Shown here piece by piece: positions 1 to 46,922 of a stretch of 46,922 bases of DNA. Each line of letters starts with the position of its first letter. The stretch's first letter is position 1. Under the pieces are notes generated by a model that worked only from the letters and a program-made list of their open reading frames with translations, did no database searches and was not told where the DNA came from. Source of the DNA: Nocardiopsaceae bacterium (GTDB lineage: Bacteria > Actinomycetota > Actinomycetes > Streptosporangiales > Streptosporangiaceae); contig JAFMRC010000004.1 of assembly GCA_017354375.1 (NCBI GenBank), positions 1-46,922 of the forward strand. The letters run 5' to 3'. The translations under genes and the position numbers were made by a program.

Positions 1-2
1 TC

Positions 3-1265
3 GCCGTTGCCCCGGCCGCCGCCGGGGCGGCGACGGGCCAGGCGCTCCGGCAACTGCCGTGCCCCGCCCCAGGGCAGGCGGCGGATGTGACCCTGCCCGC
101 GGTGAACCCGCCGGTCGCGATCAGCGGCAAGCCGTACAGCATAAGCTACGGCTCCCTGCCCCTGACGTTCACCGGTCATCGGGCCAGCTCCGGCTCGCTG
201 TGCACCGTGATCTCCAATCGAGGCGCGCTGCCGGTCTACGCGAACATCCAGGACCCGTCCAACTCCTTCCAGGTCGCGTCCAGCGTTACCACGGCCACGG
301 TTAACTTCTACCCCGCTGACTCTCCGGTGACGGATGTTCCCCGCTGCGACTTCAGCAAGCTCCAGTCGATGTCCAACCCGCTTGAGCAGCTGCTGGCCCG
401 CTACTTCGCCAACACGAACAATTGCCTGCTCACCGCCAGCAGCCACGCCAGTGGCGACCTCATCGCCCGGTGGTCGATCCCCGGCTTCGTCGAGCACGCG
501 CGGAACCAGGATGGCCCGCCGGTCTACTCCACTCGCCCGCTGACCTACTACGTCGACCTCGGCAACATTCCCGGTGCCGCGGCACGGCCGGCCTCCTTCC
601 AGGACACCCTCCAGCGCCTGGAGACCTATCTCCACACCACGCTCATCCGGAACCTGCCGATGATCACCGACATCGGGATCATCCAGGACCCGCCCGCCCA
701 CCTCACGATTACCGACCCGATGCACCGCACCATCGGGCTCAGCCGTGGCGGCAGGATCAGCACATTCCCGGGCGCCGGGTACAAGGAAGTCGGCAACCGG
801 TCCTTCGCGTGGATACTCGAGCCGGTGCCGGGCACCTACCGCGTTACCGCCAGCGGCAATCCCGGTTCCAGGTTCACCACCGACTTTACCGTCCAGCAGT
901 TCCTCGGCCACGGCACCAGCCAGCTCGTCCAGAACACCCCGTGGCAAGGCGCCCTCCCCCACGACGGAACCGCCACGAGGACGTTCTCCGCTGGCGACTC
1001 CTCGGTCGCCCCCGTACTCGGCGCCCGCACCAGCGCCAGCCGCTACGGCCGGGGGGACAAGGTGCCCTTTACCCTCGGCAACTCCGTCATCCCATTCGGA
1101 CCCGCCACCGTCACCTGGTCATTTGGCGACGGGACCACGGCCACCGGCGGCACCGCAACCCACCGGTACGCAGCCTCCGGCACGTACACCCCCACCGTCA
1201 CCGTGACTAACGCGCTGGGTTACTCCGCCACTGAGACGCTCCCGCGCGTAACCATCGAGCCGTAA
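3..1265 (+). CDS. Secreted/cell-surface protein with C-terminal PKD domain (5' end outside window)
   Basis: Frame is open upstream of the listed GTG at 87 to the window edge (AVAPAAAGAATGQALRQLPCPAPGQ..., Ala-rich signal-peptide-like); C-term VTWSFGDGTTATGG..HRYAASGTYTPTVTVTNALG is a classic PKD repeat. Confidence 0.75.
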   Translation, partial: AVAPAAAGAATGQALRQLPCPAPGQAADVTLPAVNPPVAISGKPYSISYGSLPLTFTGHRASSGSLCTVISNRGALPVYANIQDPSNSFQVASSVTTATVNFYPADSPVTDVPRCDFSKLQSMSNPLEQLLARYFANTNNCLLTASSHASGDLIARWSIPGFVEHARNQDGPPVYSTRPLTYYVDLGNIPGAAARPASFQDTLQRLETYLHTTLIRNLPMITDIGIIQDPPAHLTITDPMHRTIGLSRGGRISTFPGAGYKEVGNRSFAWILEPVPGTYRVTASGNPGSRFTTDFTVQQFLGHGTSQLVQNTPWQGALPHDGTATRTFSAGDSSVAPVLGARTSASRYGRGDKVPFTLGNSVIPFGPATVTWSFGDGTTATGGTATHRYAASGTYTPTVTVTNALGYSATETLPRVTIEP

Positions 1266-1311
1266 CGGCCGACGCCTCAGCCGGACTGGCGTGTGGCGGG
1301 ATCCCGGGCTT

Positions 1312-1356
1312 CGCGTGGAGGATATGTGAGCAGAGAGCGCACTTATCCTCCACGCG
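1312..1356. repeat. Dispersed 45-bp hairpin element, copy A
   Basis: CGCGTGGAGGATATGTGAGCAGAGAGCGCACTTATCCTCCACGCG; long stem with 5-nt loop; 44/45 identity (inverted) with 20446-20490. Confidence 0.9.
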
Positions 1357-1517
1357 AGCGTGATAACGGCACCAGGGTCGCAAACGGGGTCCGAAACGGG
1401 CGCCCGAAAGCCCTCCTTGCGGGGGCGTCATTCGCCAATAGCATCCCATTCATTGGCATACGTGAATGTACGGCCGGATCTGGTGCATCGCTGTCACAAT
1501 GGGATAGATAACGTTGG

Positions 1518-3680
1518 ATGGCTGGCAGGAGGTACGGGGTGCCGGCGGATTTCCCGCCAGCGGGGGCCGGGCAGCAGCCTGCCGGGCTCGGGCTGGGAAC
1601 GCTGATCGGCGGCTACCGGCTGGAGGGACGGATCGGGGCCGGCGGCATGGCGACGGTCTTCCGCGCCCGGGATGAGGCGCTCGGCCGCCTCGTCGCGCTG
1701 AAGGTGCTGGGACCCGCGGCGGCCGCAGACGAGAAGTTCCGCGAGCGGTTCGTTCGTGAATCGCAGGCCGCCTCCCTCGTCGACCACCCGAACATCATTC
1801 CCGTCTACGCGGCGGGCGAGCAAGACGGCATCCTCTACCTGGCGATGCGGTTCGTCTCCGGCGGCGACCTGCACTCGGTGGTCGAACGGGAAGGGCCGCT
1901 GACGCCGACACGGGCGATTGCCCTGCTGTATCCCGTCGCGTCGGCGCTGGACACGGCACATCGTGCGGGCATCGTGCACCGGGACGTGAAGCCCGCCAAC
2001 GTCCTCATCGACATGAGCCCGGGACGGCCCGACCACCCGTACCTGTCCGATTTCGGCCTCGCGAAGCGAGACGTCATGGCCACCATGACCAGGGCGGGGG
2101 AGTTCGTCGGCACCACGAGTTACGCGGCACCGGAGCAGATCGCCGGGCGCTCGCCGCGGCCAGAAAGCGATCAGTACGCGCTGGCCTGCGTGACGTTCAC
2201 CCTGCTGACCGCCCGGTTGCCGTTCGCGCATAGTTCCCCGGAGGCGGTGCTGTGGGCACAGATGTCCCAGCCACCGCCTCGCGTTACCCCGATGCGCCCG
2301 GACCTGCCTGCGGTGGTAGACGACGTGCTGGCCCGGGCGCTGGCCAAGGAGCCGCTCGACCGGTTCCCGAGCTGCGTCGACTTCGTTCATGTCCTGGCCC
2401 AGGCGCTGGCCGGCGACCCGCTGGCCAGTGAACCGTCGGCCAGCGGGGCATGGTCCGGGAGCCCGCCCGACCGGTCCGGGTCCCGGCATCCGTCATTCCC
2501 GGTGCCCGGCCCTTCTCACGTGCCGCCGGAACTCGCTCCGGAAAAACCGAAACGGTCACGCCGACCCGTGATCGCCGCGGTTGCGGGTGCGACCGCCGTG
2601 ATCGCCGCCGCGGCGGTAGTCGGCATGATCATGCTGGACAAGCCCAGTGCCCCGGCGGGCAGCAAGCCCGGCGCCCCGGGAGGCAGGGGTACTACGAGGC
2701 AAGAGGCCGGGGGAGGGCCGAAAATCTCGGCGCGCCGCGTGGCGGTCCTGGGTGACCCGCGTAACGCCACCGTCCTTGGCGCCGCGTTCGGATCGGGCGG
2801 GAAGCTCCGCATTCTCGATAGCAACGACATCGCCTACACGTTCTCCCTTGGCTCGCGGAAGGTGGTCAACAGGTCCGTCCTGGGCAGCTACGGGCCTTAC
2901 GGAACGCAGTTCAGCCTGGACGGAGAGGCGCTCGCCGCTCCCGATAGCAACTGCGTCCAGGGCGGTTCGGGGCCGTGCGCCTATCAGCTTTTCTGGTTCG
3001 GTGTCCCGGATCTCGGCAACGAATGGAACGGGACCCTGGACGCCGGCCCCGGTAGCGGCGTCGCGCTGGGCGACTACACGATGGTCGTCAGCGGTACGGA
3101 TGGGTACGGGATCCGGGTGCTGAACCTGCGGACGCTCGCCGCCCCGTTGAACGTGACCAATCCCGGCCACCGGGATGCCGGCGCCCTCGCGCTCAGCCCG
3201 GACGGAGGCACCGCGGCCGCCGTCGCGGCGGGCACGGGACCGGTCCGCCACGTCTACGTGTGGCACCTGGCGGAACCGTCGGCGCCCCCCGCCGTCATCA
3301 ACATTCCGAGCGGGCTCGGCGTCAGCAAACCGTCGGCCTCCGAAGCGGGGATGCCGCTCGCGCTGGCCGGCTCGACGCTTGCCGCCAGCGACGGCGTGAC
3401 CACCAACGTGTACAACCTGGCGTCACGGCGACGGACCGCCACCGTGCCCGCGGGCCTGCTCGGGATCAGCCCGGTCGGCCCGCTCCTCGCGACCGCGGAC
3501 CAGCAGAACTCCGCCACCGTTGACCTCCGGGATGCGGCGACCGGGAAGCTCGTCGCGACCCTAGCCATCCCGGGAGAGCACGAGCCCCCATCGGCGGTGA
3601 CGTTCAGCGCCGACGGCCGGTCCCTCGCCATCGGCTATGCCGACGGCAAGACGTACGTCTGGCACCTCACGGGGTCATAG
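1518..3680 (+). CDS. PknB-type Ser/Thr protein kinase with TM segment and C-terminal WD40-like beta-propeller
   Basis: GRIGAGGMATVFRARD, VALKVL, HRDVKPANVLID, DFGLAK, SYAAPEQ motifs; TM VIAAVAGATAVIAAAAVVGMIML; C-term repeats such as VTFSADGRSLAIGYADGKTYVWHL. Confidence 0.95.
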   Translation: MAGRRYGVPADFPPAGAGQQPAGLGLGTLIGGYRLEGRIGAGGMATVFRARDEALGRLVALKVLGPAAAADEKFRERFVRESQAASLVDHPNIIPVYAAGEQDGILYLAMRFVSGGDLHSVVEREGPLTPTRAIALLYPVASALDTAHRAGIVHRDVKPANVLIDMSPGRPDHPYLSDFGLAKRDVMATMTRAGEFVGTTSYAAPEQIAGRSPRPESDQYALACVTFTLLTARLPFAHSSPEAVLWAQMSQPPPRVTPMRPDLPAVVDDVLARALAKEPLDRFPSCVDFVHVLAQALAGDPLASEPSASGAWSGSPPDRSGSRHPSFPVPGPSHVPPELAPEKPKRSRRPVIAAVAGATAVIAAAAVVGMIMLDKPSAPAGSKPGAPGGRGTTRQEAGGGPKISARRVAVLGDPRNATVLGAAFGSGGKLRILDSNDIAYTFSLGSRKVVNRSVLGSYGPYGTQFSLDGEALAAPDSNCVQGGSGPCAYQLFWFGVPDLGNEWNGTLDAGPGSGVALGDYTMVVSGTDGYGIRVLNLRTLAAPLNVTNPGHRDAGALALSPDGGTAAAVAAGTGPVRHVYVWHLAEPSAPPAVINIPSGLGVSKPSASEAGMPLALAGSTLAASDGVTTNVYNLASRRRTATVPAGLLGISPVGPLLATADQQNSATVDLRDAATGKLVATLAIPGEHEPPSAVTFSADGRSLAIGYADGKTYVWHLTGS

Positions 3681-4173
3681 AAGACCCTGACCGCGGCGGG
3701 TCACGGAGCAGGGCGAGGGCGGGGCCGAACAGGGACTCGGCCCGCGGCGTCCGCTCCAGCAACTCGATCACGGTGCCGCGGGCGTGGCCGGCGTCGAGGT
3801 ACGCCCAGCGCACCGGGTTTCCCTGGCCGGTGCCGTCGATGAGGAGATCGGCCCCCGCGAGACGCTCGTCGAAGTCGCTCACCAGGAAGGCGAGGTGGTG
3901 CATGCCCTCCCCGTGGGCGGCGAGGAATTCCGCGTGCGGGGACCGGTCGTCCAGCGGCTCCAGCAGTTCCAGCAGCACGCCGCCCAGCACGCCGAACGCG
4001 ATCCGCAGCGAGAACGGGACCGGCTTGCCGCGCACCAGGGCCGCGTCGAAGCGCGACTCGGCCCCCATGCTCAGGAACGGCCCGGCGCCGAGGCGCTCGC
4101 CCAGCTCCCGCTGGGCGGCGGCGCAGTCCCGCACCACCCAGCCGACGTGGAACAGCTCCGGCAGCGGCGGCAT
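3667..4173 (-). CDS. VOC/glyoxalase family protein
   Basis: FHVGWVVRDCAAAQRELGERLGAGPF..., EGMHHLAFLVSDFDERL, TVIELLE; 3 nt after the lipoyl-domain gene stop. Confidence 0.85.
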   Translation of the reverse strand: MPPLPELFHVGWVVRDCAAAQRELGERLGAGPFLSMGAESRFDAALVRGKPVPFSLRIAFGVLGGVLLELLEPLDDRSPHAEFLAAHGEGMHHLAFLVSDFDERLAGADLLIDGTGQGNPVRWAYLDAGHARGTVIELLERTPRAESLFGPALALLRDPPRSGSSMTP

Positions 4174-4176
4174 CGC

Positions 4177-4425
4177 CTAAACCTCGGCCGTCTCGATGAC
4201 GCACACCGGGTCGCCGATCCGGACGTCGGTCCCCTCGGAAACCGAGTGCTCGACCATGACGCCCCCGGCGGTGGCCTCGATCTCCTGGCTTATCTTGTCC
4301 GTCTCGATCTCATACAGCGGGTCGCCCGCGCGGAACCGCTCGCCCGGCTGCCGGCAGAACCGGACGACCGTCGCCTCCTCCATCGTCATCCCGATCTTGG
4401 GAAGCGGAACCGCCACCCGCGCCAT
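4177..4425 (-). CDS. Stand-alone biotinyl/lipoyl domain protein (82 aa)
   Basis: MARVAVPLPKIGMTMEEATVVRF...YEIETDKISQEIEATAGGVM: ETDK lipoylation motif; start overlaps E1beta stop (ATGA). The listed 243-aa ORF extends antisense-like upstream and is over-long. Confidence 0.85.
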   Translation of the reverse strand: MARVAVPLPKIGMTMEEATVVRFCRQPGERFRAGDPLYEIETDKISQEIEATAGGVMVEHSVSEGTDVRIGDPVCVIETAEV

Positions 4426-5402
4426 CAGGCGCGCACCTCCGCAAGCGAGCGGATCGCTCCGGCGATCCGCTCCTCGCCCGGGATCACGTGCGCCTCGGCG
4501 CCCGGCGCGTACGGCATCGCCACGTTCGGCGTCGTCACCCGCCGCACCGGGCCCTTCAGGAGCGAGAACCCGCGGTCGGAAACCACGGCCGCGACCTGGC
4601 TCGCCGCCGAGCAGCACTCGCGCGCCTCGTCCACGACGACGAGCCGCCCGGTCTTCTCCACGGACGAGAGCACCGCGTCGTAGTCGAAGGGCACCAGCGT
4701 GCGGGGGTCGATCACCTCCGCGCTCACCCCCTCGGCCTCCAGCGCGGAGGCCGCGGCCAGCGAGGGCTTCAGCATCCGCCCGATCGCCACGACCGTGACG
4801 TCGTCCCCGGCCCGGCGGAGGGCCGCCTTCCCGAACGGGACGAGGTGCTCGCCATCGGGCACGTCGCCCAGCTCGCCGCCCCGGCCGTTCGGCTCGAAGA
4901 CGAAGCACGGGTTCGGGCTGCGGATCGCGGTCTTCACCAGGCCCTTCGCGTCGGCGGGCGTGGCGGGGACCGCCACGTTGAGCCCGCCGAGGTTCATCAG
5001 CATCGCATACGGCGTGTCGGAGTGCTGCGCCGCGTTCGCGGAGCCCCCGCCGCAGGTGGCGATCACCGTGATCGGGAGCGAGACCTGCCCGCCGGTCATC
5101 AGGCGGAGCTTGGACATCTGGTTCCCGATCGCGTCCATGCCCGTGTAGAGGAAGTTCGAGAACATCATCTGCACCACCGGCCGGTACCCGGCCGCGGCGA
5201 GCCCGACGGACATGCCGGTGAGCGTGGTCTCGCTGATCGGCGTGTTGCGGATCCGGCCGCGGCCGAACCGCTCGCGTACCCCGCGCAGGTCACCGACGAT
5301 CGACAACTCGACGTCCTCACCGTAGACGATGACCTTCTCATCGCGGGCCATCTCCTCCACCACCGCGTCATGGATGGCCGCCAGCAGCCGGGTGCGGGCC
5401 AC
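4425..5402 (-). CDS. 2-oxoacid/acetoin dehydrogenase E1 component, beta subunit
   Basis: EKVIVYGEDVE, ISETTLTGMSVGLAAAGYRPVVQMMFSNF, VIDPRTLVPFD motifs of PDH/acetoin DH E1beta. Confidence 0.93.
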   Translation of the reverse strand: MARTRLLAAIHDAVVEEMARDEKVIVYGEDVELSIVGDLRGVRERFGRGRIRNTPISETTLTGMSVGLAAAGYRPVVQMMFSNFLYTGMDAIGNQMSKLRLMTGGQVSLPITVIATCGGGSANAAQHSDTPYAMLMNLGGLNVAVPATPADAKGLVKTAIRSPNPCFVFEPNGRGGELGDVPDGEHLVPFGKAALRRAGDDVTVVAIGRMLKPSLAAASALEAEGVSAEVIDPRTLVPFDYDAVLSSVEKTGRLVVVDEARECCSAASQVAAVVSDRGFSLLKGPVRRVTTPNVAMPYAPGAEAHVIPGEERIAGAIRSLAEVRA

Positions 5403-5405
5403 CTG

Positions 5406-6422
5406 TCACACCTCCCCGGGAACGGATTCGGGCTCGGGAGCGGGCTCGGGAGCGAACATCAGCGTCTCGGCGAGCCCGGGGTCGGCGAGCTCGCCGGCCT
5501 CGGCGTAGGCGATGGCCTCGGTGACCCGGTCGCCGACCGTGGCCTCGATCCGGTCGAGGGCCGCCTTGTCCGCCGGGCCGGACGAGAGGATCCAGGTGCG
5601 GAACCGCGCGATCGGATCCCGGCTCCGCCACTCCTCGATCTCCTCGGCTCCCCGGTAGCTGCCGCCGCCCAGCACGAAGGACTCGGCCTCGAAATGCCCC
5701 TGGATCCGGTACGTGCGCGCCTCAAGGAACGACGGCCCGCCGCCCTCGCGGGCACGCCGGATCGCGTTCCCGGCCGCCCGCCAGACTTCCGTCACGTCGT
5801 TGCCGTCGAACTCTTCGGCCGGGATGCCGAACGCGCGGGCCCGGTCCGCGATCCGTCCCGCGGTCACCTGCGCCGCTGGGGTGAACTCGGCGAACCCGTT
5901 GTGCTCGCAGACGAACACCAGCGGCAACCGCCACAGCGCCGACACGTTGAGCGTCTCCATCAGCGCGCCCTGGTTCGCCGCGCCGTCGCCGAAGAAGCAC
6001 ACCGCGACCCGGCCGGATCCGTCGAGCTGCGCGCCGAACGCCGCCCCGCACGCGATCGACAGGCCCGCGCCCACGATCCCGTTCGCGCCGAGGATCCCCT
6101 TCGACAGGTCCGCGACGTGCATCGACCCGCCCATCCCCCGGCAGATGCCCTCGCGCTTCCCCCGGATCTCGGCCATCATCGCCCGCACGTCCCCGCCCTT
6201 GGCCAGGAAATGGCCGTGCCCGCGGTGGGTCGATGTCGCGTAGTCGCGATCCGTCAGGTGCGCGCACACCCCGGTGGCGACCGCCTCTTCCCCGATGTAC
6301 AGGTGCACGGCGCCGGGCAGCTTGCCGGCGGCGCTGTCGTCACGCAGCCGTTCCTCGACCCGGCGGATGAGCACCATCGACTCATAGAGCCGGAGCGCCT
6401 CGTCGCGGTCCACTCTCCGCAC
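5406..6422 (-). CDS. 2-oxoacid/acetoin dehydrogenase E1 component, alpha subunit (TPP-dependent)
   Basis: STHRGHGHFLAKGGD, MGGSMHVADLSKGILGANGIVGAGLSIACGAA, CFFGDGAANQGALMETLN TPP motif. Confidence 0.93.
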   Translation of the reverse strand: MRRVDRDEALRLYESMVLIRRVEERLRDDSAAGKLPGAVHLYIGEEAVATGVCAHLTDRDYATSTHRGHGHFLAKGGDVRAMMAEIRGKREGICRGMGGSMHVADLSKGILGANGIVGAGLSIACGAAFGAQLDGSGRVAVCFFGDGAANQGALMETLNVSALWRLPLVFVCEHNGFAEFTPAAQVTAGRIADRARAFGIPAEEFDGNDVTEVWRAAGNAIRRAREGGGPSFLEARTYRIQGHFEAESFVLGGGSYRGAEEIEEWRSRDPIARFRTWILSSGPADKAALDRIEATVGDRVTEAIAYAEAGELADPGLAETLMFAPEPAPEPESVPGEV

Positions 6423-6521
6423 CTCCCCCTATCCGGGGATATATCTAGATAAATGTGAATCCAGCATCGCACTCCATCATCTGTCGGTGAAGACTGGCAC
6501 TGAGACGGGTACGTTCACGAC

Positions 6522-7523
<1,002 letters not shown>

Positions 7524-7548
7524 TGGCGACTCCCCCGTCTCCCCGGCT

Positions 7549-7581
7549 TCAGCTGCCGTAGTGGTAGCGGGCCTTCTTCAC
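7549..7581 (-). pseudogene. Relic of a YoeB-type toxin: only VKKARYHYGS* left
   Basis: GTG overlaps yefM TGA (GTGA); codons GTG AAG AAG GCC CGC TAC CAC TAC GGC AGC TGA; ARYHY is the conserved YoeB C-terminal motif. Confidence 0.7.
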
Positions 7582-7829
7582 GGCTCACTCGCAAGGGAAT
7601 CCAGCTCCTCCATCGTCTTATTGATACCTGGCTCGCCCGCCCTGTCCCGGGCTACCGCTTCCATGAGACGGCGGGCATTGGCCGAAGAACGCAGCAGGTA
7701 GATCGTCTCCTGCCAGGAGTCGTAGTCCTCCGCCGAAATCAGGACAGCGTCGCCGCCCTTCGATGAGATGCGGACGATGGCGGCGTCCAGATCGTCGGCG
7801 AGCGGCAGGGAAGCGACAAACCTGGACAT
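7578..7829 (-). CDS. YefM/Phd-family type II antitoxin (orphan)
   Basis: GDAVLISAEDYDSWQETIYLLRSSANARRLMEAVARDRAGE is the conserved YefM core. Confidence 0.9.
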   Translation of the reverse strand: MSRFVASLPLADDLDAAIVRISSKGGDAVLISAEDYDSWQETIYLLRSSANARRLMEAVARDRAGEPGINKTMEELDSLASEP

Positions 7830-7858
7830 GACCGGTCGGTGGTGGTTGGGTATCGGTC

Positions 7859-10800
7859 ATGCGACTGGGATACGCGTTGATCGCCGGGGCGGCAGCGGCT
7901 TATGTTAGCTTCTCGGGCCTCGCGCCCGCGTCCGCGTCTTCCCTGCATCAGGGAGGAACGGCATCCGCTCCGCCCGCCGCCGCGGCGGATCCGGCCTCGC
8001 TGGTGAACCCGCTGATCGGGACCGGGGGGAGCGGGGACACGTTCCCAGGGCCGGACATGCCGTTCGGGATGATGCAGTGGGGCCCGGACACCGCGCCCAC
8101 CCGGCCGGACGGCGGCGGGTACTCCTACGCCGCGAGCCAGGTCGCCGGGTACAGCCTCACCCACCTGTCCGGGCCCGGCTGCGGCGCCTACGGCGACGTG
8201 CCGATCCTGCCGACCACCGGCGCGGTCGGCTCGAACCCGGCGGCGGCCACCGAGACCTTCAGCCACAGCGAGGAAACCGCGCGGGCCGGGTACTACGCCA
8301 GCACCCTCGGCGACGGGGTCGCGGTGAAGCTGACCGACGCCACCCGGTCCGGGATCGGCACGTTCTCCTTCCCCTCCAGCACGCGGGCGAACCTGCTGCT
8401 GAAGCTGGACGACAGCCAGGATCCCGTCGATTCGGCCACCGAGCGGGTCATCGGCGACGACGAGGTGGCCGGGTCGGTGACCGCGGGCCACTTCTGCGAC
8501 AACCCGAACCCGCTCGAGCGCAGCTACACGCTGCACTTCAACATCGTCTTCAGCCAGCCATTCACCGCCACCTCGACCTGGAACGGCACCAGCGACTCCG
8601 GCTCCGCCATTCCGGGCGGGGTCGCGCTGACCTTTAACACCACGAAGGACCGGACGGTCACCGCGAAGGCCGGCATCTCGTTCACCAGCGACGCGAACGC
8701 CGCGGCCAACCGCGAGGCCGAGATACCGGGCTGGGACTTCGGCGCCGTGCGGCATGCCAACGTGGCCGCGTGGAACGCGATCCTGGGCCGGATCCAGGTC
8801 GCCGGAGGTTCTCCGGCGACGGAGGCGGAGTTCTATACGGCGCTGTACCACTCGCTGCTCTCCCCCAACGTGTTCAGCGACGTGAACGGGCAGTACACCG
8901 GATCCGACGGGAAGATCCACTCCGTCGTCCCCGGGCACGCCGACTACGCGAACTTCTCGGGCTGGGATACCTATCGCGGTCAGGCGGAACTGGAGGCGAT
9001 GGTGGCCCCGGCCCAGGCCAGCGACACGGTCACGTCGATGCTGGACGACTACGCGCAGTCGGGCATGCTGCCCAAGTGGAGCCTCGGCAACGGGGAGACC
9101 TTCACCCAGGCGGGCGATCCGGCGGACGCGATCATCGCCGGCTCGTACGCGTTCGGCGCCCGCGGCTTCGACGCGCGCACCGCGCTGAAGGACATGATCA
9201 CCGAGGCCACGTCCAGCAACGACATCCGGCCGGGCCAGGCGACCCTCGGCAAGGACGGCTACCTGCCGTTCGACGGGAGCTACGGCTGCTGCAACTTCTA
9301 CGGGCCGGTCTCGACCCAGCTGGAGTACGACACCGACGACTACGCCATCGCCTCCTTCGCCCGCGCCACCGGCGACGCGGCCGACTACAAGGCCTTCGCG
9401 ACGCGGGCGCAGAACTGGGAGAACGTATACAACCCGCAGACCGGCTACGTGCAGGCGCGGATGGCGAACGGCACCTGGCTCGGCGACTTCAGCCCGGGCA
9501 CCCCGTCGGGCTTCATCGAGGGGACGTCGGCGCAGTACACGCCGATGGTCCCGTTCGCGCTGCGGAAGCTGATCACCGCAGAGGGCGGCGACCACGCCTG
9601 GGTCAAGCGGCTGAACGGCCTGACCAGCAACCTCACCAGCCCCGGCCCCGCCAACGCCGACCTGTCGAACGAGCCGAGCCTGGAGATTCCGTACGAGTAC
9701 GACTACGCGGGCGCCCCCTATCGCACCCAGCAGGTGGTGCGGGAGGCGGAGCGGCAGCTGTATTCCGACGCCCCGAGCGGGATCCCCGGCAACGACGACC
9801 TGGGCGCGCTGAGCGCCGCCTACGTCTGGGACTCGCTCGGCTTCTCCCCCCAGACGCCGGGCACGCCGGTGCTGGCGCTGGGCAGCCCGGCGTTCCCGCG
9901 CATCGTCATAAACGGAAAAATCCGGATTTATGCGCCTGGAGCGGGGGGCGCTGCGGGCTCCGGGGGCGGGAACTCCGGGAGCGGGGACTCCGGGGGCTCG
10001 GGGGACGCGGGCGGCGTCGCCGCGACCAATCCGTACGTGCACGGACTGAGCCTGGACGGGCATCCCTGGAACGCCCCGTGGGTCGATTTCGGGGCGCTCA
10101 GCCACGGGGCCACGCTCTCCTACCGGCTGGGGAGCCGGCCGGACGCTGGATGGGGAAGCTCGATCCGTTCGGCGCCCCCGTCTGATCTTCTAGGCGGGAA
10201 GGCGGCACTCACCTCAGCCGGGCCCGCCAGCGGGCTCATCCTCGCGCCCGGCTCCTCCGGCACCGGGTCGGTCACGGTCGAGAACCTCACCTCGCGGCCG
10301 GTGACCGCCGCGTGGTCGGCCAGCCCGCCGTCCGGGGTCACGCTCGGCGCCACCTCCGGGAAGCTGGCCGTGCCCGCGAACGGTACCGCGACCGCCAGGT
10401 TCACCGTCACCGCCGGGTCCAAGACCGGCAGCTACCCGGTCAGGGTCAGCGCCGCCGGGGACGACTCCGCGCTCAACGTGGACGTCGCCAAGCCGGGCGA
10501 CGCGTGGCCGTACTACAACGACGTGGGCGTCTCCTCCGACGGGCAGGACGTGCCCGAGGGATACGACGGGGCCGGGTATACCTATTCGTCGAACGCCCTG
10601 GCCGCCGACGGCGTCAAGCCCGGCGGCACGCTCTCCGCGGGCGGCCTGCGGTACACCTGGCCGGACGAGCAGCCGGGAACGCTCGACAGCATCTGGTCGG
10701 CCGGGCAGACCGTCCCGCTCAGCCTGCCGTCGGGATCGACCCGGATCGGCCTGCTCGGCAGCGCTATCGACGCGGGCAGCGGCGGGGCGACCGGCACGCT

Positions 10801-11071
10801 GACCGTTACGTATACCGACGGATCGACGCAGGCGATACCGGTGACGTTCGCGGACTGGACGCTCGGCGCGGGCGCGTACCCGCTGCCTCCGTCCGACGTC
10901 ATCGCCGCCACCACCGGGTACCGGAACCTCACCAGCGGCGGCAGCCAGCCGGTGAAGACGTACATATACGCGACCAGCGCGGCGCTCCAGTCCGGCAAGA
11001 CCGTGGCCAGCGTGACGCTGCCGACCGGATCCGGCGGTGACATCGGCATCTTCGCGATCGGCTCCAACTAA
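7859..11071 (+). CDS. GH92 family alpha-mannosidase, secreted, with NEW3-like domain
   Basis: Signal peptide MRLGYALIAGAAAAYVSFSGLAPASA; NPLIGTGGSGDTFPGPDMPFGMMQWGPDT, WDTYRGQAELEAMVAPAQASDTVTSML, EPSLEIPYEYDYAGAPYRTQQVVR. Confidence 0.93.
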   Translation: MRLGYALIAGAAAAYVSFSGLAPASASSLHQGGTASAPPAAAADPASLVNPLIGTGGSGDTFPGPDMPFGMMQWGPDTAPTRPDGGGYSYAASQVAGYSLTHLSGPGCGAYGDVPILPTTGAVGSNPAAATETFSHSEETARAGYYASTLGDGVAVKLTDATRSGIGTFSFPSSTRANLLLKLDDSQDPVDSATERVIGDDEVAGSVTAGHFCDNPNPLERSYTLHFNIVFSQPFTATSTWNGTSDSGSAIPGGVALTFNTTKDRTVTAKAGISFTSDANAAANREAEIPGWDFGAVRHANVAAWNAILGRIQVAGGSPATEAEFYTALYHSLLSPNVFSDVNGQYTGSDGKIHSVVPGHADYANFSGWDTYRGQAELEAMVAPAQASDTVTSMLDDYAQSGMLPKWSLGNGETFTQAGDPADAIIAGSYAFGARGFDARTALKDMITEATSSNDIRPGQATLGKDGYLPFDGSYGCCNFYGPVSTQLEYDTDDYAIASFARATGDAADYKAFATRAQNWENVYNPQTGYVQARMANGTWLGDFSPGTPSGFIEGTSAQYTPMVPFALRKLITAEGGDHAWVKRLNGLTSNLTSPGPANADLSNEPSLEIPYEYDYAGAPYRTQQVVREAERQLYSDAPSGIPGNDDLGALSAAYVWDSLGFSPQTPGTPVLALGSPAFPRIVINGKIRIYAPGAGGAAGSGGGNSGSGDSGGSGDAGGVAATNPYVHGLSLDGHPWNAPWVDFGALSHGATLSYRLGSRPDAGWGSSIRSAPPSDLLGGKAALTSAGPASGLILAPGSSGTGSVTVENLTSRPVTAAWSASPPSGVTLGATSGKLAVPANGTATARFTVTAGSKTGSYPVRVSAAGDDSALNVDVAKPGDAWPYYNDVGVSSDGQDVPEGYDGAGYTYSSNALAADGVKPGGTLSAGGLRYTWPDEQPGTLDSIWSAGQTVPLSLPSGSTRIGLLGSAIDAGSGGATGTLTVTYTDGSTQAIPVTFADWTLGAGAYPLPPSDVIAATTGYRNLTSGGSQPVKTYIYATSAALQSGKTVASVTLPTGSGGDIGIFAIGSN

Positions 11072-11746
11072 GACCAGGGCCGATGCCGCGGCGCGCGTGG
11101 CGGCGAGGGACCGGTCGGCCTCCGGGCGCGAGGCCGCCAGGTGCGGGGCGAGGCCGGCCAGGGTTAGCTCGGCGGCGACGCAGCGGATGTTCTCGTCGGG
11201 CACGCCGTACCGGCGGAAGTACGCCCGCAGGTACGAGAGCTGGAAATCGAATCCCTCGCCCGGGGTGCCGGGGCCGTAGGCGCCGCCACGGGCCCCGATC
11301 ACCATCACGCGGGTACCGGCGAGCACGCTCTCGCCGGTGTCCGGTTCGGTGAATCCTCCGGGGAAGGTAACCCGGTCGATCCATGCCTTCAGCGTCGCGG
11401 GCACCGAAAGGTTGTACATCGGCGCCCCGATGAGGATCGTGCCCGCGGCGCGAACCTCCCTGATCAGGGGCAGGGTCATCGCCCACTGCCGTTCCTCGGC
11501 CTCGGTCTCCGCCAGCGCGGCCACCTTGTCCAGCGGGACCGGGCCTTCTTGCCGCTCCACCCGGCGCCCGAGGGCGCAGAAGGCGGTATCCGGGGGCGGC
11601 ACCGGATCGACGGCCAGGTCCCGGTAGCGGTACCCGGCGCCGCCATTCGCGGCCTGCCAGTGCTCGGCGAACAGGGCGGTCAGCCGCCTGGTGACCGATT
11701 CGCTGGTGCGGTTGGCGCTGGAATCGAGGTGCAGCAGGGTCGTCAT
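10214..11746 (-). CDS. FMN-dependent NADH-azoreductase/NAD(P)H dehydrogenase-like flavoprotein; ORF lacks a stop near the expected C-terminus and runs antisense through GH92
   Basis: MTTLLHLDSSANRTSESVTRRLTALFAEHW..., GAPMYNLSVPATLKAWIDRVTFPGGF...VMVIGARGGAYGPGTPGEGFDFQLSYLRAYFRRYGV; expected enzyme end is near 11040. Confidence 0.8.
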   Translation of the reverse strand: MTTLLHLDSSANRTSESVTRRLTALFAEHWQAANGGAGYRYRDLAVDPVPPPDTAFCALGRRVERQEGPVPLDKVAALAETEAEERQWAMTLPLIREVRAAGTILIGAPMYNLSVPATLKAWIDRVTFPGGFTEPDTGESVLAGTRVMVIGARGGAYGPGTPGEGFDFQLSYLRAYFRRYGVPDENIRCVAAELTLAGLAPHLAASRPEADRSLAATRAAASALVLVGADREDADVTAGSGRQRHAGHGLAGLERRAGRVYVRLHRLAAAAGEVPVPGGGGDDVGRRQRVRARAERPVRERHRYRLRRSVGIRNGQRAGRPAAARVDSAAEQADPGRSRRQAERDGLPGRPDAVERSRLLVRPGVPQAARGERAAGLDAVGGQGVRRIGIPGPVVSLGHVLPVGGDAHVVVVRPRVARLGDVHVERGVVPGGADPDRVAAGLGPGGDGEPGGRGTVRGHGQLPGGGAERDPGRRAGRPRGGHRPRGEVLDRDRPGAGGAGREDEPAGGPG

Positions 11747-11848
11747 GGGGCGTCGGTGTCCCTTCGGTCGCGTGGCGTTCGTCATAAGGGGTGACGAGCC
11801 AGGGAACATGAAGGTGACCGGACGGGCCGGAGACGGAGGCACCAGCAC

Positions 11849-12787
11849 GTGGAGGAGCCGGACAGGCTGGCGGAGCGCTTCGATGAGCAGCGGGGAGGGC
11901 TTCACGCCATCGCCTACCGGATGCTCGGATCCTCCGTGGAGGCCGAGGACGCGGTGCAGGAGGCCTGGCTGCGGCTGGCCAGGGCCTGCCCGGGGGATAT
12001 AGAGAACCTGCTCGGCTGGCTGCGAACCGTGGTCACCCGGATCTGCCTCGACATGCTGCGATCGCGCGCCGCCCGGCGAGAGGATCTGCCCGGGGAACTG
12101 CCCGACGGATACGCCACGGGCAGCGGACATGGCGCGGGCGGCGTAGGCGTGCCGGACGGACTGCCCGGATCGGGCGGGCCGGGAGGCGGCGCTCCGGAGG
12201 AGCAGGCGGTGCTAGCCGACGCGGTCAGCCGCGCGCTGCTGGTCGTCCTGGACACGCTGGAGCCGGCCGAGCGGGTCGCGTTCGTGCTGCACGATATGTT
12301 CGGCGTGCCGTTCGGGCAGATCGCCCCGATCGTCGAGCGCACGCCGGCGGCCACGAAGAAGCTGGCCAGCCGCGCGCGGCAGAAGGTCAGGGGCACCCCC
12401 GCGGTTCCCGCGGAGCGGCTGGCCCAGCAGCGGCGGGTCGTGTCGGCCTTCCTGGCCGCCGCCAGGGACGGGGATCTCGCCGGCGTGCTGAACGTGCTGG
12501 CCCCTGACGTGGTGCGGCGTTCCGACCCCGCCGCGCTGCGACCCGGCGGCGCCGCCGTGGTCCGGGGCGCGCGGAACGTGGCGGAGGGAACGGTGCGGAA
12601 CATGGCCAGGGCCCGGCTCGCCGAACTGGCGCTCATCGACGGCGAGGTCGGCGCGATCGTGGTCACCCGCGGCCGACCGTGGATCGCTCTCACCTTCACC
12701 GTCGAGGACGGCGCGATCACCTCCTACGACGTCATCGCCGACCCGGTCCGGCTGCGGAACCTCTCCCTCGCGGTTGTCGACGTTTAA
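11849..12787 (+). CDS. ECF41/SigJ-type sigma factor with C-terminal SnoaL-like domain
   Basis: HAIAYRMLGSSVEAEDAVQEAWLRL, WLRTVVTRICLDMLRSR, FGVPFGQIAPIVERTPAATKKLASRARQKV, then FLAAARDGDLAGVLNVLAPDVV. Confidence 0.93.
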   Translation: MEEPDRLAERFDEQRGGLHAIAYRMLGSSVEAEDAVQEAWLRLARACPGDIENLLGWLRTVVTRICLDMLRSRAARREDLPGELPDGYATGSGHGAGGVGVPDGLPGSGGPGGGAPEEQAVLADAVSRALLVVLDTLEPAERVAFVLHDMFGVPFGQIAPIVERTPAATKKLASRARQKVRGTPAVPAERLAQQRRVVSAFLAAARDGDLAGVLNVLAPDVVRRSDPAALRPGGAAVVRGARNVAEGTVRNMARARLAELALIDGEVGAIVVTRGRPWIALTFTVEDGAITSYDVIADPVRLRNLSLAVVDV

Positions 12788-12998
12788 CGATGATGCGTTC
12801 CGTTCGAGATGGTGCCAGTGGTGTTAGTTTTTCGTAAGGGGTTTTCTTGCACTTTATGCCCGAACGTCCGAATATTTTTTACATTCGCCGGTTGAATTAT
12901 GTAATTAAATGCTTTACTTTCGGCTTGACAGTATTTGTCCGGTCGTGAGGTTCCCGCTGCCATCTCGTCCGATCTCATCCTTCTTTAGGAGGAACGTG

Positions 12999-13994
12999 AT
13001 GAAACGACTGTCCCAATCTCCCCTGAGACGCTGGGTCGTCGCGTCTACCGGCGTCGGCGCGATCCTGCTGGTATCGGGCGTGCTCGCCACGACCGGCGCG
13101 AACGCAGCGACTCACACAGTTACCAGCACCGCCGCGACCCACACGGCCGCGCCCGACGCCGCGAGCATCGGGAACAACCCCGACCCGACGAGCGGCCCGC
13201 ACCGGGAAGCCTACGACCCGATGACCGGCAAGATGGTCACCGTCTACAAGCCGAAGAGCACCACCCCGGTGCACCCCGAGAAGGTCACCCACCCCGCCAA
13301 GGACTCGATGGGAAAGGTCACCTCGGCGCACAGCAGCGGCAAGTCCAGCTCGTCGGTCACCCCCGCCGTGACCCAGCTGCCCGGCATCGACGTCAGCTCC
13401 TACCAAGGTGACATTTCCTGGTCCTCGGTTGCGCCGCACATCGACTTCTCCTACGCGAAGGCGACCGAGAGCACCAACTACACCAACCCGTATTTCTCCA
13501 ACCAGTACACCGGCCCGTACAACGCTGGCCTCATCCGCGGCGCCTACCACTTCGCGGTGCCGAACAACTCCGGCGGCTCCACCCAGGCTGACTACTTCCT
13601 CGCCCACGGCGGCGGCTGGTCGAAGGACGGGAAGACGCTGCCCGGGGCCCTGGACATCGAGTACAACCCGTATGGTTCCGAGTGCTATGGCCTCTCCCAG
13701 TCCGCGATGACGTCCTGGATCTGGTCCTTCGTCAATGAGTACGCGTACAAGACCGGCGTGTACCCGGTGATCTACTCGACCTACGACTGGTGGCACACGT
13801 GCACGAGCAGCGACTCCGGCTTCGCCAAGTACGACCCGTTCTGGATCGCCGACTACAGCTCCAGCGCGGGCACGCTGCCTGCCGGGTACACCTTCTACAC
13901 GTTCTGGCAGTACGCCGACTCGGGTTCCTACCCCGGTGACCAGGACGTATTCAACGGCGCCTACTCCCAGCTGCAGGCCATCGCCAACGGATAG
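12999..13994 (+). CDS. GH25 family lysozyme (secreted N-acetylmuramidase)
   Basis: AGGAGG 7-8 nt before ATG; signal peptide RRWVVASTGVGAILLVSGVLATTGANA; GIDVSSYQGDISWSSV, FSYAKATEST, GAYHFAVPN, LPGALDIEYNPYG, FWIADYSS. Confidence 0.93.
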   Translation: MKRLSQSPLRRWVVASTGVGAILLVSGVLATTGANAATHTVTSTAATHTAAPDAASIGNNPDPTSGPHREAYDPMTGKMVTVYKPKSTTPVHPEKVTHPAKDSMGKVTSAHSSGKSSSSVTPAVTQLPGIDVSSYQGDISWSSVAPHIDFSYAKATESTNYTNPYFSNQYTGPYNAGLIRGAYHFAVPNNSGGSTQADYFLAHGGGWSKDGKTLPGALDIEYNPYGSECYGLSQSAMTSWIWSFVNEYAYKTGVYPVIYSTYDWWHTCTSSDSGFAKYDPFWIADYSSSAGTLPAGYTFYTFWQYADSGSYPGDQDVFNGAYSQLQAIANG

Positions 13995-14020
13995 CCCGCT
14001 CCGGCACCGGTTTGACAGCA

Positions 14021-14068
14021 CCAAACGCGCATTCGGGTGGCATAGAGTCCGCCCGAATGCGCGTTTGG
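14021..14068. terminator. 20-bp hairpin downstream of the lysozyme gene
   Basis: CCAAACGCGCATTCGGGTGG / CCGCCCGAATGCGCGTTTGG, 19/20 paired, 8-nt loop. Confidence 0.7.
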
Positions 14069-14151
14069 CGCCAAGACGGGGGAACGTTCGCATACCGGGT
14101 CTCGTGCGGGGTACGCATCCTAGTGCAAGCCCGTAATCTCCGACTCGGGAA

Positions 14152-14691
14152 GTGATAGGAATGGCCGGAGTACTTCGGATGCGTCGCAGCAGGGGAGCAC
14201 TCACCGGATTCCTGCTGCTGATCCTCGGCGCGTGGGGCGGTCTCATCGCCTTCGTCGGACCGTACTTCCACTACGCCTACACGCCAGCCACCACCTGGAC
14301 GTACACCACGGACAGGCTGTGGCTGGAGATCCTGCCAGGCGCCGCCGTGTTCCTCGGCGGCCTGCTGGTCATGATGACCGCCGCCAGGCACGTCGCGATG
14401 TTCGGCGCGCTGCTGGCAGCCGCCGCGGGCGCCTGGTTCGCGCTCGGTACCCTGCTCAGCCCGTTGTGGAACCACAACGTGCCGCTGGGCGGCGTTCCCA
14501 CCGGGGCCACCGTGACGGCACGGATCGCGGAGCAGGTCGGCTTCTTCTCCGGCCTCGGCATCGTGGTCGTGTTCCTCGCGGCGATCGCGCTCGGACGGCT
14601 GCTCACGCTGCCGCCGGAGGCGACGCCGGAACCGGCCGAGCCCTACTCCGCCGACACCGCGCCGACGACGGTCCAGCCGACGATCGGCTGA
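14152..14691 (+). CDS. Four-TM membrane protein of unknown function
   Basis: Hydrophobic stretches GFLLLILGAWGGLIAFVG, ILPGAAVFLGGLLVMM, HVAMFGALLAAAAGAWFALGTLL, GLGIVVVFLAAIALGRLL; alternative start 14161. Confidence 0.75.
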   Translation: MIGMAGVLRMRRSRGALTGFLLLILGAWGGLIAFVGPYFHYAYTPATTWTYTTDRLWLEILPGAAVFLGGLLVMMTAARHVAMFGALLAAAAGAWFALGTLLSPLWNHNVPLGGVPTGATVTARIAEQVGFFSGLGIVVVFLAAIALGRLLTLPPEATPEPAEPYSADTAPTTVQPTIG

Positions 14692-14726
14692 TCGCCGGCG
14701 GGCCGCAAGGCTGACGGTAAGCGAAA

Positions 14727-14764
14727 GCCGGGTGGCCCGGCCCGAGAGGGCCGGGCCACCCGGC
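14727..14764. terminator. Bidirectional terminator-like hairpin between convergent genes
   Basis: Perfect 17-bp stem GCCGGGTGGCCCGGCCC / GGGCCGGGCCACCCGGC with GAGA tetraloop. Confidence 0.8.
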
Positions 14765-14807
14765 CCGCACGACTCACTCAGGCCCAGGCGGGCCTAGCTG
14801 GGCCTTA

Positions 14808-15125
14808 TCAGGCCATGTCCGGGCGCTGCACGGCCAGCGAGAACTGGGCGTTGCCCTGCTCATCGACCTTCGCGTCGAGCACCTTGTCCTGCAGGTAGGA
14901 CGCGGCGGTCGGCTCCAGGAAGACGCGCGCGCCCGCGGCCTCAATGACCTGGTCGTTCTCCGACGGCGCGGCCGCGGCCGCGAGCTGCAGCTCGCCCGGG
15001 GTTTCCGGCTGCTGCGGGGCGGACGACGTAATACGCAGGCCACCCCCTTCCGCACCTTCCGCGCCCTGGGGGGTGGACGTCACGGACTTGACGACCTCCG
15101 CGGCCGTCTCGGTCAGGAGCAGCAT
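14808..15125 (-). CDS. HesB/IscA-like family protein
   Basis: MLLLTETAAEVVKSVTSTP...GLRITSS...VFLEPTAASYLQDKVLDAKVDEQGNAQFSLAVQ. Confidence 0.7.
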   Translation of the reverse strand: MLLLTETAAEVVKSVTSTPQGAEGAEGGGLRITSSAPQQPETPGELQLAAAAAPSENDQVIEAAGARVFLEPTAASYLQDKVLDAKVDEQGNAQFSLAVQRPDMA

Positions 15126-15331
15126 GTTGCGGTTCCTCTCGTATACGTCTGCATGAATTGCCGAGGCTACCCGACGGGTCCACTACCACGTCAAACTCGG
15201 GTTACACACCGTAGGGATCTGGAGCCGGATGGACACTAGAGAGTCACCACGATCCGTTAGGGATCACATGGTCAGGGATCTTCAGGAGCCGAAAGGTGCG
15301 GAATTGGGGCGTGTGGCGATACGATCGCACA

Positions 15332-15712
15332 GTGTCCCCCAACACCGTGAATCTCGCTCAATCCCTCGCCGACACCGTTTCCGGACCCGAGGGTGACCTC
15401 CTCGCCGAACGCGAAGCCGCGGTTGAGTGGCTGCGCTCGGCCGGGCTGCTGGCCGAGGATACCGAGATAACCAACTCCGAGCACGGCGCGCTGCTGCGGC
15501 TGCGCGACGCGCTCCGCGACGTGCGCTCCGCCCGCTCGACCGGACGCGAGGATCGGGAGGCCGCCGCCCGGCTGTCCCGGGCGCTCGCCGACGGGCGGCT
15601 CGTCGTGACGGTCACCCCCGCGGGAGCCGCCAAGCTGGCCAGCTCGGCGCGCGCCCCCTACTCCAGCGTCGTGGCGGCGATCGCGATCGCCGTCGCCGAA
15701 GCCGACGGCTGA
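15332..15712 (+). CDS. ABATE-domain-like protein lacking a CGNR zinc finger
   Basis: NLAQSLADTVSGPEGDLLAEREAAVEWLRSAGLL resembles the N-terminal domain of CGNR regulators; ORF ends before any CGNR segment. Confidence 0.5.
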   Translation: MSPNTVNLAQSLADTVSGPEGDLLAEREAAVEWLRSAGLLAEDTEITNSEHGALLRLRDALRDVRSARSTGREDREAAARLSRALADGRLVVTVTPAGAAKLASSARAPYSSVVAAIAIAVAEADG

Positions 15713-15768
15713 GCCTAGGAACCGCATCCCCGGGGACCGCCCGCGGCGGTCGGCGCTTCCCTCGTGCG

Positions 15769-16584
15769 TCAGAATTCGGTGACGCCGGCGTCGGGGGCTA
15801 GCTCGTGGGCGGTGATGTACTTCGACTCGTCGGAGGCCAGGAAGAGAACGGTGTCGGCGACGTCCTCGGGCTGGGTCAGCTGGACGTCGATCATGTTCAT
15901 GAACATCGCGCCGAGCCGCTGGTCACCGGCCATGGCCGCGCCGAGTTCGGCCGCCATGTCACCGGATCCCATCGGCGTGTCGACGCCGGTGGGATGCACG
16001 CTGTTGACGCGGATGCCGTGCCTGGCCAGCTCGGCGGCGAACGCCTTGGCCATCCCGCGGATCGCGAACTTGCTGGTGGTGTAGGGGACCATGAACGGCT
16101 GGACCTTGAGCCCGGCGGCCGAGCTGATCAGGATGATCGAGCCGCCGCCCGCCCTGACCAGGTGCGGCGCCCCGGCCATGACGGTGTTCCAGGTACCGGT
16201 GACGTTCGTGCTGATCGTGTCCTCGTAGATCTTCGGGGTGACCTGGTCCCAGGCCTTCGGCACGCAGATCCCGGCGTTGGCCACGACGGCGTCCAGACGG
16301 CCCAGCCGGGCCACGCCGTCGTCCACGATCGTGCGCAGCCGGTCGAGGTCACGCACGTCGACGATGCCGGAGACGGCCCTTCGGCCCAGTCTCTCGACCT
16401 CCCCGACGGTCCCGGCCAGATCCTCCGGTGTCGCGGAATCGTAGGGCACGCTAGGCAGCGGCGCGCAGGCATCGACGACGATCACGTCCGCGCCCTCTTC
16501 CGCCAGCCGCACCGCGTCCGCTCTCCCCTGCCCGCGCGCCGCGCCCGTGATCAGCGCGACCTTGCCCGCTACCCGGTCCCCCAT
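15769..16584 (-). CDS. Mycofactocin-coupled-type SDR oxidoreductase
   Basis: GKVALITGAARGQGRADAVRLAEEGADVIVVDAC, VANAGI, YTTSKFAIRGMAKAFAAELARHGIRVNSVHPTGVDTPM. Confidence 0.88.
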   Translation of the reverse strand: MGDRVAGKVALITGAARGQGRADAVRLAEEGADVIVVDACAPLPSVPYDSATPEDLAGTVGEVERLGRRAVSGIVDVRDLDRLRTIVDDGVARLGRLDAVVANAGICVPKAWDQVTPKIYEDTISTNVTGTWNTVMAGAPHLVRAGGGSIILISSAAGLKVQPFMVPYTTSKFAIRGMAKAFAAELARHGIRVNSVHPTGVDTPMGSGDMAAELGAAMAGDQRLGAMFMNMIDVQLTQPEDVADTVLFLASDESKYITAHELAPDAGVTEF

Positions 16585-16756
16585 TCACATGCCCCTTCCC
16601 GCGAGGTCGCACTAGCCACGATGGCCTCATTATCCACATGGCGAGCAGCAGAGGGAACCGGCCTGAGCAGGACGTATTTCGCCCTGCCGGAACCCCGCAG
16701 TCCCGGCCTGCCCCTTCCACCCCTGATAGGTAGTCACGGGCCGTATCCAGGCCTCC

Positions 16757-16795
16757 GTGGAGTTTTCTCGCACTATATGTGTGAGAAAACTCCAC
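16757..16795. terminator. Long intergenic hairpin
   Basis: GTGGAGTTTTCTCGCAC-tatat-GTGTGAGAAAACTCCAC, 16/17 paired. Confidence 0.7.
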
Positions 16796-16994
16796 AAGGA
16801 AACGGCGGCGGCACGGAGGTGGTCGCGTGGATACCGAGGGTGGGTATTGACTGCCCTGTTGATCTAGCGTCAACGGCGCGTTGCTACGCCTACAGCCGTA
16901 GCAACGGCACTTTCATCCCCGTGGCGGTGGGCACAGCGGCGGGCGCAAGCGCCACGATCCGTTCGGGAAAATTGGTTGTGCCCGCCCGGGGACG

Positions 16995-17297
16995 TCAGGA
17001 CCTGACCAGGCGGGCGATCGCGCTGGAGGCTTCCTTGATCTTCTGCTGGGCGACCTCGCCGCCCTCCGCGGCCGCCTCGGCGACGCAGTGCCCGAGGTGA
17101 TCCTCCAGCAGCGCGACCGCGACAGCCTCAAGCGCGCTGGTGGCCGCCGACACCTGGGTGATGATGTCGATGCAGTACTTGTCCTCGTCGACCATCCGGT
17201 GCAGGCCCCTGACCTGGCCCTCGATCCTGCGAAGCCGGTTCAGGTACTTCTGCTTGTTCGCGGTGTATCCGTATTCGCTCAACGCAGTCGCCCTCAC
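16995..17297 (-). CDS. CsoR-family metal-sensing repressor (start uncertain)
   Basis: NRLRRIEGQVRGLHRMVDEDKYCIDIITQVSAATSALEAVAVALLEDHLGHCV: CsoR Cys/His/Cys fingerprint. Listed longer ORF start (17447) would pass through the predicted operator. Confidence 0.88.
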   Translation of the reverse strand: MRATALSEYGYTANKQKYLNRLRRIEGQVRGLHRMVDEDKYCIDIITQVSAATSALEAVAVALLEDHLGHCVAEAAAEGGEVAQQKIKEASSAIARLVRS

Positions 17298-17314
17298 TCC
17301 CGCGGGATTTACCT

Positions 17315-17329
17315 TACCCCTGCAGGGTA
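17315..17329. promoter_or_regulatory. Candidate CsoR operator
   Basis: TACCCCTGCAGGGTA G/C-tract pseudopalindrome immediately upstream of csoR. Confidence 0.55.
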
Positions 17330-17477
17330 CCATCCTCGGAATCGGCTGGGGGTTATGCTTTAAAAAGCCGGGTGTGACATAAAATGCCTGGTTTGCGCTG
17401 TACAGGGAGGATGCCGCGCGCGCACCAGGAGGAGGATGCCCACCCATGCGGGTGGGCTTGCGCGGAACGTGTCCTTT

Positions 17478-17522
17478 CGTCCTTCCGGGTAGCGAAGAGT
17501 CCCGCCGCTACCCGGAAGGACG
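17478..17522. terminator. 16-bp perfect intergenic hairpin
   Basis: CGTCCTTCCGGGTAGC / GCTACCCGGAAGGACG, 13-nt loop; a second small hairpin GCCCACCC-atgc-GGGTGGGC lies at 17438-17457. Confidence 0.7.
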
Positions 17523-17599
17523 ACCGGCCCTTACCCGGGAGGACGAGCGGTCGCATCGGCCGCGGGCCAGTTCCCGGAGCGGCGAGAGGGGCGGGGACC

Positions 17600-19036
17600 T
17601 CACCAGCGGGGTTCGCGGCGCTCGTAGGAGGGGTCGATGCGGCGCATGTAACCGGTGTCGTCGCGGGTGCGGATGCCGCACCGCAGGTACTGCTCGTGCA
17701 GGCGGGCCAGGGCGTCGGCGTCCAGGGTCACCCCCAGGCCCGGCGCGGACGGCACGCGGACCGCGCCGTCGGTGAACGTCAGCGGCTCGCCCGCGATCAC
17801 GTCCTCGGTCTTCCACGGCCAGTGGGTGTCGCAGGCGTACGTGAGGTTCGGCGCCGCGGCGGCCAGGTGCACCATGGCGGCAAGGCTGATGCCCAGGTGG
17901 GAGTTGGAGTGCATCGACATCCCGAGCCCGAACGCCTCACAGATTCCCGCCAGCACCATCGATTTCCTCAGCCCGCCCCAGTAATGGTGGTCGGACAGGA
18001 TCACCTGCACGGCGCCCTTGCTGACGGCGGGTGGCAGATGCTCGAACGCGACCACGCACATGTTCGTCGCCAGCGGCATCGGCGCCATCCTCGCGACCTC
18101 CGCCATCCCGTCGATGCCCGGCACCGGATCCTCGAGGTACTCGAGCACGCCGTCCAGCTCGCGGGCGACTCGGTGGGCGGTCTCCGGGAACCACGCGGCG
18201 TTCGGGTCGAGGCGGAGGGGATGGTGGGGGAAGGCGTCGCGGAGGGCCTTGACCGCCTCGATCTCATGCTCGGGCGGGAAGACCCCGCCCTTGAGCTTTA
18301 TGGCTGTAAATCCGTATTTATCGATCATCGTACGGGCTTGGGTGACGATCGTCTCGGGGCTGAACGCCGGCCCCCAGGGGTCGTGGGCGGTGACCGGGCT
18401 CTCCGGGCTGCCCGGGTGCGCGGCCCACTTGTAGAACAGGTAGGCCGAGAACGGCACCTCCTCGCGCACCGCCCCGCCGAGCAGGTCCGCGACCGGGCGG
18501 CCCGCCGCCTGGCCCTGGATGTCCAGGCATGCCACCTCGAACGCGGAGAACACGCGGTCGGCGGCCGAACTGTGCCCGATCAGCCCGGACGCGACCGGCG
18601 CGGGCATGTCGATCGGCGCGGGCATGTCGATCGGCGCGGATATGTCGATCGGCACAGGCACATCGCCCGCGACGGGAACCGGCGCGCCGTATGGCACGGG
18701 CGCCTCCCCCGCCTCCCCCGGAACCGGCCCGGGCTCGGAGTCGGGCGCCCGCGTCATGCCCGCCGGGGTCGGGGGCGCGGGCGCCGTGACCGCCTGAACG
18801 CGTCGGTAGATCTCCCCCATCCGGTAGACGTCCACGCCCTCGATCGCCGCGGCCACGGCGTTCAGCGCGGCCAGGTGGCGCTCGTCGCCGTAAGCTTCGC
18901 CGAGCCCAGTCAGCCCCGCGTCGGTGGCGACCTCGATGACTGCGCGCAGCGCGTACGGTTCATGCACTCCGACGGCGTTCAGCAGCGGCGGTTCCGCGAA
19001 CGCGACCGGAGTTATCGTCACTTTCGTGATCTTCAT
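17600..19036 (-). CDS. Enolase-superfamily (glucarate dehydratase/MR-MLE-like) enzyme with a low-complexity insert
   Basis: KITKVTITPVAFAEPPLLN..., IKLKGGVFPPEHEIEAVKALRDAFPHHPLRLDPNAAW, EYLEDPVPGIDGMAEV, ILSDHHYWGGLRKSMVLAGICEAFGLGMSMHSNSHLGISLAAMVHLAAA. ATG at 19036 follows AAGGAA. Confidence 0.9.
   Translation of the reverse strand: MKITKVTITPVAFAEPPLLNAVGVHEPYALRAVIEVATDAGLTGLGEAYGDERHLAALNAVAAAIEGVDVYRMGEIYRRVQAVTAPAPPTPAGMTRAPDSEPGPVPGEAGEAPVPYGAPVPVAGDVPVPIDISAPIDMPAPIDMPAPVASGLIGHSSAADRVFSAFEVACLDIQGQAAGRPVADLLGGAVREEVPFSAYLFYKWAAHPGSPESPVTAHDPWGPAFSPETIVTQARTMIDKYGFTAIKLKGGVFPPEHEIEAVKALRDAFPHHPLRLDPNAAWFPETAHRVARELDGVLEYLEDPVPGIDGMAEVARMAPMPLATNMCVVAFEHLPPAVSKGAVQVILSDHHYWGGLRKSMVLAGICEAFGLGMSMHSNSHLGISLAAMVHLAAAAPNLTYACDTHWPWKTEDVIAGEPLTFTDGAVRVPSAPGLGVTLDADALARLHEQYLRCGIRTRDDTGYMRRIDPSYERREPRW
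18597..18668. repeat. 18-bp minisatellite (4 degenerate units) within the enolase-superfamily gene
   Basis: GGCGCGGGCATGTCGATC x2, GGCGCGGATATGTCGATC, GGCACAGGCACATCGCCC. Confidence 0.9.
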
Positions 19037-19155
19037 CCGGTTTCCTTGGTCAGTTTCCATGGTCGCTGTTGCGGATTCGGCTGGCAACAGGTAGCCAGCT
19101 GCGGCACACTAGTCGTGGCATTTGGTAATTATCCCACTTCGCTAGGTGGCAGCTG

Positions 19156-19893
19156 GTGCGAGTCGATTACCCAGAGCCCGCGGACAGGCGCAGGCAGTCC
19201 GCGGCCGACCTCCCCTCTCCACCGAACGGATCATCCCGCCTCCCCAGCGACCTTCCTTCCGTGGACGTCCCGACAACGGCCGAGTACCGCGCCACCGTCG
19301 ATGCCGAGTACCGGAAGTACGCGATCGACCAGGGCACCGCCCGCGTCCGCGAGGTCGAGGAAAACGTGACCACCCCGGCGATGCGCCGCATCGAATCCGA
19401 AGACCCGGACCGGCACTTGGTCGGCCTCGACTGCCGACTCAAAGGTGAAGACCGCATATCCGAAAAGATCACCAACTGGATGGACGCGGAGCCAACGCTC
19501 ACTACGGAGAAGGCCTTCAGCCTTCTCAAGGACACGATCCGATACACGTTCACGTACCGCGAAGATCGCTACTCGGAGGGAGTGGAAGCCGACTGCGGCA
19601 GGCTCAAGGCCGAGGGGTTCGAGCTGGTAGAACACCGCAATTCATGGACGGACGAACAGTACAAGGGGATCAACAGTCGGTGGCGTGTTCCCGAAAGCGG
19701 GCAGCTCTTCGAGGTCCAGTTCCATACAGAAGCCAGCTTTGAGGCCAAGCAAGAGACACACTGGGCTTACGAGAAGCTGCGCAGTTCATCGATCACCGAA
19801 GCCGAGCAGAGCAGGCTTGTGGAGTACCAGCGCCGGATCACCGGCCGTGTTGAAGTCCCGCCGGGGGCGTCAGACGTCCCGAATAACCCCTAG
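19156..19893 (+). CDS. RelA/SpoT-fold nucleotidyltransferase domain protein (candidate toxSAS-like toxin)
   Basis: CRLKGEDRISEKI (RxK...S..K), LLKDTIRYTFTY (Dx.xR), YKGINSRW, LFEVQFHTEASFEAKQETHWAYEKLR (E-x-Q-x-H/R-T) are in the order seen in the (p)ppGpp synthetase fold. Confidence 0.8.
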   Translation: MRVDYPEPADRRRQSAADLPSPPNGSSRLPSDLPSVDVPTTAEYRATVDAEYRKYAIDQGTARVREVEENVTTPAMRRIESEDPDRHLVGLDCRLKGEDRISEKITNWMDAEPTLTTEKAFSLLKDTIRYTFTYREDRYSEGVEADCGRLKAEGFELVEHRNSWTDEQYKGINSRWRVPESGQLFEVQFHTEASFEAKQETHWAYEKLRSSSITEAEQSRLVEYQRRITGRVEVPPGASDVPNNP

Positions 19894-19907
19894 GAGCAGA
19901 GCACGTC

Positions 19908-20171
19908 ATGCCCACGTCGGCCAAGACCACCTATTACGCCATCGTCAACGAGTTCAGCAGCAGAGATGAGCCTGGCGGTGTGATCCGCCGGATTCAAACT
20001 GACGATGGCCAGGATGATCAGGCGTTCACGCGCAATCTGCAATGGGAGCACACGCCGCTGTTGTACTCACATGAGCGGGGAAATATGGACAGCCAGTTCC
20101 ATGAGATCACCGAGGAAGAGGCGAACCGGATCGTGGAGCGGATCCGGCGCACCGTCACCGGCGGCCCCTAA
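19908..20171 (+). CDS. Small acidic partner protein of the RelA/SpoT-fold gene (candidate antitoxin/immunity)
   Basis: 87 aa, ATG 14 nt after the upstream stop; TTYYAIVNEFSSRDEPGGVIRRI...DSQFHEITEEEANRIVERIRR. Confidence 0.7.
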   Translation: MPTSAKTTYYAIVNEFSSRDEPGGVIRRIQTDDGQDDQAFTRNLQWEHTPLLYSHERGNMDSQFHEITEEEANRIVERIRRTVTGGP

Positions 20172-20445
20172 TCCTGCAACAGCGTTCCGGTGCCGGATCC
20201 CGGCGACTTTCGGCGCATGAGCCCCCTGAACCTGACCGGAATGCCTGACTTGCCGGGGCGCCCGGACCCCCACCCCTGCCCGCACCGTTCCCGCCCCACA
20301 CCCGTCACTCCCGTACTTCTTTGTCGGAGTTCCGGCCACATCCGCGCCCGTTCCCGACCTGTTTGCCCGTACGGAACGACCCTGTTGGCCAAATTCATGA
20401 TCCACGAAATACCCTCTGGGGTATCCGCTGGGATGCGATCACGCC

Positions 20446-20490
20446 CGCGTGGAGGATAAGTGCGCTCCCTGCTCACATATCCTCCACGCG
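20446..20490. repeat. Dispersed 45-bp hairpin element, copy B (inverted relative to A)
   Basis: CGCGTGGAGGATAAGTGCGCTCCCTGCTCACATATCCTCCACGCG. Confidence 0.9.
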
Positions 20491-20785
20491 GAGCCTTCCG
20501 GCCCGGTGCCCGCCCGCCCGGCACGCCCCTACGCCCCAGTCATACCCCCGCAGAACGGGGCATCCACCCCGCCCCCGGCCCGCATACCGTCGGCCCCGCA
20601 TGCCCGCCATCGCCCATCCCCGCCCCGGAAGGCATCCAGCCAGCCCCTCATAAACCGAAAGCATCCAACTGAAAACTAACTGTAATTAGTTAACGAGATC
20701 GCGGAACTCCGACAAAGAACTGGGGCGGCCCCGCGAGAGGCTGGGCGGGAACCCGATCCGAGCGGAGCGGTTCGGTATCGCAGTA

Positions 20786-22810
20786 CTAGCCTCTTCTCAG
20801 GACGCGGGCCGCGCCCGCGGCGACGGTGGTGGCGAGGGTCCACCCGGCGGCCATCAGGAAATACGACAGCCACTGCTCGGCGCCGCCGGGGTTGAACGCG
20901 AACTTCTGCCCGAGGTTCACGACCGGCAGCATCAGGTCGAGCGTGTAGACGACGCCGTTGAAGTGCGGCGCTTGCCCCGGCTGCAGGGGCGGCGGGGGCG
21001 AGACCGAGAACACGACGCTCCCGATGAGGAGCAACAGGGCCAGCCAGCCGAGGGCGCGCAGCGGCCGGTACCCGTAGCCGACGGTGATGTCCTGCAGCCA
21101 GCTCCAGGTCCTGATCGCCGGCCCCTTATCCCGGCGCCTGCGCTTCTCCCTGGCGTACCGCACGGCGCGGGCCTGAGCGGGCTGGCCGATGGAGTCGTAA
21201 TAGGCCGCGAGGTACTCATACGGCTGCGGCTGGTCCTTATCGACGTTGTGGTCGAGCCAGTCCAGGCGCTCCCCCGCGGGCGTCAGCGGGTCGTCGTCGA
21301 GCGCCTGGTAGGTCAGGCCGTCGAGGAAGACCTTTTCCGGCCAGGTGTCTAGCTTGTCGCGCAGCACCCCGATCATCGCGTTGGCCAGGTCCACGCTGCC
21401 CTCGACGGCTTTGGGCCTCCATTGAAGCTCCTGGACCTGCATGCTCCTGGCATCGATCGCCTTGGCTTCCGGGTTGCGGAGTTCCACGTTCAGCAGGGTG
21501 AGCGCCCCGCCGATCACCGCCCTCGGAAGCCGGAACTGCCCTTCGACGACCATCCCGTCGCAGAACACGTCCGCGGCGACCCGAGCGCGGGTCAGGCGGC
21601 ACGCCCTGCCGGGAGGATTACGCAGCTCGGCGTCGTCTAGCACGAGCCGTTCCCCCAGCTGGACGCTGCGCAGGCGGACCTCCCCGAGCGCCTTCATGTC
21701 CCGCATGACAAGCGTCCCGCCGATCTGGGCACGTTCCGCGTTCAGGGCGGCGAGCGCGTCGCCGGCCCCGGCCTCCAGCTTCCCGCCCGCCAGGTTCACG
21801 TCGCCGCTGATGGTCGCGCCGGGCATGGACACCTGCCCCCGGCAGGCCAGCCTTTCCCCGTGTACCGCGCCGATCGATGCCTGCTCGAGGTTGAGGGCCA
21901 CGGCCCCCGGGTTGTCGAAGGTCGCGTCATCGATGGTCAAGTTCTGCGCCAGCCGCGCCCCGACCAGCCTGAATTCACCGTGCGCGGTGAATCCCTGAGC
22001 GAAGAAGGCCCCTCCGCCGACCGTCAGGCCTCCCGCGAAGAACGCCCAGCCGCCAGGGTTATGCAGGCGCGCGCTGGACATCCCGAACTGGGCGGCGACC
22101 TGAAGGTTGATGGCCCTGACCTCGCCAGCGACCCTCATGCCCCAGCAATCGAGTTTCCCCTCGATGCTGGCGTAGCTCAGGGTCAGCGCCCGCTCCCCGG
22201 GACACGAGAGGCGGACCCTGGACAGGTCGAGAACTCCCGATACCCTCAGCGCCTGGAACAAGACCTTGCCCCGTGCCTCCATGCCCGCGCAGTCAATGCT
22301 TCCCTCGACGGAGAGAGCCTCCGCCGCGACCACGTCGATGGCGGTACCCGTCCCCACCCGGGCCTCGCGCAGTCTCAGCTGGCCGCTTACCCGTGCCTGG
22401 TCCAGGCGGACCCCGCCCGCTATGACCGAGCCCTTCAAGTCCAGGATGCCGTCCAGGCGCATCCTGGCGCCGTTGAAGACGGGCAGTTCGCTGTCCAGGA
22501 TCCGGACCGTCCGCACGGAGCTGTCCACGAAGCCGACGCCGTTGTCGAACCGGCAGCCGTCGAAGACCGCCGGCCAGGAGACGGCGCCGCCTTTCAGGTC
22601 CACGCTGCCGGTAATCCTCGCCCCGCGAAGCCGTATCCCGGCCGCGGCACCCGTCTCGGGCTCTACCGCGCCGAGCAGCAAGGCGGTGACGACCTCCGCC
22701 CGGATGACCGGAGGATCACCGGCACCCGCGTCGGCGAAATCGACAAGCTCCCCGCGGCCAAACGCCTTCCATAGCTGTTGCTCGGGCTCAGTGAGCAGGT
22801 CCGGATCCAC
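20786..22810 (-). CDS. Large beta-solenoid-like (pentapeptide/quasi-repeat) protein with C-terminal TM helices
   Basis: Repeated ...GVRLDQARVSGQLRLREARV.., ISGDVNLAGGKLEAG.. units; TM ALGWLALLLLIGSVVFSVS and WLSYFLMAAGWTLATTVAAGAARVL. Confidence 0.8.
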   Translation of the reverse strand: MDPDLLTEPEQQLWKAFGRGELVDFADAGAGDPPVIRAEVVTALLLGAVEPETGAAAGIRLRGARITGSVDLKGGAVSWPAVFDGCRFDNGVGFVDSSVRTVRILDSELPVFNGARMRLDGILDLKGSVIAGGVRLDQARVSGQLRLREARVGTGTAIDVVAAEALSVEGSIDCAGMEARGKVLFQALRVSGVLDLSRVRLSCPGERALTLSYASIEGKLDCWGMRVAGEVRAINLQVAAQFGMSSARLHNPGGWAFFAGGLTVGGGAFFAQGFTAHGEFRLVGARLAQNLTIDDATFDNPGAVALNLEQASIGAVHGERLACRGQVSMPGATISGDVNLAGGKLEAGAGDALAALNAERAQIGGTLVMRDMKALGEVRLRSVQLGERLVLDDAELRNPPGRACRLTRARVAADVFCDGMVVEGQFRLPRAVIGGALTLLNVELRNPEAKAIDARSMQVQELQWRPKAVEGSVDLANAMIGVLRDKLDTWPEKVFLDGLTYQALDDDPLTPAGERLDWLDHNVDKDQPQPYEYLAAYYDSIGQPAQARAVRYAREKRRRRDKGPAIRTWSWLQDITVGYGYRPLRALGWLALLLLIGSVVFSVSPPPPLQPGQAPHFNGVVYTLDLMLPVVNLGQKFAFNPGGAEQWLSYFLMAAGWTLATTVAAGAARVLRRG

Positions 22811-22818
22811 GTCCTGGC

Positions 22819-23622
22819 TCAGCTATCCCGCCGGGCGACGCCGCCGATGAACTGGTAGAACCCACGTGACAGTTTCCAGCCCCCAGGGGTCTCGGGGCGC
22901 CATTGCGGGAGGGGCACTAGCCCGGGTTCCAGTAGCCGGAAGTCGCCGAAGTAACTGGTGATCTCCTCGGGCGTGCGCCACCGCCCGGTACCGAACTTCT
23001 CGGTGAACAGCCTCTCGCTGGCCGCCGCGAGCTCGGCGTCCTCCGGGCGCTCCGCCCCGGGGTTGCAGAAGTGGGAAATAGCCAGGTAACTGCCTGGCGG
23101 CAGGGCGGCCCGTAGCCTGCCCATGATGCGCGCCGGGTCATCGGAATCGGGAATGTGATGCACGATGGCGAGCAGCAGCAGCCCGACCGGCTGGGAGAAG
23201 TCGATGAACCCTCCCTCCGCGGCGCTAGCCAGGATCGTGTCCGGGTCCCGGAGGTCGGCCTCGAGAATCCGGGTCGTGCTGGTCGCGCCGATCAGCACCT
23301 TGGCGTGCAGCACCACCATGGGGTCGTTGTCGGCGTATACCACTCGCACCGTCGGATCGATCTCCCGCGCGACCTCGTGCACATTCCCCGCACTCGGAAG
23401 CCCGGAGCCGATGTCGATGAACTGGCGGACGCCGGCATCGCCGGTAAGGTATTTCACCATCCGCCTCAAGAAAGCGCGATGCTCTCGTCCCGACTCCCTC
23501 GCCTCCGGCACAAGCCGGAGGATCTGGTCTCCCACTTCGCGATCGACAGCGAAATTATCCTTGCCGCCGATGTGGTAGTTGTACACGCGCGCGACGTTCG
23601 GCGTGGTGATATCGAAGCCCAT
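22819..23622 (-). CDS. SAM-dependent methyltransferase, DUF574/Methyltransf_19 type
   Basis: MGFDITTPNVARVYNYHIGGKDNFAVDREV..., QFIDIGSGLPSAGNVHEVA, VYADNDPMVVLHAKVL, LLLAIVHHIPD. Confidence 0.93.
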   Translation of the reverse strand: MGFDITTPNVARVYNYHIGGKDNFAVDREVGDQILRLVPEARESGREHRAFLRRMVKYLTGDAGVRQFIDIGSGLPSAGNVHEVAREIDPTVRVVYADNDPMVVLHAKVLIGATSTTRILEADLRDPDTILASAAEGGFIDFSQPVGLLLLAIVHHIPDSDDPARIMGRLRAALPPGSYLAISHFCNPGAERPEDAELAAASERLFTEKFGTGRWRTPEEITSYFGDFRLLEPGLVPLPQWRPETPGGWKLSRGFYQFIGGVARRDS

Positions 23623-23812
23623 CGAGACTTGCTCGTCCCTCACCGCCGACCTCCATTCCGCCCGGACCTGACATCGCGCATGAAACATCGCACGGAAAGC
23701 ATTGCACGAGAAGAAGTGGAACAGCACTAGCCCATCCGCAAAATTCTAGCCTCGCGCGCATTCGCATGCGGCATCGTCGCCTCGCGGCACGGAGGCCATG
23801 TCCTGGGGCCGT

Positions 23813-24871
23813 TCAGTCCGCGGTGGTGAGAGCCCTGATGACCTTCTCGGCCAGCACCGGCGGGACCGAATTGCCGAGCTGAGCCTGGACGGAGGCTCGG
23901 GTTCCGACAAAAGCGAAGTCGTCGGGGTAGGTGAACAGCCGCTTTACCTCGGGGACGCGGAGCCGCCGGTTGTCCCAGTGGAACGGCCCGATGTACGGGC
24001 CCGGCTGAGCCTGGATGGTCGGCGCGGGCTTGTCCGGGCTCAGCTTCAGCAGGAACGACCAGTACTTGCTGCGCCAGCGGAACAGCGGATCCGGGTGCCC
24101 GCGCTCGGCGGTGTAGAAGAGGTAGTTGTCCCCCGGAGGGATGTCCGGCAGCAGGTGGCCGTACTTGCCGCCGACCTCTTCGCCGGGTTCTGGCGTGGTA
24201 ACTAGGTCTTTGAGTGCTTCTCCGGCCGTGACATGAGGGATCCCCGGATCGCCGCTGACGCGGCGCTCCCATTGACCGCCATGGGACGGGTTCGGATGAG
24301 CCGGCGTCGGCTCCTCCTTCGGAACCCCCAGGATGAACAGCCGGGGCCGGGATTGCGGAACCCCGAAGTCCGCGGCGTTGAGCACCTTGTGGGCGCACCG
24401 GTACCCGGCCTCGTCGATCTCCCGGAGCAGTCGCTCGAACGCCGGCCGACTGGCCCTGTTGTTATAGGTCAGTGCGTAGACGTTTTCGAGCATGAAACGG
24501 TGCGGCCTCGCATCCCGGAGCACTCGCGTATATGCCTGCAAGAGCGACGCGTCGGGGTCGAGACCCTCGCGCTTCCAGTCCAGCCAGAAGCCGGACTTGG
24601 AGAACGGCGTGCACGGCGGCCCTCCAACGAGCAGGTCCGGTCGCTCCCCCGCAGGCAGTCCCGCCGCACGCAGGATGTCGCTGGTCGGGACCTCCAGGAT
24701 GTTTCGCTGGATCACCGGGGAGTTCAGGTGCGCGAAGTTCTTCTCCATCGTGGCGGCGGCGTCGCGATCCCACTCCACGGCGGCACGCACCTCGTACCCG
24801 GCCTGCTCGGCTCCGAGATCCAGACCGCCCGCGCCGGAGAAGAGGGAGATGGCAACGCCCTTTGTGCTCAA
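23813..24871 (-). CDS. C5-cytosine DNA methyltransferase #1 (start uncertain, TTG at 24871 proposed)
   Basis: AISLFSGAGGLDLGAEQAGY, LLVGGPPCTPFSKSGFW, MLENVYALTYNN, FGVPQSRPRLFILGVP, QLGNSVPPVLAEKV. Confidence 0.92.
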   Translation of the reverse strand: MSTKGVAISLFSGAGGLDLGAEQAGYEVRAAVEWDRDAAATMEKNFAHLNSPVIQRNILEVPTSDILRAAGLPAGERPDLLVGGPPCTPFSKSGFWLDWKREGLDPDASLLQAYTRVLRDARPHRFMLENVYALTYNNRASRPAFERLLREIDEAGYRCAHKVLNAADFGVPQSRPRLFILGVPKEEPTPAHPNPSHGGQWERRVSGDPGIPHVTAGEALKDLVTTPEPGEEVGGKYGHLLPDIPPGDNYLFYTAERGHPDPLFRWRSKYWSFLLKLSPDKPAPTIQAQPGPYIGPFHWDNRRLRVPEVKRLFTYPDDFAFVGTRASVQAQLGNSVPPVLAEKVIRALTTAD

Positions 24872-24876
24872 GCCAC

Positions 24877-24907
24877 GGAGGGTTCCCCGGTACCTAGGGA
24901 ACCCTCC
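24877..24907. promoter_or_regulatory. Hairpin in the 5' leader of MTase #1
   Basis: Perfect 11-bp stem GGAGGGTTCCC / GGGAACCCTCC, 9-nt loop, directly upstream of the probable start. Confidence 0.6.
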
Positions 24908-24941
24908 GCTGCTACTGCTCTGTTGTGTCAATGACCGGCAG

Positions 24942-25178
24942 CTACTTACCGAAGCTGTCGAACTCACCCTTGTGGGCGCCGCCGATAAAGGCCTGCCATT
25001 CGTCCGCGGTGAAGCGGAGGACCGGCCCGTCGGCGTGCCTGCTGTTGCGGACGCCCACCTCGCCACCGTCGAACTGCGCCACCTCCACGCAGTTGCCGTT
25101 GGCGAAACTCAGCGAGCTCTTGACCCACTTGGGGTCATTGATCCCCTCGGGGTGACTTCCGAGCGTTACGCTCCCCAT
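24942..25178 (-). CDS. DUF397 protein
   Basis: WVKSSLSFANGNCVEVAQFDGGEVGVRNSRHADGPVLRFTADEWQAFIGGAHKGEFD is canonical DUF397. Confidence 0.95.
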   Translation of the reverse strand: MGSVTLGSHPEGINDPKWVKSSLSFANGNCVEVAQFDGGEVGVRNSRHADGPVLRFTADEWQAFIGGAHKGEFDSFGK

Positions 25179-25415
25179 GTCATTACCTCACTGATTGGTG
25201 TGTTTTGACCCTGTCTGTGCCGCATACCGAATATCGATACTTCACTTTCCGTAACGACACACCGGCAGAGTAGCAGAGCACACCCCAATTCACTCGATGC
25301 TCACAAGCGTGTCTTGGACACAGCTGCATCACGTGTTAGTGAAGGCGTGGTTACAGAAGAGGTAAGTAAGCGGAAGTAAGTAAGTAAGAACTAGCTGGCT
25401 CGGTGACCCGGGAAA

Positions 25416-26174
25416 CTATTCGCGGCCGAGCGGGGGGAGGACGGTGGCCGTGACCGGCGGGCCGGCCAGCTCGGCGAGGAGATCCCGGACGGCGTGGTCT
25501 TCCGCACCCCCCGGTACGCGGGATTTCGCCCTGAATCCGATCCAGGAGCCGTCGGCGAACGCGACATCCACCCGTTGTGACCTCTCACCCGGCTGCCAGT
25601 CCGGCCGGATCCCGACCTGGCCCGCCTCGTACTCGGTGACAAGGCGACCATCATGGTCCGGGGAATCATGCATGATCACGACCCTGGCGCTCGTGCGTAT
25701 CCACGTCAGCGACCGATCAAACTTTTCGATGTAGTTGAGGTTGCGGCTCCCGCCGACGGCGACCACCAGCTCCCCCGCCATCGAGTCCCAGCCGCCGCCC
25801 ATCCACCACTTCTTAAGCCGACGCGGCGCGGGCCAGATCCCCGCACTGCGCAGAAAAGGAGGCTGGGGGATGCGATCATGCAGCAGATCGCACCCGATAA
25901 ACCCATCGATCTCCTCGCCCTCGCCCACGCCCGCGCGCTTGGCAAGCCCTGGGCTGTAACGCTGTAGCCGTTCCCGGACCTCCGACGGCGACCGCGCCGG
26001 GACGTACCGGGCACCGATTGGCATGAAGCTCCCATCATCGCGAAGTACCCGCTGTATAGCCCGGTCGCTTCGGCTGGGTTTAAAGTCCTCAGGCACGTAC
26101 CACGGTATGCCGTACTTGGTAACCCCGGTCTGGCCGGGCTGGCCCCAGGTGACCGGCTTCCTCTCCTGCGCCAT
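25416..26174 (-). CDS. Unknown protein translationally coupled to the WXG100-like gene
   Basis: 252 aa, ATG overlaps upstream stop at 26174; MAQERKPVTWGQPGQTGVTKYGIPWYVPEDF...; no family recognised. Confidence 0.75.
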   Translation of the reverse strand: MAQERKPVTWGQPGQTGVTKYGIPWYVPEDFKPSRSDRAIQRVLRDDGSFMPIGARYVPARSPSEVRERLQRYSPGLAKRAGVGEGEEIDGFIGCDLLHDRIPQPPFLRSAGIWPAPRRLKKWWMGGGWDSMAGELVVAVGGSRNLNYIEKFDRSLTWIRTSARVVIMHDSPDHDGRLVTEYEAGQVGIRPDWQPGERSQRVDVAFADGSWIGFRAKSRVPGGAEDHAVRDLLAELAGPPVTATVLPPLGRE

Positions 26175-27697
26175 CAGGGTCCCTCCGGCTCGGGGGAGGG
26201 AGCGGCCCCCGGTTCGGGGGAAGGGCTAGGCCTCGGCTCGGGGGACGAGCCCGGCGCCGGGCCGGCCGGCGGCTTGGTGCCGTTGAGCTGTGCCTCGATC
26301 CGGCTGGCGGTCGGCGCCTGGGGGATCGGCGGGCTCTCTATGCCCAGGGTCCGGCCGAGGTCGTTCTCCTCCTGACGGATTTTTCCCTCCAGCGCATCCT
26401 TGGCGGCGGCCTCGCCCACGACCTTGCCTTCATGGAGCGCGGCCCCTTTCAGGCCCACGCCCTCCAACGACGCCTTGCCCATGACCTCCCCGATCGCGTG
26501 CTTGGCAGCCCAATCGAGGGTCTTCCCATTCCCGGCTTCAATGGCGCCCCGCAGGCCAAGCATGCCGCCTTCCTTCCAGATTTTTCCCTCCTTCATGAAG
26601 TCGCTGGCCAGCCTCGTGAACTTCAAGAGCTTCCCCAGCCCGCTGGCCTCATCGTAGCCCTGGCGAACCGTCTTCGCGGCCTCGAGTGCCTCCTTCAGCC
26701 CTTTGTAGAAGCGGGCGAGCCTGCCGGCCTCCTCCACTCCTTCCCCCGCCTTCGCGGCAAGCCACTCCGCGACCTTTGGTGAGTCGGCGAGCTGGGCGAG
26801 GCCCGCGGTGAAGAAATCGGCGATGAGCTGGCCGACGACCCATTCCGCGATGTCGCGGATGATCGAGACGATGAAGTTGTGGGCCGTCGCGGCCGCGTCG
26901 GCCGCCTCCTGGAGGATCTGCTGGGTCTGGCCCATCACGCCCGCCAGCTCGGACAGGCCCTGGATGACGTAGTACATGAAGACGCCAAACGATTCCGAGG
27001 CGTCTCCCGCCCATTCCGCCGGCAGGTCCGCCGCACCCTGCCTCAGGTCCCCGATCACGGCGTTCAGCGCGGTGCCCTGATCGTGCCAGGTCATCGCGGC
27101 GGCCTCCAGCGCGGCGGTGTCGCCGGTGACGTCGTCGAGAAGCTTGGGCAGCTCAGGGACGTGGCTGATCACCCAGTTGATGGCCTCGTCCAGCAGCCCG
27201 TCCAGCCCGCCCCCGTCGCCGGGCGGCTTCGTCAGGGGCGGCATCGGCCTCTCCGAGCCGCTCGTCCAGTCGCCGTAACAGATCTGGGTGGACGCGCAGA
27301 TATCGACGAACCTGGAATAATCGCCCGCTTCCGCGGCACCCTGCAGGCCCCCGCCGACCTCGACGCCCGGGCCGAGCATCCGCCGGATCCCGTCGGCCAT
27401 GTCGCTGTCCAGGTCGTGGTAGGAGGACGCGGTGTCGTGCAGGCTCTGGGCAACCTGGGTGATCTGCCCCGGAAGCTGGGCGACGATCTCCCTGACCTCG
27501 TCCGCGTGCTGGGTATACGCCCGGTACAGGTCCCCGGCCTCGGGCAGCTTCCCGAACGAGTCACCGTTCAGGTGCACCCCGGCCAGCGCGGAGCGGATCC
27601 GCACCAGCCGATCCTCCTGGCGAGCCACCACCCGCGCGTACCCCCGGATCGCTCCCGGATTCGCAACAACTCCCTCAGCTGACATCCCGCTCCCCAT
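26174..27697 (-). CDS. WXG100-like/T7SS-type long protein with Pro-rich C-terminus
   Basis: N-term helical ANPGAIRGYARVVARQEDRLVRIRSALAGV; second WXG-like region AAAMTWHDQGTALNAVIGDLRQGAADLPAEWAGDASESF; tail PEPRPSPSPEPGAAPSPEPEGP. Confidence 0.75.
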   Translation of the reverse strand: MGSGMSAEGVVANPGAIRGYARVVARQEDRLVRIRSALAGVHLNGDSFGKLPEAGDLYRAYTQHADEVREIVAQLPGQITQVAQSLHDTASSYHDLDSDMADGIRRMLGPGVEVGGGLQGAAEAGDYSRFVDICASTQICYGDWTSGSERPMPPLTKPPGDGGGLDGLLDEAINWVISHVPELPKLLDDVTGDTAALEAAAMTWHDQGTALNAVIGDLRQGAADLPAEWAGDASESFGVFMYYVIQGLSELAGVMGQTQQILQEAADAAATAHNFIVSIIRDIAEWVVGQLIADFFTAGLAQLADSPKVAEWLAAKAGEGVEEAGRLARFYKGLKEALEAAKTVRQGYDEASGLGKLLKFTRLASDFMKEGKIWKEGGMLGLRGAIEAGNGKTLDWAAKHAIGEVMGKASLEGVGLKGAALHEGKVVGEAAAKDALEGKIRQEENDLGRTLGIESPPIPQAPTASRIEAQLNGTKPPAGPAPGSSPEPRPSPSPEPGAAPSPEPEGP

Positions 27698-27997
27698 CCG
27701 CCACTACTGAAGGTTTCCTTCCGATTACAAATTAACGCGGGCATGGGGAATTCGGTGCGTTATTACATGATTACTTTGCCATTACCTGTACGAATCTGTA
27801 TTTACCCAGGTAAGGCCGGAGAAGCCGCCGGAAACCAGGCGAAACAGGAGGTCAGAGCATGTATAAAAGTGGCCTGTGGGACCTAAGTTACGGATCGGTT
27901 TGCCGGAAGAGAAGGGCAACTCAGGCGACCGCCCGTACGCCTTCGACAAGGAAAAGTACGAACAATGGCCCGCCGTGAAGTGCGGGATCAACCGCGC

Positions 27998-28906
27998 CTA
28001 AGCGGACTGGAGCGTCTGGGACCAGAAGTCGGCGGCCTTGAGGAGGCGGGCCTTGGAGTCGGCGGGGTCCAGGGAGGCGGCGGCCAGCATCGTGAACGCG
28101 AGGCGATGCAGGTAGGTCTCCCGCTCGCCCTCCAGGATGAAGCCGCTGCGCATCTGCTCGGTGGAGACCACGTCCTGCAGCACCGCGTCGGTGTCCTCGG
28201 TGCCGAAGCCGAACACCACGAACGACTCCCCCACCACCGTGTGGTCCACCTCGAGGGGGAGGATGCGCAGCTCGACGTTGGGCCGGCCGGCGATGTCGGC
28301 CAGGTACAGGAGCTGGTCGCGCATGATCTGCGCGTCGCCGATCCTGCGCTGCAGCACCGACTCGTCCAGGACGACCTCGATGCGCAGGCCGTCGCGCTGC
28401 AGGACGTGCTGGCGGCGCATCCGCACCCGGACCAGGCGGCCGATCGCGCCCGGGGCCACCGGCTCCACCCTGCTGTAGCTGCTGATGATCCTGCGCGCGT
28501 ACGCCTCGGTCTGCAGCAGGCCGGGGACCACGTCCACGTGCCAGATCGCCATCGACGTGGCCTCGTGCTCCAGGCCGATAAACTGGCGGTAGTCCTCGGA
28601 GATCGTGTTCGCGTACTCCTGCTCCTCCCACCAGCCCTTGAGCGTGGCGTCCTGGGCGAGGTCGAGGAGCATCCGGCGGCGCTCGCCGGTCACCTTGTAG
28701 TAATCGAGGAGGCGCTGGACCTCCTTCGGCGGCAGGCTGGTCTTGGCCCGCTCATACCGGGAGATCTTGGACGGGCTCCACTTCAGCGCGTGCGCGACCG
28801 CGTCGCCGCTGCGGCCCATGGACTCCCTGATCGCGCGCAGCTCGGCCGCGAGGCGACGCCGCCGGACGGTGGGACTGCTCGCGTCCTCCATCGGCATCGG
28901 GCTCAC
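27998..28906 (-). CDS. XRE-family HTH regulator with DUF5753 domain (WhiJ-like)
   Basis: RRLAAELRAIRESMGRSGDAVAHALKWSPSKISRYERAKTSLPPKEVQRLLDYY...; YEHEATSMAIWHVDVVPGLLQTEAYARRII. Confidence 0.94.
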   Translation of the reverse strand: MSPMPMEDASSPTVRRRRLAAELRAIRESMGRSGDAVAHALKWSPSKISRYERAKTSLPPKEVQRLLDYYKVTGERRRMLLDLAQDATLKGWWEEQEYANTISEDYRQFIGLEHEATSMAIWHVDVVPGLLQTEAYARRIISSYSRVEPVAPGAIGRLVRVRMRRQHVLQRDGLRIEVVLDESVLQRRIGDAQIMRDQLLYLADIAGRPNVELRILPLEVDHTVVGESFVVFGFGTEDTDAVLQDVVSTEQMRSGFILEGERETYLHRLAFTMLAAASLDPADSKARLLKAADFWSQTLQSA

Positions 28907-29370
28907 TCCTCTCGGGGCCGCGCGAAGGGCTGCCGGGGGGTCGGGGCGGAGGGGTCCGCTGCAACTGTCATGAATATTTCACGGACACAATTTACGAAAC
29001 GTGTAGGACAACGATACTCGCGGACGCAAGCGATTGCAGCACCGGGACGGGGAAAGTTGATAGATATGGCTGCACGTGCGAGCGTGCCCGGCGGATGCAA
29101 TTGCACCGCACCCGGCAAACGCGGGCGGGCGGCGGGCGGCGGCCGGACCGCGGGAAGACCGGCAACCCCGCAGGTCGGCTGTTACAGGTGGGACTCACGA
29201 CGCCCGTGGTTCGACAGATATTGATGCAGCGGAACGGATCGATGCGATTCCATAGAAACAGGGTTCACTACCGTGGAGGCAAAAGCCTCATGGGGTGGCC
29301 ATTATCCGGAATTAGTTAGCGCCGCTAAGAGCCTCGGATAAAAACTTTCGGAGGTTTCGAGCGCATGCCA

Positions 29371-29409
29371 ACGGCCCGCAGCCGATCACGGGTAATCGGC
29401 AACGGGCCG
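29371..29409. terminator. Hairpin downstream of the micropeptide gene
   Basis: ACGGCCCGcagCCGAT...ATCGGcaaCGGGCCGT. Confidence 0.65.
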
Positions 29410-29430
29410 TTAGTCGGTAAGCGAATCGGC

Positions 29431-29589
29431 TCAGCCCATCAGGCCACCGGAACCAGGGTTTGCGGATGCAACGACGGCGGAGCCAACGGGCGCGGTGGAG
29501 GCGGCGACGGTGGCGACCGAGCCGGCCACGACGCCGAGGGAACCGAGGCTGATAACGATCGGAGCGATAACAGTCTTCTTAATGCGCAT
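29431..29589 (-). CDS. 52-aa secreted/membrane-leader micropeptide
   Basis: GGAGGGCATC-ATG; MRIKKTVIAPIVISLGSLGVVAGSVATVAASTAPVGSAVVASANPGSGGLMG: KK + hydrophobic core + Ala-rich cleavage region. Confidence 0.7.
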   Translation of the reverse strand: MRIKKTVIAPIVISLGSLGVVAGSVATVAASTAPVGSAVVASANPGSGGLMG

Positions 29590-29946
29590 GATGCCCTCCA
29601 TGGCATTTGCCAAGGTCAGAGACGTGCGGCCTGGCATTGTCGGCCCCACGGTCACGTCGTCATGCCGTGTTCACTGCCAGTTGCAGTCTGATTACACCTA
29701 TAATCATGATTTCCCGGGATTCATTGTTCAATCCTTTAATCTGGCGTAATTCATGCACTAGCGGTTGCAAGTTACCATGCAGTAGAAAGAATCAGGAAAA
29801 TCGTCATGCAATATGTTTTGCAAGTTGCACAGAACTTTTCTCAGCGACTTTTGCGGCACCATTAACCGCGAATTACGGATGCTCTCGAATGGGTGTCCAA
29901 ATTTATTCCGCTTGTTCCGGTGATGCCCGGCGCGTACGCTCGGACC

Positions 29947-32802
29947 ATGACTCCAGTCCCCCCCGCTGGTGCACTGGTCGGCCGCGACGAAGAGCTGAAT
30001 CTGCTCCACGGCCTCTTAAGAGCTGCCGCGAAGGGTCGCGGCAGCGCAGTGCTGATCGAGGGCGAGCCGGGCATCGGCAAGTCCGCCCTCGCGCGCTCGG
30101 TGATGGGCCAAGCGCGCGATCTGGGCTGCGAGGCGTTCTGGGGCACCGGTGACGAGCTCGGCCAGGGACTCCCGCTGCACCCGTTCCTGGACGCGCTCCG
30201 GGTCCGGGAGCCGTCGGCGAGCGCCCGGCGGGCCACGATCATGGGCCTGCTGCGCGGCGAGATCGCCGGCGACCGCGGCGCCGACATCCCGGCCGCCATG
30301 GCCGAGCAGATGCTGGCCCTGGTCACCGAGCAGTGCGCCGCCAACCCCACCGTGCTGGTCATCGACGACCTGCAGTGGGCCGACCCGGCCAGCGTCGGCC
30401 TGTGGGGACGGCTGGCCCGGCTGGCCGAGCAGATGCCCCTGCTGCTCATCGCCACCCTGCGCCCGGTCCCGAAGCGGGACGACATCGTCAAGCTGCGCCG
30501 CGTCGTGGACGGGGAGGCGCGGATACAGCTCGACGCGCTCACCGAAGCCGCCGTCACCGACCTGGTGGCGAAGCTGGCCGGGGGCAAGCCCGACGACGAC
30601 CTGATGCGGCTCGCCGACGGGGCGGCCGGCAACCCCCTGTACCTGACCGAGCTCGTGGGCGCGCTGTCCCGCGGAGACGGGCTCGTCCGCACGGCGGCGG
30701 GAATCGTCGAGCTGTCGGGAGACGCCGCTCCGGGTTCCCTGTCGGCGGCGATCGCGGACCGGCTCGGGTTCGTCAGCGGTGAGGCGCGCGACATGCTGCG
30801 GGCCGCCGCGCTGCTCGGCGTCGGCTTCACGGTCGGCGACCTCGCGACGGTGCTGGACCGCAAGGTCACGGAGCTGATTCCCGTCGTCGATGAGGCGTGC
30901 GCGGCGGGAGTCCTCACCGAGTGCGGCAACCGGCTCGGCTTCCGGCATCCACTCATCCACGAGGCACTATACAGCGAAACGCCGGTGCCGCTGCGCGCCG
31001 CCTGGCACCGTGACGCCGCGCAGTCTCTGGCGGAAGCTGGCGTGCCGGCGGACCGGGTCGCCCGGCAATTGCTCCATGCCTCCGACGGCGCCGATGAGAC
31101 CGCCGCGGCGCTGGATACTCCGTCAATGGACGAGTGGATCCTGGACTGGCTGGCCAAGTCGGCGGACCAACTCGTCAGCCAGGCGCCGGGGGTCGCGGTC
31201 GAGCTTCTCGCTCACGCCGCCGATAGTTGCCCCGTGGACTCCGCCCGGTACGGCTGGCTCATGGCCCGCCGCGCCGAGGCCCTGTTCCGCATCGGCGACA
31301 CCAGCAGGGCCGAGGATGTGGCCAACCGGGCCCTGGAATTCGTGACCGAACCGGGGCTGCGGGTGGACCTGCACTTCACGCTGGCACAGTGCCATGGCAT
31401 AGGCGGCTCGTCGGCAGAGTCCCTCGCCACGCTCAAGCAAGCTCTGGAATCGCCTGGAATCTCCGCCCAGCAGCGGGCCAGGCTGCTGATCCCCGCCGCA
31501 CGCGGCCACTTCAACCTCGGTGAATTCGAACAGGCTATCCGCACCGCTACTGATGGCCTGGCAGCGGCGGAAGAAGCAGGCGACAACTGGACCAAGGGCT
31601 GGGCACTTCTCGTGCTGAGCACCGTGGCACTTACACAAGGCCGGAATAGCGATGCGCTGCCTCTGTACGACAGGGCGCTAACGGTGACGCAAGCGGATCC
31701 CGCGTTGACAGATCTGCGACTATTGCTACAAGTCAACAAGGCCGCTGCTCTAGGAAACCTCGACCGGTATGAAGAGGCGCTGACTACAGCTCGGCAGGCG
31801 CGGAAGCTAGCGGACCAGGTCGGAACCGTGATCCGCCTGGCGCAGGCGCATTGCACCCTTGGCACGCTCCTCTTGGAGTCAGGACAATGGGACGCCGCCC
31901 TCAGCGAGGTCAAAGCCCTGCATCCAGACTTGAAGGAGCCATTCGCGGCTTGCAGCGATCTCGGAGTAGCAGCTGTGATTAGCTTCCACCGAGGTGACAT
32001 TGAAGCTTCCCACCACCTCCTCGCATCGGCGGTGCCTCACGCGGAGCGCCTGGGCCACCGGTTCAGCAGTCCGCTGGCGCTCGCGCGCAGCCTGGACCGG
32101 GAGCGGGACGGAGACCTGCCGGGAGCGCTGGCCGTCCTGACCGGCGGCGACACCGAGGAACTGGGGCAGCTGGAGGAGGTGCTCGCCGACGCCGTTCGGC
32201 TGGCGGTGCGGGCCGGCGACCTGGCCACCGCGCGGAAGCTCACGCAGCACGCCGCCGAGCTGGCCGACGGCTCCGAGGTTCCGCACCGGCACGGGGATGC
32301 GCTCTACTGCCGCGGGATGCTCGACTCCGATCCGGAGAAGCTGCTGGCCGCGGCGGCCAGGTACGGGGACGCCACCCGGCCGCTGCACCAGGCCAAGGCC
32401 CTGGAGGCAGCCGCGACGATCTTCGTGGAGCGCGACGACGAGGAGTCGCGGGGGCGGGCACGAGACGCGATGAGCCGTTCGGTGGAAGTCTATGAATTTT
32501 TGGGGGCCGCGGCCGACGTGCAGCGGGTGTCGTCGGTGTTCCGCGCGCACGGGATCCGGCGCGGGCCGCACTCCCGGCACCGGAAGGCCGAGAGCGGGTG
32601 GGAGAGCCTGACGCCGATGGAGGAGAAGGTCGCGGGGTTCGTGGAAGAGGGGCTGTCCAACCCGGAGATCGCCGAGCGGCTGGTGCTGTCGCGGCGCACC
32701 GTCGGGACGCACGTGTCGCACATCCTCAAGAAGCTGTCCGTGGCGTCGCGGGCGGACATCGCCCGGGAGGCGGCGCTGCGATCGGTCGCCGCGGCCCGGT
32801 AA
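29947..32802 (+). CDS. LAL-type LuxR family regulator (AAA ATPase + TPR + HTH_LuxR)
   Basis: LVGRDEELNLLHGLL, LIEGEPGIGKSALA (Walker A), VLVIDDLQWAD (Walker B), C-term LTPMEEKVAGFVEEGLSNPEIAERLVLSRRTVGTHVSHILKKL. Confidence 0.95.
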   Translation: MTPVPPAGALVGRDEELNLLHGLLRAAAKGRGSAVLIEGEPGIGKSALARSVMGQARDLGCEAFWGTGDELGQGLPLHPFLDALRVREPSASARRATIMGLLRGEIAGDRGADIPAAMAEQMLALVTEQCAANPTVLVIDDLQWADPASVGLWGRLARLAEQMPLLLIATLRPVPKRDDIVKLRRVVDGEARIQLDALTEAAVTDLVAKLAGGKPDDDLMRLADGAAGNPLYLTELVGALSRGDGLVRTAAGIVELSGDAAPGSLSAAIADRLGFVSGEARDMLRAAALLGVGFTVGDLATVLDRKVTELIPVVDEACAAGVLTECGNRLGFRHPLIHEALYSETPVPLRAAWHRDAAQSLAEAGVPADRVARQLLHASDGADETAAALDTPSMDEWILDWLAKSADQLVSQAPGVAVELLAHAADSCPVDSARYGWLMARRAEALFRIGDTSRAEDVANRALEFVTEPGLRVDLHFTLAQCHGIGGSSAESLATLKQALESPGISAQQRARLLIPAARGHFNLGEFEQAIRTATDGLAAAEEAGDNWTKGWALLVLSTVALTQGRNSDALPLYDRALTVTQADPALTDLRLLLQVNKAAALGNLDRYEEALTTARQARKLADQVGTVIRLAQAHCTLGTLLLESGQWDAALSEVKALHPDLKEPFAACSDLGVAAVISFHRGDIEASHHLLASAVPHAERLGHRFSSPLALARSLDRERDGDLPGALAVLTGGDTEELGQLEEVLADAVRLAVRAGDLATARKLTQHAAELADGSEVPHRHGDALYCRGMLDSDPEKLLAAAARYGDATRPLHQAKALEAAATIFVERDDEESRGRARDAMSRSVEVYEFLGAAADVQRVSSVFRAHGIRRGPHSRHRKAESGWESLTPMEEKVAGFVEEGLSNPEIAERLVLSRRTVGTHVSHILKKLSVASRADIAREAALRSVAAAR

Positions 32803-32884
32803 CGCAGACGGAAGGGGGCGGTGCTTGCCCTCCCGCCCCCTTCTTCCCCCGGCTCTTCCCCGATGCTTCCCCGATACGAAGAAC

Positions 32885-32927
32885 GGGGACGGCGCGCTCC
32901 CGGGGGGCATTTGAGCGCGCCGTCCCC
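32885..32927. terminator. Terminator-like hairpin between convergent genes
   Basis: 15-bp stem GGGGACGGCGCGCTC / GAGCGCGCCGTCCCC. Confidence 0.75.
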
Positions 32928-32994
32928 TGTCGGTACCCCGGGCCGCGTGGTCGCGGGAGGAGAACCCGCGGCCCGGGGGGCCTTGGTTACCCGG

Positions 32995-33501
32995 CTACTC
33001 GCCGAGCTTCAGCGAGAAGTACACGGCCTTCCCGCTGGTCGTGCGGTAGAAGCCCCACTCGTCGGCGAGCGTGTCGACGAGCATCAGGCCGCGGCCCGTC
33101 TCGGCGTCGGCGGGGGTGTCCAGCTCCGGTTCCGGCAGCACGGGCGATGCGTCGTGCACGTCCACCCGCAGCCGGCCCCGCAGGCACCGGATTACCATCT
33201 CGATGTCTCCGGCCGCGCCGCCGGGCGCCATCTGGCCACCGGGCGCCACCTGGCCGGGTACCACGTGGCTGGGTGCCACCTGGCCGGGCGCCACCTGGCC
33301 GGGCGTCGCCGCGTATGCCATCGCGTTCGTGACCAGCTCGCTGACCAGCAGGGTCGCGGTATCGGCGTCCACCGGGACGTCCCAGACGGCGATGGCCACG
33401 CGAACCTGCTTGCGGGCCTCGGCCACCGCGCTGGGGCTGGCGGCCAGCCGGATTCGGCACTGTTGCAGTTCGGTCGGACGGGTCGGCGCCATAGCTTGCA
33501 T
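32995..33501 (-). CDS. HATPase_c anti-sigma/serine kinase-like ATP-binding protein with tandem-repeat insert
   Basis: VPVDADTATLLVSELVTNAMAYA (N-box), DTPADAETGRGLMLVDTLADEWGF (G-box). Confidence 0.9.
   Translation of the reverse strand: MQAMAPTRPTELQQCRIRLAASPSAVAEARKQVRVAIAVWDVPVDADTATLLVSELVTNAMAYAATPGQVAPGQVAPSHVVPGQVAPGGQMAPGGAAGDIEMVIRCLRGRLRVDVHDASPVLPEPELDTPADAETGRGLMLVDTLADEWGFYRTTSGKAVYFSLKLGE
33223..33310. repeat. 15-bp minisatellite inside the HATPase gene
   Basis: GGGCGCCACCTGGCC-type units x5 encoding (G/S)(Q/H)V(A/V)P repeats. Confidence 0.9.
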
Positions 33502-33751
33502 GGGGCGCTCCTTTGGTGGAGCTGGTCTTCCTGGGTCCCGGCGCCCTTGCCGGTTGCATTCCAGCCTCATTGCCTGTTGCTCTTCAATTGTTCGTGCAAA
33601 TTGCAGTGCAAACATCGGTCAGCTGACGTATCTCCCAAAGCCGCATCGACGGGGGTGCCGTAGGCCGTATTCGCCCAGGTAAACCCCGCGTAAACCCCCT
33701 GGCCGCCCATGCCCCTAGCCCCGCCCCCGCCCCCGCTTGGGGTCCCCGCCC

Positions 33752-33930
33752 CCCGCTTGGGACCCGAGTGCGCACTTGGGCAGCCTCTTGCCGGCCCAAA
33801 TGCGCGCCTGGCACGTTAAGGCGGGGTCCCCTGCCCCGCGCCACGAGACCTCCCGCTTCGGCCCGAGTGCGCATTTGGGCTCGCTCTTGCTGGCCCAAAC
33901 GCGCACTTGGCACACACGTGGGCGGGTCCG
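33752..33930. repeat. Two degenerate ~78-bp direct repeats, each with an internal inverted repeat
   Basis: cccgcttgggacccgagtgcgcacttgggcagcctcttgccggcccaaatgcgcgcctggcac (33752..) vs cccgcttcggcccgagtgcgcatttgggctcgctcttgctggcccaaacgcgcacttggcac (33853..). Confidence 0.85.
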
Positions 33931-34004
33931 GGGAGGCATGACACGCGGAAAACATGTCCCGTCGGTTACCTGGTGGCTAGACTGTTTCATGCTAATCTTA
34001 GCTT

Positions 34005-35000
34005 ATGCCGCCCGTTCGAATTTTCGATATTTTTGCGGGTGCAGGCGGTTTGTCTCGTGGCCTGGAGGCCGCGGGGTTCGAGGTGGCCGCAGGCGCCGAG
34101 CTTGACCCTGACGCGTGCGAGACCTTCGCCAAGGCTCATCCCGCGGCCGAGGTCATTTCCGGCGATGTCAACGACCTGCCGTTTCCCGAGTGGAGTTCCC
34201 GAATCGACGTGCTCGTCGGCGGGCCGCCGTGCCAGCCGTGGAGCACCGGCGGCAAGCGCCTTGGCCCGGCGGACCCGCGAGACGGGTGGCCCGCCTTCCT
34301 GAAGGCACTGCGGCAGATCGGGCCGCAGGCGTTCATCGCGGAGAACGTTGCCGGATTCGCGGGCGGGGCACGGGCGTCCCACTTCCACGAGCTGGTCCGC
34401 CAGCTTGAAGACGAGCTCGGGTTCAAGGTCGCGGGAAAGGTGCTTAACGCCGCGGATTACGGGGTGCCGCAACGTCGGCTGCGCTTGTTCATCGTCGGCA
34501 CCAGGACCGGGCGGTTCCGCTTTCCCGAGGCCACTCACGGACCCGAGGCAGGCTCGCCGTGGCGAGCCGCCGGCGAGTTCATCGGGAAGGATCCCGTCGG
34601 TGTGGCCAACTCCTCGATCGTCACCTACGCGCGCCAGCCCGACCTTCGACCCAACCCCTACGACGGGCACGTGTACAACGGCGGCGGCCGCCCCATCGAC
34701 CTGACCAGGCCAGCCCCCACGCTGCTGGCAAGCATGGGCGGTAACAAGACCCCGTGGATCGACACCCACGGGGTAGTCCCGGAGTACCACGCTCACCTCA
34801 TGGCGGGCGGCGCGCCTCGTACCGGGAGGGTCCAAGGCGCGAGGCGCATCACTGTGGAGGAAGCCGCCATCCTCCAGACTTTCCCGCCCGGGACGCACGT
34901 CGCTGGCCGGAGGTCCAGCTGCTACCGGCAGATCGGCAACGCCGTTCCCCCTCTACTCGCCCAAGCGATCGGAACGGAACTGCTCGCCCAGCTCCAGTGA
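34005..35000 (+). CDS. C5-cytosine DNA methyltransferase #2
   Basis: IFDIFAGAGGLSRGLEAAGF, VLVGGPPCQPWSTGGK, IAENVAGF, YGVPQRRLRLFIVG, QIGNAVPPLLAQAI. Confidence 0.94.
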   Translation: MPPVRIFDIFAGAGGLSRGLEAAGFEVAAGAELDPDACETFAKAHPAAEVISGDVNDLPFPEWSSRIDVLVGGPPCQPWSTGGKRLGPADPRDGWPAFLKALRQIGPQAFIAENVAGFAGGARASHFHELVRQLEDELGFKVAGKVLNAADYGVPQRRLRLFIVGTRTGRFRFPEATHGPEAGSPWRAAGEFIGKDPVGVANSSIVTYARQPDLRPNPYDGHVYNGGGRPIDLTRPAPTLLASMGGNKTPWIDTHGVVPEYHAHLMAGGAPRTGRVQGARRITVEEAAILQTFPPGTHVAGRRSSCYRQIGNAVPPLLAQAIGTELLAQLQ

Positions 35001-35050
35001 CAGGGACCCGGCTTACCCATCGGCGGTCACGCCGCAATCACTCAGCAACC

Positions 35051-36061
35051 TCACGTAGGCATCAACGAGCGCGTCGTCCGGCTGCCGCGCGGCCAGAGCG
35101 CGTTGAGCGCCGAACGTCTTCCGGGCCTGGTAAGCCGGTGGACGAGCGAGCGGCATTCGTGCCGGATGTCCAGCACGGAAAGATCGACGTTCGCGGCAAT
35201 GAGCCCGGAAGGCACGCGGGCTCCTTCCACCGCGTCCGCGATCTCGTCGCCCGACGGAGCCGGTCCCGGTGCCACGATGTGGATTCGGGGCAGGTCATGG
35301 TCCCGGAGCACGGCCAGGGCCTGGGCGATCTTGGACTCCCATGGGTTGGCCGTGACCTCGTACGCTTCGGTTACCCGGCCCCCGTCAAGAACCTGCACGT
35401 CAGCCGCCGTACCGGCCGAGGCGTCGGTAGCGTTCAGCGTCTTGGTCTCGACCCGTCGGTGCCCATACTCCTCGGCTTGCGCGTGCAGCATGGCCGCGAA
35501 CACGAACTGCTGGTGAGCCCCTCCGCTGGGGCGGTCGAGCAGGCTGTCCGCAACCCGCACCACGCGCCGGAAGGACAACAGGCTCACATCCAGCGCTGGC
35601 ATGGGCTGAAGGTCACGCGCGGTCGCCGCTATGCGAGAGGCCATGTACCGCATGGCCTGTTCTACGGGTTCGATCGCTCCCTGTTCCAGAGCCCATCCCA
35701 ACAGGCGGTTCCACGAATTCCGGTTCCGCCCCAGGAGTGAATTCGTGCCCTTGGCGAGGGTCTGGAACGCATCCCGCTTGGCCCTGATGTTCAGCTCATC
35801 CATCAGTCCGGCGAATCTTTGTGCCACGGTCCGCCGCCCGCTTGGAGGCTTGGCAACGCCAGCCACCGAACCCGCGTCAACGGCGTAGGCGAGAACGATC
35901 AGCGCCGCATCTCGATAGGTGTCGGCCTTGGACAGCAGGTCATCCAGCCAAGGCCGCGCCCCTTCCGGTGCGTCCGGCTCTGGCGTGACCGTTCCGTCGG
36001 CTAGTCCCCTCATCATCACGTCGAGCATCGCCGACACCTCAACAGCCCCCATGCCGCCCAA
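35051..36061 (-). CDS. Putative restriction endonuclease partner of MTase #2 (convergent)
   Basis: 50-nt gap to convergent MTase; DVQVLDGGRVTEAYEVTANPWESKIAQAL resembles a nuclease-like D...ExE core; family not identified. Confidence 0.5.
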   Translation of the reverse strand: MGGMGAVEVSAMLDVMMRGLADGTVTPEPDAPEGARPWLDDLLSKADTYRDAALIVLAYAVDAGSVAGVAKPPSGRRTVAQRFAGLMDELNIRAKRDAFQTLAKGTNSLLGRNRNSWNRLLGWALEQGAIEPVEQAMRYMASRIAATARDLQPMPALDVSLLSFRRVVRVADSLLDRPSGGAHQQFVFAAMLHAQAEEYGHRRVETKTLNATDASAGTAADVQVLDGGRVTEAYEVTANPWESKIAQALAVLRDHDLPRIHIVAPGPAPSGDEIADAVEGARVPSGLIAANVDLSVLDIRHECRSLVHRLTRPGRRSALNALWPRGSRTTRSLMPT

Positions 36062-36204
36062 AGGTATCGGATCTTTCTTTTCCGGCGCGCGGAATTAGGT
36101 CCCAATTTCGCGCCCTCGTGACGCCCGCCCCTGCACCTCTGCAACATGCGGCTCGAATGTCGTATCCCGGCGCTAGCCTGATGGGCATCTCGTAGGAGGG
36201 GCGC

Positions 36205-36291
36205 ATGGGGTTGGACTGGCGAGAATCGACGACACGTCCGCCGCAAACGGCGAGATGCCTGCTTCGCGGTCACCGGCATGGGAATCTTTAG
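36205..36291 (+). CDS. 28-codon leader ORF upstream of MTase #3
   Basis: TAGGAGG RBS, ATG at 36205; MGLDWRESTTRPPQTARCLLRGHRHGNL*; stop 2 nt before MTase ATG at 36294. Confidence 0.4.
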   Translation: MGLDWRESTTRPPQTARCLLRGHRHGNL

Positions 36292-36293
36292 GT

Positions 36294-37511
36294 ATGAGCC
36301 GACTGACTGCCGTCGACCTGTTCAGCGGGGCGGGGGGTGCCTCGCTGGGGCTGATCGATGCCGGCTTCGATCTCCGCCTCGCTGCCGACTTCAACCCCGC
36401 ATGCGGCCTCACCCACGCCGCCAACCTTCCGGGCGAGTTCATCGTCGGCGACCTGCGCGAGGTCGACGCGGACAAGGTCTCCAACACGGCGGACATCGCC
36501 CCGGGCGAACTTGACCTGCTGTTCGCGGGTCCTCCGTGTCAGGGGTTCTCGATCATCGGCTCCCGCGTCGTGTGGGACGAGCGGAACAACCTGTTCCGCG
36601 AAGTGCTCAGGCTCACGCGGGACCTCCGCCCGCGCAGTGTCGTCATCGAGAACGTTCCCGGCCTGGTCACGCTCGCCGGCGGCGCGTACCTACGGGCCAT
36701 ACTCCAGGGACTCGCCGAAATCGGCTATGAGGCAGCATGCGCTGAGCTGCTTGCGGCCCAGTACGGGGCTCCCCAGATGCGATGGCGGCTGATTATCATC
36801 GCATGGCGCCATGACACGGGCATTCCCCCGGGTTTCGGGTTCCCCGCGCCGGTGCCGGGCTGTGGCAGCATCGGCGATCTGCTTCCGAACTGCACGATCA
36901 CCGCCGCGGAGACCAGTGGTTTCGTGACGACCCGCGAGGCGATCGGCGACCTTCCCCCGGTCGCGCCCGGCGAGGAGGTAAGCAGCTACACCGGGAGCCC
37001 GTCGTGTGACTACCAGCGCGAGATGCGCGCGGGGCTGACCGGCGACCTGGCCAACTTCCTGGCCAACCATTACGCAGCCAGGCTGTCCGAGGCGAACCTG
37101 GCGCGGCTGAGGTTGCTCAGGCCCGGCCAGGACTGGCGCGACCTGCCCAGCGACCTGCTGCCGACGGGAATGCGGCGGGCTCTCCGCAAAGATCACACCC
37201 GCCGCTACCGCCGGATGACGTGGGACGGTGTCCCCCGTTCGGTGATCACGCGGTTCCGGGATCCGAAGTCCGGCGAGTACACCCACCCAGAGCAGGACCG
37301 CACCATCAGCATCCGGGAAGCCGCCAGACTGCAGGGTTTCCCCGATCGTTTCGTGTTCCACGGCGACAGATCCTGCCAGTACGAGCAGGTCGGCAACGCT
37401 GTCCCAGCCCAGCTTGCCCGCGCGATCTCCGCAGAGATCACCAGGTGCCTTGCGGGAAACCCCGGGGCGACCGCCTGTTGGATCCGTTCCGTCGCCGCCC
37501 CGTCGCCATGA
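36294..37511 (+). CDS. C5-cytosine DNA methyltransferase #3
   Basis: AVDLFSGAGGASLGLIDAGF, LLFAGPPCQGFSIIG, VIENVPGLV, YGAPQMRWRLIIIAW, QVGNAVPAQLARAI. Listed ORF starts at 36255. Confidence 0.94.
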   Translation: MSRLTAVDLFSGAGGASLGLIDAGFDLRLAADFNPACGLTHAANLPGEFIVGDLREVDADKVSNTADIAPGELDLLFAGPPCQGFSIIGSRVVWDERNNLFREVLRLTRDLRPRSVVIENVPGLVTLAGGAYLRAILQGLAEIGYEAACAELLAAQYGAPQMRWRLIIIAWRHDTGIPPGFGFPAPVPGCGSIGDLLPNCTITAAETSGFVTTREAIGDLPPVAPGEEVSSYTGSPSCDYQREMRAGLTGDLANFLANHYAARLSEANLARLRLLRPGQDWRDLPSDLLPTGMRRALRKDHTRRYRRMTWDGVPRSVITRFRDPKSGEYTHPEQDRTISIREAARLQGFPDRFVFHGDRSCQYEQVGNAVPAQLARAISAEITRCLAGNPGATACWIRSVAAPSP

Positions 37512-38004
37512 TCGGCGCGCACGGCGAACTGGTACACCAAGAAGGCCTGTGGAAGGCCCGAACATCTCCAACGTGTTCAAGCGAACCTTCTACCAGATCG
37601 CCTTCAAGTTCCAGGTCACCCGGCGCGAGGCTTCCGTCGGATGCGTACTCGCGCTGCCGCGCCCTGTGTGGGACTCCTGGCAGCCGTTCCTCGGTGCGCC
37701 AGAGCTGCGTAGGCACCACGACGGCACCTGGCGGCTCCTCGATGACCATGCCAGCGACCCCGCCGACTGGATTTACGTCTTCGACGTGACAGGCGACCCC
37801 GCACCGGACGGTGGACCCGCTCCGATCGACGTCCGCCTCGTCATCGGGACGGACGCGGCGACCCTGAGCCGGGCGGCCTTCGACATCGCGCCAGCCAAAG
37901 CCGTCGAGCACGGCGCAGGCGCAGACGCGGTAGCGACCGCGATCATCCGTCGGCTCACGTCCTACCTGCCCGAGATGCTCGTGCACGGGTTCCGGTCACC
38001 GTGA
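37508..38004 (+). pseudogene. N-truncated, frameshifted restriction-endonuclease-like ORF
   Basis: ATG overlaps MTase stop (ATGA). Frame 2 gives MIGAHGELVHQEGLW; after a -1 shift near 37552 the protein-like frame continues EGPNISNVFKRTFYQIAFKFQVTRREASVGCVLALPRPVWDSWQPFLGAPELRR... Confidence 0.55.
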
Positions 38005-38021
38005 GGCTCCCGGGACCGTGC

Positions 38022-38387
38022 TCAGCTTATGTTGAGGTCGCCGTGCACGTCGCGGAGCTGGATGACCTTGTCCGCCTTGCCGTGGAAGACGTTGGAGACG
38101 GCGTCGTCGGTGGCGGACGGCGCCGCCTGCAGCCATAGGGTACTGACCTGGTCGCGGAAGCCGGGGTCGGCCTCGAACTCGCGCTCAAGGATTTCCGCCA
38201 GCGGCTCCACGACGGGCTCCCCGCGGGCCGCCGCGTCCAGGATCTCGACGTCGGCGGGGCGCTTGCGGAGTTTCTCCCGGATCTTGCCGGTGATCGCCGA
38301 GACGGCCTGCCGGGCCTGCTCGGTCACGGCCTCGGCGGCCTTGCCCGCGACGGCGCTCGCGACGGCCATGGTGAGGGGATCCGTCAT
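38022..38387 (-). CDS. Small helical protein with C-terminal RHIM/BASS-like amyloid motif
   Basis: 121 aa; C-terminus NVFHGKADKVIQLRDVHGDLNIS. Confidence 0.65.
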   Translation of the reverse strand: MTDPLTMAVASAVAGKAAEAVTEQARQAVSAITGKIREKLRKRPADVEILDAAARGEPVVEPLAEILEREFEADPGFRDQVSTLWLQAAPSATDDAVSNVFHGKADKVIQLRDVHGDLNIS

Positions 38388-38389
38388 TC

Positions 38390-39643
38390 TCACCCCCCGT
38401 TGTTGTGGTGTCCCGAAGCCACGATGAGGAGGATGGTCACTACGATGGCGGCCACGAGGGTGATGGCGCCGACCACGATCCCGCCGATCGCCAGGCCCCT
38501 GCCGCCCTCGCCACGCTCCCTGATCTGGCGCAGCGCCACGGAACCGAGGATCACCGCCGCGATCGACCCGAGTCCCCAGAAGCAGACGATGCCGCAGATA
38601 AGCGATGCGATCGCCATGGTGTTCGTCGGCGCCGTGCTGAAGCCAGGGCCGTACGGCTGCTGGTAGCCGCCGGGCTGCGGGCCGGGCGGTCCGTAGGGCT
38701 GGGGCGGGAACCCTGGTCCGGGTGGCTGGGAGGGATCCGGACCCGGCGGCGGGAAGCCGGGAGCCCCGAAGGCTCCAGGAGCTCCGAAGGCTCCGGGAGG
38801 CGGGGGCTGCGAGTAGTCCTGGCCAGGCGGCGGCGGGAACCCGGGTCCCCCTGGGCCGCCGGGAGCTCCGGGAACCTCGGGGCCGCCTGGGGGGCCGAAA
38901 CCAGGGGCCGGAGGCTGGAAGTCGGACGAGGGCGGCATGCCGAACCCCGGCGGAGGCTGTGGCCCGGATCCCCCCGGCGCACCTTGGAAGGCGGATGGCG
39001 GCGGACCCCAAGGGCCAGGCTGCGGGCCCCCGGGGCCAGGCTGCGGGAAATCGCCCTGGCCAACCGGCGGAATCCCCTGAACGGTCGTGGGCGTATCCTG
39101 CGGCGCCCGCGGCCCCGTCCCAGACTCGGGCCCGGTCCCAGATCCGGACCCGGTCCCGGATCCAGGAGAATCCTGACCCGGCGAGGACGCATCCTTGCCA
39201 AACGAGGGAATCTGCTGAACACGCGTCGGCATATCGTGCGGCCCCGACCCCGAAGAACCCGGACCCGACGAACCAGGGTCCGGCGAACCCGGTCCCGAGG
39301 AACCCGGACCCGACGAGCCCGGATCCGGCGAACCCGACTCCGACGGCGATGACGCATCCTTGCCAAACGAGGGAATCTGCTGAACACGCGTCGGCATGTC
39401 CTGCGGCCCCGACCCCGAAGAACCCGGACCTGAAGAGCCAGGCTCCGACGAGCCCGGATCCGGCGGCGAGCTCTCCCCTTCGGCTCCCCCAGCACCCTCG
39501 GCCGCCTGCTGCCTTTTCTCAATGGGCAGGCTAAACGACTGGACCCGGGTCACGTCGGGAGCATCGTCATCCGGATCGCCGCCCGTCGCGCCGTTCGCAC
39601 CGTTCGACCACGTCGAACCGTCCGGCCAGGCAGAGTCGCTCAT
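38390..39643 (-). CDS. DUF4190-like membrane protein with long Pro/Gly/Ser-rich N-terminal region
   Basis: C-term TNTMAIASLICGIVCFWGLGSIAAVILGSVALRQIRERGEGGRGLAIGGIVVGAITLVAAIVVTILLIV. Confidence 0.85.
   Translation of the reverse strand: MSDSAWPDGSTWSNGANGATGGDPDDDAPDVTRVQSFSLPIEKRQQAAEGAGGAEGESSPPDPGSSEPGSSGPGSSGSGPQDMPTRVQQIPSFGKDASSPSESGSPDPGSSGPGSSGPGSPDPGSSGPGSSGSGPHDMPTRVQQIPSFGKDASSPGQDSPGSGTGSGSGTGPESGTGPRAPQDTPTTVQGIPPVGQGDFPQPGPGGPQPGPWGPPPSAFQGAPGGSGPQPPPGFGMPPSSDFQPPAPGFGPPGGPEVPGAPGGPGGPGFPPPPGQDYSQPPPPGAFGAPGAFGAPGFPPPGPDPSQPPGPGFPPQPYGPPGPQPGGYQQPYGPGFSTAPTNTMAIASLICGIVCFWGLGSIAAVILGSVALRQIRERGEGGRGLAIGGIVVGAITLVAAIVVTILLIVASGHHNNGG
39186..39442. repeat. ~90-bp near-identical segment duplicated with 165-bp period in the DUF4190-like gene
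   Basis: gacgcatccttgccaaacgagggaatctgctgaacacgcgtcggcat begins at 39186 and again at 39351. Confidence 0.9.
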
Positions 39644-39751
39644 CCATTTCCCCTAGCGCCAGTCATCGGAAGCTACAATTACGCGCAGCATATAATGGCA
39701 CATTTCCCAGGTACGCTCATGCAAACGGGGCGACCAGGGACCTCGCCTCGC

Positions 39752-39830
39752 GGAAACGCTCGGGCAGCCCGGAGAACGCCCAGGCAGGCAGGCGAACGCC
39801 CAGGCAGGCCGGGGAACGCTCGGGCAGGCC
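39752..39830. repeat. ~20-bp tandem repeat x4 in the hisS leader
   Basis: GG(a/c/g)(g/a)AACGC(c/t)C(a/g)GGCAGGC(c/a) units. Confidence 0.85.
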
Positions 39831-39878
39831 GGGAGCGATCCCGTCGAGGTACCGCTGGCCGTCGATATCATTGGAGCC

Positions 39879-41174
39879 GTGAGCGACTACCTACCGACCG
39901 CGCCGTACCGCGGGACGAGGGATTTCCTTCCCGCCGAGATGTCGGTGCGGCAGCAGGTGTTCGGCCGCCTCTACGAGGTCGCGGAAAGCCGCGGTTTCCT
40001 CCGCTACGACGGCCCCGTCCTCGAGTCCGCGGAGATCTACGAGGCCAAGTCCGGGCGGGAGATCGCGGACCTGCAGCTGTACACCCTCACCGACCGCGGC
40101 GGCCGTCGCCTGGCCCTGCGGCCCGAGATGACCCCGTCGGTGGCGCGGATCATCGCCGGGAACGCCAGCACGCTGCAGTTCCCGGTTCGCTGGTACTGCC
40201 ACGTCAACTGCCACCGCTACGAGCGCCCCCAGCGCGGGCGGGTCCGCGAGCACTGGCAGATCAACGCCGACATCTTCGGATCCGACAGCGTCAACGCCGA
40301 CATCGAGATCCTCGGCGTCGTGCACGACATGATGGCCGCGGTCGGCGCCACCAGGGACATGTACGTGCTGCGCGCCAACGACCGGGTGCTGCTGGAAGCC
40401 ATCCTGACCCGGATCGTCGGCATTCCCGAAGAGCGGGTCCGCGACGTCTCCGGCCTCATCGACCGGTGGGAGAAGGCCCCCCGGGATCAGGTCCGGGCCG
40501 ATGCCGCCGAACTGGGCCTGGACGACGCCCAGTTCGACCGCCTCGAAGCCGCGCTCAAGGCGGGCGAGGACGTGCTGCCGGAGCTGCCCGCCGACGTCCT
40601 GGAGCGGTCCAACCTGGCCGCGATCATGCGCTCGGACGCGAAGGACCTGGTGACCTACGACCCGCTCATCGTCCGCGCCTTCGAGTACTACACCTCGACC
40701 GTCTTCGAGGTCTTCGACCGCGACCCCGCCAACAACCGGTCGCTGTTCGGCGGCGGCCGCTACGACGACCTCACCGGCCTGTTTTCCGGCCAGCGCATCC
40801 CCGGCGTCGGGTTCGGCATGGGAGACGTGACCCTGTTCGACTTCCTCGGCACCCACGGCCTGCTGCCGGAACCGCGGCCCGAGGCCGACGTCGCCGTCAT
40901 CCCGGTCTCCGACGACCTGCTGGCCCCCGCCCGCGGCGTCGCCACGGACCTGCGGAAGGCCGGCTGGCGGGCCACCACCCCCATCGAGGTCCGCAAGCTC
41001 GGCAAGGAGATCGCCCGCGCCGACAAGGCCGGAGCACGCGCGATCGTCATCATCGGCCCGGCCGAATGGGCCGAGGGAAACGTCACCGTCCGGGACATGG
41101 CCAGCGGCGACCAGCGGACCGTCCCCGCGGAATCCGCCGCCCGCGCCGTCTCCGACCTGGCCGACCACCCCTAA
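39879..41174 (+). CDS. hisS: Histidyl-tRNA synthetase
   Basis: YRGTRDFLPAEM, LALRPEMTPSVARI, QINADIFGSDSVNADIEI, FGGGRYDDL, GVGFGMGDV. Confidence 0.95.
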   Translation: MSDYLPTAPYRGTRDFLPAEMSVRQQVFGRLYEVAESRGFLRYDGPVLESAEIYEAKSGREIADLQLYTLTDRGGRRLALRPEMTPSVARIIAGNASTLQFPVRWYCHVNCHRYERPQRGRVREHWQINADIFGSDSVNADIEILGVVHDMMAAVGATRDMYVLRANDRVLLEAILTRIVGIPEERVRDVSGLIDRWEKAPRDQVRADAAELGLDDAQFDRLEAALKAGEDVLPELPADVLERSNLAAIMRSDAKDLVTYDPLIVRAFEYYTSTVFEVFDRDPANNRSLFGGGRYDDLTGLFSGQRIPGVGFGMGDVTLFDFLGTHGLLPEPRPEADVAVIPVSDDLLAPARGVATDLRKAGWRATTPIEVRKLGKEIARADKAGARAIVIIGPAEWAEGNVTVRDMASGDQRTVPAESAARAVSDLADHP

Positions 41175-41222
41175 CCCGGCAAGCATTGTCCCGAACGGAT
41201 CGTGGCGCCTGTGGATCCCTTG

Positions 41223-41290
41223 CTTTGCCTGAGTTCGTGACGCTAAATAGGCGATGCAAACGATTGCTAGCGTCAGGAACTCAGGTAAAG
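41223..41290. terminator. Long hairpin between convergent hisS and M1 peptidase genes
   Basis: CTTTGCCTGAGTTCGTGACGCTA / TAGCGTCAGGAACTCAGGTAAAG, 21/23 paired. Confidence 0.75.
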
Positions 41291-41316
41291 ACAGGAGTTC
41301 AGGTAAAGCGCCCGGG

Positions 41317-43134
41317 CTAGCAGGAGAAGCCGGGGCCGGCCAGGCCGGGACCCGTGATGCCCGGCTTCGCGGCGCCGCCCGCGGGGTAAGCGGTGTCGAA
41401 CCACTCGGTGAAGAACCGGCTCATCTCGGCATGGCACCTGTTGCTGTTATCAGGAAGCGCTCGCTCGAACGCGGCCTCCCACTCCGGCTCGGTGATCGAC
41501 CCGCCGCCGTACCGCCGCTGGACGGACCGCAGCACCCCGGTGAACCGCGACGTGCCGAGGATGTGCCACAGCGCGATGTACGCGGCGGCCGGCCGGCTAT
41601 AGGTCGACGACCCGGAGAACAGGCCGACGGGCTCCGGGTTCGATGGCGCCACGGACCAGAAGCCGCTGCCCTGCCGGTACAGGGAGTTGAACTGCGACAC
41701 CAGGGTCGCCCGGAACGCCGAGCGCCCGGCCGCTGTCCACGGACCGCCCGCCTTGTCCTCGGCCTTCCGCGCGGCGTACATGTACTCCGCGAGCGTTGCC
41801 ATGCCCTCCTTGTAGAAGGTCATGGCGTACCCGCCCTCGGTGACGTTGTCGCCCCACCACTGGTGCATGTTCTCGTGGTAGAGGGTGTCGGTGTCGATCG
41901 ACCCGCCCGCGAAGGTGATCATCGTCTGCATCTCCTCCTCGAAGCTGGCGGCCGGCGCCCCCACGACCACGCCGTCGGACGCGAACGGGAACGGGCCGTT
42001 GTAGGCGGCCTCGAAGTCGGTGATGTCCTGCTGCTTGTTCATGATCGCCAGGTTGGCGGCCCGCTTCGCGGCGGGGATCGAGCGGTCCTGCGCCTCGTAG
42101 TAGGTGAGCCCGTCGCTGGCCCTCCGCGAGGAGAGCGCGTAGTTCCCGACGCTGTCCTCCACCAGGTAGCTGGCGACCGGCGCGCCCGAGCGCCAGTGGT
42201 AGGTCACCGAGCCGCCGGGGAACTCCGCGTCGGAATCGTGCCTGACCGCCGACACCAGCTGCCCGTTGGCCAGGGCGGTCTTGCCCGCGGCGACGGTGTC
42301 GTAGAAGTCGTAGGTCGGCTTGGCGGTCGGGTAGTCGTTGAGCGGCATCCAGTCCTCGGTGCCGACCGGCTCGGTGGTGACGAAGCTGCCGCCCGGCGCC
42401 CTGAACCAGCCCTCGGTGCTGCCGTCGCCGTCGTTGTGCACGCCGGGGCGGCCGGTGTAGCTGACGCTGACGGTGAACGGCGCCCCGTCGGGAATCGGCG
42501 CCGACGGCGTGATGACCAGCTTGTTCGCGGGGCACTGGGTGCCGTTGAGGGCGTCCGGGGACTGCGAGCCGCGCAGCTCGGGCGTGCAGGCGGGCGGCAG
42601 CGGGTTGTGGTGAGGCCCGCCGACCGGGTCCGTCTGGGACGCCTCGTGGGCGAGCGGGCTGGGGTCGCCGGGACCGTTCGGGTCGCCGGGATAGGTGGGC
42701 TGGGCGAAGCCGAACCGCGCGGGCCTGCCGTCCACCGTGACCGCGCTCACCGTCATGTCCGGCCCGGCCCCGGAGTTCGCCGACGATCGCTCGAAGTCCA
42801 GGCTGAAGCTGGTCAGGCACTGCGTCGCCCTGTCCGTCAGGGTGACGTGATTGCCCGGCAGGAACCTGTTCGCGGCCGCGTCGTAGACCATGTGCACGTC
42901 CGTGTGCACGCTGCGGTACCCGCCGTTCCCGGTCTCCGGGTACAGCCGCGAGCCATGCGGCGACAGCGTGCGCGCTCCCGGCGAGCATCCGCCCGCCGCG
43001 GTCGCCGCGGACCCGCTCGCCGTGGATGCGGCCGACGCCTGGGCGCCGCCCGCGATCATGGAGGGGACGAGCGCGACCCCGGCCAGCGACACGACCGCCA
43101 CGGCGAGGCTGATCGATCGACGATATTCGGACAT
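41317..43134 (-). CDS. Secreted M1-family zinc metallopeptidase
   Basis: Signal peptide SISLAVAVVSLAGVALVPSMIAGGAQASA; HENMHQWWGDNVTEGGYAMTFYKEGMATLAE (HExxH...E). Confidence 0.92.
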   Translation of the reverse strand: MSEYRRSISLAVAVVSLAGVALVPSMIAGGAQASAASTASGSAATAAGGCSPGARTLSPHGSRLYPETGNGGYRSVHTDVHMVYDAAANRFLPGNHVTLTDRATQCLTSFSLDFERSSANSGAGPDMTVSAVTVDGRPARFGFAQPTYPGDPNGPGDPSPLAHEASQTDPVGGPHHNPLPPACTPELRGSQSPDALNGTQCPANKLVITPSAPIPDGAPFTVSVSYTGRPGVHNDGDGSTEGWFRAPGGSFVTTEPVGTEDWMPLNDYPTAKPTYDFYDTVAAGKTALANGQLVSAVRHDSDAEFPGGSVTYHWRSGAPVASYLVEDSVGNYALSSRRASDGLTYYEAQDRSIPAAKRAANLAIMNKQQDITDFEAAYNGPFPFASDGVVVGAPAASFEEEMQTMITFAGGSIDTDTLYHENMHQWWGDNVTEGGYAMTFYKEGMATLAEYMYAARKAEDKAGGPWTAAGRSAFRATLVSQFNSLYRQGSGFWSVAPSNPEPVGLFSGSSTYSRPAAAYIALWHILGTSRFTGVLRSVQRRYGGGSITEPEWEAAFERALPDNSNRCHAEMSRFFTEWFDTAYPAGGAAKPGITGPGLAGPGFSC

Positions 43135-43517
43135 ACGGACATTATGCCGAACGGGCTGACCTGGCGACACGGTTTCATCCGCGCCCCACCAGCATCCGGC
43201 TTCACGACTCGGCACCCTTTCACGCGGGGAACGCGCGGGCGGCAACTCATCGCTGGTTCCCTTCGTCGTCCTCGCCGGGCTCGCCCGGCGCTTACATCAG
43301 CGAAGATACGGACATCCTTCCGCGGCCCCTTCTCGCGAGGGTGCGGGGCTTCGCACGGTTTCCCGAGGGCTCCCGGTCCCGGGCGATGGGCTCGGGAGAC
43401 GTTAAGGCTGCTCCCAGGCCGCGGTCACGCTCCTGGGCATGGACCCCGCTCACATCGGGAAATACCGGGAAAGATCCTGGTGAATCACCAGGAGAGGCAC
43501 GCGACCCGGGAGTGTGC

Positions 43518-44321
43518 ATGACCGAGCAGCGCGGGACGGCGGGCGAGGCGTACGAGGTGCTCGCCGTCCGGTACGGCACGCGGCAAACCACCGCCGCCGA
43601 GGTTTTCCTTGGGTACGCCGGGTACGGGGAGCCGGACCGGCCGCTTGGCATGGACTACTACTTCTGGGTGGCGCGGAACCAGGCGCGGACGATCGTTATC
43701 GATACCGGGTTCTCTCCTGCCGGGGGCGCGGCGCGCGGGCGCACCACGCTGTACCCCCTGCCCGCTGCCCTGGCCGCGGCCGGCCTGACCGCGGACGAGG
43801 TGGGGCAGGTCGTGGTCACGCACGCGCACTACGACCATGTCGGCGGGCTGCCGGCGTTCGGCGCCGCCGAGGTGCTCATGACCGCGCCCGAGTACGAGTT
43901 CTGGACCGGGCCGATGGGCGGGCGAGGGTTGTTCGCGCACGTCACGGAGGCCGACGAGATCGACCACCTGCGCTCGCTGCGGGCCGCGGGGCGGCTGACG
44001 CTGACCGGGCGGTCGCATGCCGTCGCGCCCGGGATCGAGATGACCGAGGTCGGCGGGCATACGCCGGGGCAGGCGATCGTCACCGTCGCGACGGAGCGCG
44101 GCACGGTGCTGCTGGCCTCCGACGCCGCGCACTACTACGAGGAGCTCGACCGCGACCGGCCGTTCTCCACCGTGACCGACGTGCCCGGCATGTACGCGGC
44201 GTACGACGTCATTCGGTCGCTGGCGGCCGATCCCTCGGTAACCGTGGTCGCCGGGCACGATCCGCTGGTCGCGGAGCGCTTCCCCGCGGTCGCCGACGGG
44301 GTCTGGCTGCTGTCCGGCTAA
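43518..44321 (+). CDS. MBL-fold hydrolase (lactonase-like)
   Basis: VVVTHAHYDHVGGLPAF (HxHxDH), EVGGHTPGQAIV, LLASDAAHYYEEL. Confidence 0.92.
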   Translation: MTEQRGTAGEAYEVLAVRYGTRQTTAAEVFLGYAGYGEPDRPLGMDYYFWVARNQARTIVIDTGFSPAGGAARGRTTLYPLPAALAAAGLTADEVGQVVVTHAHYDHVGGLPAFGAAEVLMTAPEYEFWTGPMGGRGLFAHVTEADEIDHLRSLRAAGRLTLTGRSHAVAPGIEMTEVGGHTPGQAIVTVATERGTVLLASDAAHYYEELDRDRPFSTVTDVPGMYAAYDVIRSLAADPSVTVVAGHDPLVAERFPAVADGVWLLSG

Positions 44322-44391
44322 CCGCTCCGGTTCCCGGTACGGCTGGCGTCTTCCGAGGGCACCGGGGTTTTCACGGCAATCCTTATTGTAT

Positions 44392-44408
44392 ACAGTATTC
44401 CATACTGT
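44392..44408. promoter_or_regulatory. Palindromic operator candidate upstream of pntAA
   Basis: ACAGTAT-TCC-ATACTGT perfect 7-3-7 inverted repeat nested in TTGTATAC...GTAGACAA. Confidence 0.6.
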
Positions 44409-44439
44409 AGTCAGTAGACAATGGCGATCGGAGTACCGC

Positions 44440-45636
44440 GTGATCGGAGTACCTAAGGAGACAGAACAGGGCGAGCGTCGGGTCGCCCTGGTGCCCGCGG
44501 TGGTGCAGCGGCTGGGGGCGGCCGGCCTCGCGGTGACCGTGGAGGGCGGAGCGGGCGACGGCGCGCGCATACCGGACAGCGAGTTCGAGCGGGCGGGCGC
44601 GGTCATCGGGAACCCGTGGACCGCCGACGTGGTGGTGAAGGTGAGCCCGCCCACGGCGGAGGAGACCGCGCGGCTCTCTCCCCGCGGCACGCTCGTCGGG
44701 TTCCTCGCGCCGCTCACCCGGCCGGAGGTCGCGGCGGGGCTCCGCAAGGCGAGCGTCACCGGCTTCGCCATGGAAGCCGTCCCCCGCATCTCCCGGGCAC
44801 AGTCGATGGACGCGCTGTCCTCGCAGGCGAACGTGGCCGGCTACAAGGCCGTCATCGAGGCGGCACGGCACTGCACCCGGTTCTTCCCGATGCTCACCAC
44901 CGCCGCCGGGACGGTGAAGCCCGCGACCGTCCTCGTGCTCGGCGCGGGCGTCGCCGGCCTGCAGGCGCTCGCGACCGCCAAGCGGCTCGGAGCGCGCACG
45001 ACCGGATTCGACGTCCGGCCCGAGGTCGCCGAGCAGGTCCGCTCGCTCGGCGCCCAATGGCTGGAAACCCCGCGACTGGAAACGCGGTGGCAGGAAACGC
45101 CGGGGCTCGAGCCACCGGAGCCGGAAGCGCCAGGGCCGAAGGCCGGGATCTCCGCCGTGGGCGACGGCGGGTACGCCCGCGCGCTGACCGCCGAGGAGGA
45201 GGCCAGGCAGCAGCGGCAGCTCACCGAGGCGGTCACCCGCTTCGACGTGGTGATCACCACCGCGCAAGTGCCCGGCCGCCCGGCGCCGCTGCTGGTGACC
45301 GCCGAGGCGGTGCGCCGGATGCGGCCGGGGAGCGTGGTAGTCGACCTGGCCGGCGAGGGCGGCGGCAACTGCGAGCTGACCGAGCCGGGCGAGACCGTCA
45401 TCCATAACGGGGTTACCGTCTGCGGCCCGCTCAACCTTCCCGCCACGCTCCCGGAGCACGCTAGCGAGCTGTACGCCCGCAATGTGCAGGCGCTGCTCGG
45501 CCTGCTGATCGACGGCGGGAAGGTCGCGCCCGACTTCTCCGACGAGATCCTCGCCCGCTGCTGCGTGACCCGGGACGACCCCGAAGACGGTCCCGAAGGC
45601 GGTTCCGAGGGCGGTTCCGAAGGCGGGGAGGGCTGA
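44440..45636 (+). CDS. pntAA: NAD(P) transhydrogenase subunit alpha part 1
   Basis: VIGVPKETEQGERRVALVPAVVQRL, AMEAVPRISRAQSMDALSSQANVAGYKAV, VLVLGAGVAGLQALATAKRLGA. Confidence 0.94.
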   Translation: MIGVPKETEQGERRVALVPAVVQRLGAAGLAVTVEGGAGDGARIPDSEFERAGAVIGNPWTADVVVKVSPPTAEETARLSPRGTLVGFLAPLTRPEVAAGLRKASVTGFAMEAVPRISRAQSMDALSSQANVAGYKAVIEAARHCTRFFPMLTTAAGTVKPATVLVLGAGVAGLQALATAKRLGARTTGFDVRPEVAEQVRSLGAQWLETPRLETRWQETPGLEPPEPEAPGPKAGISAVGDGGYARALTAEEEARQQRQLTEAVTRFDVVITTAQVPGRPAPLLVTAEAVRRMRPGSVVVDLAGEGGGNCELTEPGETVIHNGVTVCGPLNLPATLPEHASELYARNVQALLGLLIDGGKVAPDFSDEILARCCVTRDDPEDGPEGGSEGGSEGGEG

Positions 45637-46056
45637 ATGTTCCTGGCCAATGTGGCGATCTGCGTGCTGGCTGGCTTCGTCGGCTTCACCGTGATCTCCA
45701 AGGTGCCCAATACCCTGCACACCCCGCTCATGTCCGGCACCAACGCCATCCACGGCATCGTGCTGCTCGGCGGGCTGGTGCTGGCCTCCGGCGCCTCGGG
45801 CGCGGGGGGCTCGGGAGGCGCGGACCTCGGCGCGCTCGACCAGTTGCTGCTCGGCGTGGCGATCGCGTTCGGCGTGATCAACGTCGTCGGCGGGTTCTGC
45901 GTGACCGACCGGATGCTCGGCATGTTTAAAGGCAACACCGCTAAGGGCGGCCCCGCTAAGGGCGATGCCGCCAGGGGCAATACCGCCAACGGCAACACTG
46001 CCAACGGCGACACCGCCAAGGCGCGCGAGGAGAAGGAGGGGGCCGGCCGTGGGTGA
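45637..46056 (+). CDS. pntAB: NAD(P) transhydrogenase subunit alpha part 2
   Basis: VGFTVISKVPNTLHTPLMSGTNAIHGIVLLGGLVL...GVINVVGGFCVTDRMLGMF. Confidence 0.94.
   Translation: MFLANVAICVLAGFVGFTVISKVPNTLHTPLMSGTNAIHGIVLLGGLVLASGASGAGGSGGADLGALDQLLLGVAIAFGVINVVGGFCVTDRMLGMFKGNTAKGGPAKGDAARGNTANGNTANGDTAKAREEKEGAGRG
45931..46020. repeat. 15-bp minisatellite x6 in the pntAB 3' end
   Basis: GGCAACACCGCTAAG, GGCGGCCCCGCTAAG, GGCGATGCCGCCAGG, GGCAATACCGCCAAC, GGCAACACTGCCAAC, GGCGACACCGCCAAG. Confidence 0.95.
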
Positions 46057-46922
46057 GCTGATCCAGGTGCTGTACATCATCTCGTTTGGCCTGTTCATCT
46101 ACGGGCTGACGGGGCTAACCGGGCCGCGAACCGCGGTGCGCGGCAACCTCGTCGCGGCCGCGGGCATGGCACTCGCGATCGTCGCCACGCTGCTGCGGCC
46201 GGGCACCGGCCACTGGTGGCTGATCGCGGTCGGCGCGGCGGCCGGCACCGCCGTCGGCGTCCCCGCCGCGCGGAAGGTCAGGATGACGGCGATGCCGCAG
46301 ATGGTGGCCCTGTTCAACGGGGTCGGCGGCGGCGCCGTGGCGCTGCTGTCTGTCGTCGAGTTCCACCAGACCCACGGCTACGGCGACTCGCCCGCGTACG
46401 TCGCGGTTACGTCGCTGTTCGCCGCGGTCGTCGGGTCGGTGTCGTTCTGGGGGTCGCTGGTCGCCTACGGCAAGCTGCAGGAGATCCTGCCCGGCCGGCC
46501 GGTGGGCGCCGGACGCCTCCAGCAGCCGCTCAACGGCGCGATGCTGGCCATCGCCGTCGGCTGCGCGGCGGCGGCCGGGACCGGCGCGGCCGGCTCCGGG
46601 TGGCTGGTGGGGATCGTGCTGCTCGCCGCGGCGGCACTCGGGGTCCTGGTGGTCCTGCCTATCGGGGGCGCGGACATGCCGGTGGTGATCTCGCTGCTCA
46701 ACGCGTTCACCGGACTGTCCGCCGCGGCCACCGGCCTCGCGCTCGGCAACACCGCCATGATCGTCGCCGGGATGATCGTCGGCGCGTCGGGCACGATCCT
46801 GACCAACCTGATGGCGAAGGCGATGAACCGCTCGATCCCGGCGATCGTGGCCGGCGGCTTCGGCGGCGGCCCGGCGGCCCCCGGCGGTCCTGGCGGGGCC
46901 GCCGGGGGCGACGGCAAGACGG
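46049..46922 (+). CDS. pntB: NAD(P) transhydrogenase subunit beta (3' end outside window; missing from ORF track)
   Basis: GTG at 46049 overlaps pntAB stop; VGELIQVLYIISFGLFIYGLTGLTGPRTAVRGN..., MTAMPQMVALFNGVGGGAVALL, MPVVISLLNAFTGLSAAATGLALGN. Confidence 0.93.
   Translation, partial: MGELIQVLYIISFGLFIYGLTGLTGPRTAVRGNLVAAAGMALAIVATLLRPGTGHWWLIAVGAAAGTAVGVPAARKVRMTAMPQMVALFNGVGGGAVALLSVVEFHQTHGYGDSPAYVAVTSLFAAVVGSVSFWGSLVAYGKLQEILPGRPVGAGRLQQPLNGAMLAIAVGCAAAAGTGAAGSGWLVGIVLLAAAALGVLVVLPIGGADMPVVISLLNAFTGLSAAATGLALGNTAMIVAGMIVGASGTILTNLMAKAMNRSIPAIVAGGFGGGPAAPGGPGGAAGGDGKT

Follow-up and report, generated by a model that had tools for sequence, protein, structure and literature searches.

The window analysed here is a stretch of 46,922 nucleotides from a Nocardiopsaceae bacterium (contig JAFMRC010000004.1), in which a small minus-strand gene lies between a group of restriction-modification genes and the gene of a Pro-rich membrane protein. 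The genes and features of this locus are as follows.

34005-37511: two C5-methyltransferase genes flanking a restriction-endonuclease-like reading frame, then a small unclassified reading frame
35051-36061, minus strand: type II restriction-endonuclease-like reading frame between the C5-methyltransferase genes
38022-38387, minus strand: gene of a candidate BASS3-type effector (121 aa, ATG at 38387), from the reading-frame call, homologues and purifying selection
38025-38093, minus strand: C-terminal BASS3/RHIM-like motif, NVFHGKADKVIQLRDVHGDLNIS, matched by profiles built without the window and of low pLDDT in the monomer model
38124-38378, minus strand: predicted helical domain and putative execution domain, residues 4-88, from AlphaFold2 with a 33-row alignment
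38325-38378, minus strand: hydrophobic, small-residue-rich segment of the N-terminal helix, residues 4-21, from Kyte-Doolittle hydropathy
38390-39643, minus strand: DUF4190 gene (PF13828, E 3e-17), product Ser/Gly/Pro-rich with a membrane domain at the C-terminus

The reading frame proposed in the preliminary description was recovered with the same ends, strand and start codon, and the 23 C-terminal residues quoted there are exact. The restriction-modification neighbours that it mentioned, two C5 methyltransferases and the type II restriction-endonuclease-like frame, are present at lower coordinates than the effector gene. Upstream, the DUF4190 gene encodes a protein of 417 aa, and the effector ATG is located 2 bp past its stop codon; the two genes are probably co-translated. 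The adjacency described for the Pro-rich membrane protein is real, but no DUF4190-type neighbour was seen beside homologues at the relatives' loci examined. The hisS gene is located past the DUF4190 gene, away from the effector. The DUF4190 protein contains three to four repeats of D(M/T)PT(R/T)VQ(Q/G)IP, which possibly represent a phospho-threonine/FHA-type site.

Motif conservation and predicted fold

Of 60 related genomes, 18 hold a homologue of the effector, a figure that includes the window's own genome. Homologues also occur at 20 named loci distributed over Actinomadura, Spirillospora, Microtetraspora, Streptosporangium and uncultured Streptosporangiales. Pairwise dN/dS values of about 0.16-0.47 between the window gene and its homologues represent purifying selection, indicating a selected protein rather than a chance reading frame. 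The motif is conserved in orthologues and sits at or near the C-terminus in all 33 aligned homologues. Within this alignment N99, G103 and G116 never vary, Q110, R112 and D113 hardly vary, and mean pairwise identity reaches 0.54 in the motif columns as against 0.31-0.36 for residues 31-96, with 0.49 for the N-terminal helix. The C-terminus of this small protein carries a RHIM-related motif in which N, G, (V/I)Q, D and G are the conserved positions.

The window motif was matched with an E-value of 4.1e-17 by a 15-sequence motif profile drawn from effectors of other species, and with 6.3e-13 by A6, a broader profile made from effectors of other genomes with window rows and receptor rows excluded. 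A6 was used in place of profile A3, which includes receptor rows and is partly circular. For the pattern scan an 8-row alignment was used, the 20-row one being too diverse. Neither Pfam, NCBIfam nor PADLOC searches of the effector returned anything credible; no Pfam family, RHIM included, matched it at E up to 1. Weak Pfam matches of single members (PSCyt2, DUF7740, EAD1 and others) were inconsistent between members and were dropped.

The upstream region, described earlier as helical, was predicted by AlphaFold2 with 33 sequences to form five helices (residues 4-15, 23-42, 44-54, 60-73 and 75-88), forming a small helical bundle, which is one of the features of a Bell domain. The pLDDT is about 90-95 at residues 31-80 and low in the C-terminal tail, as expected if the tail folds only on assembly. 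A Foldseek comparison of the helical domain with the PDB gave no solved fold below E 2, and PDB sequence matches, mainly to designed helical bundles, were set aside as a composition effect. Every member has a hydrophobic first helix, and residues 4-21 of the effector are followed by a net basic stretch. The 19-residue Kyte-Doolittle maximum of this helix is 1.02 in the window protein and 0.83-1.35 across the family, none of the 33 members reaching the usual transmembrane cut-off of 1.6. Membrane insertion of this helix is possible, but as the helix falls below the usual threshold, membrane action is a conjecture.

Matching motifs on NLR-type receptors

A check proposed in the preliminary description was to look in the genome for NB-ARC proteins with a matching motif at the N-terminus. 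In a search of the entire assembly with A6, the window motif (6.3e-13) was followed by matches on contigs C575 (0.003), C237 (0.013), C415 (0.073) and C523 (0.09), after which there was a gap to E 1. A narrower effector profile found the receptors weakly, and it was the broader A6 that gave this ordered result. All four matches lie at the N-termini of NLR-type STAND/TPR reading frames on contigs other than that of the effector, so the motif sought on such proteins does occur in this genome. The individual E-values of 0.003-0.09 are weak, and the C415 and C523 receptors are imperfect. Both NB-ARC and TPR regions are present in the C575 and C237 proteins. The C415 protein has the TPR region and lacks the P-loop region, with no NB-ARC match in Pfam, and the C523 frame, which carries motif and P-loop, ends at 136 aa, some 90 bases short of the contig end. 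Since NB-ARC frames are few among the genes of this genome (25 matches), four out of four N-terminal NLR matches would not be expected by chance. By reading, the spacing from G to V-V-Q is alike short in the window, C523 and C415 motifs. Weaker matches on C442, C275, C353, C555 and C526 were discarded as neither receptors nor effectors. The BASS3-tagged TPR protein on C415 (L080:8523-10706) may be a receptor that has decayed or that serves as a decoy.

No receptor is linked to the effector gene in the 580 contigs of this assembly, which is about 87% complete, so that a nearer partner could be missing. In relatives, receptor-effector pairs do occur together: in 9 of 20 named relatives, a homologue and an NB-ARC/TPR receptor with an N-terminal motif are no more than about 10 kb apart. 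Among genomes of the window's genus this distance of about 10 kb or less is found in two of seven (G001 and G002), each with homologue and BASS3-receptor on one short contig (G001:C37 and G002:C188). Across the 20 loci (L021-L040), A6 detected the 20 effectors and six other reading frames, each with a P-loop about 42-54 residues past the motif; the same order of motif and P-loop was seen by eye at L030, L032 and L040. In the nine linked loci, effector and receptor are often divergent neighbours.

A candidate effector of an amyloid signalosome

By sequence and architecture we file the window protein as a new BASS3 effector, an assignment made with our own motif profiles in place of the published BASS3 HMM. 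The motif also stands at the start of several immune-receptor-like proteins of the same genome, which makes it very probable that the protein acts as the response arm in a known class of prion-like immune switches of bacteria. The best explanation as a whole, which we hold to be likely, is that it serves as the effector in an amyloid signalosome of BASS3 type under NLR control. The motif itself, its conservation, its C-terminal position and the matching receptor N-termini, in this genome and linked elsewhere, are shown by the sequences themselves. At rest, the effector would be soluble, its helices bundled and its C-terminal tail disordered. Upon a trigger, the unlinked NB-ARC/TPR receptors would oligomerise and present their N-terminal motifs as a cluster, which by analogy with templating in published BASS3, fungal and animal systems could seed cross-beta folding of the effector tail. 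The assembly may then cluster the helical domains, whose effect on the cell would most probably be exerted at the membrane and presumably end in growth arrest or death. The amyloid seeding and the direction of the signal are transferred from these published systems, while we infer the triggering of the receptors, the membrane action, the death and the service to several receptors.

Other readings were weighed against this one. The protein could be an adaptor or modulator that bears the motif, such as an amyloid sink or nucleator, with the harm done by another protein; this would suit a helical domain that has no recognisable enzymatic or pore-forming homologue and whose first helix is just moderately hydrophobic. 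However, in many relatives the protein is the sole motif-bearing small protein beside motif-bearing receptors, and in published BASS pairs (PMC7889193) it is the C-terminally tagged helical protein that is taken as effector; we therefore regard an adaptor as rather unlikely. It is improbable that the C-terminal segment represents a conserved non-amyloid binding peptide docking by ordinary beta-augmentation, because its N...G...VQ...D.HG pattern fits the RHIM-related BASS3 family, for which fibrils were reported (PMC7885112), and because a motif shared by both partners favours self-templating over an asymmetric contact of peptide and pocket.

Slightly less probable still is a local two-gene system with the Pro-rich DUF4190 membrane protein, in which the receptors on other contigs would be coincidental: the 2-bp spacing and the likely translational coupling speak for it, but the missing DUF4190-type neighbour at the examined loci of homologues and the recurrence of NLR linkage across different genera speak against it. 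A chance likeness of the C-terminal peptide to the RHIM-like pattern is scarcely credible although the motif is short and tolerant, given the E-value obtained with the profile excluding the window and a motif kept across 33 homologues under purifying selection.

BASS3 with a Bell-domain effector and an NLR is described by Dyrka et al. 2020 (J Mol Biol), which we cite through PMC7889193 and PMC8086366. In these two, PMC7885112 and PMC12261475, BASS motifs are placed at NLR N-termini and Bell-domain protein C-termini, mainly in actinobacteria and cyanobacteria, and BASS3 is related to RHIM and the fungal PP motif, with fibrils reported. The present system resembles BASS3 in that a small helical protein ends in a RHIM-related motif and NB-ARC/TPR receptors carry such a motif at their N-termini, in its filamentous actinobacterial hosts, and in the adjacent gene pairs of several relatives. 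It differs in that no receptor adjoins the effector here, a single effector seems to serve several unlinked receptors, and DUF6879 recurs beside the receptors. Adjacency of effector and receptor genes was the criterion of BASS family discovery and is not needed for function. Compared with the Bell domain, the first helix here lies below the transmembrane threshold; no Bell model appeared among the Pfam or NCBIfam results for the effector, the Bell profile being outside the libraries used.

The HELLP/PNT1 PP-motif signalosome of Podospora (PMC7885112) likewise combines a helical execution domain and C-terminal RHIM-like motif with a switch formed by an NB-ARC/TPR receptor bearing the motif at its N-terminus, but it is fungal, and the likeness drawn here is one of architecture. 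With metazoan RHIM proteins (RIPK1/RIPK3) a related core amyloid motif is shared according to the BASS3 literature; by contrast, the window protein is bacterial, has another domain architecture and does not match the Pfam RHIM family at E up to 1. The protein would add a BASS3 effector family of Streptosporangiales in which receptor and effector peptides are named, making cross-seeding directly testable.

DUF6879 and the number of receptors per effector

In the window's genome, three of four DUF6879 genes lie directly upstream of a BASS3-receptor, the fourth, on C78, being the exception. The three are located as follows.

C523:518-1021 (L078): DUF6879 gene before a BASS3-receptor
C237:15846-16349 (L079): DUF6879 gene before a BASS3-receptor
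C415:13989-14465 (L080): DUF6879 gene before a BASS3-receptor

In two of these three loci a gene of about 90 aa precedes DUF6879. Over 12 genomes, 10 of 59 DUF6879 copies fall within about 1 kb of a BASS3 match, compared with about 0.07 expected for random positions by our own arithmetic, and the association recurs in several relatives beside receptor or effector. No mention of DUF6879 was found in the literature searched.

Motif-bearing effectors were also counted against receptor-sized frames in each genome, a count in which weak receptor motifs can be missed and beside which effectors of other types may exist. In most genomes with this effector a single copy is accompanied by one to several receptors: four in the window's genome (two imperfect), at least four with a P-loop in G014, and two each in G017, G001 and G002. 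The effector stands alone in G008, and three effectors without a detected receptor were counted in the incomplete assembly G007. One effector copy facing one to several receptors suggests a shared hub, and the effector of this genome is apparently common to several receptors, a pattern that is suggestive only. A tentative extension, possible yet doubtful, is a network in which several unlinked NLRs, often with DUF6879 (sometimes the protein of about 90 aa) as third component, signal through RHIM-like motifs to one helical effector; if true, its wiring would resemble that of the helper hubs in NLR networks of plants or fungi. The one-to-many layout and the DUF6879 link lead to testable hypotheses on bacterial NLRs converging on a shared prion-like executioner, a question relevant to how RHIM-based cell death arose. 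Near one of the three G007 effector homologues, a TIR-STAND protein is encoded at L022:11797-14295.
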